The notes under the pieces were generated by a model. That model saw only the letters and a list, made by a program, of their open reading frames with translations, was not told the DNA's origin and did no database searches. From Athripsodes cinereus (Eukaryota; Arthropoda; Insecta; Trichoptera; Leptoceridae): 64,000 nt of DNA. Position 1 is the stretch's first letter; each line of letters opens with the position of its first letter. A program made the translations under genes and the position numbers. Below, piece after piece: positions 1-64,000 of the stretch. The stretch lies in the NCBI GenBank assembly GCA_947579605.1, contig OX388307.1, forward strand, positions 10,021,237 to 10,085,236. The letters are read 5' to 3'.

Positions 1-1045
1 ATAAAAGAACCCATGAACCAAGAAAGGACACTGCAACAATATGTAAAATGATATCAACTTTATTACACAACACGCAGGACCTCTTAAAGCATACCTATAA
101 ATTGTTATTTGATGAAGGTACCTACATTGTTCGCAATATGATTTTCCAGCATCAATCTACACTAAGTGGATAATCTGCTGAATGGCCAAGTTACCCAAGA
201 TTTTACAAGGAAAAACATTTATTGGACCTTCGGACCTTCAAACGTTCTGGCCTACGCGGAAAATATTCAATGTTATGTGTTTATATACCGATACAATACT
301 TATTCATGTTGTATCTTTTCAATAGTAACTTTATGATGTACAAGGGAAAAGTCTTTTTCAACGGTTACATTTTTTCTTCTATTCACCCCACGAATTAAAG
401 GAAATATTTTCCAACGTTTTTGTATATTATTTTACAGTTTGAATAGATAATTCACATATATTATGTAGCAAACACGTGTAACTTCAGCCAATAGAGATAT
501 GCCTATTAGATTGTAGGTGTTATTTAGTACGAACGTTTTTGATTTCTTTCAGTATTTTATATATTGGATATGTGCTAAAACCTGAGATTTTTTTCTAATT
601 CATCAATTTATTAACAGAAGAATCTCTGGCCTTCTTAAAACACTTTATTTAAAAACCAAATTCGATTTGAGCATATTTTGCGAATCATATCGCACTAACA
701 AAACAGTATAGAAAAATGCAAATGTCCCATTTCGGGGTACTTCACCAACTCTGGATAAAGTTGTAGATATCTATCCTTAGGGTTTATTATTTATCTATAA
801 GATAAACTGAAGTGAGCATTTCATCACCTATATTTTTTTACGGATTGGTATCCAACAATATAAAGCAATCAAGTCACTCGATAACGGATGGATAGCCAAA
901 AATAAAACAAATAAAAAATATATAGCAGTGGCAATGTTATATATATTATGTAATTTCATGCTTTTCTGTGGTCTTGTTTATGGTTTGTTGACGTATTTTT
1001 GACATTCTGTGTCGAAGTTTTCAGTTATTGTAAAAATTGAACACG
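1..1045. other. AT-rich non-coding stretch
   Basis: No reading frame with protein-family character, no RNA gene and no repeat with defined ends is visible. The sequence is AT-rich with scattered stops in all frames. It may be intron or intergenic DNA downstream of the minus-strand kinase gene that starts near 5971. Confidence 0.5.
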
Positions 1046-1185
1046 CAGTAGTCTCGATCTCATGAACAAGGGGTCCGCGGTTCGATCCCAGGTGCCGGCA
1101 AACTCCCCTTTCACGACACAAGCTTTTAGCTTACTGTGAAAGGTGTATAAGATTGTATTTGGGTTTATAACAAACCCAGATATCT
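1046..1185 (+). repeat. tRNA-derived SINE, family A, copy 1
   Basis: The copy carries a B-box-like RNA polymerase III promoter (GGTTCGATCCC, about 1079-1089), followed by the family body with GGTGCCGGCAAACTCCCCTT, an AAGCTTTTAGCTTAC segment and an end near TTGTATTTGGGTTTATAAC. The same order of blocks recurs at 8861-9010, 4626-4740 and, on the minus strand, at 45453-45594, which makes this a dispersed family and not a tRNA gene. The A-box end is more degraded here than in the copy at 8861. It ends in A-rich sequence. Confidence 0.75.
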
Positions 1186-1962
1186 TTTATAAAAAAAAAG
1201 AAAAAAAAATATTGGTAAAGTGAGCGAATGTAACAACGATTATAACACTTATTATTCTATATTTTATTTTCATAATGCTTAAAAGTCAAAGAGTAAATAT
1301 TCTATAGTTATACACATTTACTGAGTTTGTAATAAAAAGTTAATTTCATTTGCATTTTGGTGGTGCTATATTTTTTATGAGTCCTAAAACATTGTGTGCA
1401 GACATTTTTGTTCTACGACGTTGAAATTACGTCGTCGAACTCCGACATAATTATAATCTTTTCGCATCCGAAATATTCTCTAACGGCGATTTTGTCTCGA
1501 ACCGTGTAAAAATACGATATCATCGACGATTTGATCGTAAAATTCGTTGATCATTCTCAAAAAAGCAAAAGATAACAAACCTAGACAACGCACATGTAAA
1601 CAAATTTTGACAATTTAACACTATATATAGATAGGTAATTACCTACCATCTTTCTGCCCAATATCATAAAATAATGACTTAAGAGAATAGACGTACTGTG
1701 ACTGACATGAAATTTTTATACAATATTATCAACTCTTCTGACTTGTTAAACATACTTTACTTTAACTGCCCTACACGACGGACTAGAACCAGATTGACAT
1801 TTCGTTATTATTTTATGTCGTCACATCTTGTGATGACCCTACCTATTTTAAACCATTCTAAGCTCAAACAAACTACTTGCATGACCAACTATCTGCAGAG
1901 CTCATTCAAATACTGCGCAATGAGCATGTTATAATTTCAACTCTTTTTTGAATAATATAGAT
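1186..1962. other. AT-rich non-coding stretch
   Basis: A 78-codon open frame at 1698-1934 has no recognisable motif or family composition and I do not call it a gene. No repeat with clear ends is seen. Confidence 0.4.
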
Positions 1963-2326
1963 TAGTGATGTAACGAATGTGTGATTTTGGATATTCGCGA
2001 ATGCGAATGTTTATTGCCGACATTCGCGAATGCGAATGCGAATAGCGAATATTGAATTGCTTAAATTTCTACAATTGCTCAAAAATTAAAATTTCTACCT
2101 CCCCATCGCCGAATTTTCAAAATCGTATAGGAATTTAAAATATTTCAAATCTCCTCGGTTTCCTTAAAGAATATTTTCTCGCAGTACCTTTTTCTACAAT
2201 GTACCGAGTAAGTATCCGGTACTTTTACCGAATATCCGATACTTTATTACCAAAATAATATTCGCAAAACATTCGCATATTTTTTTGCGAATACGAATGT
2301 GAATACGAATATTCGTTACATCACTA
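1963..2326. mobile_element. hAT-type MITE with GCGAAT subterminal repeats
   Basis: The ends form an inverted repeat, TAGTGATGTAACGAAT at 1963-1978 against ATTCGTTACATCACTA at 2311-2326. A perfect 8-bp duplication, ATATAGAT, lies directly outside both ends (1955-1962 and 2327-2334). An 8-bp duplication and a terminus of the form YARNG are hallmarks of the hAT superfamily. Inside each end are many copies of ATTCGC/GCGAAT and of the palindrome ATTCGCGAAT, which could be transposase-binding repeats. The 364-bp element has no coding capacity and must have been moved by a transposase supplied elsewhere. Confidence 0.9.
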
Positions 2327-2334
2327 ATATAGAT

Positions 2335-3530
2335 ATACATATTTGACACATCTTTAATGCGTTTCAATGAAACTATAAAAAAGTTCCCTAGTGACTTCGG
2401 GGTCTCATGGGGTTTAATAATTTGATGCTTTCCTTTCTACTCTAATTTCCTGTCGATTCCTTTATTTCCCTCTAGATTGGAGATGATTGATTACATGTGC
2501 TTTAAAGCTTTCCTTTTTTTACTACATGTCATTGTAGCATTATATAATACCAAACAATATTTGCAAACTTTGCTGGTTTTCTAATTGTAATTGATTAAGC
2601 TGTGTATTGTTATTTATGTTATAACTGTGTACATACCTATTTGTAAGATAAAATAAAATAAAATTGTGTTTGATAAACACAATAAAAAACACAAAAAAGA
2701 AAAGATAAGTTAATTTTACATGGATAATAAATTTTAATAAAAATAACTATACTCTTTAAAAACATTAAAAACTCCTCTTTCTATCGAGGGTAGGTATTCT
2801 TTGACATTGCAAAATATTTTAGTACCTACCTCAAATTTCACATTCTCTGACAAGTCGAATAAAATAAATATTTATTCCTGTATTATGTATATCCCTAATA
2901 ATATGTTTGTGTTTATAATTATACCATAAGGACACCTTTCTTAGGTAAATAACATGAGAAGCAATGTCATTTTCTCCATGCAAACCGAGATCCATTAATC
3001 GAGTTCGTTAATATAAAAATATTTATTAGGTATGTAACATCACAGTTTTAGTGAAGTCGTCAAATTTATCTGGGAAGTAAACATTTCAATCTCCATATTT
3101 TCTTAATTATTTTATTATTTTTTATACGTTGCCACAACGTAAAAAATGCAGATAAATAATAGGTACAGAGACAAAAAATCGTTTTGAGAAGTCAATTTAA
3201 ATCATAATTTTATGTACTTAATATGTATATACTCAAGAACCTCATATAAAATCATTTTAAAAATTCCAAAAACTGTTTATATAAGTCTCAAACGTTTCAT
3301 CCTAAAAAAGAGGTAACAAATCCTGTCCCATATAATTCATAAACCTCTATCCTATTTTTAACATTTCTTAATATTTATGTTACATAGATATGCATTGGTA
3401 ATATCCAATCATATAACATATATAACACAACATTCATAATATAAATATACCAAAATTACAAAAATGGCGATTTCTTGAATAGGTATATGACATTTCGACT
3501 TGTTGATGTGTGGAACTGGAACATCGATAT
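2335..3530. other. AT-rich stretch, possible LINE tail
   Basis: No gene is supported. About 2600-2665 ends in repeated AAATA units after a stretch resembling a retroelement 3' untranslated tail, but I could not assign a family. The 72-codon frame at 3475-3693 has no recognisable content. Confidence 0.35.
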
Positions 3531-3900
3531 AATCTTTCATTCTTGGAATGCATGTTGGTTTTCCGCATACATTGCGGATGAAATTTGGATCATACAGTCA
3601 TTCAAAATATGCGCTACTCGTCGCGTACAGAATTTGATGTTATCTCAGCCATTTTGTGAGATGGTCCTGATGTTACACACGTATCAATGTTAAAACATGA
3701 CATTTTTCAACAAATCCAAACTGCGTATTCTGACGACGGGCCGAGTCTCGTCCCATATGCAAAGGCATAAGTGAAGTCTCTGGCCACAGTGAAATGGAGT
3801 AAAGCCTTTACCTCACTATTATCTCACTGCGTAAAATCATACATACTATATTATGATCTTTCATTCATGGAATGCATGTTGGTTTTCCGCATTTTGCATG
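3531..3900. repeat. Interspersed direct repeat around a unique segment
   Basis: The block TCTTTCATTC followed by TGGAATGCATGTTGGTTTTC occurs at about 3533-3563 and again at about 3859-3889 in the same orientation. A partly related segment in reverse orientation, containing ATGCATCCGCAAATGAAAG, lies near 8780-8805. This suggests a low-copy repeat family of unknown type. Confidence 0.4.
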
Positions 3901-3949
3901 ATGTGTGATGTTTCATTTTGTTTCAAGTGTAGATGTTAATATTAATGAT

Positions 3950-4153
3950 CGTATGAGTGAAAATATCAATTATGATTTGAAAAACCTAAGAGACCTTTCC
4001 AGTTGCTACATTGAATCTAATAAAGTCGAGAAGAAGATTAGATCTCTGGATCAAAACAAAGAAGCTGGTCCAGGTAGAATCACAAATAAATTTCTGAAAG
4101 ATTGTTTACATCGTGCTTTAGTATATCCGCTTACAATTATTTTTGATACATAA
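3950..4153 (+). pseudogene. Jockey-like non-LTR reverse transcriptase fragment
   Basis: An open segment encodes a stretch with IRSLDQNKEAGPG and ITNKFLKDCLHRAL, then a PLTIIFD-like end. This matches the start of the reverse transcriptase domain of Jockey-like LINEs, whose general form is 'I..L..NK..GPD.I.N..LK.......PL...F'. The aspartate normally present in GPDGI is replaced here (GPGRI). The frame stops at 4151-4153 before any YADD catalytic motif, so it is a truncated relic. The open frame begins upstream at 3905, but that part has no family similarity that I recognise. Confidence 0.65.
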
Positions 4154-4250
4154 TTATACATATTAATTAACAGTGATTTTGCTTGTGTGTTGAATTTAAT
4201 TGATTTTTTCATTAATTGTATCGGCATTAACTTTGTAACACTTCATTTTA

Positions 4251-4353
4251 AATTATCAAATAAAATAAAATAAACAATTATTATTATTGTTTTATGTTAA
4301 TCAACAGTAACATAATAATAGGTATTAAATATTATTTATTTTATTTGATAATT
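4251..4353. repeat. AT-rich inverted repeat
   Basis: AATTATCAAATAAAATAAA near 4251 is mirrored by TTTATTTTATTTGATAATT near 4335-4353, with an ATT-rich spacer. It could be a small foldback element or simply AT-rich sequence; no target duplication was resolved. Confidence 0.4.
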
Positions 4354-4380
4354 TAATTGATTTTAATTTAGTAATTACTT

Positions 4381-4622
4381 AGTAGTTTTGAGAATGCCCA
4401 ATGATAGTTGGCCAAAAAGAGCACTGTTCTTCCGTCCGCAGGGGTTACGTCGGCCCGGGCGTCACTCTTTCACAATACACCGTTCCTATGACAACGATAT
4501 CAGAGCGCAAGGAATGTCGCGGAAAGAGGTGACGCAATTGGCGCAGAGATGCTCTGAATGGAGGAGGCTGGTTTCTGCCCCGTGCTCCCGAGAGGAGCGT
4601 TGAGGGCGAGATGATGATGATG
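4381..4622 (+). mobile_element. 5'-truncated LINE with GAT tail and 8-bp target duplication
   Basis: The insert encodes the C-terminal end of a LINE polyprotein: LRMPNDSWPKRALFF, then RPGRHSFTIHRSYDND, then EVTQLAQRCSEWRRLVSA, stop at 4601-4603. It ends in repeated GAT units, as do LINEs with simple-repeat tails. AATTACTT is present at 4373-4380 and again at 4623-4630, which fits a target-site duplication made by target-primed reverse transcription. Related fragments are at 47411-47700 (plus), 56108-56212 (plus), and 36176-36280, 37480-37580 and 57308-57395 (minus). Confidence 0.75.
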
Positions 4623-4625
4623 AAT

Positions 4626-4740
4626 TACTTTCACGACACAAGCTTTTATCTTACTGTGAAACAAATATATATACCTACTGTGAAAGGTGTAGGTATAAGG
4701 TTGTATTTGGGTGTAGGTATAACAAAACCCAGATATTATC
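4626..4740 (+). repeat. SINE family A, 5'-truncated copy 2
   Basis: CTTTCACGACACAAGCTTTT and the downstream TGTGAAAGGTGTA and TTGTATTTGGGTG blocks match the body of the SINE at 8861-9010; the tRNA-like head is missing. An extra segment separates the two TGTGAAA blocks. It abuts the target duplication of the LINE fragment just upstream. Confidence 0.65.
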
Positions 4741-4745
4741 TTTCC

Positions 4746-5750
4746 AAAAAATGTATTTTTTATGCAAATGTAAGGGCTTACGCCGTGTTACATTATTTAT
4801 TGAATAAATGCAATATTATTATTAAGCCTATAATAGGTACAGCGTGCATTAACAGTTGTATGACAATCATAATACATATTATTACAGTAGGACTATGCAG
4901 TATATAGCATAGTATAATAATACCTAATATAGACGGTATGTACAAGATATTATGTGTAATATAAGTATGTATTATATTATTATTATGTAGTTACGATACA
5001 CACAGTCATGGTCGTTCATAACGCCGCGCGATAACACTACCGCATGACTCTATAGAGAGATTGCTATACTCTGTGTGTCTCCCTCTCTACAATCTATAGT
5101 GAAATAAAACTACCTAAATAATAATAACAATATCACACACATACTGTAGACTTAGTATAAACATACCTACTCTTATCATATCGGACGCTGCGAAACAATA
5201 TTACACCTATACTACAGACTTACAGAGAACAGACAACATAACACAGTCATCTTCTATCTGATTAATATCACTGGAGACTATTATTATTATTATTATTGTA
5301 CTGGTGTGTTATTTTCTCTATTCTCAGTGTCACACTACATGTACAAACAGTAACCACAAGACAATAATAATAATAATATCCAATCTGTCCCACGAATATC
5401 TCGAGAATCACAACACAACATTACATTACATTCCCATTCATCAGTTCTCTTGTTCCCATTCACAGAAAGGGACATGCACTCGTAGATCGATACCATCCCC
5501 TCTGCTCTGCAACATTTATCCCATCCTTCTAACATTCCACTATCCTATTCTATATTATGGTGTACATAATATTATGTACATTCCACTCCATTCTATAAAC
5601 CTATCTTTCTGTGGCGAATCAACTGACAGACTTGCTACTCGCTTTTCTCGCTTCTGTCAAATAAACTTCAAACAAAACGTCTGTATGTTCTTGTTTGTAA
5701 AGAAGAAAAAGAAAAAAAGATAATGCATGTGGGACTTCTATCGATTGTAT
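4746..5750. other. AT-rich stretch with ATT microsatellites
   Basis: Short runs of ATT/TTA occur near 4820, 4970, 5280 and 5365. Open frames of 66-139 codons on both strands have low-complexity composition and no motif, so none is called. If the kinase gene continues on the minus strand, this is part of its first intron. No second kinase exon was found by eye. Confidence 0.4.
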
Positions 5751-5761
5751 TTGAATGTTCA

Positions 5762-6560
<799 letters not shown>

Positions 6561-8072
6561 TCAATTAAATTCTAAAGTATATAGTGCTTCACGTGGAGCA
6601 TTTTACTTTTCTTCATATCTCATTAAAAGATAACCATTTTTGAAAATGCAAATATGCCATCATGTACTACTAAGATCGATATTGTGAGAAAGAATTGAAC
6701 AATGTTATAAAACTTGTACATTTCTAATAAAAAAGTAATTTTTGAGATAAATCATAAGGGAGAGTTTTGTGCAGGGGTAAGGATAGATTTGTATTGTATC
6801 TCTGACGTCTGTAGCTCCGTAATAGGGAGTGGAATGAGGGAGAGACGTAAATCCTTGAGAGTGTATTGGTGAGTCTAGTTATTATACAGAGACATGGTTG
6901 ACTGTAGACACGCTATGTACTATACCTAACCCTGGCTGGCTATACATTATTATTTCTATATACTTACCTAATATGAATTAGTACTTAGTAGGTATGACAC
7001 CAATGTAGGGTGTCTGTACTGCCTGCCTATAGTGCCTCTACAAGTTTACTCATTCCATTTCATTATATTAGATCGTTCCGACGAAATTGAATATATTATG
7101 TAGCAGAACAACTCGAGCATTTACAGGGATAACTTTACTATTTCAAGGGAATAAATTTTCATCAAACTCGAATCTAGTTGGACTCGTACAAGAAATGTAC
7201 ATCTGACATTACTTAGGTACTTTGAATTAAGTAGGTAACTACATATTATAATATTATTATGTTTGGATTGGAAAGTCCTCACGCACATACGTCATACTAC
7301 TCATACCAAACTTCGTGAAGAATCCTTTGCGATGTTTTCAATATGTATGGGTCACCAGTCACCACTCACCCCCTCCCCCTTCTCTACCACTTGACGCGAG
7401 TAAAATCTTTCAAAATAATATAATGTAGGTATGTATTGGAAAGTTCTGACATGTATCAAGCTTTTATAGAAATCTTCATTTGATTTCACATTTATATTTT
7501 CATTCATTTTGCGACCTTTCACGATAATCGCTATACTGAGAAAACTTTTAATACACCGTATTGACATGTTGCCTTTATTGTTTGATTTCCAAAAATATAC
7601 AATATTGTGTTACCGGTTGGATTATTTCATATATTAACTATCTCTATCTCATCACGATCACGACATCTCCCACACAAATAAGGTTGTTAGTACAAATAGA
7701 CTCACTGTATGCGTGACTAGATAATAAGTGTACAGGCTATATGTGTCCTCTCTTAGACATAAAAAAATAGAGGAATACCTTATCGTTCGAATGTTATTTT
7801 CTTAGAGAGGAATAAATTATATGATTTAGTAAATAATGAATGATATGTAAATAAAACCTTATGTACCTAATATTTTACAAAGCACAAATACCCATTTTGA
7901 TTTTTACTATATAAGTAAAATAATTTTAGCATTGTCCAGGACCTTTGATGAATATAACTTTTCAGGAAGATAATAGAAAAAAGAACATGTAAAAATGATC
8001 TAAGATTTCGAAGAAGAACTTCGTGAATTTTCATCAAAATTGGAAAATTATTTATCGAGATCATTCAAGATA
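6561..8072. other. Non-coding stretch with a solo minisatellite-like unit
   Basis: No gene is supported. At about 7641-7690 there is CATCACGATCACGACATCTC followed by CCACAC, close to the core of the 71-bp monomer amplified at 16.1-18.0 kb. This is a solo, diverged relative outside the arrays. Confidence 0.45.
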
Positions 8073-8080
8073 CCTCACAT

Positions 8081-8238
8081 CAGTGGCGGATACAGATGGG
8101 GGGCGCTCCCTCCCCCTTGCGGGGCTTATTGACGATGTCTTGTATATGGTAATAATCAGTTTAAATAAAATGGCATTGTCTTGTATATGAGTACAATTTT
8201 TACACCCCCCCTTGAGTTTTTTTCTGAATCCGTCACTG
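8081..8238. mobile_element. Short hAT-type MITE
   Basis: The termini are CAGTGGCGGAT at 8081 and ATCCGTCACTG ending at 8238, inverted repeats with one mismatch. CCTCACAT is duplicated exactly on both sides (8073-8080 and 8239-8246). The 158-bp body has G-rich and C-rich subterminal runs and cannot code for a transposase. Length of the duplication and the CAGTG start assign it to hAT. Confidence 0.85.
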
Positions 8239-8305
8239 CCTCACATAGGACAACTGCGTGTAAACCTATTATTTTTTATCGGCGCGGTGAGGGTAACTTC
8301 CTTTT

Positions 8306-8356
8306 AGTTGTCACTCCACTGGCTACCCCACTTATTGGATATGTTGTGATGGTATA
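8306..8356 (+). repeat. Dispersed 'CCACT-GGCTACCCCACTT' family, partial copy
   Basis: CACTGGCTACCCCACTTATT and GTTGTGATGGTATA match the 3' part of the best-preserved copy at 29600-29830. The rest of the unit is missing or too diverged. Confidence 0.6.
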
Positions 8357-8860
8357 AAACGGGACATCTGCAAACAACAAGTCTATTTTCATGATGCTAT
8401 ATTTTTGCTTAAGCTTAGCAGATAATCAACTACCTTAATATGTCTACCTCAAACATTTTTAAAGGATAGAATCTAAATGAGTGACAAGGTTCCCAAATTA
8501 TAGGTTGCATAAAATACGAAAATTCTAATATAGTGCAATATACATAATTATGTAATTTTAATATTATCATGATCACATCTTAAAAAAAATAGGTGCTTAA
8601 ACACACTAAACATGAGAGAATGATATGAAGATGTACAAAGAACGTGGTGTTTGATCCTTCCGATCTATCCTGCAAGGGAAAACGGTCGGAATATTAATAA
8701 TATACCATTCTTTGACTACCTATCATAAATAATTATGCAATTTATATTATATGAATGACTGTATGATCTAATACTCATCCGAGATGCATCCGCAAATGAA
8801 AGATCATAATTATTTTACGCATTATAATATAATATAGTATGATGTTGTCAAATAATAGTT

Positions 8861-9010
8861 CGTCGGTAGCCTGGAGGTAGAGTCTCGGCCTCGTGCACAT
8901 GAGGTCCGGGGTTCGATCCCAGGTGCCGGCAAACTCCCCTTTCACGACACAAGCTTTTAGCTTACCTACTGTGAAAGGTGTATAAGGTTGTATTTGGGTT
9001 TATAACAAAA
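8861..9010 (+). repeat. tRNA-derived SINE, family A, best copy
   Basis: The head has both RNA polymerase III boxes: an A-box-like TAGCCTGGAGGTAGAGTCTC from about 8866 and a B box GGTTCGATCCC at 8910-8920. The body continues through GGTGCCGGCAAACTCC and AAGCTTTTAGCTTAC to GTATTTGGGTTTATAAC. A tRNA head joined to an unrelated body is the definition of a tRNA-derived SINE. It is the most complete of the four copies here. Confidence 0.8.
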
Positions 9011-9189
9011 AGGTTGATTAAGGTAGGATTCCTTCCCTTTCCCCTTCCCCTCTCTTTTTGCACAGACATCGTAATTAATTTACTATTTATTCTTATATCT
9101 TTTTATATTTTATATATGTATGTATTTTCTTGTATATATTTTAATTTTTAATTTGAGTATTTATTCTTTTTTGTAGTTTTTTTTCTTCT

Positions 9190-9335
9190 TTCGAATGGTT
9201 GACTGGAAGATGTTGATCTGCATCAAGTCCGCCATTTGACAGAGCACTGTTTTCTATTTATTATGTGTTTCTTGTACAAACTTTGTATTATGTTCTGTCA
9301 ATAAAGCTTTATTATTATTATCTTTTAAAAAAAAA
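9190..9335 (+). repeat. LINE 3' tail ending in TTATTATTATT
   Basis: A segment with AATGGTTGACTGGAAGATG and TCAAGTCCGCCATTTGAC leads to CAATAAAGCTTTATTATTA. From general knowledge of lepidopteran repeats this wording resembles the 3' untranslated end of a non-LTR element, with a polyadenylation signal just before a short repeated tail. The 5' boundary is not defined. Confidence 0.5.
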
Positions 9336-9738
9336 TATATTATAATATGTACAAAAAAAGAGTACCTAATGTTCTTTTAGTAAGTAGTTATCCATTACAT
9401 ACATGTAGGTACATAAAAAGTAGGAAATTTAAATACATTTTTAAATCTACTAAATAAGTTATTAATTTGTATGTATGTTTCAAATCTTGAATTTTTTGCC
9501 TGCTTACAGGCGTTCATTTTGAAATAAATATTTTTTCCGTGTGTCAACATCAAACACTGTGTAAATGTTGTCAAAGGTAAATATTTCGATAAAACTAGCG
9601 AAATAAATAAGCTAAAAATAGTGTTCATTTACATTATGGATTATGAAAAATTAATTAGAATTGCCCATTATTAAAATCTTCTTCATCTTTTTTACACTCA
9701 CTACTCTCGAAAGCACAGACCAAAAACCAATCCACAGA

Positions 9739-11500
9739 TAGAGGGTTATTTTTCCCGGATTATTTTCGTTCCCGGGAAACGGGAAATTTGAAAATGAATT
9801 TCCCGGGATTCCCGGGAATCACGGGAAATAAAAAAAAAATTGAGTTGAAAGTTGTTAGTTTTACGGAAAAGTAAAATAAATGTTGTTTTTGCAATTTAAG
9901 AGTTTATTGATACGATACTTCCTCATCACCTGTGAACAAATTCTCAGAAATAATAAACCAGCAAAGTTTTTAAAAATTATTTGGTATAGTATAATGCAAC
10001 ATTAACATCTTGTAGTAAACACGAAAAAAAACAGACACTTCAAAAAAAGTTATGACATGTTTGGGCAGGTACTTGCTTTGAAGGAACATACACGAAATTT
10101 CATACTGAAATTTGAATTTGGAATTGTTTTTTCAGTCGTTCTTTTGCTGTTAAAATGGAAAAAAGTTAATCTAGAGTGTTTATAGAACTACTTTTTACGC
10201 AAAAAAACCATCACGGACACAAAGAAAAGTCTTGATAACTATTATGGTGAATCTTCTCCGTCATTTAAGATAATTTACAAGTGGTTTACTGAATTTCGTT
10301 GTGGTAGAACGATTACGGAAGACGCTTCTCGATCAGGACGTCCAATTGAGGTAACCACTCCAAAAATGCTCATGAAAATCCACGATATTGTATTGGGAGA
10401 TCGATGAATGAAGTTGAAAGGGGTAGCCAACACTTAAAATATCTCATATGAACGAGTTTTCATAACATTTCATGAAAATTTGCGTATTAAAAAGTTTTCA
10501 GCAAAATGGCTGCCACGTTTGTTGAAAATTTACCAAAAACGCGAATGAATGACACTTTCCCAGGCTAATTTTCGGCTGTTTCAACGAAATACAGATGAGT
10601 TTTTACACCATTTTATCACTGTAGATAAAACAAGGATTCATCTTTACACACCAGAGACAAAATAATAACCAAGCAGCGGGTGGAAGCTGGCGGAAGTGCT
10701 CCAAAGTAGGTCAAGGTGGTTCCATCAGCAGGCTAAGCTATGGCTAAGGTTTTCTGGGACACACAAGGTACAGTCTTGATTGATTTTCTCTTAAAAGGAA
10801 AAATAATTAATGGAGAGTATAACTCTAAACTTTTTGTCCAGTTGAATCACTGAACCAAAGCAAAACGGCATCATCTTGCCAAGAAGAAAATCCCGTTTCA
10901 CCATGATAATGCTTCTTCACTCATTCTTCCGCCATTGCAACGGCCAAGCTGGTGGAGTCACGCTACAAAATGCTTCCCCATCCACTATATTTTTCTGACC
11001 TGGTTCTCAGTGATTCCTTCCATTAACCAAACGCGAAAAAGTGGCTTGGGGGACGAAGATTTGCAACTGATTTGGAGGTTATCTCTGAAACTATGGCGTA
11101 TTTTTATGGCCTTGGAAAAGATAACAACAAAGAGTGGATCAGAAAACTTCAGCATCGTCTAACCAAGTCTATAGCTCTAAGAGAAGATAAAGTTGAAAAA
11201 TAAATATCATCCATTCGAAAAAAGTACCTAACTCATTGTGTCATTATTACCGGACTTATCAATCCGCCCTCGTAATATGTTGATTATGAAATTGCATTTT
11301 TTATTACGACTATTAGAACGACACGTTACGGAAAAATTACGAGTCTACAGTTAACTAAACAAAGATTTCGGTATCGGTATGGCAATCTGCATGACTAATA
11401 ATTTGTGTTTTTTCCCGGGAAATGTTTGGCTTTTTTCCCGGGAAACGGGAAATAAAAATTAAAGATATTTCCCGGGAATTCCCGGGGGAATAACCCTCTA
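9739..11500. mobile_element. hAT-type element with CCCGGG-rich ends, carrying a nested mariner
   Basis: The ends are TAGAGGGTTATT (9739-9750) and AATAACCCTCTA (11489-11500). TCCACAGA is duplicated exactly outside both (9731-9738 and 11501-11508), and the terminus fits the hAT pattern YARNG. Both subterminal zones are full of CCCGGGAA/TTCCCGGG and CGGGAAACGGGAAA words in mirrored order, probably transposase-binding repeats. Without the inner mariner-derived segment the element would be only about 600 bp, a non-autonomous hAT. No hAT transposase sequence was recognised. Confidence 0.88.
10133..11203 (+). pseudogene. Degenerate mariner transposase
   Basis: Pieces of a mariner transposase can be read in order across shifting frames with internal stops. 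The N-terminal helix-turn-helix part has IIYKWFTEFRCGRT and SRSGRPIE. A first catalytic aspartate region reads ITVDKTRIHLY, a second HHDNAS, and the third aspartate lies in LYFSDLVLSDSF. The C-terminal end reads WIRKLQHRLTKSIA and stops near 11203. Mariners have a D,D34D triad, so the whole length of the enzyme is represented, but several stops and frameshifts make it dead. Imperfect ends with AGGTACTT lie near 10078 and, inverted, near 11227. It sits inside the hAT element at 9739-11500. Confidence 0.8.
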
Positions 11501-11508
11501 TCCACAGA

Positions 11509-12080
11509 GCGTCTCTGCACCAATCGGGTTTCTGCGCATCTATTCAATGATTCCACTGCCATGTGAATATTCCCGGTCATGTTGTCCGTTGTTAGACGCT
11601 TATAAAAAAGAAGGGTAAACGCATTATAGGTATTAAAATTAAAACAAATTATTAAATTCTCGTAAATACACAAAAGCATGCTCATTTTGTTTATGATTCT
11701 AACATTCAATATTAATTCATAGAGAAAGAGACAAGTAATGGGAAACAACTAAAGACATTGTACCTACTGCGAGTACGAGTGTCCTGTAAAAAGCAAATTT
11801 TAAAAATATACCTTGTTTAATTATTTTATTAAATAAATTCAATTCATCAATAATGTCCTTGGAAAAAAAAACTTCTTCATTGTCGTTTCAGTGAAGTTTC
11901 ATTCGTCGTTCGTCGTTCATTCGTCATTCAAGTTTCAGTGAAAAGATCTTCTTCAAAAGCACATAAATATGTCTGGTGATAAATCGATTTCACCCCTCAT
12001 CGGTAGTGATAATAATAAGAATGAACCATCTATTCACAGGATCGTCCTGAGTGATCAATAAAACTACTACTACTACAACA
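11509..12080. other. Non-coding stretch
   Basis: Short repeats of TCGTCGTTC/TTCGTCATTC occur near 11895-11930. The minus-strand frame at 11395-11748 runs partly through the hAT end and is not a gene. Confidence 0.35.
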
Positions 12081-12198
12081 CTATCACGGCATATCCCGTA
12101 AGTGGGGTACCCAGCAGACCAGTGGAATGCAATAAACATGCAAGGTGTCGTCTCTGTGTCAACAAAAAGTAAAGACGTTTAGGATGGGTGGCAAACCT
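12081..12198 (-). repeat. Dispersed 'GGCTACCCCACTT' family, minus copy
   Basis: Read on the minus strand the order is GGTTTGCCACCCATCC, AAACGTCTTTAC, CATGTTTATTGCATT, GGTCTGCTGGGTACCCCACT, GGGATATGCCGTGATAG. This is the same block order as the plus copies at 29600-29830 and 43675-43830. The family lacks a visible tRNA head, and I do not know its class. Confidence 0.7.
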
Positions 12199-12199
12199 A

Positions 12200-12853
12200 A
12201 ATAAAATAAAAACCATAAAAAAAAATGAAACAATTTAAAATAAAAAAAATAAAAACAATATTTTTTGGCTATAGACATATTGAAATTTCCATTTTCAATC
12301 ATTTTCATTTGAGTTTTACATTTGATAACATGGACAATTGTCAACATAATTATGTTTCAAAGATATTTTTTTATTTTTATTTTATCGATTCGTGACGACG
12401 CGACGTGAAGACAGTGTTTTGTTGATAGTCGACAAAACCAAAATTACTCAGCCTTTGTTTATTCTCAACGATCTCGTTTGAGACCACCACGGACAAATTA
12501 TAAATAAAAGAACGTGTGAATATTATGTATCTATTTAATGTATTTTTCATTGTCTTTCGTCACTTCACTATTATTAGACCTCTGTAAAATCATGAATGAA
12601 AATATATAGTTCCTGAAATATTTTTTTTCCTTATATTACTGATTTGGTATATTACATTGTCTCAACGATTTCAAACGAAATCGGTGTATTACATCTAAGT
12701 ATCTTTTTAATATCATTTAACGTGAAAAATAATTTCGAACTTACGCACTTTGTGGTGAAAAAAAATGAGAGTGTAGCAACATTATAAGTGTCAAATGTAT
12801 GTTATTGTTACGTCTAATATCTTTGATTTTGGGCGTCGGCTGTCAAAATTAAA
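12200..12853. other. AT-rich stretch upstream of the secreted-protein gene
   Basis: No gene is seen. Sequence just before 12854 (GGGCGTCGGCTGTCAAAATT, 12832-12851) would be leader or promoter if transcription begins upstream of the candidate ATG-only exon. Confidence 0.3.
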
Positions 12854-12856
12854 ATG
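12854..12856 (+). CDS. Candidate ATG-only first coding exon of the secreted protein
   Basis: ATG at 12854-12856 is followed directly by GTTTGT, a possible donor, and the acceptor TTTCAG ends at 13033. Splicing would remove a 177-bp intron in phase 0 and attach M to FRLVVFCCF, a better-placed signal peptide than the unspliced reading. Insect secreted and cuticular proteins often have very short first coding exons. This is inference; the unspliced start at 13025 also works. Confidence 0.4.
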
Positions 12857-13024
12857 GTTTGTTTTCTCTTAATTATTTAGTAATCTGCAATTTATAAATT
12901 AAGTTATCTTTGAGATATTTCCAACTAAAGCTTAGCGTCTGTACAATATTTTTTTGTGTTGCACTTTTTATTATTTTGTATGTTAATGAACTTTTAATGT
13001 TATTTTTGTACCTTAACTTGGTTT

Positions 13025-13462
13025 ATGTTTCAGTTCAGACTAGTTGTTTTCTGCTGTTTCTTGGCTGTGGTGTGTAGTCAAGAGATACCAATAAATCAGG
13101 TTCCCGATGCCTTTAATCAAGCTGTGGGTCAAGTAACAATAGATCAGAGTCCTTCCCCTATAGAACTTACTGAGGATGAAGCTGGTACTTTGAGAAACCT
13201 CGTTTCAAATCTTCTTTCCATTGGAATGCACGTGGAACCAGAAGAAGTTGCCAGCGGACTAGTAGAAGTCACAGATGAGACGGAACTAGCTAAGATGACC
13301 TCTCAAGCTGATTTTAAGTTGAGAATTAAACCAAAATTAGCACCCAGTGGCGGATATGCAAAACCCACTCGTAGCATCACACCATCTGAAGGGAAGAAAC
13401 TAGAGAGTGCTCTCTTAGAGGTGCGAGAATGGGGATTCAATGTTAAAGCAGAAATTCTGTAA
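13025..13462 (+). CDS. Small secreted protein of unknown function
   Basis: The frame encodes 145 residues if it starts at the ATG at 13025. Residues 1-18 form a strong signal peptide (basic start, then LVVFCCFLAVVCS), with likely cleavage before QEIP. The mature part is acidic to neutral, with no cysteines after the signal and no transmembrane segment. Residues about 47-74 (from LTEDEAGTLRNLV) and about 118-145 (from ITPSEGKKLESAL) align without gaps, sharing T, E, L, G, V and E positions, so the protein seems to hold two diverged copies of a 28-residue helical module. The start is ambiguous: TTATGTTTCAG at 13023-13033 is also a good splice acceptor, and AAAATG|GTTTGT at 12853-12861 could be a one-codon first exon, giving MFRLVV and 143 residues. 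No family is recognised. Confidence 0.72.
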   Translation: MFQFRLVVFCCFLAVVCSQEIPINQVPDAFNQAVGQVTIDQSPSPIELTEDEAGTLRNLVSNLLSIGMHVEPEEVASGLVEVTDETELAKMTSQADFKLRIKPKLAPSGGYAKPTRSITPSEGKKLESALLEVREWGFNVKAEIL

Positions 13463-13791
13463 TCACTTGATTTTTTGTGTTTCCCTTCTGCTAATGTTTG
13501 TGTACTTTCATAATTGTATACCATAGATAATCTCAAGCAGAAATAACCAATCAGTAGTGTAATTTCATCACTTATGTGTGTGTGTTTGTAGAAGTTACGT
13601 TACTTGTCTGAATGTATCAGTCTCTTTGATAAACTTGCATTACAAATTAAGGTATGTATTCCCCCCCCCATCCATGGATGTTACAGGAATGTTAGTTTAT
13701 ATGTCAGTCCACTAAGCTATAGTGATACTAGATATTTCAACATGGAGAAAATCTATTCACTCTGTCGGTGTTCAGGTAGTAGAATTCCATA

Positions 13792-13955
13792 GCGAAATAA
13801 ATAAATAAATGTTTTATTCTACTATTTGATTTATTTGACAAAAGAGACGTCATTCATCTTATTAGGACATTGACAATGTCCTAACAAGACTAAAGACGTC
13901 TCTCTCGTAAAATAAATCAAATAGTAGAATAAAACATTTGTTTTATTTATTTCGC
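13792..13955. repeat. Long palindrome (foldback/MITE) supplying a polyadenylation signal
   Basis: GCGAAATAAATAAATAAATG at 13792 is mirrored by CATTTGTTTTATTTATTTCGC ending at 13955, and the arms continue through TTTTATTCTACTATTTGATT and GAGACGTC, with a center at GACATTGACAATGTC near 13873. Arms are about 70-80 bp with few mismatches. AATAAA words at about 13796-13808 are the first strong polyadenylation signals after the stop codon of the secreted-protein gene, so this element may form its 3' end. Diverged relatives occur near 36390-36490 and, in reverse, near 52300-52455. Confidence 0.75.
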
Positions 13956-15739
13956 ATGAAGAAAATTACTTTTGAATCAAAACACTCCCTAGTAGGCAGA
14001 TAATTCACATTTTGAATTTATTCAATGGAAAAAATCTTGTAAAATGATTTAAACCTCATAGTATAAATCACCAATTTACTACAGAACGCATAATGCGATA
14101 AATACTTTTCCATTGTTATGTGTGCGCACGTCGCAAATTATATATATAACCTAAATTCGTGTGCCATACAGATATCATTGGATATTATTCATTAGGATAA
14201 AAAACAGAAATAAATTTTGTGTATCTTAGTTATTAGCGTGTAGCTGTCATTCATTGTATAGTTATAAAACTAGTGAATTTAGCAAGGTATCACTTCATAT
14301 TTCTAGTCATTTTCAAGTGGTCTCCTTATCATTATTATTGAATATTTGTTGATTTTAATTTTACTACACATATTTTATAAATTTTCATCGGAAGCAAAAT
14401 TTTAATTCTGAATAAAATATTCAAATATTTCTCACTTTTATAAATGATAATATAATAAATATTCTTGGACGATAGCAACTGGGTATAATAACATTATTAA
14501 ACTTTAAATGTATTTGAGTAAACATTTTTCATTACATCTTTGTTTCTACTTTTAAGTATATATTTTTGACTGATAGCTTTTAATATGTCTATTGTTATAC
14601 TTCTACCATTTTCAATAATAATTTTATTATTGTATAATGTGAAATTGTGATATTTATATGACTGATTTACATTTTATTTACCCTTGTTTTTTTTTAACTA
14701 TGATGACTTATATTTTTTTTACTTTTATTATAATACAATTTTCTTTATTACTTTGAAATTAAAATATTTGTTGTGTATTAAAAAAATAGTGTTTTAATTG
14801 TTGGTTTTTTATGTTCCTAGTAAAAAATACAATCTTGGAATAATTTGTTATACTGAATTTCATTTCTCCTCTACATTTATTTTTTTTTTTTAATAGATAT
14901 AACGGCTTTCACAATGAATAATACACTTAATTATTTACATTGCCAATTAATGTGACTAAACTTTGAACAATTTAACAGCACAATATTTAAAAATAATTAT
15001 AGAAAGAGGAAGAGAGAAGGGAATATTTACATATTGTGACATACAAAGACCAATCAGACATGCTGATTTAAGAACTATGTTTTCACAATGTAGCATTGTG
15101 CAACATCTTATCGGAAGCGGAAAGGCGTCCCAATGCCCACGAATTGACTCTAGGCTGGCTTACATGAGCACTTTCAGTATTCATGGATAACACATAAGTC
15201 AGAGTTGGAAGGCAGACCCATTTTTTACTCTGTATTAAAGTATCTTAAACTACTTGTGAAATACTCCAATCTCTTACTTTATCTAATATTTACTGTCTTA
15301 AGTTCCATATTTGTACTTCGATAAAATCTGCGCTAGTTATCGGGAAGAAATTAAATATAGGTGAGGTAAGTATATTATAAAGTTAATGGTACAAATTGAA
15401 TTCATTAATAGGGCTAGGATTTCACTACCTACATAATTAATGTTTATGATTCCTCTTGAATTTGTAAATTAAGGCAGTAGGTGTATAACAATGTAGTATT
15501 AGTTACTGACTATATCAAATCCGTTAATAAAGTTCATATCTAAAATCAATCAACTAAATTGTCTCCAGGAATACGTAAAAGATCTATTCAATAGATCGAG
15601 ATACATACTTACGAAACAAAGCAATCAATGTTACAAATACCTATCTACCTGTGTCAACAGTAATATTAGAGTAAATAATAAAATTTGTTATTTGTCTATA
15701 GCTCTACCTGCTGCTCATTCGATTCTAAAGAGTTGGTAG
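13956..15739. other. AT-rich non-coding stretch
   Basis: No gene, RNA gene or bounded repeat is recognised. The 75-codon frame at 14963-15190 has no supporting features. Confidence 0.4.
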
Positions 15740-15765
15740 GTATCTACCAGTGTTGGGCAAAAATC

Positions 15766-15955
15766 AATTGTAGAAACAATTAACAATTAAATTGCCAGTT
15801 TTTAATTGCAATTAACAATTGAAATTTCAATTGTTAATTGCGAGTAGCCGCAATTTACAATTGATTAGTTGTAATTGTAGAACTTTGCAATTACAATTGA
15901 TTAATTGTTAATTGTAAAATGCATAAAAAAAATAAACAATTAACAATTAAAAAAA
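15766..15955. repeat. CAATT-rich left subterminal zone
   Basis: AACAATTAACAATTAAATTG, TTAATTGCAATTAACAATTG and similar words are packed over about 190 bp just inside the left terminus. The right terminus has the same type of zone at 22560-22780. Clusters of short repeats next to the termini are where hAT transposases bind, so this is the likely cis-acting region. The words themselves are AT-rich and self-complementary, so hairpins are also possible. Confidence 0.75.
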
Positions 15956-16009
15956 ATTGAAGTAATGTGTATGTTTGAAACTAACCGGTATCCGGCCTTC
16001 CACATCTAT

Positions 16010-16136
16010 GTATCTATACCATCATGACATTTCCCACATATGGGGTAGACACTTAGTCAGTAGACTAATTATATGCAATAAACATGTAAGTCGTCCTCTC
16101 CGTGCTAATATCCACAAGTTTATCACATTCCGTTAA
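16010..16136 (-). repeat. Dispersed family copy inside the foldback element
   Basis: CATCATGACATTTCCCACAT, GGGGTAGACACTTAGTCAGT, GCAATAAACATGTAAGTCGT and CCTCTCCGTGCTAAT follow the block order of the dispersed family on the minus strand. It lies directly before the left minisatellite array and shares words with it, which makes it the likely local seed of the monomer. Confidence 0.65.
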
Positions 16137-17967
16137 TCTACTGATTACTCCACTATCTATCCCATCACGGCATTCCCCACAAGTTTATTACATACAGTTT
16201 GTCTACTGATTATCCCACTCCATCTATCTATACCATCGCGACATCTCCCACAAGATTATTACATACAGTTGGTCTACTGACTATCCCACTCTATCTATCT
16301 ATACCATCACGACATCTCCCACAAGATTATTACATACAGTGTTGGTCTACTGACTACCCCACTCTATCTATCTATACCATCACGACATCTCCCACAAGAT
16401 TATTACATACAGTTGGTCTACTGGCTATCCCACTCTATCTATCTATACCATCACGACATCTCCCACAAGATTATTACATACAGTGTTGGTCTACTGACTA
16501 CCCCACTCTATCTATCTATACCATCACGACATCTCCCACAAGATTATTACATACAGTTGGTCTACTGACTATCCCACTCTATCTATCTATACCATCACGA
16601 CATCTCCCACAAGATTATTACATACAGTTGGTCTACTGACTATCCCACTTTATCTATCTATACCATCACGACATCTCCCACAAGATTATTACATACAGTT
16701 GGTCTACTGACTATCCCACTTTATCTATCTATACCATCACGACATCTCCCACAAGATTATTACATACAGTGTTGGTCTACTGACTACCCCACTCTATCTA
16801 TCTATACCATCACGGCATCTCCCTCAAGATTATTACATACAGTGTTGGTCTACTGACTACCCCACTCTATCTATCTATACCATCACGGCATCTCCCACAA
16901 GATTATTACATACAGTTGGTCTACTGACTATCCCACTTTATCTATCTATACCATCACGACATCTCCCACAAGATTATTACATACAGTGTTGGTCTACTGA
17001 CTACCCCACTCTATCTATCTATACCATCACGGCATCTCCCACAAGATTATTACATACAGTTGGTCTACTGACTATCCCACTCTATCTATCTATACCATCA
17101 CGACATCTCCCACAAGATTATTACATACAGTGTTGGTCTACTGACTACCCCACTCTATCTATCTATACCATCACGACATCTCCCACAAGATTATTACATA
17201 CAGTTGGTCTACTGACTATCCCACTTTATCTATCTATACCATCACGACATCTCCCACAAGATTATTACATACAGTGTTGGTCTACTGACTACCCCATTCT
17301 ATCTATCTATACCATCACGACATCTCCCACAAGTTTATTAGATACAGTTGGTCTACTGACTATCCCACTTTATCTATCTATACCATCACGACATCTCCCA
17401 CAAGATTATTACATACAGTTGGTCTACTGACTATCCCACTTTATCTATCTATACCATCACGACATCTCCCACAAGATTATTACATACAGTGTTGGTCTAC
17501 TGACTACCCCACTCTATCTATCTATACCATCACGGCATCTCCCTCAAGATTATTACATACAGTGTTGGTCTACTGACTACCCCACTCTATCTATCTATAC
17601 CATCACGGCATCTCCCACAAGATTATTACATACAGTTGGTCTACTGACTATCCCACTTTATCTATCTATACCATCACGACATCTCCCACAAGATTATTAC
17701 ATACAGTGTTGGTCTACTGACTACCCTACTCTATCTATCTATACCATCACGACATCTCCCACAAGATTATTACATACAGTGTTGGTCTACTGACTACCCC
17801 ATTCTATCTATCTATACCATCACGACATCTCCCACAAGTTTATTACATACAGTTGGTCTACTGACTATCCCACTTTATCTATCTATACCATCACGACATC
17901 TCCCACAAGATTATTACATACAGTGTTGGTCTACTGACTATCCCACTCTATCTATCTATACCATCTT
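16137..17967 (+). repeat. Left minisatellite array, 71/73-bp monomer, about 25 copies
   Basis: The monomer runs CAGTTGGTCTACTGACTATC, CCACTCTATCTATCTATACC, ATCACGACATCTCCCACAAG, ATTATTACATA (71 bp). A variant with CAGTGTTGG instead of CAGTTGG is 73 bp, and the two types are interspersed. Other variants are TACCCCACT/TATCCCACT, CTCTATC/CTTTATC, GACATC/GGCATC and a rare CCCTCAAG. Copies are mostly over 95% alike by eye. A 146-codon open frame at 16199-16639 is produced by the repeat and is not a gene. The right array at 19783-22487 is the same monomer in reverse. Confidence 0.95.
16622..17720 (+). repeat. 720-bp higher-order duplication within the left array
   Basis: The stretch from about 16622 to 17000 reappears at about 17342 to 17720, offset by exactly 720 bp, with only about three differences. 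The diagnostic rare variant CCCTCAAG occurs once in each (near 16822 and 17542), followed by the same sequence of 71- and 73-bp units. This shows a recent block duplication of ten units, as expected from unequal exchange or gene conversion. Confidence 0.85.
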
Positions 17968-18338
17968 TATTTCATATTTTAAAATAGGTGCCATTGAGAT
18001 GGTCTAGAGTCTAGGCTATAGAATAATATGGAATAAATAATAATATTCATCCCTTTTAGTTGCATTACAGATTGCAATGGTCATCTCATTCTACTAATAA
18101 GGGTTATTGTCTTTTGTGTTTCCCTGTCCTGTGGTCTTTGTCTTATTGTCCAGAGTCCATCTATTGTTTGTCGCTCTCTTACAAAGTGAATAGTTGTTGT
18201 AAAATATGTAGACCAAACAAGAATTAGGGTTGTCAGTTGACATGAAAGTTATATAAAACAGTTTAATTTTAAAATGAATTTATTTTTACATATATGTATG
18301 TTTATTACAAATAATAACAGTAAGTTCTGTTCTGTTAA
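17968..18338. other. Loop region of the foldback element, left part
   Basis: Single-copy-looking sequence between the left array and the nested retrotransposon. It has no open frame resembling a hAT transposase. It contains AAGTTCTGTTCTGTTAA, the target into which the retrotransposon was inserted. Confidence 0.55.
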
Positions 18339-19198
18339 GAAGGCTCTAGAAAACTCGACAATGGGAGTAAAGGTCAATGGCGTATGCATCAATAATATAA
18401 GATACGCCGATGACACTGTCATCCTGGCCGATAGCATCGCAGATCTCCAGAAGCTCCTTATAAACATTAATAACGCAGGAGAAGAATTAGGCCTTAATAT
18501 CAACAAAAAGAAGACGAAGTGGATGGCATTTAGCAGAGCAGATTACTCCGCTATAACATTGCAACTCAATGGTGAGCTGCTGGAGAGGGTGGATCGATTT
18601 AAGTACCTGGGTAGTATGATTACGTCGTCTGTGGACCCAGATGTGGAAGTGAAGTGCAGGATTGAAGCAGCCCGTAGCTCATTCAACAAAATGAGATCAA
18701 TATTCTGCAATGACAATATAAATTTGAAACTCAGGCAGAGAATGTTGAAGTGCTTTGTGTGGTCTGTGCTGCTGTATGGCTCAGAAACTTGGACCCTGAA
18801 AGTGCACACTATGAACCGGTTGGAGGCATTCGAGATGTGGTTGCACAGGAGAATGCTTCGCATACCATGGACAGATTTGGTCAGCAACTCGGAGGTTTTG
18901 AGGAGAGCCAATTGCAGTAGACAGCTGCTGAAGGACGTTAAGGTCCGTAAGATTTCATATCTGGGTCACGTTCTGCGGGGCGATAAGTATAGTCTGCTCC
19001 AGCTGATACTGATGGGGAAGATTGAGGGGCAGCGTGGTCCTGGTAGAAGGCAAACGTCTTGGCTGCGCAATATAAGAGACTGGACCGGGATGAGACATGT
19101 GGGAGAACTGTTCCGGGTCGCGCAGGATAGGGAAGCCTTCGCCAGAGTGATTGCCAACGTCGGGGGGACCTGATACGGTACGAGAAGAAGAAGAAGAA
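18339..19198 (+). mobile_element. 5'-truncated RTE-like retrotransposon nested in the loop
   Basis: GTTCTGTTAA is found at 18329-18338 and again at 19199-19208, a 10-bp target-site duplication that brackets the insert. The insert begins inside the reverse transcriptase coding region and ends after the stop codon in a short GAA-repeat tail (GAGAAGAAGAAGAAGAA), as RTE-type and related LINEs do. Truncation at the 5' side and a duplication of this length are standard for target-primed reverse transcription. It is younger than the foldback element that it interrupts. Confidence 0.85.
18340..19173 (+). pseudogene. Reverse transcriptase C-terminal part, still open
   Basis: The frame is open for about 277 codons inside the insert. 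Near its start RYADDTVILADS contains the catalytic YADD motif of palm subdomain C. It continues with LNINKKKTKWMAFS, then FKYLGSMITSSVDPDVEV, a thumb-like part with SVLLYGSETWTLK, and the C-terminal KISYLGHVLRGDKYS and GQRGPGRRQTSWLRNIRDW, ending ANVGGT and TGA at 19171-19173. The endonuclease and fingers domains are absent. The open reading frame extends upstream to 18274, but the part before 18339 is flanking DNA, so the nominal start is accidental. An intact frame suggests a fairly recent insertion. Confidence 0.88.
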
Positions 19199-19208
19199 GT
19201 TCTGTTAA

Positions 19209-19782
19209 ATAATTGACTAAGTGATGAAATTTCTGATATCCTGTTATTTTGACTTCTGTTTAAGTGTTGATTTTGAATAAAAATACGCACTCACGAATAC
19301 TACAATATGAAATTCGCATTCGCGAATGTTAAAATTAGATATTCGAAACATTTATTACGAAAAATTAATTGACGTTCGGTTTTTTTTTTGCAGAAATGAA
19401 TGAAACATTAACGTGCAAGATACATACGTGACTCCATAATTATCAAATAATTGCAAATACTCTTTTGGATGAGTATTATACATTTTTTCTTTTAGGGCAC
19501 CCACACATTTAAAATGCACCACTATACATAAAAATACTATAACCGATGAGAAAAATTCCAAGAGCATGTACTAAACACAATGCAATACACAAAAATTATG
19601 CATTTAATACAAATAATTAAGTGTATAACGAAATGCACAGCCCTGAAAAATGCGAATTTATGATAATGTTCTATGAGTTGTTTATGCTTTAGTCACCTTG
19701 GACCATTTCAAATAATACAAAAAATGTGAAAGTTACCCTTCTTACCTGTAAAATACTTTTATAATGCAGGAGTTGATTTTTA
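19209..19782. other. Loop region of the foldback element, right part
   Basis: AT-rich sequence with an ATTCGCATTCGCGAATG segment near 19311, a word also dense in the MITE at 1963-2326. No transposase or gene is seen. Confidence 0.45.
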
Positions 19783-22487
19783 AGCCGTGATGGTATAGAT
19801 AGATAGAGTGGGATAATCAGTAGACCAACTGTATTTAATAAACTTGTGAGAGATGCCGTGATGGTATAGATAGATAGAGTGAGATAGTCAGTAGACCAAC
19901 TGTATTTAATAAACTTGTGAGAGATGCCGTGATGGTATAGATAGATAGAGTGGGATAGTCAGTAAACCAACTGTATGTAATAACCTTGTGAGAGATGCCG
20001 TGATGGTATAGATAGATAGAGTGGGATAATCAGTAAACCAACTGTATTTAATAAACTTGTGAGAGATGCCGTGATGGTATAGATAGATAGAGTGGGATAG
20101 TCAGTAAACCAACTGTATGTAATAACCTTGTGAGAGATGCCGTGATGGTATAGATAGATAGAGTGGGGTAGTCAGTAGACCAACTGTATGTAATAACCTT
20201 GTGAGAGATGCCGTGATGGTATAGATAGATAGAGTGGGGTAGTCAGTAAACCAACTGTATGTAATAACCTTGTGAGAGATGCCGTGATGGTATAGATAGA
20301 TAGAGTGGGGTAGTCAGTAGACCAACTGTATGTAATAAACTTGTGGGAGATGCCGTGATGGTATAGATAGATAGAGTGGGATAGTCAGTAAACCAACTGT
20401 ATGTAATAACCTTGTGAGAGATGCCGTGATGGTATAGATAGATAGAGTGGGATAATCAGTAAACCAACTGTATTTAATAAACTTGTGAGAGATGCCGTGA
20501 TGGTATAGATAGATAGAGTGGGATAGTCAGTAAACCAACTGTATGTAATAACCTTGTGAGAGATGCCGTGATGGTATAGATAGATAGAGTGGGGTAGTCA
20601 GTAGACCAACTGTATGTAATAACCTTGTGAGAGATGCCGTGATGGTATAGATAGATAGAGTGGGGTAGTCAGTAGACCAACTGTATGTAATAACCTTGTG
20701 AGAGATGCCGTGATGGTATAGATAGATAGAGTGGGGTAGTCAGTAGACCAACTGTATGTAATAAACTTGTGGGAGATGCCGTGATGGTATAGATAGATAG
20801 AGTGGGATAATCAGTAGACCAACTGTATTTAATAAACTTGTGAGAGATGCCGTGATGGTATAGATAGATAGAGTGGGATAGTCAGTAAACCAACTGTATG
20901 TAATAACCTTGTGAGAGATGCCGTGATGGTATATTTTTATTTATTTTTATTTTATTTTCACAATATTTAGAATCAAACAGTCGTTATACAATATGTTGAC
21001 AATTAATATATTTGACATGTAGACCAGCGAAGATTCCACTCTTACCAGAAATGTTTCAATCTTGAGGAAAAAAAAGTAAAAGTTAAAATGCTCAAAAAAA
21101 GTCAAAGTAAATTTAAATTTAAAAACAACGATAATACAATACTTAAAACAATACAAAAACATAAATATAAAAGCAAAAAATCCTAAAATACTAGATAGAT
21201 AGAGTGGGGTAGTCAGTAGACCAACTGTATGTAATAACCTTGTGAGAGATGCCGTGATGGTATAGATAGATAGAGTGGGGTAGTCAGTAAACCAACTGTA
21301 TGTAATAAACTTGTGGGAGATGCCGTGATGGTATAGATAGATAGAGTGGGATAATCAGTAGACCAACTGTATTTAATAAACTTGTGAGAGATGCCGTGAT
21401 GGTATAGATAGATAGAGTGGGATAGTCAGTAGACCAACTGTATGTAATAACCTTGTGAGAGATGCCGTGATGGTATAGATAGATAGAGTGGGGTAGTCAG
21501 TAGACCAACTGTATGTAATAACCTTGTGAGAGATGCCGTGATGGTATAGATAGATAGAGTGGGGTAGTCAGTAAACCAACTGTATGTAATAAACTTGTGG
21601 GAGATGCCGTGATGGTATAGATAGATAGAGTGGGGTAGTCAGTAGACCAACTGTATGTAATAACCTTGTGAGAGATGCCGTGATGGTATAGATAGATAGA
21701 GTGGGGTAGTCAGTAGACCAACTGTATGTAATAACCTTGTGAGAGATGCCGTGATGGTATAGATAGATAGAGTGGGGTAGTCAGTAGACCAACTGTATGT
21801 AATAAACTTGTGGGAGATGCCGTGATGGTATAGATAGATAGAGTGGGATAATCAGTAGACCAACTGTATTTAATAAACTTGTGAGAGATGCCGTGATGGT
21901 ATAGATAGATAGAGTGGGATAGTCAGTAAACCAACTGTATGTAATAACCTTGTGAGAGATGCCGTGATGGTATAGATAGATAGAGTGGGATAGTCAGTAA
22001 ACCAACTGTATGTAATAACCTTGTGAGAGATGCCGTGATGGTATAGATAGATAGAGTGGGGTAGTCAGTAGACCAACTGTATGTAATAACCTTGTGAGAG
22101 ATGCCGTGATGGTATAGATAGATAGAGTGGGATAGTCAGTAAACCAACTGTATGTAATAACCTTGTGAGAGATGCCGTGATGGTATAGATAGATAGAGTG
22201 GGATAGTCAGTAGACCAACTGTATGTAATAACCTTGTGAGAGATGCCGTGATGGTATAGATAGATAGAGTGGGGTAGTCAGTAAACCAACTGTATGTAAT
22301 AAACTTGTGGGAGATGCCGTGATGGTATAGATAGATAGAGTGGGATAATCAGTAGACCAACTGTATTTAATAAACTTGTGAGAGATGCCGTGATGGTATA
22401 GATAGATAGAATGGGATATTCAGTAGACCAACTGTATGAAATAATCTTGAAACTTGTGGGAGATGTCGTGATGGTATAGATAGATTT
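19783..22487 (-). repeat. Right minisatellite array, inverted, about 34 copies
   Basis: Units of 71 bp read GCCGTGATGGTATAGATAGA, TAGAGTGGGATAGTCAGTAG, ACCAACTGTATGTAATAACC, TTGTGAGAGAT on the plus strand, the reverse complement of the left-array monomer. Variants include TTTAATAAACTTG/GTAATAACCTTG, GAGAGATG/GGGAGATG, GTAAACC/GTAGACC and GATAATC/GGTAGTC. The 73-bp variant of the left array is not obvious here, so the two arrays have evolved separately. The array is split by an insert at about 20935-21191. Confidence 0.95.
20935..21191 (-). mobile_element. Truncated LINE tail inserted in the right array
   Basis: Array units stop at GTGATGGTATA and resume at TAGATAGATAGAGTGGGG, with about 257 bp of unrelated AT-rich sequence between. 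Read on the minus strand the insert ends in an A-rich tail made of AAATAAAATAAAAATAAATA, typical of a reverse-transcribed 3' end. No coding motif is readable. The target duplication is short (TA at least) and cannot be resolved inside a repeat. Confidence 0.65.
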
Positions 22488-22559
22488 TAGTTCAATATTT
22501 ACTATTCGGCCAATACCGGATAGTTACTATGGAATATGCATACCGATCTTTGGTATTAA

Positions 22560-22780
22560 TTGTGTTATTTACAATTGACAATTAAGTTAATTGTAAATAA
22601 CACAATTAATTTTTCAATTGCAATTAAATCAATTGTAAAACCACAATTAATGGATTTAATTGCAATTAACTTTAACTGCAGCTCGCTACAATTAAATCAA
22701 TTGCAATTGATTTAATTGCAATTGATTTAACTGCAATTGAAAATTTAATTGTTTGGGCATACAATTGAAAAATCAATTGA
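22560..22780. repeat. CAATT-rich right subterminal zone
   Basis: CAATTGACAATTAAGTTAAT, AATTTTTCAATTGCAATTAA and similar words fill about 220 bp just inside the right terminus and mirror the left zone at 15766-15955. One TTTGGGCAT word near 22752 resembles a second, internal copy of the terminal sequence. Confidence 0.75.
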
Positions 22781-22804
22781 ATAACGCCCAACACTGGTAT
22801 CTAC

Positions 22805-24450
22805 TATCTATGTATATTGAACGAAAAGAAATCCGGACATCCGTTATGGGACTATTCTTAACAAATTCTATTATAAAAAAAATATGTTTATATTTAATAT
22901 AAACATGCATAATATGTACGTGTCATAATAACAGAATTATTTATATAGTACGTCAGTTTAGGACCATCAAAAGGGACAATAAAAATGTATTATCGTAAGT
23001 TGTAAGGCAAATTATATTGTTGTCCGATGTTTGGCGATTATTTTCTGTATTCAAAGTGTATTTTAAGCTAGGAAATGATATTACGTTACTTACAGCTTAA
23101 AGTTTGATCTGTGTACTAAGCAGGATGCGAAAATTACATAATGCAATCTGTTATAATAGAGGTAAAAGTAGATATATCTATTACGTAGTATTATATTCTC
23201 TTTGGATATATCTTCTACAGTCCACACATCGACACGTATTTTTTTACCAGTCGGAGTTAGTGGTACACAACATTTTAATAATATAAAATATTCTTGAAGT
23301 TCTTATGAAAAATACACGTGATAAGGATAAAGGAACATACCTGCTTGCAGTTTTCTTAGAAAAGTAACCCTGTAATCTAATCATCTACTTAGATAACACC
23401 AGGCCCAGAATTATTTGAAAATATTGGATAATCTAAAAGTAGGTACCTAAATATTGGATAATCAACGAGTATCTACCTACATTTTTCTCTATACAAGAAG
23501 TTTTTTTTTATTTAGGCAAGATACATAGGTATACCTACGATATAAAATATATATTATAATGTATCGCTCGCTTGCAAGAACAATGACATATCTCAAAAAA
23601 TGCAGTTCTGAGATAAACGCATGATTAAATAAACATTTATATTTTGGATGTAGATAGATATCTATATAAAATATCTAAAACCACTATATAAAATGGTTAT
23701 GATGTCATTATAAGCAGTTTATTCTAGAAATGTCAAAAAAATTGTGAATTCATATGTCCCTTTTTGAATATGCAACGACGATATTTAAATTAACTCGGCA
23801 ATAGTGTAACGGAGCTTAAATTATGACAGATATTTATTTCTAATTTATTAGATTATTTTATTAGCAATTTATTAGAAAGAAACACAATTCCCTCAGTCGC
23901 TATCTTACGTGGCACGGTTTTTTATATAGAAAAATCAATCTTATTGCAAAGACAGAGTACCTATATATTTTTGATTGAATTTGCTCAAAGTGCACAGTCT
24001 TGTAATTTTATAAATCTACGGTATTTATACTTAATAGATCAAATTCAAGATTGCTTTTCTCTCCAGACTTCATCTTTTGGAAATGCAGTAGGTATAGGTA
24101 GGTAGGTAATTCTAGCAAAATACCTAATAATATAATTATATCTACCAAAGAATCATATTTCTACCACCATAAATATTGTTCTTGACCCCTGATCCAATCT
24201 CCGTTCTACACAGGACATAATACCTCAGAAAATCGTAAAAGATTATAATATTATTATTTCATATTTCACGACGTTAAGTCAAAGTGCAATCGTGTTCTAC
24301 CTCCATTTGTACGGCTAATAAAATAAAGTATTTATTTAACTCACAGTAAATCCTCGCAACAAGAACCTAGAAGACATATTAAGCAAAACACGAGATCACA
24401 ATCTTGAAGAAATTTATATTCTCATTATTGGCTCCAAAAGTAGTAATATT
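22805..24450. other. AT-rich non-coding stretch
   Basis: No gene or bounded element is seen. Short GTAGGTAGGTA-type words occur near 24090-24107. Confidence 0.4.
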
Positions 24451-24454
24451 TCAT

Positions 24455-24750
24455 CCAGTTAGTCCGCTGGCTATCCCACTTTTGGGAAATGTGATGGCAT
24501 CGATAATAATGATGAATATTATATTACCTAATGGATTGGATGCTACTAAGTATATAATGCCATTGTGGCGAGTCCTTACATACGTATTGGACATAATTTA
24601 TAATTAATATTTAAAACACACAAGTCATTTCATTCATTAATTCACGCATTTCCTATGGTTGAGGTAGCCATCGGATAAACTGCAAGTTATGAACTTGTAA
24701 GTCGTCCTCGTCGTGCCAATAAAAACCAAGACACTTATAGGATGAGCTAC
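24455..24750. repeat. Two dispersed-family fragments, opposite orientation
   Basis: At 24455-24500 (plus) CAGTTAGTCCGCTGGCTATC, CCACTTTTGGGAAATGTGAT match the family's 3' part. At 24640-24750 (minus) AACTTGTAAGTCGTCCTCGT and AAGACACTTATAGGATGAG match the middle part in reverse. The 67- and 91-codon frames here are products of the repeat. Confidence 0.55.
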
Positions 24751-25084
24751 ATTGCTGAATTGAATATGATAAACATCTTAGTTCTTACACAGGATGTTTT
24801 ACGAATACTACATTTTACAGGACACTCGAAAACTTATAGAAAAGAACGGGAGAAACGAATCTTCAGTATTAGGTGTGAAAGTATCGAATTTGTAACAGAT
24901 TCGGCTTCTCATGTGTACCTACATAGTATAGTATCAATGGAGATCGTAAAGAGAAGGTCCAGGAAATGTCAAAATGTTACACTGAATAGTGTTTTACTGT
25001 GCAGTGAGAGGAAGTGAAGTCTTCTGTATTCTTTATACCAAAGTTATTTTGTATTATAAATTATTATTATTTTATGTTACCAGA

Positions 25085-25250
25085 CTAGTTATACCCGGCT
25101 TCGTTCAGAATATAAAAGTAGATAATATTCAAATAGACAATTTTTTTTTGTTTATCGCCTTTGCGATAAACTCGCTCTCTGTATATTGATTTTTTTTTTT
25201 TATATGAATGTACCTACAACAGTAAAGGATAAAAAATATATCATCGATAA
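25085..25250 (+). repeat. Repeat fragment with TTTGCGATAAACTCGC
   Basis: TTTATCGCCTTTGCGATAAA followed by CTCGCTCTCTGTATATTGAT is shared with 34625-34745, where it ends AATGTACAGTAAAGAATGAA. The upstream TAGTTATACCCGGCTTCGTT resembles the start of the repeats at 50402 and 61190. It is probably the 3' part of a non-LTR element or SINE. Confidence 0.5.
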
Positions 25251-26390
25251 AACATTATTTGTGACTTATTTTTGCATAGTGGCTAGGTAGGTATTTATTA
25301 TAATCAATGCGATATTTTTATACAAATATCAATTCTGCACAGTAGCCTATATAATTATATTATATCTAATAAATAATACTACTGTATCTTCAGCACGATA
25401 AATATTTCGGAAATTGAAAAATAAATTGTCTTTTGACACAATCTGTAACTATACAATTCCCATACAAATATGATAATATTAATAATATAAAATACCTATT
25501 AAAAATGTTTTTAGCCTAAAATCTGCCCAAAGGTTGAGGCTTCGACGGATATATAACATATTTTTTTCTCTCTCTTGTCTAATAACGGTGCTATAAAATA
25601 CATACATACATATCAATAAACATAGTACGTACCTACGTACACAAATTTAATATTAATTATAAGATTTTATCTGATACAAACCAATCTCTTGTTCTGTCCT
25701 GTCCTGTATTTTGTCACACCTGTTATTGTTAGGAAGGTTTGCATTTAGGTAGATATAAATTGTTTTGTTGTTTTTATTATTAGTTTCGCCGACTGTGCCG
25801 ATTGCAAGATGCCGCTTAGTAAAATTTATTATTATTATTATTCTCCATCTGATTGGACTTTTGTGGATATCATCATCAGCTGTTGGCAGGAAACAGATTT
25901 ATAATACGAGTACAACCTATTTCTTTTTCATTTCCCTAGAATATATTTTACTTATATCATAATACAGTATGTAGTAATAATTTTGAATTCATGTTTTTAA
26001 TACCTAGTAATTCTTCCTTCCGGCTAATAACTTTAGTAAGTTAGTAGGAACATGTTCATATATAAATATTTAAACGTCTTTTTATTTCTTACCTGACACG
26101 ACAAATATGTATTTTTTTATAAATTATACACAAAGAATAAAACACGATGCATAATGCTATTCATTCATTCATTCTCTACAAAGCACTCTAATTAAAAAAT
26201 ACCTAATAAGGAAGTAACAACCCTCTTCATTTGAACTACACACCGATAATGCTATATAGGTACATACCTATCTAGCATAATATTTGTTTAATTTGTAGTA
26301 CTTGCCCAAAAAGAACTCTTAGATAAAAATTTATATCTCTATATTTTTAAAATATGACCTAACCAAAATAGATCAATGCAAGTGGTAGGC
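25251..26390. other. AT-rich non-coding stretch
   Basis: Nothing with protein or RNA-gene character is visible. Confidence 0.4.
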
Positions 26391-26396
26391 AGTTCT

Positions 26397-26620
26397 AGTT
26401 CGATGGTAGTCTTGTAATTTCGGTGGAGAGATACCAGATTCGAATCCTCTCTCGGTATCGACCTACTCCACCTTCGATACACAAGGACATTGCATAAGTA
26501 CTGTGAAAGATTTGGTGGTGTAATTGGATTTATTTTAAACCTCGATTTATTTGTAACAGTCTTTCGCTTATCACGAAAATTAGCGGAATATAAGACGTGT
26601 ACTGTATTCGAATCCTGGTT
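26397..26620 (+). repeat. Possible second tRNA-derived SINE
   Basis: CGATGGTAGTCTTG (A-box-like) and AGATTCGAATCC (B-box-like, near 26437) lie about 40 bp apart, but the surrounding arms do not fold as a tRNA. Similar B-box words in repeat-like context occur near 29450 and 47225. Only one good copy is here, so the family assignment is tentative. Confidence 0.4.
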
Positions 26621-27005
26621 TACTTTTAGCTAGGTACTACATAAGTATATTTTTAAACAAATTTGTAAACCAAAGACAGCACACATAACACAAAGATATA
26701 ATATATTACGTAGTATGACAATATACCATTGCATATTAATAATACCTATGTCTTTGCGTATAAGACAATTAACATCTACATAGGTATTATGTAATAGCCA
26801 CCCAATAATATACAAAACATTTCATTTTATTTAAAGTTGAACGTTGTGACTTAAAAAAAAGATTTTTTCATCAATGGTGTCCAGAACTTAGAATATTTCT
26901 AAATAGGATCATTGTTTCTTATTCTTTGCCACCCATTCAGGCCTTTTGCCTTACGTTTCAGGAATTTTTAAACAATACTAGTTGTGTATTTTTCCTGTTT
27001 GTTAC

Positions 27006-27208
27006 AGTCTGATAACAAAAGCGTCATTAACACTTCAAATCCAAATAAGCTCACGTTGTTGGTGGTGTCTGTCCGTATTCCGGAAGAATGTCGTAAAGTT
27101 GTAAAGAGAACGAGAAGAAGTGTTTACAAAAATATATTATCGATTAGTCATTTCCTACAGCTTCAACTATTGCGAACACCCGTTATAAAAGATAATCATA
27201 AACAATGA
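27006..27208 (+). CDS. Candidate terminal exon, unknown protein
   Basis: TTTTTCCTGTTTGTTACAG is a good pyrimidine tract and acceptor ending at 27007. It is followed by 66 open codons that include LTLLVVSVRIPEECRKVVKR and are basic in composition, ending with TGA at 27206-27208. AATAAA follows at about 27233, as expected for a last exon. I recognise no family, and no partner exon was found. It could equally be a chance frame. Confidence 0.25.
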
Positions 27209-27239
27209 AGGGATCGCCAACAATTGATACTGAATAAAA

Positions 27240-29599
27240 ATATTCTTTGCATGTGAAGAACTCTGAAAATAGCAAATAGTGAAATTATATATTGTCCGTG
27301 AAAGTAGTTGAACCTTTATTGTTAAAACTAATAAACCGAATTTTTAAACATTATTGTTAATTTATATCATTATGTAAGCTTTTTTCATCACGCAGCACGC
27401 CTCGATACAGGGCTACCTAGTGAGGCTGCTGCAACATTATTTTATCCACATTAATAAAGTATATCGTATATTTTGGTATAATTATTCAGAAATTTTATTA
27501 AAACATTTTTTTAACTTAGAAATTCACAAATACAGCTGGTCTGCTGGCTACCCCACTTGCAGGATATGGCATGATGGGATAGTAGTTGTACCACTCAGTT
27601 TTCGAATAGATACCTTTATTGAACAAAAAAATAAATCAAACATTTGACTTAGACATAGCTATAAATGATTGCGTATATTTATGCATGTTTGTGATTTGGA
27701 CTGAATGGTTATTTTGATTACCTATATTATTTTATAATTTGTAATATTTAACATCAATTTCTAAAGATTGTTATATATTTTAATTTTGTAGTGATTTTTG
27801 AACTGTTTTCTTCTTGTATATATGTTAAATTGTATGGAGTGTAGAGAAATGATATGTTTTGATGTAAATTGTATTAGTTAGGTATTTTATTTTGTTATTA
27901 AAAAAGGCAATAGCCGTTTATAGTTTAATAAATAAATAAATAGCTTTTGTAAAATATGCGTACCTATCCCTCGTATCTAAAGAAAATGCTTTCCCGACTA
28001 AAGATTATTATTTTTAAAGTAAATCTTAATTCCTTATGGTTTATTAGCAATGTTTACCTAAGTTGAGAATAATATCAAAGTTGTGAATGTTTAGCGTATT
28101 ACCGGATGTCGAAAAATGGGACCACGTTTGGGATAATTGGGGACTCCTATTAAGCTTGAGAGATCATTATATAGGTATATAACATCTACCTACATTCTAT
28201 AATATGCAATAATACATTCTTATTACCTATCAGGAAGTTACATGAATAATATACCTACTATTATTTATAAGTTTGTTTTATTGTATTGTGTTCATTTATT
28301 TATTAAAGTATTTATTTATTTATCCATTCACGGCAAAAGCCTTTTTCATGTACCTACGATTGAAAGAATTTGTAAGAAATAATAAAGATATAAAAATAAT
28401 GATAAAAAACAAAATGTAAGTACTTACATATTTAAAATGTCAAAAATAAAATATAAAATACATGTAAATAACATTGATTATAGTTACTAATAAAAATAGC
28501 AAGTGTTGTTGTAAGGTTATACGACATCTAAAAAATAGAAGTGATTACAAAAAAAACTATGAAATACAGTTTCCAACCTCGGTTTGATAATGAAATTAAT
28601 ATGGAATCCTATGTATAAAAAAACCTGTAAAATTATAATAAAAAATATTTCCCGACATTTTACTCCACACGGATTTCTTCATTTTCGATCCTAAACCACT
28701 CAAATAATATAATATATAATATGCAATACACTCCCTAGCTTTCTGTTTTTTTTATTCAAAGAATGTATTTCTTATGTATGTAAGTACATTTTATTATTGG
28801 AATAGTAAATTTATACGTGCATATTGTGTTAGGTATCCTTGTATTCAGAGTGTTCATTACGTATTTTTTTTATCAGGAAATAGTAGAACACCGCGCTATA
28901 CCACGTGGCAGAAGGGTGCCGGTAGGATGTAGGTACGCCATGATAATACGAGTAGAAACTAGATACATACATATATACCTACCTACATTATGAGTAAGAA
29001 TTTTTAATCTATCCTAGCTAGGTAGATCATAAGAGATAAAAAAAACAATCTATAATTACATAGGTATTATTTAATATGTATTCAGTATTTCATTGCTCTG
29101 TGAAGAAAAATCGAATGGAAGAACATGAGTTAGTATACCTAGGCTGAGATGGGAAGATGAGGCGATGAAGTGTCAGCCACTTAGAAGTACTGAATGGAAA
29201 TCCGTAGCGGGAGACAGGAGAAGCTGCAGGTGAGGGTTGATGGGCTCGATAATATGACCAGTTAGGCTATCGAAGAAGAATAAGAAGAAGTGAAGGAAAA
29301 TTGGTGCCGGATTTCAATTGAGATCATTATTTAAGTTTTTTAATAAATATATTTGTTTCCCAAAAATCCCAAAACACCATCAAGGATCACGGTAAGCCAG
29401 ATTATGTATTTATGTTTATATCCTGAAGGTAAAATGACACTCAGCAGCAGGAGTCGAACACGAGAGGCTGAGATTCTACCATCAGTTTACCATTAGGTAC
29501 CACCCACTGCGGAATGATACATTATTTTTTGAAATAATAACATAAGTTTACATAATTTACACAAAATTTTAATATTGTGGTAGGTAGGTATGTGTCCTA
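27240..29599. other. Non-coding stretch with repeat scraps
   Basis: 27536-27590 holds a fragment of the dispersed family (CTGGTCTGCTGGCTACCCCA). 29130-29290 holds a LINE end fragment. The remainder is AT-rich without supported genes. Confidence 0.45.
29138..29290 (+). pseudogene. LINE C-terminal fragment with GAA tail
   Basis: Translation gives PRLRWEDEAMKCQPLRSTEW followed by KSVAGDRRSCR, then stops. LINEs commonly end with 'RP..RW.D......W...A.DR..WR', and this copy is followed by GAAGAAGAATAAGAAGAAG. It is too short and broken for a clade call. Confidence 0.5.
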
Positions 29600-29830
29600 T
29601 ATATATATAATATATCCCGTGGAGCACCCGGTAAAGAAAAGGCAGGTGTTCGAAAAAATTAAGACATTTTACATCTTAAATTCAGCGATGAGGTTTGCCA
29701 CCCATCCTGAATGTCTTGATATTATATTGGCACGAAGAGGACAGTTTGCATGTTTCTTACATGCAGCTGATCTGCTGGCTACCCCACTTGTGGGATATGC
29801 CGTGATGGTATAGTAGCAGTATAGTAGTAG
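29600..29830 (+). repeat. Dispersed family, best-preserved copy
   Basis: Blocks in order: GTGGAGCACCCGGTAAAGA, AAGACATTTTACATCTTAAA, GATGAGGTTTGCCACCCATC, CTGAATGTCTTGATATT, GGCACGAAGAGGACAGTTTG, TTACATGCAGCTGATCTGCT, GGCTACCCCACTTGTGGGAT, ATGCCGTGATGGTATAG. Near its 3' end CCCAC-TT-GTGGG can form a small hairpin. The same order is found at 34105-34375, 43675-43830, 48020-48145 and, on the minus strand, at 12081-12198. No tRNA head, coding sequence or terminal inverted repeat is apparent. Class unknown. Confidence 0.8.
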
Positions 29831-30206
29831 GTATGTATCTATTTTTGCTCTTAAACGAATAACAAAATACTTACATAAGTGCAAATCGATTTTTTCCTGT
29901 AATGTAGGTTACTATTATTAGATACATGCAACTTTTCGAATTTTTCCGGTAAAGTAGTACTGTGTCTATCTTTCTTCCTTTCGCCCGCCGAACAAGTCAC
30001 GTTCCATTTTCGAATCATTTGAATAAAATTATATCTACAGAGGCGGCTCTACTTCATCCCACATTTTATTTTATTATTTACGAAAATACCCATAGGTAGG
30101 TACCCATATTCCCATATACATAATTACATGTTTTATCATCAGAATCTGACTGGCAAAACGAAGATAAATGAAAATATTTTTTTCATATTTGTAATTTTTC
30201 TCTAGG
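29831..30206. other. Non-coding stretch
   Basis: AT-rich; no gene or bounded repeat is visible. Confidence 0.4.
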
Positions 30207-30811
30207 TAGGGGAACTAGGGGCAAGACGGGAACGTTAAGCTAAGATGTCAAAAAACACGTTTTTTTATATAAATTTTAAAAAAAAGTTTATTGACACAAA
30301 CTTTGATCTTTAAATCTAGCAAATGAATCACATAAACGTTAAAGTAAACGTTAAGAAATAATAAATAGGTATTTCAATTTTAAAAAAAAGCTTAAATTTC
30401 CCGTCTTGCCCCACGGGTAGGGGCAAGACGGGGTAGTTAAGAATATTAATCAATTAATTAATGAATAAAGTTATAAACCATATTTTTTTCCAGTTAATAA
30501 TCGAGTATCTTCCCTTAAAATTCAATATTTAAATCTTATTTATCAAATGTCAAACAATCTGAATCACGATATTCTTTCTTGAATGACACTATCAACAAAA
30601 TTAAGTAAAATGACGTGAAATATGCGAAAAACACATTTAGTATCACAGCATCACGGGACGAGCAACCACTGCAGATGTAACCTTGTTACTAGTGGGGGGT
30701 CCGAAGAGAGCATCTAATGTCATCCAGCGTTCAGGGCTACTCGGCACGGTTCCACTTTTATCCCAGTACCTCATCTTACCCCACGTCCCCGTCTTGCCCC
30801 TAGTTCCCCTA
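30207..30811. mobile_element. TA-flanked MITE with GGGGCAAGACGGG ends
   Basis: GGGGAACTAGGGGCAAGACG near 30209 is mirrored by CGTCTTGCCCCTAGTTCCCC near 30790-30809, and TA flanks both sides, consistent with a Tc1/mariner-type target. In the middle (about 30400-30440) CCCGTCTTGCCCC and GGGGCAAGACGGGG face each other across ACGGGTA, so the terminal word is repeated internally. This could be two nested or fused copies. There is no transposase frame. Confidence 0.8.
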
Positions 30812-31019
30812 TGTCATATTATATTTATGCATCAAATTTGTACTTGATATAAATTCTCTTTTTCATTCAAAAGCATTTGTCAAGTGTTCACAATCTATTG
30901 AACTACAAATTTAAATTTTGTTAAGGTTTGTATTTGATAATAATAATAATAAACGCAAAACTTAAGCAAAACACCATTCTTTTACACTAACGAATAGATC
31001 TTAGAGCCATCGTCAAAGT

Positions 31020-31571
31020 AGTTTCCTCACTTTGAGACGCCTCTGTTCGTTTGAGTGCTGACATCTGCCGCTGTCAGATCTCATGTATCACATCGAATGC
31101 AATTCGTTTCCCGTTCCCGCCAACAATCATCGTCAATCATCCTTGTTTGGTTTACAAAATACACTCATACCTATTATTAATTTATTATACCCACAAAAGT
31201 TGTATAGTGTGTGTATTGTGTAATGTGTATACCTTTACACCTACCCCACTACCAACCCACACTATACAATACATCCTGACACATGAGACAGGATTTCAAA
31301 TTTCGAATTATTTTAAAATCCATTCTGTTTACAGTCGTTGTGTTGGTTGGTCGTGTGATTGTGCAGGGAATGTTGCCGAGTTTACGATATTATTTCATTA
31401 CTATTTTAATGTAATTTATTATTGAATTCACAGATATATTTTATACAAACGGATTTAAATTTGATTTCAAAGGGTATTTTATGTGTTTTAAAGTGTTGCA
31501 ATTCATAATCTGTGGTTATTTAAAATTTCAACACTGTTGTTTTTGATTTTGGATATCGATATACGTAACTG
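31020..31571 (+). promoter_or_regulatory. Possible promoter and untranslated first exon of the edl-like gene
   Basis: The stretch around 31035-31160 is more GC-rich than its surroundings and free of recognised repeats. The segment ends in ACTGCATTG|GTAAGGATT near 31571, a good donor on the plus strand. The next plus-strand host exon that I recognise is at 39921, 8.3 kb away. Linking them is inference; no expression data are available here. Confidence 0.3.
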
Positions 31572-32037
31572 CATTGGTAAGGATTTTTACATTTTTTTAA
31601 ATACATAAATTACTATTTGTTTTATCACTATGTTATTTTTGTTTTCACACAAAACTATGAAGGAGGAATTTACAATTATTATGTTGAAAAACTAACTTTA
31701 TTTTTCTCGAAAAGTTCTGCAACTCCTTAAAACTCTTATTTTCATTTCATTGTGAATGTCTTGAATTTTAATTAATTGAGTTTATAAGTAAAGTAGATAA
31801 GTGCCTAAACAAGAATAATTGGTATAAATAAGGATAACAAAATAATTGTTTAAAAGAAGTAAATTTGTAAAAAATACAATCATGATCATGTCAATGACAT
31901 ACTCCATTTTCACGATATAAGCTGTTATTACTTAGTGTGAAGGGTGTACTTAGTGTCATCACATACTATTTTTTGAAGATTTCATATAATTAGATTATAA
32001 ATTATTTACCTACCAGAATATTTGTAACATCGCGAAG

Positions 32038-32420
32038 GTATAATAATAATAATAAACACTTTATTGTCAAAATATTTTTTTACAAAAGGCGTAGGTGCAT
32101 CTTGCCTTGAGGCAATGTCTACCAGTAAACCTACTACAGAGTACAGTACAATGTTTGATAAGTATGTTTTAGAATAAAGTGAGTTTAAATCAATTAAAGG
32201 TATATTACCTATAACTAATTAAAATTTAAGCTAAGTTTTTTAACTACAAGTTTCCAATTTTTTTTAAATTTCGCATAGATCATATATTGATATTTAACAA
32301 TTTCAGTTTAGCGATAAACTGTAAAATAAAATAAATAAACAAAATAATCTTTATTGCACATTTTTCATATATGGTACAAATGGCGGGTATATTGCCTGCC
32401 TGTTAGGTAATGCACTATAT
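32038..32420 (-). repeat. Two LINE/SINE 3' tails, minus orientation
   Basis: Both begin, on the plus strand, with a reversed tail: ATAATAATAATAAACACTTT then ATTGTCAAAA at 32040, and AAATAAACAAAATAATCTTT then ATTGCACA at 32330. Each contains the reverse of a polyadenylation signal and leads into CG-richer text (GGCGTAGGTGCATCTTGCCT; GGCGGGTATATTGCCTGCCT). They are the 3' ends of truncated retroelements. Confidence 0.5.
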
Positions 32421-32449
32421 CACCTATCATAAGTGTCTTATTTTATTAT

Positions 32450-32680
32450 TCAGCACGAAGAGAACGACCTGTATCTGTATGTAGGTAATGCATTTTGTTC
32501 GCTGACTACCCAGTTTTTGGAGGATGTTTAAATGCATCAAACATGATTGTGATCAGGTTTGCTCAACCACCTTGAATGCTTGATTTTTCATTGCCATGGA
32601 GAGGACGACCTACACATTTATTTAATAGTATTTAAATCAGTGGCTACTCCACTTCTGGATGATGTAGACAAACAATTGCA
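32450..32680 (+). repeat. Dispersed family, two diverged head-to-tail copies
   Basis: CACGAAGAGAACGACCTG, GACTACCCAGTTTTTGGAGG, then GGTTTGCTCAACCACCTTGA, ATGGAGAGGACGACC and GTGGCTACTCCACTTCTGGA follow the block order of the family twice in succession. Both are diverged. Confidence 0.6.
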
Positions 32681-32689
32681 CTATTATAT

Positions 32690-34100
32690 ATTATGAACAT
32701 ATACATACATAATGTACCCATTTGAAATACCGCCGGATATAAAAATCTTAATTTACCACAATGTCGCCTCATTGTCCACACTTGGCAGTCCGCAGTCCAT
32801 ACATGCGGGCGGATATCCTACTATTTCATCAATCATTCACTCATTCATTCATACATTCAGTTATTGTGTGCATACAGGACACATCACATAGCTAGGTACA
32901 CATTACTATGTACCTACATTAACAATTAATATATCGCTAACTGTCACCATGCACTTTATAATCTTATAATAATAATTATATTACTCCCTATGCAGATCTT
33001 AACTACGAAATCTCGTCGTCAAATTAAATTTATTACAATATCTACAATATTTATTAAAATTAAACTATTTCTTGTATTACATCTTCTGCATATAGTTATG
33101 TATTATTATTATTTACAACTATTAACGATCTGCTCGACTTGAAGGAAATGCTTTATGACGATACATTTCCAACTGTTCAGATAATTTTGTAAATTGCTGT
33201 AGTTGTGTGTCATAACATATTATTGTTTAATTTAATCTTGCGTGCATCTTCTATGGTACTCCACGAAAAGTTTTACTTACATGATTTATGTGAAAATCTG
33301 TATTATTTTCACGAATGTCTGTCTAATATCCACGTTGTATTATACATTTTCGCAAAATATTATGTTTCGTATGCATAATACTATTATATTTTTATGTATA
33401 ATTAAAATCACGTCCAGGTTTGATCACAGCTAGGTAGGTTCACCTACAAGTTTTATTATTGTGGTCCATCTATACCCGTGTGTGTGTTTCTCGTATTCTA
33501 TTTCCGCTATATTCAAGGTTGTTCATTTATTCACATTATTCTGTATTGTTTATTTTGCCTATTATTACGACGCCTTTTTCATCTAATTTTCATTGAAACT
33601 ATGTTCAACAACATCCCGAAAGGTTTAGATTTCTATGAATTTCCTGTCCTCAAAACGGAAATGGATTGGCTTTATATAAAAGTGAATACGATGTATGTAG
33701 GTACCCACCTGTGTACTTTTTAAAATAGTGTACCTACATACATAGAGATATTTTTGAAATTTATTGTGGTCATTCCTAATATCCTGTTTTGTTTGTGTGG
33801 AACTGTGTAATAAAGGTTTAACTTTAACAAAATGTCATTCGCAAATAATTTCAATGGGTGATTAGTGATGAGTAATGAATAACAAATGTCATCATTGGGT
33901 TGAATAAATCGTTGATAGGAATAGCGCCTTCTGTAATCAAATTAACATTGTTAATTACGAATCACAGTGGATTAATATCGCAGAATATTGTTTATCAACT
34001 TTAAATAAAAACATACCTATATTATATCGGGAGAGACATCAATCAGGTTATGAAACGTACGAGTTTATTTCCGAAATATGTACAATTTTTTTATGTTTTA
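32690..34100. other. AT-rich non-coding stretch
   Basis: Open frames of 63 and 81 codons (33242-33433, 33478-33723) are rich in F, I, Y and H as random AT-rich frames are, and have no motif or splice context that would support them. Confidence 0.4.
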
Positions 34101-34104
34101 AATC

Positions 34105-34375
34105 TATAGTCCCGAGGAGTCCCCGGTAAAGATAGGCTTCCCACTCTTTTTTTGAGGTTCTGTAAAAAATGAATATTTGTAAAACATCACATTTAAGACA
34201 TTTTACATCTTCAGCTAAGCGATAAAGTATATAAAGTACGAAGATGAAGTACTTATGCTATCAATCCTGAATATCTTAACTCTTATTGGCAGAGGACAAC
34301 GTGCATATTAATTACATACAGTTAATCCGCTGGCTACCCCACTTGTTGGAACAGCCATGATGGTATGGATGGATG
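34105..34375 (+). repeat. Dispersed family copy
   Basis: CCCGAGGAGTCCCCGGTAAA, CATTTAAGACATTTTACATC, CCTGAATATCTTAACTCTTA, TTGGCAGAGGACAACG and CCGCTGGCTACCCCACTTGT, then CCATGATGGTATGG, give the full order of blocks, including the 5' part also seen at 29600. Confidence 0.7.
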
Positions 34376-35669
34376 TATCAAAACTTATTAAGGGAGTCCA
34401 GACTTATCTATCCCTTTAAATTTTATATAATTATTTTAAGTGAAGAATGAGGCAAAGAAAATTCGTTGGGTTGGTCCGGTTTCAACCCTCACAAATAGAT
34501 CCTAGAGCCAGAGACTCTTATTTGGAAAACAAATTATGTTTTCCCTATTTTTTCTTACAAAATATCGAGTAGTTTTAATTTCTTACAAAACTCGCTAAAA
34601 TGATTTATGAAAAATGCTATCATAATGAGTTTATCGCGCCTTTGCGATAAACTCGCCCTCTGTATATTGATTGTATTTAATTTGAATGTATACCTTTTAT
34701 GTAATTGTTTGTAATCAATGTACAGTAAAGAATGAATAAATAATTATATTACTTATGTAGTAGGCATATTACTAAGTATAAATAAATATCTACAATTACT
34801 TACAAATACTCGTACCTACCTACTCGTAGGCTATGAAATTATATTTGAGCACACACAGATGTCGATGGGAATATGGCATCAAAGGGTCAATAAGTTATTA
34901 GTTAGAACAACATTAGTGCTAGGTGCCTACCTAAATAGGAACATGAAAATAGTAGCTACCTATGTTAGCACTTTTATCAAAGGTGCTGGAAATAAACAAC
35001 ACGGTACAAAATTAGAAAGGTGTATTTTTGTGTGTTAGGGAAGGTAAGCTACATGACCCGGTTATTTCGAGTTCGGTAAACACGACATCGTGGTTGTAAC
35101 GAACACTACCATTTTTATTTTGATTTAGATAATATATATTTTTGTTTTATTTATTATTATAATGATGCCACACAGATTTCCGAATTAAAAGCTAAATAAT
35201 AAGAAAATTGATAAAACCTTTACGTATATTTTGTACTACCTTTATGTATTTATACGTATGCAACTTCATGCACATTGTATTTTTAAATACATCAATATTC
35301 TTAATTTTTTTTTCTACCAACAGTAAATTAAATATTTGTTTAGACTACTCGATAATTTATTAATTTATTTTCTACCTAATACTACGGCTTATACTAGGTA
35401 CATATTAAATACAATAATTACTTAATAATACTAAACCATTAGCAACATCAAGCTATATGATACAAAATATTTATTAAAAATAAGCAATGTATGATACAAG
35501 ATAATGTTATAATTGCACAATATAACTATATTTCATTTCTATCTGAAGATTTTGATGTAAACTATGCAAAATGTCATATATTATTTTTGGTTAGTATTAC
35601 ATATTAAGTAAAGCAGCATAGGTATTAAATAGCAAATTAAATTGTGTTACTTTATTTACATTCGTTATT
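34376..35669. other. AT-rich stretch with one repeat fragment
   Basis: 34625-34745 matches the repeat at 25140-25250 (GCGCCTTTGCGATAAACTCG). Otherwise no gene or bounded element is seen. Confidence 0.4.
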
Positions 35670-35883
35670 GGGTGCGTCCAGATAGTAGGATGCGAACGTC
35701 AATCAATCATCAATCTTCAACGATTCGGAGCATTTTCCGAAGAAATATTTGAATGAATGCCTTCGTAACCCGTATAAGGACGGGAAACAAACGCATTCAT
35801 TCGAATATTTCTTCGGAGAATGCTCCGAATCGTTGAAGATTGATGATTGATTGACGTTCGCATCCTACTATCTGGACGCACTC
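35670..35883. repeat. 214-bp near-perfect palindrome
   Basis: GGGTGCGTCCAGATAGTAGG at 35670 is matched by the inverse CCTACTATCTGGACGCACTC ending at 35883. The arms continue through TGCGAACGTCAATCAATCAT, CAACGATTCGGAGCATT and GAAGAAATAT to a spacer of some 20-30 bp around 35777 (CGTATAAGGACGGG). Mismatches are few, which implies a recent or maintained foldback. A half copy (one arm plus spacer) lies at 60357-60512. Target duplication is not clear. Confidence 0.85.
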
Positions 35884-38800
35884 ATTAGCGAATTCGACCG
35901 TTTGTACTTACATTGATGGCGATGTTATAATAGGGTGCATTTACCGCTTATCGAAGTGGCATGACGCGCGGATGTGTAGCGAGGGCGTTACCCGCAACAT
36001 CCCTTCAGCTGGCTTTCCCTCTTCCTGTTTCTATATTTAAATAATACACAATATTATATATGTATATGAATAATTATACTTATAATAATATCTACTAGGT
36101 TTATGCCCGACTTTTTCTTAACAATTCAATCCTACAAAATTGCGTTTCAAGCACAGAATAGAAAACAGTAATCCTTCACTCAGAACGTCTTTGCGCCAAT
36201 TAAATCACCTCTTCCCACGACATCCATAATCATCTAAATATCGTCATAGGAACTATGTATTGCGAAAGAGGAATATCCAGGCCGTCAGAAACCTTGTGAA
36301 CGATATAATGTGGACAAAACATGGAAAATTAAATGCTCTCTTTTCTCTATCGTAAAAAAGATGAATTCGTATCACAAAAAGATAACATCTTTATTCACTG
36401 TGTCGATGTTTAGGTAGCAGATTTCCATTATGAAATAAAAAAAAGTTTTTTTTTTCTACTATATTTTGATCTTTGTTGTGAAATAAGGTAAATATAGTAA
36501 TAATACCTTATTATATATCCAGAAACACATTCAATACATATTAATATGAACTTTCATAAGGTTACCACCGAAAAAAAAAAGAATACATACATTCAATACA
36601 GTTCGAATAGAGTGCATTATATGTAGCTTTCCCCTTTCTTACCTAATTAAGGTGTACTCTGTAGAAGGCATAATACATATTATTTAATACACATATACAA
36701 ACCCGCGTAAATATTTTCGAACGGATAAATAATTATATTTTTACAATGTTTTTTTTACGAATATAAGATCGCAAGCTGTTTTTATGGAGCACACCATGTG
36801 TAGCTATAGTTTATCAGAATGCGGTGCTTTGTTTACTGATACAATAAAATATCTATTATAAAGATAAAATAGCTGGATCCCTATTTAGGTTTAGAAAGTA
36901 TAAAGTGAAGGTGGAAGGGATATACCTAGTAGCGATATACCTATGCAATTATGCATATAAGGAAGTACGTCCGGATCATTTAGATAATTTGACTAAAATT
37001 TATTTATTCATTGTCCTTAAGTTAGATCTTAGATTTCTAGTAAAGGATTACGGTCCCTTATGCCTTATATAATGCTGAAAACCAGCTGTTTTCCATAAGT
37101 CTTCGTGGATCCAATGATATCCGATCTGAGAAAAAATTTATCAAATAGAAACAGAAAATATGTAAATATTATTATTCTGTGGTTATTTATAGGTACATTA
37201 TAATCGATAATTTGATTTGTTATACGCGATTGTATTTATCATGTCTTTTATAGCTTGAATGTTTTAATATGTATTATAATAATAAAATAATAATATGTTA
37301 ATAATATTCTATTAGATCGATGCGTGTGGTCAAACACAGTACGCGGTCTTCCTGTTAGTGGACACAAGTCACAATAAATTGTACCTATTAAATATTTCTT
37401 TTAAGCCTGATTGAAATAAGAATTTCAGGCTCTCCTCTCCAGACTGAATTCACCACTAGGGAACACAAGACGGTGATATGTGTCCTTTACTCAGAATGTA
37501 TTTGTCTTAATTGAATCATACCTTTTCCGACAACGCCTTAGATGTCTCAGATTTATACAGGTGTCATCTGGGCCGTCGAAAACTTAAAGTCTAATTTTTT
37601 GGGCAAATATCATTTGATACCGTCATTACATGGTCAAAAAATATCTACGTATTATTTGACACATATTTTTATTTGCGGTTTCATTGAAACTTCACCTACC
37701 ACATGAGAAAAATAAATCAAAAATAACAGTTCGATGGCAAAACAGAATAAATTTTCACGAACCCGTAGGGACTTATAAATGTATTTTTATAGGTATTTCT
37801 TTTTCGATTTACTCACTCACATTAGAAAATACATAATACAGTTTCGTCACTTTATAATTTTTTGATGTACAAGAATTTTCAGAACTAATAGACAAATAAA
37901 TAAATAAAATTTTCTTTTCTGTATTGCATCGACCATATTTTTAACATAGTATATTTTTAAGAAAACTGTACAAAAATGAAGATGTTCCTTTGTGAAATTA
38001 GAAATTAAGTCGGCTACTTAATGCAGATGATTGCGAATAAAAACATTATGTTGTGATTGTGATGCTGGCGCAGGTTGATAATAATAATAATATAAATATG
38101 TAGGTAGCTACCTACCGTGTGGAGATTAATGTTCGTTACTTTGGCGGGACATTTACCGCGGATTTCCTCTTGGGCTTCCTGTTTTTCAAACCAATAAACC
38201 AAATATAACAAACACTAAATACTAATACATACCTATCTACATGAGTACCTATACACCTACTGTGGATTCATACAAATGTGCCTATGTCATATTATGTACA
38301 TTACATACTTATCTATTATAATTATAATTCAATTTACTGTACATAATTTAGGTATAATATTATAAATAAAATTATGTAATTTGACCCATTGTTTACCAAT
38401 ATATAGGTATTGAGTTGAGAAATAACATATTTTTTCCAAAAACAAAAATATCTTCCAGATAACATAATTTTCGAGTTGTGATATAGGTAAATAGCATATT
38501 ACCTATTAACAACAAAAAAAAACTATATTTGTACTCGTGCTTATCGTGAAAATGTTAATTAGCATCAAAATGGGCAAATATATTGCTCTTTTTCACAACT
38601 ACATATATTAGGTAGGTATTTAAAATTTTCTTACAACAATTTTCTCTTGCAACCTAAATAGAAATAATTATGCAGAAAATATGTTACTTTTTATATCACA
38701 ATGTATGTGGGTACTAAAAGTAATTTACCTTTAAGATGTAACATGTTCAATAGCCATCCGTCCCTGAAAATCAGTTTATTTTTCTTGTAACCAATTTCAC

Positions 38801-39920
38801 ATGAATCGTAAAATCAAGTCCATTTATCTTAAATTAAGTTCAGTAGCCCTGCAAGTATGCATTTAGCTTTTCAAACCAACTTTCCAAGACCTTTTCTGTA
38901 GTTATCAATAATCTTATTGTCATTATTTTTATGAAGCGGAAAAATATCCTGTATATCTTTGATTATTGATTGCATAAATTGCAGATTACTGCAAAGGTGT
39001 AATTACATTTTATAATAATTGATTTGATGGATTAATTTTTATTGTTTTTATTTATTTTCTTATTAAGATTTTCTTACCTGATTATTTGTCTCTTTTGCAG
39101 TTTCTATGCCTGCATGTACTTCTTTTGCATCAAGTTTTGTTTTATTGTTGACACCATTATCATTGAATCACGTATAGGTATTGCTCTCTGTTTTTGTAAT
39201 TAAATCACCTCAAGAGCTCATTTACACTATTGAAACTTTAGTTAGAGTCTAATAATATTGTAGAACTGTAAAACTTTTTTTTAAATAAATATAATTGTGT
39301 ATTTTATACAAATGAGATATACAATTTTAATCAATGATTTTAATACAATTATTCAAAAACAGAGGTGATGTGATGAGTATGAAAAAAAATCGAATGAAAA
39401 ATTTACAAATTTATTGTTTTTCTCGCTAGGTTCCAAATGTTCTTCATTTCAAAAATTATGAATAAGATTATCTGTAAGGCAGTAGGTGGTGTAACTAGCC
39501 ACCACAGACACTATAATAATAATAATATTACTTTTACAAAATAAATTAGATAAACTAGCGTTTTAACAAACTTTATAAGATTTAATTTTATATTCCTATT
39601 ATTCCAAAATCTATCGCTTTATTCAAGACAAGAAACACCGTTTCGGCTACTTAACAGTTCATTATATAAATAAATGAATACATCATTAAGCTGTCAATTG
39701 AATAATTCGATTAATAATTGACAGATGAACTAATATTTGATGATTTTCTATACTCTATAGGATACTGTTAGGTAGTGTTTTTGTAGTTATTTTATTTTAT
39801 TGCTTTCATATTTAATGTATCTATCAATATTATACATATATGTGCCTTATAGAAGATACTTAGTCATAAATTTTCTAATGATTAAATAAATAAAAATTTA
39901 AAAACAATGTTTTTTTGCAG
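35884..39920. other. AT-rich stretch, probably intron of the edl-like gene
   Basis: Contains minus-strand fragments of the LINE family described at 4381 (36176-36280, 37480-37580) and a relative of the palindrome at 13792 (36390-36490). At about 39101-39172 a pyrimidine tract and acceptor (TCTCTTTTGCAG) precede a short open segment, and GTATAG follows; this might be a small exon, but the evidence is thin. Confidence 0.4.
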
Positions 39921-40111
39921 ATTGTTAGAAAACGCAAATATCCAAAAGTCCATTACATTTCTGTTGAAAGAAGTGTTGAGTGCAGTCAGTATGATGGAAG
40001 GGGGTGTGGCAGTAGGGGGCAGAGGAGAGAGAGGACCTTTCAGTATACATCACTGGAGGGGGGAGAGTGCTAGAATACAGTCCTACCAACATGGAGACAA
40101 TTTACCTACAG
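39921..40111 (+). CDS. edl: ETS-domain-lacking (Edl/Mae-like) protein, internal or first coding exon
   Basis: TTTTTTTGCAG ends at 39920 and the exon runs to ACAG|GTACTA (donor GT at 40112-40113). The frame enters with one base completing a codon and gives LLENANIQKSITFLLKEVLS, an SMMEGG turn, a Gly/Arg-rich stretch, and HHWRGESARIQSYQHGDNLP. It leaves in phase 1: the last G joins AT of the exon at 43091 to make an Asp codon, restoring TDPRNW at the start of a PNT domain. That phase match is the main evidence. If no upstream coding exon exists, translation may start at the ATG at 39990 or 39993. The ATG at 39907 lies inside the acceptor tract and is unlikely. Confidence 0.72.
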
Positions 40112-40587
40112 GTACTATTTTTTAAAGCGTTGAATTGAAAATATGAAATGCAATTCTTTTGTGTGAGTCTTGTTTTTGAGTTAATTTACTGTTAGGAGTG
40201 CAGACAATATTAAAATTTGTTGCTTTTTGAAATCGTATCAATGTGAATAAATCTTTTTGAATAATTTGAACTTGAAATTGTCAACCATATCTGAAGGGTT
40301 GCCCAATAACTCAATGAAAATTTACCAATGTTGTTTTTTTTACCGTTTCTATATTTGAAGAACAAAGATGCAGAAAATATATTTGGTTCCGGACAAAATT
40401 TAATAAAACGATATATAAATAATATAGTACAATCATGACATTAAAAGGATGGCATCTATGTTTATTATATACACTTAGTACACCGGCTATCTCACTTGTG
40501 GAAGATGCCGTGATAGTATTTATTTATTTATTAAACAATTAACAAATGTTTCTCTTAAATTACAATATATTACACTTACCCACTTAA

Positions 40588-42347
40588 CACTAAACCTACC
40601 GAGCGCGGTCAAATGACCGTTTTTGAAATTTCGTTTAGAATTTCTTGTACATAACGTTGCTGTATCGACATGTAACTTTCTGACTTTTCCTATAATATGG
40701 ATATATTCCATTTTTGAATATTCACAACTTTTTTTATTTTTTAGTTTCTGATTTTTTTTTATTGCATGTCTAGTCTACCACGAGCGGTCATTTGACCTTT
40801 TGAACAATTCCTGTTATTAACTACTTTATTTTTCGGAAAGTGTACAAATGAAAAAAGTTTTATAAGTCCGTGGTGTAGTTGTGAATCTACAACGTTAACC
40901 AATGATTCCCAAAGTGATCAATATCGACTTCAAGAGGTCTAAGAATACCTAAAAAGAGTCCATGTCGGCGGAAAAAAGTGGGGGTTTATGAAAAGAAAAT
41001 GGGGGTCAACGAAAATGGATATCATACAAACAGGACTTGATTTTACTTTTGGCACTCCATGGAATCATCCACATATACAAATAATACCTATTTTTTTTAC
41101 ATAATCGCAGAAGTGAGTGTTGTCAATACGAAGAGAAATTGTCATTAGAAAAAGGAACTGATCGGAATAAGCACTATTGAAGAACAATCTTTCAATGTGA
41201 GTTACATTATACCAGATGTCAGAAATGCATTTGAAGTTGATAAATGTATAAATTATTAATATCAAGTATGATTAGGTCTAGCCAAAACCGAAAAATATGG
41301 CGAGTGGTCTGTGAAACAAAAAAGTTTGAAGACCTCTAGTATGAACAAACAAGCGATTGAAACAAATGTCTAGCTTGTGTCTAAAAATATGTATCTAAGT
41401 ATCATATTTATGGAATAAGAAATGGGGTTCGTTATTTTCCTCGACAACTATAAACCGAACTGACTTTATAGAAATCATTTTAGAGATTTGTTTGGTTTTA
41501 CAATAGAAGTCAAAGTAGCTAATGCCTACAAAACGATGAGTTTGCTTTCATCTCTCAAGTTTGGTTCAATTTCATCGAAAACAGTCAAAACTGTTATAAC
41601 CCAGGAGCATTTGTCTCTCCATAGATGAACAATTATTTCCTAATAAAAGCACGTCGTAGATTAACTCTATACTTGCCCAATAAATCGGACAAATTTGGTA
41701 TAAAATTTTGGTTGTCTTTCGATATAAGTTGTGAGTAAGTACATAGTAAACGGTTCTCCATATTTGGGAAGAGACAAAGAAAGAGAACCATCAGCCTCAC
41801 TTGAGGAACTTCAATGGCCAGAAAGCATGGTGTAAAATCTAAATGTTAAAAATACCTTTATAGGTACTTTTCAATATCTTAGATTTAGCCGGGATAAATG
41901 CTTGGATGTAAATAAGGAAATTACGGGTGAAGAAATTTCGAAGGAATAATTTTTATTTCAGTTGGCACAAGAAGACCAAATGTCAGAAAGAGACACAGCT
42001 ACGCCAAGAATGTTCATCAGAAACAAGAACAAATACATTTATAGATTCATCTGGACGGAAATCTTATCAAATAAGATATTATTAGGTCAATTTGTGAAAA
42101 AGTTAAAATTACTTACGTATGTGGAAAATATGCGACGCAAAATAATAAATTCTATAATATGTAAAAAATATACTAAAAATGCATAAATGTGCATAAAACT
42201 TTTCTAAATAGAACAAAAATATGTTTTTACTATCCAATTAGCAAAAAAAAAAGTTCTATACTAATGATATATATTTATTTTTTTGAAGCGGTCATTTGAC
42301 CGCTCGTGGTAGGAATAGGTATACATAAAATGTCGGTAGGTTTAGTG
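40588..42347. mobile_element. piggyBac-type relic with TTAA target duplication
   Basis: The ends are CACTAAACCTACCG at 40588 and CGGTAGGTTTAGTG ending at 42347, bounded on both sides by TTAA (40584-40587 and 42348-42351), the target of piggyBac elements. Just inside each end is GGTCAAATGACC, itself a palindrome, and CTACCACGAGCGGTCATTTG recurs at 40788 and, inverted, at about 42289-42312, so each end has a second inner inverted-repeat pair. The body has lost its coding frame. About 1.76 kb is shorter than the usual intact element (over 2 kb). Confidence 0.85.
41590..41830 (+). pseudogene. piggyBac transposase remnant
   Basis: Fragments of the DDE_Tnp_1_7 domain are readable with frame changes. 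NPGAFVS and a TI-E-like word are followed by KFGIKFWLSFDIS, which fits the conserved 'K.(G)IK.W...D' element, and then by a VNGSPYLGRDK segment, close to the '.Y.LN...YLGK' segment of family members. Stops and shifts make it non-functional. It lies centrally in the element at 40588-42347. Confidence 0.65.
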
Positions 42348-42593
42348 TTAATACAATTTGCATAAATATATATTTTTACTCTACATTCCATATTCGTATA
42401 CGAGTATGACAAAATTCAGCATAAATAGATTCAACAGGATTATAAAATATGAGGAATTTAAGAAAATGATATTAATTTTACAATTAGACAATAACAAAAA
42501 TATAAATTACCCATCATTACAACTAAACATACATTCATGGTTAGGTATATATGCACAAGAATGCAATCATGACTCACTTCCAATGCTGTAGTT

Positions 42594-42927
42594 CAGGGGT
42601 GGCCAACCCGCGGCCCACATGAAGCCCGTTGGGTGTCTACGTGCGACCCGCGAAGCATATGCACATTTTTCTAAATGGTAGTTGGTACAAGTTCCCGTTA
42701 CTTTTTTGAAAGAGGTATTTTGAGAAAATATTCTTAAAGACAACCAAGGAGTTTTGAAACATTTCAAATTTCTGTACCATTTTGAAAATTTGGTGACGGG
42801 GGGGTAGAAATTTCAAATTGAAGTAAAATTATCAAATGCTCCATATTTGGAGTATATTGGTGTGCGGCCCGGTTGGAAATCTCATTCTGAAATTTGGCCC
42901 GGCTGCTGAAAAGGTTGGCCACCCATG
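42594..42927. mobile_element. hAT-type MITE (CAGGGGTGGCCAACC ends)
   Basis: CAGGGGTGGCCAACC at 42594-42608 is mirrored by GGTTGGCCACCCATG at 42913-42927 with two mismatches. CTGTAGTT (42586-42593) and CTATAGAT (42928-42935) agree at 6 of 8 positions and fit an old 8-bp duplication. Further in are GCGGCCCACATGAAGCCCGT and TGTGCGGCCCGG, words common in non-autonomous hAT elements of many animals. No transposase. Confidence 0.8.
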
Positions 42928-43090
42928 CTATAGATAGAAAAATATATGTAAATTATATAATATATAATTATATTTATAAGTTTTTTCATATAACAACTAC
43001 TAGTTGTTGCCCATAATTTAACAACATCTTGTGATGCCTACAGATACATAAAAATATGAACTGTTAATTTATCTACAAAAATAATTTCAG

Positions 43091-43305
43091 ATCCCAGAAA
43101 TTGGAGCCGTGATGATGTTCAAACATGGCTAAATACTATGGCAAAGAAACACCACATCTCAACACCATTAGAAGAAAGATTCCCAATGAACGGCAAAGGT
43201 TTATGTCTGATGACCATGGATATGTATTTATGTCGAGTACCACATCAGGGGAAGTTACTATTTAGAGATTTCCAATTAAGGCTTGCGAGAGCAATGCATA
43301 TGTAA
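43091..43305 (+). CDS. edl: Edl/Mae-like PNT (SAM) domain, terminal exon
   Basis: ATAATTTCAG ends at 43090. The exon encodes a complete Pointed domain: DPRNWSRDDVQTWLNTM, then LEERFPMNGKGLCLMTMDMY, then a helix with LFRDFQLRLARAMHM, followed at once by TAA at 43303-43305. PNT domains are found in ETS factors such as Pointed and Yan, where an ETS DNA-binding domain follows further on. Here the protein ends at the PNT domain. That is the design of Drosophila Edl (Mae), a small protein that binds the PNT domains of Yan and Pointed and so tunes output of the EGFR/MAPK pathway. Domain call is firm; orthology is inferred from architecture. Confidence 0.85.
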
Positions 43306-43674
43306 AATACTCTTTAAACACAATATTATTGTTGGACTATGTAACACAGATTTTTTTTTAAAAGACTCCAATAGCATTCATTATGACAGTAAGAACATTG
43401 ATTTAAACTATTTATTTCCATAAAATTTTATGTTTTATTTATTACTTTTCGAGTCCGGACTTCAGACTTGCCACTCCAGTGTGCAGTGACATATATCGCT
43501 TAGTCATTTGCCATCCTTAGTTCATTCTCATCACATACATTCTGCATCAACGGGCATTACAATAAGTGTAGTTCGTGTCCTCTCCATCCGAATAGTCCCA
43601 ACACATAAAAAATCTTTACTCATTTTAAATTTACGTGAGCCTTTTACATGTGTTAGTTATTACAGTATTTTAAC
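43306..43674 (+). other. Probable 3' untranslated region and downstream sequence
   Basis: Follows the stop codon of the edl-like gene. No canonical AATAAA is close by; several weaker AT-rich variants are present. The position of the transcript end is undetermined. Confidence 0.35.
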
Positions 43675-43830
43675 AAAGACATTTTACATCTTAAATTCAG
43701 TAATTAGGTTTGCCACTCTTCTAGAATATTCTTTTGTTGGCACGGAGAGGATAGTTTGGATGTTTGCTACATACAACTGGTCTACTGGCTACCCCACTTG
43801 TGGGATGTGCCGTGATGGTATAATAGTAGG
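43675..43830 (+). repeat. Dispersed family copy
   Basis: AAGACATTTTACATCTTAAA, TTCAGTAATTAGGTTTGCCA, TTGGCACGGAGAGGATAGTT, ACAACTGGTCTACTGGCTAC, CCCACTTGTGGGATGTGCCG and TGATGGTATAAT give the full order of the family. The 116-codon frame across it is an artefact of the repeat. Confidence 0.75.
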
Positions 43831-44480
43831 TATAATGAAAAGAGATAATGTATGGTAGAGTAATAGATGATGTTAGATTTACTACAAATATCAATGTTTA
43901 TTGAGACATAAAATATAAATTAAAACATGAAATGAAATTTTAACATTATACTTTATTACTTTACACCAAAATGTTTAAATAACATTTTTATTGTCTTAAT
44001 TAATTGTAAATTTCAAATCTTTATTGGTTTATATCATTGACCTATATAGTGTAGACTAGTAACACAGTAGGTACTAATTTTATCAGAAATGTTCCAAAAT
44101 TAATAATACTATTATTATGTTGTTTCACTCCATAACATTATGACATTATAGGTTGTTATCCTTTTTATGCTTAAGTATCGCACATTCTGTATACCTGACA
44201 GAGCTATAAAAGGGCCCTTACAATAAAAAAAAAATAATATCTCAAAAGCCTTGCAACATCAATGTTTTTGGTGCATTTCCAATTTTTCCTTTGAACTTCT
44301 AGTCTATACAGTATGGGTAGATATTTACTTTGTATAATTCCAAAATAATGTTATCTGATATGAATTTCAAAATCTTGAACATGTTACATGTCTCAGATTT
44401 ATTGTGCAGTTGAATGTATACTTTAAACAAATGTTCCATATTTTTACACAACAAAAATGCCATCTTTCAATTTAACGTAG
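43831..44480. other. AT-rich non-coding stretch
   Basis: No gene or bounded repeat is seen. Confidence 0.4.
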
Positions 44481-44486
44481 ACCAGT

Positions 44487-44652
44487 GGGCCTAGTCAAAA
44501 CACATTTTAGCGTTACGTTTTCGTTTAGTTTTCGTTCAAACGTGAACGTGGCGAGAATGTGTCAATTTTCGTAGCTACTTGTGTATTTTAGCTAAGAAAA
44601 TTGACACATTTCAACGAAAACGTAACGCTTAAATGTGTTTTGACTAGGCCTA
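44487..44652. mobile_element. Foldback MITE with GGCCTAGTCAAAACACATTT arms
   Basis: GGCCTAGTCAAAACACATTT near 44488 is mirrored by AAATGTGTTTTGACTAGGCC ending near 44650. The arms continue with AGCGTTACGTTTTCG against CGAAAACGTAACGCT, and TGTGTCAATTTTC against GAAAATTGACACA further in. No target duplication could be resolved, so the superfamily is open. Confidence 0.7.
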
Positions 44653-44784
44653 CAGATTATTAAACAACCACTGGTCAAATAAAATACTAATTAAGTTCTT
44701 GCTTGTTTTGATCCAAGTATGTTAAAAAAGATGCACTGTGACCTTGTCCATGTTTGTACATATTTTTTTTTGTATATATATATA

Positions 44785-44960
44785 TATATGGACAATTTGT
44801 AAAGCGCCGTTTACTCATAACATGACCTCAAGGGCGCCGTATATCGTATCCATCACCCGAAACTCCCAGCAAAAAGGTGTGTCTTCAGTCCTCTTTTAAA
44901 ACTCTCTCCATTCACCTCCTCTCGCAGACACAGAGGCAGCTTGTTCCAACATCTAGTTAT
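44785..44960 (-). repeat. LINE 3'-end fragment, minus
   Basis: TGGACAATTTGTAAAGCGCC, GACCTCAAGGGCGCCGT and the later GGCAGCTTGTTCCAAC are shared in order with 46325-46470 (TGGACGATTTGTAATTGGTG, ATCTCAAGGCCACC, GTTCCAGG) and with 50525-50640. The copy at 46325 is joined to reverse transcriptase coding sequence on the minus strand, which sets the orientation. Confidence 0.55.
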
Positions 44961-45452
44961 ATTTGTATAGTTGAATTATTTATAGTAAAAGGTAATAATT
45001 TTTGAAAAGTATAGATTTAATTACATTTCTAGTTTTTTCTAATAATATTATAATTACTTAATTTAGTTTAGTGTCCGAGTGTAAATAGAATGCCACATAT
45101 TGTATCCCATTTTGACTTGTTGAAAGTATTTCAATGTTCTTCATCGTTAATATCCTTTGTATGAAAGAAATTTTAATTCGACAAATAAACATAACTTGAT
45201 CATGTAAAATTTTTACAATTATGTGAAGACACTAAAGTTTTTTAATATCAAATTTTTGAAAATTTATTGCTGTTAAATCAATATAATTGATACAATTTTT
45301 GTAAGTAATGAATTTACACATCACAAAGTAAAAGAGCATTGTGATTAACTTACAAGACTATATATCTCATAGAAAATCTCTCTCAGTTGATGCTTCATAA
45401 TGTGAAACTATATTAAATATGTAATACTCACTGCCCTTTTACCATAGATGGC

Positions 45453-45594
45453 AGTATAAACCCAAATACAACTTTATACACCTATCACAGAAAGCTAAAA
45501 GCTTATATCATGAAAGGAGAGTTTCCAACACCAGGAATCGAACTGTGCACCTCCTGTGCATGAAGCCGAGACACTACTTCCAGGCTGTCGACAA
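45453..45594 (-). repeat. SINE family A, minus copy
   Basis: On the minus strand the order is CGACAGCCTGGAAGTAGTGT (A-box side), CAGTTCGATTCC (B box), GGTGTTGGAAACTCTCC, AAGCTTTTAGCTTTC, TTGTATTTGGGTTTA. It is the fourth family member here and diverged from the copy at 8861. Confidence 0.75.
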
Positions 45595-45599
45595 ACTCA

Positions 45600-46320
45600 T
45601 ACTACATAATATATAGCGTACAAATCTCCTATCAATAATGTAAATATTGCAAGTTTATTGATGAATTCGGCTTCAATGCTGTGCTTGTTTCAAAATACAA
45701 TGATGAAGGATACAATTAATAACTACATATAACTAAAAGTGTCATGTTTTAATTGTATGATTTGGCACAACCCAACTATAGGCAGAGATCCTATAATTAT
45801 CAAATTCAAAACATGACGCATCTTCGTGCTTAATAGTTTGGGTCAAATTTTGCCCTTTGTAATGATATTATGTCCATCGAAACTTTTTTGATAAAATAGA
45901 TCATATTATAAAAAATTTTCTCCAGACATAATCTTACATTATTAATTGGAAATTTAAATTCTTCTTTAAACCAATACTAATTTTCAAATGATACATCACT
46001 ATAAATAAGTATATTTAGTATTTAAGTTTGTGACATAAAAGACTTTAGTTTTATTAGTCATAGTTACCGTGGATTAGCTACATTGTAAGTCTTGTTTTAT
46101 GTGTATAGCAACATTGTGTTTTATAGGTTTAAGTATCTAGTCAAAAGAATAAATTTTTATTGAAAGAAACAAAATTGTTTATTTATATATCCTATCACCT
46201 CTGTTTCCTTTATTATATTTATTAATTTATTCGTGTTCACAGCATTATTTGTTTTAGCTTGTATATTTTTTTAAACGAAAGATCTACTCTGTCAAGCATA
46301 TTTGCTTATTGCAAATAATA
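45600..46320. other. AT-rich non-coding stretch
   Basis: No gene or bounded repeat is visible. Confidence 0.4.
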
Positions 46321-46324
46321 ATAA

Positions 46325-46742
46325 TATGGACGATTTGTAATTGGTGCCGTTTAATGATCCATGACCATCTCAAGGCCACCATGACTTCTCCTGAACAATA
46401 ATGTTTTCAACTTGCTTCTGAATGTTCTAACTTAAATCCACTGGTAATCAGTTCCAGGTGATTGGTCCTGCGACGCTTAAGCTCCTTTCTGCGAATTTGG
46501 AAGTGTTTGCCCTGTTGTGTTCTACAAGTTTGTTGACAGCAGTGGAAGCTGAGTGCAGTGATTGTCTCAGAGTTTTGTCAAAGGTGAGTTTCGTCAGAGG
46601 TGCTGAGCCGCTTAAGGCCTTGTGGACTGTGAGGCACAGTTTGAACTCCACTCTCTCTGGGACTCTCAGCCAATGTAGGTTCTTAAGCAGTGGTGTGATG
46701 TAGCAGCGCTTGTTCTCTCTGTAAATTGTCCTGGCTGCAGGT
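46325..46742 (-). pseudogene. LINE reverse transcriptase C-terminal fragment with 3' tail
   Basis: On the minus strand, from about 46742 to 46448, translation gives ITPLLKNLHWLRVPERVEFK, LCLTVHKALSG-AP, and later ERSLSVAGPITWN before a stop. 'LHWLPV..RI.FKL.L..YK.L....P' and 'G...FS..GP..WN.LP' are standard C-terminal phrases of CR1/L2/Rex-like LINE proteins. The stop replaces the usual continuation after WN. Sequence 46325-46447 is the corresponding 3' part, also found at 44785 and 50525. Confidence 0.75.
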
Positions 46743-46829
46743 GTATTTGGTTTTAATAAAATAAAAATAAATTCACTTGCATAAAGGATAACAACAAACA
46801 AAAAAGTAGGTAGGTATATCAAAGTCAGT

Positions 46830-47410
46830 TTGAGGAAAAACCATCTGAAAATATGAAATGGTTCAAATATTTATTGTAATGTTTTCCATAATGTTCTAAT
46901 TTGGTATATGGAATATGTTGTGTTTCAATACTAAACCTTTATTAAAAGAATTATAAACATCATTAAAATCATAATAAGTAGAAAAATAATACCTGATTCA
47001 TATCAAATGTAGTAATTCATATAACCGTGAATGGGAATGAGTAAGTTTTTTTTCTAAAAATATCAGAAATTAATTATTGTAGACACTTATTGTGGACTAA
47101 TCAAGTGCCAACAAACTCTTTTTTATTACTTTTTTCAGATAAGATATAAGCTTTATTTTTAAAATAAATACATCCTCATATAAAACTGTATGCTTGTATC
47201 CCGAAGGTGGAGTATGACAGCAGCAGGGTTTGAATCCATAATCTTTTAATCAAAAATATTATTCTGCAGTCGACCACCTTTGTCATCACAATATTCCTAG
47301 TTTTATAAACACGTCATCTTAAATACAGCTCGTTTCGAATATATGTCTGACAATTTTAGATTAATTTGTTTATTACAATGTTGTCACTTAAATAGTAATA
47401 TGGTGGCTCA
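46830..47410. other. AT-rich stretch with a B-box-like repeat fragment
   Basis: Near 47195-47290, CCCGAAGGTGGAGTATGACA, GCAGCAGGGTTTGAATCC resembles 29420-29470 (CCTGAAGGTAAAATGACACT, CAGCAGGAGTCGAACAC). This may be a SINE fragment. No gene is seen. Confidence 0.4.
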
Positions 47411-47710
47411 AACTGTATTAGTAATACAATCTCCGTAATACAAGAGAGACGATGGTCCTGGCTGGGACATGTTTTGAGAATGCCCAATGATAGTTGGCCA
47501 AAAAGAGCACTGTTTTTCCGTCAGCAGGGGTTCCGTCGGCCCGGGCGTCCCTCTTTCACAATACACCGTTCCTATGACAACGATATCAGAGCGCAGGGAA
47601 TGTCGTGGAAAGAGGTGACGCAATTGGCGCAGAGACGCTCTGAATGGAGGAGGCTGGTTTCTGCCCTGTGCTCCCGAGAGGAGCGTTGAGGGCGAGATAT
47701 GATGACGATG
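47411..47710 (+). mobile_element. 5'-truncated LINE, second copy of the GAT-tailed family
   Basis: The open stretch reads SNTISVIQERRWSWLGHVLR, MPNDSWPKRALFFRQQGFRR, PGRPSFTIHRSYDNDIRAQG, then EVTQLAQRRSEWRRLVSALC and stops at 47687. It is over 90% like the copy at 4381-4622, and extends further upstream. 'RW.WLGHVLRM' followed by 'W......R..WR.LV.ALC' is the C-terminal signature of an RTE-like or related LINE. A GATATGATGACGATGAC tail follows. Confidence 0.78.
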
Positions 47711-48019
47711 ACAAACTATGGTATTAGTGGTCTCTTACTATAGGGTTATGTCATCGCTAACATTTAGTGCCCAGTTGGTAATTCTGTCTGTTTGTATCCA
47801 TATTTTTGCAACTCATAATTGAAATTATCCCGCACTCGTTTAATAACTATCCTTTTATAAATATTACATGTCTCTACTAATCACTACTGCTAATTTTCTT
47901 TAGTAAGCTGGATGATATTGCTTCCAGGCAATAAACTCACTAGTTGTTCATGATTTTTTTTGACGAAAAAATGTTAATATTATTATTATTTTTACATAGG
48001 TACCTAGATAAACAAATGA

Positions 48020-48145
48020 TGCAACAGGGCGATGAGGTTTGGCACTCATTCTGAATGTCTCAATGTTTTGTTGCATGTTTGTTGCATGTGGCTGGTCTGC
48101 TGGTTACCCCACTTGTGGGATTATGCCGTGATGGTATGGTATAGT
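48020..48145 (+). repeat. Dispersed family copy
   Basis: GGGCGATGAGGTTTGGCACT, CATTCTGAATGTCTCAATGT, GTGGCTGGTCTGCTGGTTAC, CCCACTTGTGGGATTATGCC and GTGATGGTATGGTATAG agree with the order at 29600-29830. Confidence 0.7.
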
Positions 48146-48364
48146 AATATTAGATAAACAATAAGCTGCATTTACATAGTTACAGTTAGGTACATGATTG
48201 GGAGAATGATCTAGCTGCCTATTGATTAATGTGTAAAAATTTTATGTATGCTTTGATCGAAATAAAATTATTCTTATATAAAAAGCAAGTAATTGTTGTA
48301 GTGTAAACAGTTTGATTAGAGATTTTCCATTACTTTCATATATTTTTTTACATACTCTGCTATT

Positions 48365-48624
48365 TTTAGGCCGGTGAAGTATTTTAAACCACACCGCCAA
48401 TCACTATTATCATTGCGCATGCGCAGTACATTATGTGTTGCCTTATGTCACGTCACGCCATTGCCATCCGTCGGCACATATTATTTCTTTTCAGTTGTTT
48501 CTAGAAATTCGAGTGTGGGTGTCGTCTAATTTTGCGAGCTGTTATCGAGATTTAAAAAAAAAACATTTTACATAATTTTGCATTGAGTGACATTTATAAT
48601 CGTTTTATCAAAGAGGGCTTCAAA
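48365..48624 (+). promoter_or_regulatory. Promoter and 5' leader with an NRF1-type palindrome
   Basis: GCGCATGCGCA at about 48415-48425 is the core of the NRF1/Erect wing binding site. TGTCACGTCACGCC at about 48447-48460 contains a CRE/E-box-like word. The segment is markedly richer in G+C than its surroundings, and leads through AAGAGGGCTTCAAA to an ATG with donor. Such sites mark broadly expressed housekeeping promoters in animals. The exact transcription start is unknown; CAGTTGTTTC near 48493 is one option. Confidence 0.6.
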
Positions 48625-48633
48625 ATGTCTAAG
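48625..48633 (+). CDS. Three-codon first coding exon, gene unidentified
   Basis: CAAAATGTCTAAG is followed by GTAATTTT, so ATG-TCT-AAG (M-S-K) ends at a donor with consensus AAG|GTAA. The ATG context (CAAAATG) is good for an insect start codon, and the leader is preceded by a promoter-like segment. The rest of the protein must lie in a later exon; no convincing one is seen up to 64000, so the first intron may be more than 15 kb. The gene's identity cannot be told from three residues. Confidence 0.5.
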
Positions 48634-50400
48634 GTAATTTTCACATTATTTTAATTTAATTGTCATTTATATTTAGCAATCGCATGTCATTACAATACCG
48701 GTGACGTAAATATTTTTCAGATTTGTAATGTAGGTATATTGTTGTCTCCTTCTAATAAATGTCAAAATAATGAAAATAATATATTATATTGGGGTAAAAA
48801 TAAATACCAATATTACATTATTATTAATAACTTAAACTATTTAAAAATAATATTGACATTAATGCTATTTTCCGTCTTCAAAAAGTACCGACTACATTCA
48901 TTTTAAGTTTCGCTGAATCGGTGATTCAATTAAATTATTACTCACATTACACCTTTTATTTATGTTTTGTTATTTTCATAAACAAATATAGTTATATGTT
49001 ATTATTTACAATAATTATTGTTTTAAATCTCAAAAGAATGCAAAGATTAACTAACACAATGTCCAACAATATGTTTAGAATAATACATAAATGGGATATC
49101 ATAACTTCACGGAATGCACCACATAACCGCAGTCTGGGACTAAAGTAGGTACCTGCTGATGTTCAGTTTACACACCTGTCAATCCTGATTTTTTCATTTA
49201 TATGGGCGTGTTGACCTTTTTAAATTTGTTCTTTAAAATAAAACAGACTGGCGAGAATGAGCGCACTTCACGATCAGATTATAATGCGTTGTAAAGAGGA
49301 ATAATAATATTATGCATAGTCAAAACTTTCTCAGCAAATTCTCGAAGCATAAGTAAGGATTCTGCGTAAAAAGATTCCTTACAAGTTTACTTAAGTAACG
49401 ACATCCTAAAAAGTTATTGAAATCGATTTAGTGTCGGTTTTACTTTTCTACATAGATTGGTTTTGTAAATAGTACTATACTATACCCTCACGCCGTGTCC
49501 CAAGCGGGGTAGGCAGAGAGAACGGAACGCCAAACAGATCTATCTTTACACCCTTCTTTCGCTTCCTCCACATTCATACAGTTTCTCATTACATAAAAGG
49601 TTTCAGAGCACACTAATACTAATTTTGCAAATATGTGACACAAACCTGAAATCCCATAAGTATATTATTTTTTAATCCTTAATAGTTAATGTCGACTTCC
49701 CTGAATTTTAATTTCTGTATGAAAAGAAAACTTACAGGATAGAATTTGTTTTTCTCTTTATTGTGGATCCAGATTCATAATATCATCCTGAACTAAGTTA
49801 TACATTGTCAACTTATTATCTTATACATATATATTATAACCATCTTCTTGTTAGTATAGTTTTTGTCCCGCCTTTCTTTCTGGGATTTAATTTAACATAA
49901 TTTATTAAGTATTCTTTCCACTGCGGTTACTCAATTTTGTTTCATCATCTTTACATGGGTACATTTAGATACAAAATAAAGAAATAAATTGTTGCTAATT
50001 GAGTTATGCGTAATTAAAGTAGGTAATAGGCCGCCAAACAATTTAAAAAAAAAAGGAAATGCACCAATAATAATTAGTAATTTATTGTTTTCATTCTACT
50101 TCTGATAACATATTTGTATTATAAACTTTAATAAATGATAATTCAGAAATGCTACACCTACCTATAAGTAGTTATTATAGGTATGTTATATTCATTGATA
50201 ACACAATAGATATAAATAATATCAAATACATATTCTTAACATTTGTAAAACACATTCAATCAAATGATATTGATAAAAATACGGTACCAATGCAGAATAT
50301 TTAGCGATAATTGTATCTATAAGTATGTATGTATTTAAATATATTTGCATGACATAGTAAGTGGGGGAAATATAGTTCAGCATGCTTATATTAATAAAAG
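48634..50400. other. AT-rich stretch, possible intron
   Basis: CACGCCGTGTCCCAAGCGGG near 49490 is a minus-strand scrap resembling the dispersed family. No exon is supported. Confidence 0.4.
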
Positions 50401-50401
50401 T

Positions 50402-51046
50402 ACTAGCTGACCCGGCAAACGCTGTTTTGCCATATACATTATTTCTAGGATAACTGACCAAATATAATAATTGATCAGTTATCGACCGTAGTTGAAAATG
50501 ATTGATGATGATGATGATGATTTTGGATGATTTTATTTTTGACGCCGTTTAACAGTCCCTAGACCGTCTCAAGGGCGCCAGTGAAGAGTTCAGTTTTTAA
50601 TTTGCTTCTGAAGCTGGTGACTACCTCTCGATATTAGTAATTCAATAATGATTGAGCTACATGATGCACCTAGGTCTTGAGAGTGAGATATGACACAGAT
50701 GGATGTCACAATAGATCTGTTATGGTCGCAGTGACACAAGGGATGTAAGGTCCCTTGACCTTTAAGGATAAAAAAATTATTTAATACCTAATATCGCTAT
50801 TAAAAAGGCGGTTGATGGTGGAAGGGTGAAAATTTACGGCTGTAGGTATTTTTTAATGCCTCACCATAAAAAAATTGACCAAAAAATAAAATAAGAATTC
50901 GGGGTGAATTAGGGGTATGCAAAATAAATGTTGGCCGATTCTCAGACCTACCCGATAAGCACATAAAATTTCATCAAATCCGGTCCAGCCGTTTCGGAGG
51001 AGTATGATAACAAACTCCGTGACACGAGAATTTTATATATTAGATG
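50402..51046 (+). repeat. Insect repeat beginning ACTAGCTGACCCGGCAAACG, with an inserted LINE tail
   Basis: ACTAGCTGACCCGGCAAACG, GGCGGTTGATGGTGGAAGGG, CCGGTCCAGCCGTTTCGGAG and ACACGAGAATTTTATATATT mark a repeat common in insect genomes. Its class is not certain to me; it is probably the 3' region of a non-LTR element. A second 5' piece is at 61190-61262. About 50505-50640 is a separate insert: GAT repeats followed by GACGCCGTTTAACAGTCCCT and CGTCTCAAGGGCGCC, the minus LINE end also present at 44785 and 46325. Confidence 0.65.
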
Positions 51047-52854
51047 TACCTAATTGAAGTATGTAGTACCCTGAATGAGAAAAGGAATGTCAAACCATAA
51101 AACATAATAAATATCAAACGAAGTGTATATTTTTATTATTCTCACATAATATACATTTTCGCCACCAGACCACCAATGAAGTGTTCACGTACTATACACT
51201 ACTATACAGTATTATAGTCATTTGATTACTTACTGAGTAATAGAACCTAGGTTTTTTTTTTTTTAACGCGGAGGCAGAATTGCCATCCACACTTCTCAGC
51301 ATTATACAACCAGATAAGTCTCCATATGATCAGTCATGGTCTCACAAAAACTCAACAGTCTAATGCCGGGAATAATTTACCTATCCAGATACATATACAG
51401 GATTATCAAACGATTAGACTCAAAACATGGGTTCGAAATACCAGCATTCTGCCTGAAATATCTGCGTTCTAAATTTCTTCAATACAATATTACAAGAGTT
51501 TGTCATAATACTTAGATGAAGTAATTACTTTCATATTAATATTATTATGATGAATTGAATATTTCCGACATGTCAACGTATGAAACACACCTGTCACATT
51601 GTATTCCTAATATTATATTAATGTACCTAATGTAAATGCAAATTTATTATTACCTACGTATGTATATGTGTGTGTACTGATACGTAAATATTATTGTAAA
51701 ACGATAAATAGGCATATTATTATTATGACCTGTCAGTGTACTGCGAAATTGTATAATTCACCGTAAAATGATGTCTTATTTATTATTATTTTTATTTATT
51801 TACGCAGTTAGAAAAATACATAATAATAATATGATAATGATTGTTTTCGTTTCTTCTTCTGAATTGTTTTTCGTAATTTTTTTATCAACCTTAATTATAT
51901 CTATTATAAAATTTGTCAATGACTAAGTTATAGTAGTAAAGACGTACTCATTCATCTACTTCTAGAACGTATTATTGTTGATGTAAATAAATATTATCTA
52001 GTTAATTTTATAGCTACCTATATATATGTATATATTGTTTACTAAATAAAAAAAAAAGATTTTATAATCAATCCGTTCTTGTTGTTGTTTTTGTTTAAGC
52101 TGCTAACGTTGGAATTATTTTGTGAGTGGTTGTGACATTAATCATTAGATTCGCTATGAACTTATGATTACATGATATCGTAATTAAAATCCATTAAAAT
52201 AACAGGAAATAGCACATATTAATTAAGTATATTACATTATATTAAATTAAAAACAAATGTTTTTTACACTATATAGATACATTTTAATCGTCGATTTCCT
52301 TGAAAGACGAAAGACGCCTCTCTCAAGTTGTTGATTTTGTTATGTATATTATTATGATGATGTGCAAGAAGAATAAAATAAATAAATATAGTGTTAAAAA
52401 CAATTGTTTTTTAACTTCATTATGAAATTCTACTACACCGACATAGTGAATACATTATATTATTTTTTATAGAAAATCATTCAGATTCATATAAAGCGAA
52501 AAAATATCGAGTTGAAAGGATTTGAATAAGTGAACAAGTCCGAGAACTAGAAACGAACTACCTACTGTATATCCTTCCTGAAAATATTTTAGAAGGCAAT
52601 ATCAAAGATCAATACTTCACATTATTTATGAAAATAAATAATGTTGTTTTCAGTCTGTTTTTTGTCACTGATCACATTATATATAAATGAAATTCATATC
52701 TTACTTACTGGAGTGTCCCTGCTCTCTCCTTACCCATGTACGACGGTAGATATTTTTGACGATTTTCCAGCTACCGTGTAAATGGCTGTATTTTCTACGT
52801 ATCTCCAGTTGCTATTTTCTCGTTGACAACATGAGTAAATAAATAGCTACATAA
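51047..52854. other. AT-rich stretch
   Basis: 52300-52455 contains a reverse relative of the palindrome family at 13792 (AAGACGCCTCTCTCAAG; TTATGAAATTCTACTACACC). No gene is supported. Confidence 0.4.
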
Positions 52855-52856
52855 TA

Positions 52857-53122
52857 GACCATTAAAGGATGACGTCACAGAAAATTGTTTGGAGGACAAC
52901 AACGGAACAAAAACAGAACAAACAAAAAGGTGGAAAGCCTAAAGAATACTTAATAATCAAAAAACTGTCAGTGTCGTTTTTGTTATTATTTTGTCGTCGG
53001 ACTTTCTTTTTTTTCTCTTACTGCATAACATCCTACAAGGATGATTTGCGCAATCTGACGATTTGCCCTCCAAGCAAAAGCGAATCCATAGACAAGACCA
53101 CGTATATAGACCTTTAATGGTC
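52857..53122. mobile_element. TA-flanked MITE with GACCATTAAAGG ends
   Basis: GACCATTAAAGG at 52857-52868 is mirrored by CCTTTAATGGTC at 53111-53122, and TA flanks both sides. The 3' end forms a local palindrome (TATAGACCTTTAATGGTCTATA minus one base). A TA target points to Tc1/mariner-type mobilisation. The 82-codon frame inside (52869-53117) has no transposase motif. Confidence 0.65.
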
Positions 53123-53124
53123 TA

Positions 53125-55500
53125 TATGCTTGAGTAAATGAATAAGGATTCCCTTTATACCTAAAACGTTTGCAGTTAGGTGGGTGTAATGTGTATAATG
53201 AAATTGCTACTCATCCGGTGGTCGGAATCCATTCTGCGGCGCAATTTCTTGATGAAGGTCATGCGAATAGTTTTAGTAGCAAAACCTTCCGTGACTTGTG
53301 AAAAAAATAATTATGTAGTCTGTACTTTTTATTTGTATACTTCTTGATATTGAAACTAGACTTTTGTTTGATCCATACAAGTTATGAGTTATGTTAAGTA
53401 TTGTATGTATTTATGAAATATTATATTTCAGTCGCAGTACAAATAATCAATACACGTGATACCTCCACGTCATTCCGTTTAAATACATATTATATACATA
53501 GATGTAGGTCCCACTTTATTTTATAGTTTTACTATATTGTAAAGTGATGCTACCTACATTGAATCTAAAACACTACATTAAAGGTGGACGAACAGTCGAT
53601 CGCACGCATATTTGTATAAAAAGTCCTCAATTGTGAAAAGTCGACGAACAATACCATATTATTCGAGATTGCCAGATTTTTTTTTTAGTAAAACTGAAGA
53701 GAACGTTTGTCACGTTAAAATCCTGTATCATTCTGAAAATTAGACAACGCGGGGGACGGAGAAGGGTAGAGAAAATTTGAATGGGAGGAGAGTTGAAAAA
53801 AATTGATCATGTGATTCGAATCTGAACTTCTCGATCGAAAGAATGAGACTACTATCAGACTATCTATTTGAAATACAAATATAAATAATGTTCTGAAAAG
53901 AAGTAAGGAAAATATAAGTCGTTTTGAATGAAAAAAGTTTTACAAATTTTTTCCTGCGCATGTTTCCGAGAGTTTAAACTTTACTTAGTATATAGGTTTG
54001 TATGTGACATATCCCATAATTTTACATATTTTGAATAAACTTATACAGTACATATTATATAGGTAGTAAGTAATAATAATTATTGAATAATAATAAGTGA
54101 ATTTAATGATTACTAGTCCATACTCATAAAAATGTGATCGTAAAAACAATATCCATATTTTATTAATCATTTTCTTATTCCTATTGTCGCAGCAGATGTC
54201 CTCTAAAACGCCTGATAAGTTTTCAAGGTCTTTTTTTCAATTGCCCGTAATTGTGGGTACAATTTACTCATTACACATAATAATAACAATATTTATTTAT
54301 GAGATTCTCAGATAGGGCACGAGTGAATTCCATGTATCCAGTCAAGTGGCTAAGATAGCATAAACTGACATTAATATCAGGTATTATATTATTATTGTAG
54401 CCAATGAGCGGGTGGAAGTATGTGGATGCAGATATTTTATGTGTGTCTGTAATAAGTATGTTAGTAAGTAAATAATTACTGATAAGATCCCGTGTTTGTT
54501 TTAAGCTAACACTTAGTAGTGGATTATGTACCATTAGGAATATTGAAATCGGAACAGTTTGAAATTAAAATCTCGTCTACCAGAATATAATGTAATTAAG
54601 TATGAAGAAATGTTTTGTTTTATTTTAAATATTTTTTAATTTATATTATAAGTGTACGGAAATTTCAACCTTTAAGGGCATATTTACTTTGATTTACATA
54701 ACTGTAGGTATTTATCATAATACCTATATAGATATCATATTCAAACACATATTACATGTAGTTCTATAAAAAAATTATTTATATCTATTCATTCCATGAA
54801 AGCGACCATATTATTATATAGTTACATACATGATTGAGTAGTAAGTAGGAGCTTAACCGATATAACAATATTATCTCGCTCCATAAAGCGAATACATTCT
54901 TCCGCTTGTGCAAATACATAACATGAAATAAGTATAGGTAATATTATTTTCTAACATGATATTTCCTAATGTACATAACAAATGGGACATTTTAGTAGTT
55001 GTAAAATTCAAATCAAATTGATAGTGTCTTTGAAAGTCAAATAACGTCTTTTTTATTTTATTATTATATCTTCATCATGACCTTATTATCTTGTGCTCTT
55101 TGATAGAAAACTTGCATTTTTGTTTTTTAGTTTCCGCTTCCTACGCCAATTTCAATTAGGTAAGTACTTGAATCTAAATAGATAAGTATGAACGAAATGT
55201 ATTTTCATACATAAATATGTAGGTCCTAACAAGTTGTTGTTCAAACATAAAAGCATTTAGTTGAGTATCTCTTAGTACTACGTCATTTTGCTCCAGACCG
55301 TTATTCTGAGAGATACTCTATCTATGTAATTAAGTATGTGTTTAAGTAATCGGTACGTAGGTACCTACATTATATGCACACTTACACAAAGTAAGGGAGA
55401 AATGAACTATATCTGATTATCACGCAAAGTAGTAGGTAGGTACTTTAGATTAGAATATTGGATTGGGAATCATAGAATTAGGTACTAGACTGGCAGCGCA
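53125..55500. other. AT-rich stretch
   Basis: Open frames of 61-87 codons on the minus strand have no motif. No bounded repeat was found. Confidence 0.4.
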
Positions 55501-55741
55501 GTACAAATTATTGTTGTAAAATTAAAAAAAAAAATCGTTCAATAATATACAACACCTCAAAACAGCAACCAAGATTGCTGGCGTCAGAGGCGCGCAATAC
55601 TACAATCTGGCAAAACAATTCATAAATTAATTATTTGATCTTATAGCAAAACATATGAGACTAGAGCAAAACATCAAAGAACAGTAACACTATTGAAACA
55701 AAAAAAGACACCAACACTAAAACATAAAACACCACACACCA

Positions 55742-55954
55742 TTACAAACATTGAGAAGCCATCACCAACTCTTGAATCCTCCTTCCAAACTCCTTAGGAT
55801 TTTTACATTTCTTCAATTGGTCAGGCAAACTGTTATAAATCATAACAGCAGAGTACAAGAAACTATCTCGAACTTTATTTGTTCTAACTTTGCAAGTTGT
55901 TATGTTACCTTTTTAAACAAATTCTCGTTTAAGAATGATATGAAATTATATTGA
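55742..55954 (-). pseudogene. LINE reverse transcriptase C-terminal fragment
   Basis: On the minus strand translation reads VRDSFLYSAVMIYNSLPDQL, KKCKNPKEFGRRIQELVMAS and QCL, then TAA. The phrase '..S....WN.LP..L+...S...FK..++..L' closes many Jockey- and CR1-like polyproteins, so this is the last part of a LINE. The tail continues to lower coordinates (about 55520) with AT-rich 3' sequence. Confidence 0.7.
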
Positions 55955-58370
55955 TCGCAAAATTTGATTGATCGTATTTCCAATTTATCCTGTGAATTTC
56001 CAGTGGGAATACATTATAACGAAAATTACCTTATTAGCTCGGTGTAGAAAAACATGAAAAAGCATAAATATGCGTCTATACTTAAAAATCACAACGACAC
56101 AAGAGTGCCAAAGGTATCGCAGGAAAAGGTGACTTAATTGATACAACAGAGACGCTCTGACGCTTGTTTTCATCCTGTGGTCCCTAGAGAAGCGTTCAAA
56201 GGCGAAAGTAAAAGATTTTTTTTTAAAATATATATGCAGCTATCTACTAACCCGTCTCAATACGAAAATTCTTTAAAATATTCGCAAACGAGTGTTTTAG
56301 TAATAATATAATTTGGATAACTTATTGAAACTTGAATCACATTTGTATTCCAACCATCCAGAACTTTTGGAATAGTCGTTGGCGGTTAAGTGTTACGAAT
56401 CTTCACAGTATTTTATATAATAATGTTTTTAGTAAACAACATTAGTTGCGCAATTTAAAAATATAAAAGTACAATATAATAAATTGCTTATTTCCAGAAT
56501 TCATCATAAATAATCGTTTTGTTTTGACTCTGGTTTATAGAAAATAGCGATTCACATTATTTTAAACGTTCCAATAGCCATTTACCACCTAGTATTGTTA
56601 ACATAACTGATGGATTCTGTTATCGTATGTTATCTGCTTTGTATTTTTTTTATATTTCTTTATTTTTAGTAGGTAGGTACTCAGTTCTTTCTATATGGAT
56701 ATTAATGTTTGAATTATTGTTTTGCCATTAAAGGTTTCCCATCACTTTTCTCTGGATGTTTTAAGAGCTGAGCTCCTATATCATCCAGACTCAACGAAAC
56801 ATTTATTATAAGGAGGACTCAGAGTTGGCCTGAAGGACACCCCGGCAAAAACTTCCCCTGAATTACAACCTTTAATGTCTCTTGGAGAAGATTTTTAATG
56901 GTAGTGATTTTCCACGATCCTTATTTCTTTGGTGTTTTATTACATTCTTTGGAATTCTTTTGTCTCTTGTTGCGTTGATTTGTGACTACCCATTAGAGGT
57001 ACGAATAAACGTGTGTAACTTGAAACACATTCACCGATTAAAACGGCAAATGACGCGTAGGTACCTACAAGTTTTCTGCCGCAAGGTACAACATACTAAT
57101 TCTCTTATACTAATCATACACACATGGTCGATGATACCTGCATCAGAGTGCATAGGTAGGTAAGCATTCTTATTTCACTACTTACTGTCGCGTTAATGTG
57201 TTGAAGCGAATGTTTCGAATTCGCTTCCACTATGACAAGACTCGACAACGCAAGACTTCGTTATTTTGAAATCAATCAATCACCTTTCAAAGCTCCTACC
57301 GGGAGAGACTTAGCATCAATTAAGTCACCTCTTCCCATGACATTCTCAGCGCTCTGAAGTCGTTATCATAGAAACTGTGTATTGCAAAGGAGGGTAGTAT
57401 GTTATAAACTATAACATTATTATCTGTTACAAATAGGTATATACTTATAAATTGAACAGTTAACAGTGAAGCTATTTGCAGAATAGTAGCTTTTGTGTAT
57501 TTTTCCAAGCGCCATATACATTATTATTTATCAGTATTATTTTCACTTGATGTGAACCTACGTCACACCAACATTATACTTGCAGCTAAAATAAGAACCG
57601 CATAAATCGATATCCACGTTGCTAACAACTATACTATGATATAATTACATACATGTTATTACAATAGTACTTATCGAATCTCAGTTCATACAGGTCAGTT
57701 AGCTAGGTATTTGTGCACGTCTTGTCTTCGGTACAACTTCTAAAGCAGTGAGCACTAGATCACTTCATATATCACATAATATTATGTACCTACCTATTAT
57801 TTAATATGTATTTTTACAATATTATCATTGCGTAATTTCATGTTACTTGGCTTCTTCGTTTGTCTACAGTTTACATAAATATGTATAGGTACCTACTTAA
57901 CATAAAGTTATTATGTTGACTATCAAAACATATTGCTTTCAATTTTTCGACTTCCTCAAGTCGATTATAAATAAAATATCTTTTCACGTTTATCAGTGAA
58001 AGCATCTTTATTAGCGGGAAACGGGTAGGATCGCTCTCTACGATTTGTAGAATAAGTACTTACTTTCCAGGATTATAAGAATAACAATACGTAAAACATA
58101 TGTATCCAAATAATATATTTGACATTGCGATAACTCATCTAAAATGTGACGTGTGCACCGTGCATTGTTAATTCATATTAGGTATTTACAGTAAACTGTA
58201 TACTGAAACAAGAGATCTGAATGTTAGATAGGTACCTACCTATGTATATGAATGACTCACAAGATACATAATATATTATAATTATTATGTTTATATGTAG
58301 TATTAATAACACTCAACAATGAAAATGTGTGTTATGATGGTATTTAGGTTATGTTAGATATAATAATATT
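55955..58370. other. AT-rich stretch with two LINE scraps
   Basis: 56108-56212 (plus: CAGGAAAAGGTGACTTAATT, GAGACGCTCTGACG) and 57308-57395 (minus: CAATTAAGTCACCTCTTCCC, ATGACATTC) belong to the GAT-tailed LINE family seen at 4381 and 47411. No host exon is supported. Confidence 0.45.
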
Positions 58371-58379
58371 CTTATGATA

Positions 58380-58590
58380 ATTATGACTGTTTTCAGTCAC
58401 GAGGTCCCAAGTTCAATTCCTGATAACCATTTTCAAAGTTCTCGGTCTGCGTGTTACATTTATGCGTGTTAAATGTGTTGCATAGTTATGTGAATATCGT
58501 CGTTTTAGTACCTATAATACAAGATCGATATCTTAATTTGGGACTAGCTCGGTCTGTGTGAACTGTCTATACTTGATATGTTATATTTAT
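58380..58590 (+). repeat. SINE-like family B, plus copy
   Basis: A B-box-like AAGTTCAATTCC near 58411 is followed by TTCTCGGTCTGCGTGTTACA, ATCGTCGTTTTAGTACCTAT, AATACAAGATCGATATCTTA and TTGGGACTAGCTCGGTCTGT, then GTGAACTGTCTATAC. The inverse of these blocks lies at 60535-60665. A B box with a shared body suggests a tRNA-derived SINE. Confidence 0.6.
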
Positions 58591-59090
58591 CAATGCTCTT
58601 TTCCAAGTCACTCTTTGCAATGGGAAATGTAGCCAATGTAAATACCTACTAGATATATAAACATGTAGGTAGTATTAGATACAGAGAAAGTATAATATTG
58701 CAAAGTGTCGTGTATCTACATATAACAAATTGTAATGTATGTGCCTATAAATGAAAGTATGTTACAAGAAGACAAATACAAGTCGCTGATTTACAAAACA
58801 TAACTTTTACGCAGAGAAATAAGGGGAACTAGAGCGAATGAAGGATTAGAAAAGAAATTTTAAGGCAGGTGTCAAATTACATAGGTACTGGATGCTATAA
58901 GTCTGGATTATTTTTATTCTGGTGGGAATTTGGATGGCGAATACGGAAAATGATTGTAAAAGTTTCTTTTACTATTTCCCTTGTACTAATATTAATAACC
59001 ACATAATTCACTCGGTGTCGGGTGGCTTGCTTCAAGAAAAGTGGAAGATGAATACATATTAGGTAATAACCATTAATATGTTGAAAGGAA

Positions 59091-59448
59091 AACTTTCATA
59101 CCTAGTAGACACATAATATTCTTCAAATCGATTGTTTGTGTGGAAAAATATGATAATGATACAATTATCAACATTGCTACCCTATAACATTACTGCAATT
59201 GAAATGCATACATACGGTCACGGCATTTCCCAAGAATCACGTGGCCAGCGGACTAACTGCATGTAATAAACTTTCATACCTAGTGGACACATAATATTCT
59301 TCAAATCGATTGTTTGTGTGGAAAAATATGATAATGATACAATTATCAACATTGCTACCCTATAACATTACTGCAATTGAAATGCATACATACGGTCACG
59401 GCATTTCCCAAGAATCACGTGGCCAGCGGACTAACTGCATGTAATAAA
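59091..59448. repeat. Recent 178-bp tandem duplication
   Basis: The segment beginning AACTTTCATACCTAGTAGAC at 59091 repeats at 59269 with one visible difference (AGTAGAC against AGTGGAC). Each unit contains a minus-strand piece of the dispersed family (GGTCACGGCATTTCCCAAGA, CGTGGCCAGCGGACTAACTG). Near-identity marks a recent event and shows the dispersed family starting to tandemise. Confidence 0.9.
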
Positions 59449-59499
59449 CATCAAGTTGTCCTCTCCGTTTCAATAAAAATTAAGGCATTCATGATGAGT

Positions 59500-60350
59500 G
59501 GCATACCTGATTGCTGAATTGAAACTATCCCTCGACACACCTACGTACATGAAAACTGTTGTATCTACCTAGGTGTAGGAATATACATATACGTATTAGC
59601 CATTATCGTATGATATATCGTGCCTATATCGCATGATGGTTGTCCCAGTACATCTCATAAATAATAATTACACTAAGTGTGACAATGTTTTACTCCACAA
59701 TACATATTATTAATAATATAAATTAATCTCACAGTTCAATGATCGATATTATAGGTATTATTTTATAGGTATATGTATGTTTCTACAGTATAATATTCAT
59801 ATCGCCATACAAACCTGCCTAATTGATTAGAATTATTAGTATGGCTTGGTATTTTTTTATATCTATGCTAACGGCCGTCGGTACTCACAAATAAGAATTA
59901 ACTATTATTCCGATTCTTAGACCAGACTAAATGGCATCTTATTTATAAACAGAAATCAGGATTGTTCCAACATGCATTAATCCACCATGGATGACGTCAT
60001 AATGAGATGTTCCGCTTTTTGTGATGTTCCTTAGTTACAGCGTCTCTGATAAGAAGGGCGAAGGAAAATTAATCATTGTATAGGCGCCTTTTATGTAATG
60101 ACTTTAATTATTAATCATATTATATTGTCATGAATCAATCGAATTCTAAGTACGTTCCTACGCAATATTTTGATCTTGTCATTTTGTACCCGGTAACAGA
60201 ACTATTATATAAATTGCACAATCAGAAAATCTAAAGTGATAACATTGTTTATTATTTTATGTACAGTTTCCGTTGGTTCCAAAGTGAACTAGGTACGTAC
60301 CTACCTATTTTAATGTAAATGAATTGTATTAGAAATTAGAAATGTTTGTT
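59500..60350. other. AT-rich stretch
   Basis: No gene or bounded repeat is seen. Confidence 0.4.
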
Positions 60351-60356
60351 ACTGGG

Positions 60357-60512
60357 TGCCTCCAGATAGCAAGATGGGTGCGTCCAGGTAGTAAGATGCG
60401 AACGTCAATCAATCATCAAACTTTAATCATTCGGTGACGATTCGGAGAATCTTTCGAAGAAATATTCGAATGAATGCCTTCGTAACCCTTATAAGAACGG
60501 GAAACCTTCTAC
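60357..60512 (+). repeat. Half copy of the 214-bp palindrome
   Basis: GGGTGCGTCCAGGTAGTAAG, ATGCGAACGTCAATCAATCA, GAAGAAATATTCGAATGAAT and CCTTCGTAACCCTTATAAGA match the left arm and spacer of the palindrome at 35670. A second GGGTGC(C)TCCAGATAG precedes it, so the terminal word is duplicated. The opposing arm is absent. Confidence 0.75.
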
Positions 60513-60534
60513 TACCTACTACCGCTTGTACACA

Positions 60535-60665
60535 TAACATAACATGCATAGACAGTTCACACAGATCAAGCTAGTCCCAAACTAAGATGTTAATCTTGTA
60601 TTATGGATACTAACGCGACGATACACATGCACTAAACACATATACATGTAACACCCAGACCCAGG
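60535..60665 (-). repeat. SINE-like family B, minus copy
   Basis: On the minus strand GGGTCTGGGTGTTACATGTA, TATCGTCGCGTTAGTATCCA, TAATACAAGATTAACATCTT, AGTTTGGGACTAGCTTGATC and TGTGTGAACTGTCTATGCAT follow the order of the copy at 58380. Confidence 0.6.
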
Positions 60666-61189
60666 ATATATTGCCGTATAATAATTTATTGGCAATAGTA
60701 TTCTAGAAATTAAAGAGTGATTTTCTTCACATCATTTTTGCATTTGCAGAAATATGATTGCAAACTGAATGGAGAATAAACTGAATGTGTGAAATGTTCA
60801 GATTTCTGATCCCGGATGGCCTTTAACAATAGAATAGAATAGAAATATTCAGGTTGTTCAAATCAATTAGCATAACGTGAAGTTCTATCCCTTCTGTTTA
60901 CGTCGATCCTGTGTACAAAAAGTATATGACATACCTACCTGCTTAGTACCTATATTTTATGTAAACAATATTAATACAAATTAAGCTAATTTATGTTATT
61001 GCCTATCTGTTTCGTTATTGGTTCAATACCAATTTATGTTTTCAATTGGGAGTCTCTACAAACGTATGTTTAAATTGAAAGATCACAGTGATTCGTCAAC
61101 CAATTACGTGTAATTTATAAAACCCCTCCCGTAGACCAATTCTTTGTCGGTTGCTGCACGGAATAATGCTCACTGAAATATTATAAATG

Positions 61190-61262
61190 TACTAGCTGAC
61201 CCGGCAAACGTTGTTTTGCCATATACGATTATCGCTATTAAAAAATAGGGGTTGATGGTAGA
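61190..61262 (+). repeat. 5' fragment of the ACTAGCTGACCCGGCAAACG repeat
   Basis: TACTAGCTGACCCGGCAAAC, GTTGTTTTGCCATATAC, ATCGCTATTAAAAAATAG and GGTTGATGGTAGAAG match the repeat at 50402-51046 with its middle missing. Confidence 0.65.
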
Positions 61263-63459
61263 AGAACACATACTTTTGATAATGCCACTAAATATTATCT
61301 CCTGAAAGTTAGTTTACGTAATTTGAGCAGTTTTTAATTTTTCAAAAAAACACTTTTAATCTATATGTATTTCAGAGAAAATATTACAATTTGATGGTTT
61401 AATATTTTTGCCCACCCTTCACTCCTTTATTCTTACTTACATAATTTGAAAGGTAAATATAATTAATCCGCGGTATTTGGCCGAATTAATAGATCCATAA
61501 ACAAATTAAAGAATTTATTACTTTTAATTACGTCTTTATTAGTTAAATGTCTTGCAATTGACATATGTACTTAGGTAGTTATTTGTATATATAGTTTATA
61601 ACATCACGTTGTGTTGATGCATTCTTATCAGTGAGTTCACCTTGTCGATGAGTATGTACTATGTAGGTAGAGGTAGGTATGTGCGTCGTTATATATGTTA
61701 TCAAAACAGTTTTAAAGTCATGTAAAGAGTTTATATAAGTTAGAGTTCAGCTATGAGGTTATTAGGCCAGAGGCCACCCATTCTAAATGTTTAAAAATGA
61801 AATTCATAAAATCTAGAAATGATACTTCGATAGTAATAATATCATCCAAATAACTTTGGTGAGTTTGTGAGTACCTACCTATAGTGAGAGATAATTATGT
61901 AGGTAAGTATGTTTTAAGATGTTGGGTCATGTGAGCACATGCGGGTAGTTAGGCAGGTACACTTTGTAATTTGTTTACTTTGTAAAAATAGGTAATGGCA
62001 TCAAAATAATTTAAATTCACAAATCTTGTATAGTTTACCTGTGGGTAATTAAATACCCACGAATAACATTTTTGTATTTTTTAACTTTTTCATTTTAATT
62101 TATTTTATTGAATTTTTAATGCTACTACAAAGTTGATGCTGTGTAATGTGAAAAAATGAATAAACATAATATATAATTGATTTGTTTAGGTACTGTTGAT
62201 CATTATTGTGGGCGTTTTGACAATATGTACTTTATGAATGTAAGTCTTATTTTTGTATAACAAGTACATTATTTAATTCGTAGCTTTTCATTACATTTAT
62301 TAGGTATTTGTGCAACAAACATATTCATTCACGTTTTGATAAATAATAATGCATGGTATTCAATGTTTGGGTTTTGAATCCTTATTGTTTGTAAGAAGGT
62401 ACCTGCATTTTACATAATAATTATTAATACATAGTTGATATGCGAAGGTTTTAGTGATGAAGGAACGTAATATTGTAATATTCCATGCATACAAGTCATT
62501 TTCTATCTGCGAGTCTTACAACGAGTTTATTATGAGTAGAGGTGAGCGTTAACATCACGTACTAAATAACGTATCATATTATCACAATCCACACATAAAT
62601 ATTTGAGTCCGTTCGTATGTATGTATGTATGTATGTATGTACGTATGTCCTTAATGGACTCAGAAATTAGGAAAGACCGAAGTAAAATAATACACTCTAT
62701 ACAAGGTCTCATCTTCTGGGCAGGTTTAAGGCTAAAAACATTTTAAATATCTTACGTATTGATAAAGATATTTTAATTTTAATGCGACCATGTCACAAAA
62801 TTAGCAATAAAATGTATGTAAAATTAATGCAAGATTTAGTAAAAAGCAATATTCACAGTCAAACATTTTTCATTGTATTGAATTAATATCAAAATGGATG
62901 TAACAATAAATACAACAATTCTGAAACTAAATATTTAGGGTTTATTTTCGTCATAAAATATCGTGTTTGCTAATGAGAAAAGCTCTTGAATTACGTGAAT
63001 AAAAATTGCATATTTTTGACATATTGGGCTATTTTCATAATGGAAGACATTATGAAACCATAGAAAACTATACTGTAGAATAATAATAGTTTTACCTATT
63101 AAATCCATAAACAATGTTAAATGATTTTCAATGAGTGGGAACCTATTTATTTTCACCTAATATTTTTTACATAAATTATGAAATATTTGATAGTAAAATA
63201 TTCTGAAATATTGAAGGATGCAGATAATCCATTTTTAAGGTTTTTTGGGAATAAAGAGTAAATACTTATATGACAATTTATTCTTGACTTTTTTTAATTT
63301 CATAGCAAATACCCCATTTATGCACTGCAAACCAAAAATACAAATTCGAATGTGGACAATTATAATATTTTAACATTTATGTGACTACAATTTTTTCACG
63401 AAAAGGGATGTTTACCCTTTTTATCTTATAGAAATTTGGGATGACAATCTTCGAGTTTT
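61263..63459. other. AT-rich stretch
   Basis: A GTAT microsatellite of about eight units lies at 62615-62647. 61745-61790 is a scrap of the dispersed family (CTATGAGGTTATTAGGCCAG). The short minus-strand frames are not supported as genes. Confidence 0.4.
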
Positions 63460-64000
63460 TACATTAAGATGAGGTTTTTAGTAGTTTTTGCACGTAGGTA
63501 CCCGCCTATTTTTCTAAATAAAATATGAGCTTTCGAGGTGTCGAGCTCACATATTTTTCATTTGGAAGAGGTTTTTAGCACTTTTTCCATGTAGGTACCT
63601 ACCAATATGTGGAATTTCTTAACTTCAAGCTTTTTCATCGGGACGAGGTTGTTAGTACTTTTTTTTTCCATGTAGGTGCCTACTTATTATTTTTTTACAT
63701 AAATGTGAACATCTGAGGTGTCAAACTTCAAGATTTTTCAATGGGAAGAGGTTTTTAGCACTTTTTTCGATGTTGGCACCTACCTATTTTTTTTTAACTA
63801 AATATGGGCATGTGAGGTATCAAACTTCATGATTTTTCATTGGGAAGAGTTTTTCAGCACTTTTTTCGATGTAGGTACCTACCTATTTTTTTTACCTAAG
63901 TATGGGCATGTGAGGTATCAAACTTCATGATTTTTCATTGGGAAGAGTTTTTCAGCACTTTTTTCGATGTAGGTACCTACCTATTTTTTTTACCTAAGTA
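63460..64000. repeat. 97-100-bp tandem satellite, truncated by the window edge
   Basis: Each unit contains a GTAGGTACCTACC-like palindrome, TATGGGCATGTGAGGTATC, AAACTTCATGATTTTTCATT and GGGAAGAGTTTTTCAGCACT. Successive GTAGGTACC words start near 63494, 63591, 63672, 63772, 63871 and 63969, giving spacings of 97, 81, 100, 99 and 98 bp. The last units are nearly identical and the first are more diverged, so growth seems to be at the right, beyond the window. Confidence 0.85.

What the first reader, a model, noticed from the sequence alone, without database searches (positions are those of the whole stretch)
15748..22796. A 7-kb foldback hAT-type element whose two arms are inverted minisatellite arrays
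Seen: 11-bp inverted ends CAGTGTTGGGC, a perfect 8-bp flank duplication GTATCTAC, mirrored CAATT-rich zones, and about 25 and about 34 copies of one 71/73-bp monomer in opposite orientations around a 1.8-kb loop. Known: hAT elements make 8-bp duplications and many start CAGTG. Inferred: this is one mobile unit, not three separate repeats. Non-autonomous hATs are normally under 1 kb. One that has grown large inverted satellite arms would be unusual, because its transcript could form very long double-stranded RNA and its DNA a large cruciform.
Basis: partly seen in the sequence, partly recalled or inferred. Interest (0 to 1): 0.92.

Follow-up and report, generated by a model that had tools for sequence, protein, structure and literature searches.

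The report
Young transposon with mirrored minisatellite arms
This is one of about forty copies of a jumping-gene parasite whose two halves carry long mirror-image arrays of a 71-base repeat that grow and shrink separately in each copy, a new twist on known "foldback" transposons.

Summary
Window 15748-22796 is one mobile unit with a perfect 8-bp duplication (GTATCTAC). In the same genome 29 further two-armed copies have both ends read; 28 of these 29 have perfect 8-bp flank duplications, one has a mismatch. One copy sits in a 98-bp tandem repeat, and joining its flanks restores that repeat, an empty site by paralogy. Anatomy is constant: asymmetric 23-bp ends, CAATT-rich zones of about 270 and 315 bp, 71/73-bp arrays in opposite orientation, and a non-coding core of about 940 bp found in 35 loci, each with family sequence. 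Cores differ from consensus by 0-10 substitutions in 26 of 29 copies, yet arrays hold 5-26 and 5-35 units. The arms share none of 142 unit types. Duplications follow nTnnnnAn in 14 of 32, as for hAT elements. None of 150 scored hAT-transposase hits (648 candidates) lies within 10 kb of 78 family ends, so the supplier of movement is unknown. I call it a hAT-type, non-autonomous foldback family: a new variant of a known kind.

The parts
15740..15747 (.). left copy of the 8-bp target-site duplication GTATCTAC
15748..15770 (+). left 23-bp terminal motif CAGTGTTGGGCAAAAATCAATTG (L type)
15748..16011 (+). left end plus CAATT-rich subterminal zone; 40 loci in the genome, this one included
16012..17965 (+). 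left arm: 26 units of 71/73 bp counting edge units (tandem proper from 16153)
17966..19780 (+). core (non-coding, about 940 bp without its insertion)
18332..19196 (+). nested reverse-transcriptase fragment with GAA tail, flanked by repeat AAGTTCTGTT (18322-18331 and 19197-19206, read by eye); absent from the core consensus
19781..22481 (-). right arm: 35 units of 71 bp in opposite orientation (one interrupted)
20932..21191 (.). insertion of about 260 bp inside the right arm, boundaries approximate (read by eye)
22482..22796 (-). right end plus CAATT-rich subterminal zone
22774..22796 (-). right 23-bp terminal motif CAGTGTTGGGCGTTATTCAATTG (R type)
22797..22804 (.). right copy of the target-site duplication GTATCTAC

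Best explanation
A young, non-autonomous hAT-type foldback family. SHOWN: fixed anatomy (L end and CAATT zone, + array, non-coding core, inverted array, CAATT zone and R end), insertion with 8-bp duplications, near-identical cores, arrays that differ between copies by units, and arms that share no unit type in the copies measured. INFERRED: a hAT transposase supplied in trans binds the tips and the AATTG-rich subterminal zones and moves the unit by cut and paste, carrying the arrays along. Each arm lengthens or shortens by slippage, unequal exchange or gap repair within the same arm, not by exchange between arms. The arrays are most likely tolerated cargo.
For:: 8-bp flanks in 30 two-armed copies, 29 perfect and L022 with one mismatch; L031, L049 and L059 are also perfect; among the roughly 290-bp flanks of L009-L035 and the window, only three pairs of copies share matches (44-171 bp); L055-L059 were not compared; empty site; cores 0-10 substitutions from consensus in 26 of 29, 18-21 in L020, L033, L058; 72 left and 70 right unit types, 0 shared, in 315 + 381 units; left and right unit maps resemble each other across copies (Mantel 0.60, p 0.0005), and both follow the core (0.31, p 0.015; 0.36, p 0.010), while unit counts of the two arms are not correlated (rho 0.20, p 0.30); copies at different sites with matching arrays (L013/L014 identical over 2638 bp; L010/L028 identical apart from 257 extra bases; L022/L056 one mismatch and one gap base), so a move can keep arrays; L021/L027 differ by 144 gap bases (about two units) and 3 mismatches; nTnnnnAn in 14 of 32 duplications against 12.1% in the window's own sequence, p 8e-6; nnnTAnnn in 0 of 32. 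Hermes prefers nTnnnnAn and needs about 220 bp of each end; Tol2 200/150, Tag1 about 100, Ac at least 200 (PMC10368747, passages), which suits zones of 270 and 315 bp; longest frame in the core consensus 71 aa.
Against: No transposase with these ends was found: 0 of 78 end sites lie within 10 kb of any of 150 scored PF05699 hits (150 of 648 candidates scored), and 14 hit groups inspected lack the ends (five as 5-kb windows, nine only 1.1 kb on the 3' side). hAT membership therefore rests on duplication and ends. 18 of 32 duplications do not fit nTnnnnAn. That arrays are mere cargo is not shown: all 58 arms of the 29 measured copies keep at least 5 units, edge units counted.
Confidence: 0.8

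Rival explanations
1. The arms are functional: each unit is a transposase or host-factor site in the same orientation as the nearest end, and arms are kept because they raise mobility, as proposed for Galileo and Tetris.
For:: 89 of 294 left units carry CAGTGTTGGTC, the terminal 11-mer with one mismatch in the orientation of the left end; no arm among 58 has fewer than 5 units, edge units counted; the Tetris paper suggests this for tandem repeats in foldback ends.
Against: 0 of 305 right units carry the 11-mer and the unit consensus of the single-array copies lacks it. Single-array copies L049 and L059 have perfect 8-bp duplications, although their second arm may have been lost after insertion.
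Confidence: 0.15
2. It belongs to another superfamily with 8-bp or near duplications (P/Galileo, Mutator/FB, Merlin) and only looks like a hAT.
For: No cognate transposase found. The Tetris paper says most foldbacks seem to belong to Mutator, and three Galileo copies of D. willistoni have 8-bp duplications.
Against: All 33 duplications read are 8 bp, one with a mismatch, and 14 of the 32 perfect ones fit nTnnnnAn; Galileo mostly 7 bp with GTATTAC, Tm1 9 bp, Tetris 8-10 bp. CAGTG ends are typical of hATs (recalled).
Confidence: 0.08
3. Two satellites, a spacer and chance ends that merely lie side by side.
For: Only that some ends stand alone: 14 of 78 have no partner within 14 kb.
Against: Two inverted arrays around the core in 31 of 34 left-end loci read, 8-bp flanks, empty site, all 35 core loci in or beside a family copy.
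Confidence: 0.005
4. On origin: the two-armed form came first and single-array copies are deletion derivatives; or the reverse, single array first and foldback later by an inverted gain.
For: Deletion: L045 joins the + array to the last bases of a - array beside the R zone. Single first: the unit consensus of L045 and L059 equals that of the right arms of L058 and L036 (L049, four units, differs at one position) and not that of left arms.
Against: Three single-array copies only; six left-end loci were not read.
Confidence: 0.5

Closest known systems
Tetris, foldback of Drosophila virilis (PMC4079207; abstract, sections 10 and 19, passages seen)
   Same: apparently non-autonomous; flanking domain, variable tandem repeats, inner domain and middle; no coding capacity; array-length alleles
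   Different: 8-10 bp duplications, 220-bp repeat, three or four repeats in the allelic copies described, three complete copies, suggested by its authors to be Mutator; here constant 8 bp, hAT-type ends, 71-bp unit up to 35 per arm, 30 two-armed copies
Tm1 Mutator/Foldback of root-knot nematodes (PMC3169594; passages seen)
   Same: 1-9 tandem motifs in the ends, number differing between ends of one element
   Different: 9-bp duplications, 14-bp motif, placed in Mutator, a copy with a putative transposase known
Galileo, P superfamily (PMC4168063; passages seen)
   Same: long inverted ends; tandem repeats within them in the longest D. willistoni copy
   Different: mostly 7-bp duplications with GTATTAC consensus; tandem repeats in a single copy there
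Hermes / hAT superfamily (PMC10368747; passages seen)
   Same: 8-bp nTnnnnAn target sites, long end requirement, asymmetric ends with subterminal repeats
   Different: Hermes encodes its transposase; no inverted arrays mentioned in the passages seen
MITEs with (GTCY)n microsatellites in Lepidoptera (Coates 2011, seen only as cited in passages of PMC9659126)
   Same: a non-autonomous element of the same insect order (by inference) that carries tandem repeats about the genome
   Different: microsatellite, not inverted 71-bp arms; not compared here
FB of D. melanogaster and TU of sea urchin (recalled; named or cited in PMC4079207)
   Same: foldback with tandem repeats in the arms
   Different: not compared here

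Membership tests
hAT superfamily | 8-bp target-site duplication | tested here: met
   32 perfect and 1 with one mismatch of 33 copies with both ends read
hAT superfamily | target preference nTnnnnAn | tested here: met
   14 of 32 against 12.1% background, p 8e-6 (background)
hAT superfamily | short terminal inverted repeats, CAGTG type | tested here: met
   70 exact and 8 one-mismatch 23-bp ends; that CAGTG is typical is recalled
hAT superfamily | mobilised by a hAT transposase; autonomous copy with same ends | tested here: inconclusive
   none found: 0 of 78 ends within 10 kb of 150 hits, 150 of 648 candidates scored
Foldback elements (structural group) | long inverted arms built of tandem repeats of variable number | tested here: met
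   29 copies measured, 5-26 and 5-35 units
Mutator-type foldbacks (Tm1, FB) | 9-bp duplication (Tm1; FB recalled) | tested here: not met
   8 bp in 33 of 33 copies with both ends read
P superfamily (Galileo) | mostly 7-bp duplication, GTATTAC | tested here: not met
MITE | short (under about 1 kb), high copy | tested here: not met
   29 copies of 2.4-7.0 kb, about 40 loci; L049 of 730 bp is an exception

The most novel reading that the evidence does not exclude
The inverted minisatellite arms are a maintained working part of a hAT element: a minimum number of units per arm is needed for mobility or for evading silencing, so the family is a dispersing set of paired, hypervariable minisatellites under transposition-level selection.
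Probability: 0.15. Interest if true: 0.75.

Novelty: new variant of a known kind. Interest (0 to 1): 0.55.

Why it matters
About thirty near-identical copies with readable unit maps give a natural experiment on how minisatellites change inside a mobile element. Two inverted arms, 92% complementary in the window copy, share no unit type in the copies measured, and arrays differ widely between copies whose cores carry no substitution. It widens foldback elements to a hAT-type family and makes array-driven size change, inverted-repeat instability and small-RNA targeting testable copy by copy.

Tried and rejected
Autonomous partner: 14 groups of transposase hits (grouped by score and frame length) inspected, five as 5-kb windows (L050-L054) and nine on the 3' side only (L060-L068); none has the ends with an AATTG zone. 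The CCCGGG-rich right part of L059 looked like a partner's end, but one search showed that it recurs at 98-100% as an abundant element (1612 candidates, 40 scored): of 39 other matches, 32 begin only at base 11-13 from the tip, 7 begin at base 2-8. I read it as a nested insertion; this is inference. Nine single 11-mer sites (L037, L039-L044, L046, L048) have no mate with matching flank within the 8 kb fetched and no family zones; four long frames in three of them are a UDP-glucose pyrophosphorylase, a zinc-finger protein, a reverse transcriptase and one without match; the rest were not searched. The terminal-like 11-mer in 73-bp units was weighed as a cryptic end and set aside (left arms only, absent from the single-array consensus). 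Rfam at gathering thresholds on 15500-23000: nothing. One unit pattern in viral contigs: nothing. Literature: seen as listings; two searches were empty and one search returned unrelated papers. None of these listings shows a hAT foldback with minisatellite arms in title or abstract, but subscription papers and Repbase were not searched.

Rows dropped from the 29: L017/L018 (ends of one 13-kb copy, TSD GTAGTGGG, middle not read), L031 (left arm lost), L047 (right tip missing), L036 and L038 (one end), and single-array L045, L049, L059. Six of 40 left-end loci were not read, nor three lone R ends.

Full report
What is there. Window 15748-22796 starts and ends with the inverted 11-mer CAGTGTTGGGC and is flanked by GTATCTAC on both sides. 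Tandem Repeats Finder gives arrays of 71 bp (with 73-bp variants) at 16153-17965 and, reverse-complemented, at 19784-22485. By my segmentation the left arm has 26 units and the right 35, edge units included. The arms align at 92% over 1.3 kb.

It is a family. The window lies in a 716-Mb assembly of 160 contigs, by size and repeat style probably a moth or butterfly (inference). The 11-mer occurs 62 + 59 times against 17 + 21 for the reversed control. All 25 close pairs fetched have matching 8-bp flanks, 24 perfect and one (L022) with one mismatch; 24 of the 25 are two-armed, L031 is not. L055-L058 and the 13-kb copy L017/L018 add five perfect ones. Thirty two-armed copies with both ends are therefore known, the window included. 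Among flanks of about 290 bp, three pairs of copies share 44-171 bp; L055-L059 were not compared. L009 sits in a 98-bp tandem repeat; with one CTACCTAA kept, the joined flanks form an unbroken repeat array, and the 80 bp across the junction match a neighbouring unit at 91%, which is an empty site by paralogy.

Extent. A search with the left zone finds 40 loci, the window included (40 of 42 candidates scored). I read 34: 31 two-armed (L047 without its right tip, L018 interrupted) and three with one array only (L045, L049, L059). The 23-bp end motif gives 70 exact and 8 one-mismatch sites, then four two-mismatch sites that look like chance; up to three mismatches there are 115 + 130 sites against 68 + 68 for the control. 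Of the 78, 64 have a partner within 14 kb and 14 do not. The core search, with all 38 candidates scored, gives by my count of the rows 35 loci besides two 60-bp matches at 80-83%; 33 are copies I read and the other two lie near left-end hits. The core is thus not a captured piece with a parent elsewhere in this assembly. The listed part of the unit matches falls, by my count, in 34 loci, 32 of them among the left-end loci and the other two being L031 and L036; the list was cut and only 40 of 306 candidates were scored, so solo arrays are not excluded.

Age and array change. Twenty-six of 29 cores are 0-10 substitutions (up to about 1%) from the consensus; L020, L033 and L058 are at 18-21 (about 2%) and also shorter, 889-890 bp. 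By BLAST, gaps counted, those three and L047 are at 91-92% and L036 at 89%. Seven copies with zero core substitutions (L010, L022, L023, L024, L025, L028, L056) have 5/7, 18/15, 9/23, 11/6, 9/11, 5/7 and 18/15 units. In one search, 16 core-identical pairs were found among 23 copies, and two of them have equal counts in both arms. Unit maps show shared outer and core-side units and more variable middles: in 26 young copies the core-adjacent unit is the same in 24 in each arm, the outermost in 19 (left) and 20 (right), the fifth from the end in 8 and 13. No unit type occurs in both arms: 0 of 118 in the first set, 0 of 142 in the set of 29. Left and right maps are nevertheless inherited together (Mantel 0.60, p 0.0005). 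Hence change occurs within an arm, and exchange between inverted arms is rare or absent.

Does moving change arrays? Several pairs at different sites keep them: L013/L014 are identical over 2638 bp with different duplications, L022/L056 differ by one mismatch and one gap base, and L010/L028 only by 257 extra bases. So a move can copy arrays faithfully; the rate of change in place is unmeasured.

Superfamily. Thirty-two perfect duplications of 8 bp show nTnnnnAn in 14 (12.1% expected from the window's sequence, p 8e-6) and nnnTAnnn in none. Hermes shows the same target pattern and needs about 220 bp of each end, and other hATs need about 100-200 bp (passages of PMC10368747). The AATTG-dense zones (24-29 words per end in three copies) fit such subterminal binding regions. 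That is inference: no cognate transposase was found. PF05699 gives 150 scored hits of 648 candidates, none within 10 kb of the 78 ends, and the inspected groups have other ends.

Single-array relatives. L049 (730 bp, about 5 units), L059 (14 units, 12-14 bp of right end by my reading, plus a probable nested element) and L045 (99 unit matches in one direction, right tip missing) share left-zone features. The unit consensus of L045 and L059 equals that of the right arms of L058 and L036 rather than any left arm. The outermost left unit already holds an inverted partial unit (82% over 34 bp). Either order of events, single array first or two arms first, remains open.

Mechanism. Most likely a hAT transposase in trans cuts at the 23-bp ends and inserts with an 8-bp stagger (the step is inferred, its product is shown). 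The arrays ride along. Slippage or unequal exchange between units of one arm makes whole-unit gains and losses (inferred from maps). As RNA, one of the smallest copies (L010) folds with 337 base pairs, of 878 in all, between its left array of 443 bp and its right array (no shuffled control), so long dsRNA is physically possible; whether it is transcribed is untested.

Known versus new. Foldbacks with tandem repeats in the ends are known: Tetris, Galileo, Tm1, FB and TU (recalled). New here are the hAT-type signature, a large young set, long arms and the separation of unit types between arms. The searches named in Tried and rejected listed no such hAT family in the open-access library; that is not proof of absence in print.

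Noticed in passing
window 63621-63997: A 98-bp tandem repeat whose consensus is nearly the same as the repeat into which copy L009 inserted on another contig.
   Followed up: partly
window 59090-59449: Two copies of a 178-bp unit at 99% matches.
   Followed up: no
window 18332-19196: Reverse-transcriptase fragment (PF00078, 3.8e-10) with a GAA tail nested in the core of this copy and absent from the core consensus.
   Followed up: yes
L045 301-7935: A copy made of one array of 99 unit matches in a single direction, without core or inverted arm, right tip missing.
   Followed up: partly
G000:C9:10311-17754 (not fetched): Left end and core lie 6.6 kb apart, so the left arm may exceed 80 units, larger than in the window.
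   Followed up: no
L059 about 1728-2050: Probable nested copy of a very abundant element rich in CCCGGG palindromes (1612 candidates in the genome), apparently flanked by TA.
   Followed up: partly
L054 944-3823: A different hAT element with CAGAGGCGGC ends and duplication TTCTTAAG around a transposase hit with an open frame of 699 aa.
   Followed up: no
G000:C21:14518960-14627625: Four hAT transposase hits with frames of 634 aa and the same score at 35-37 kb spacing, like a segmental array.
   Followed up: no
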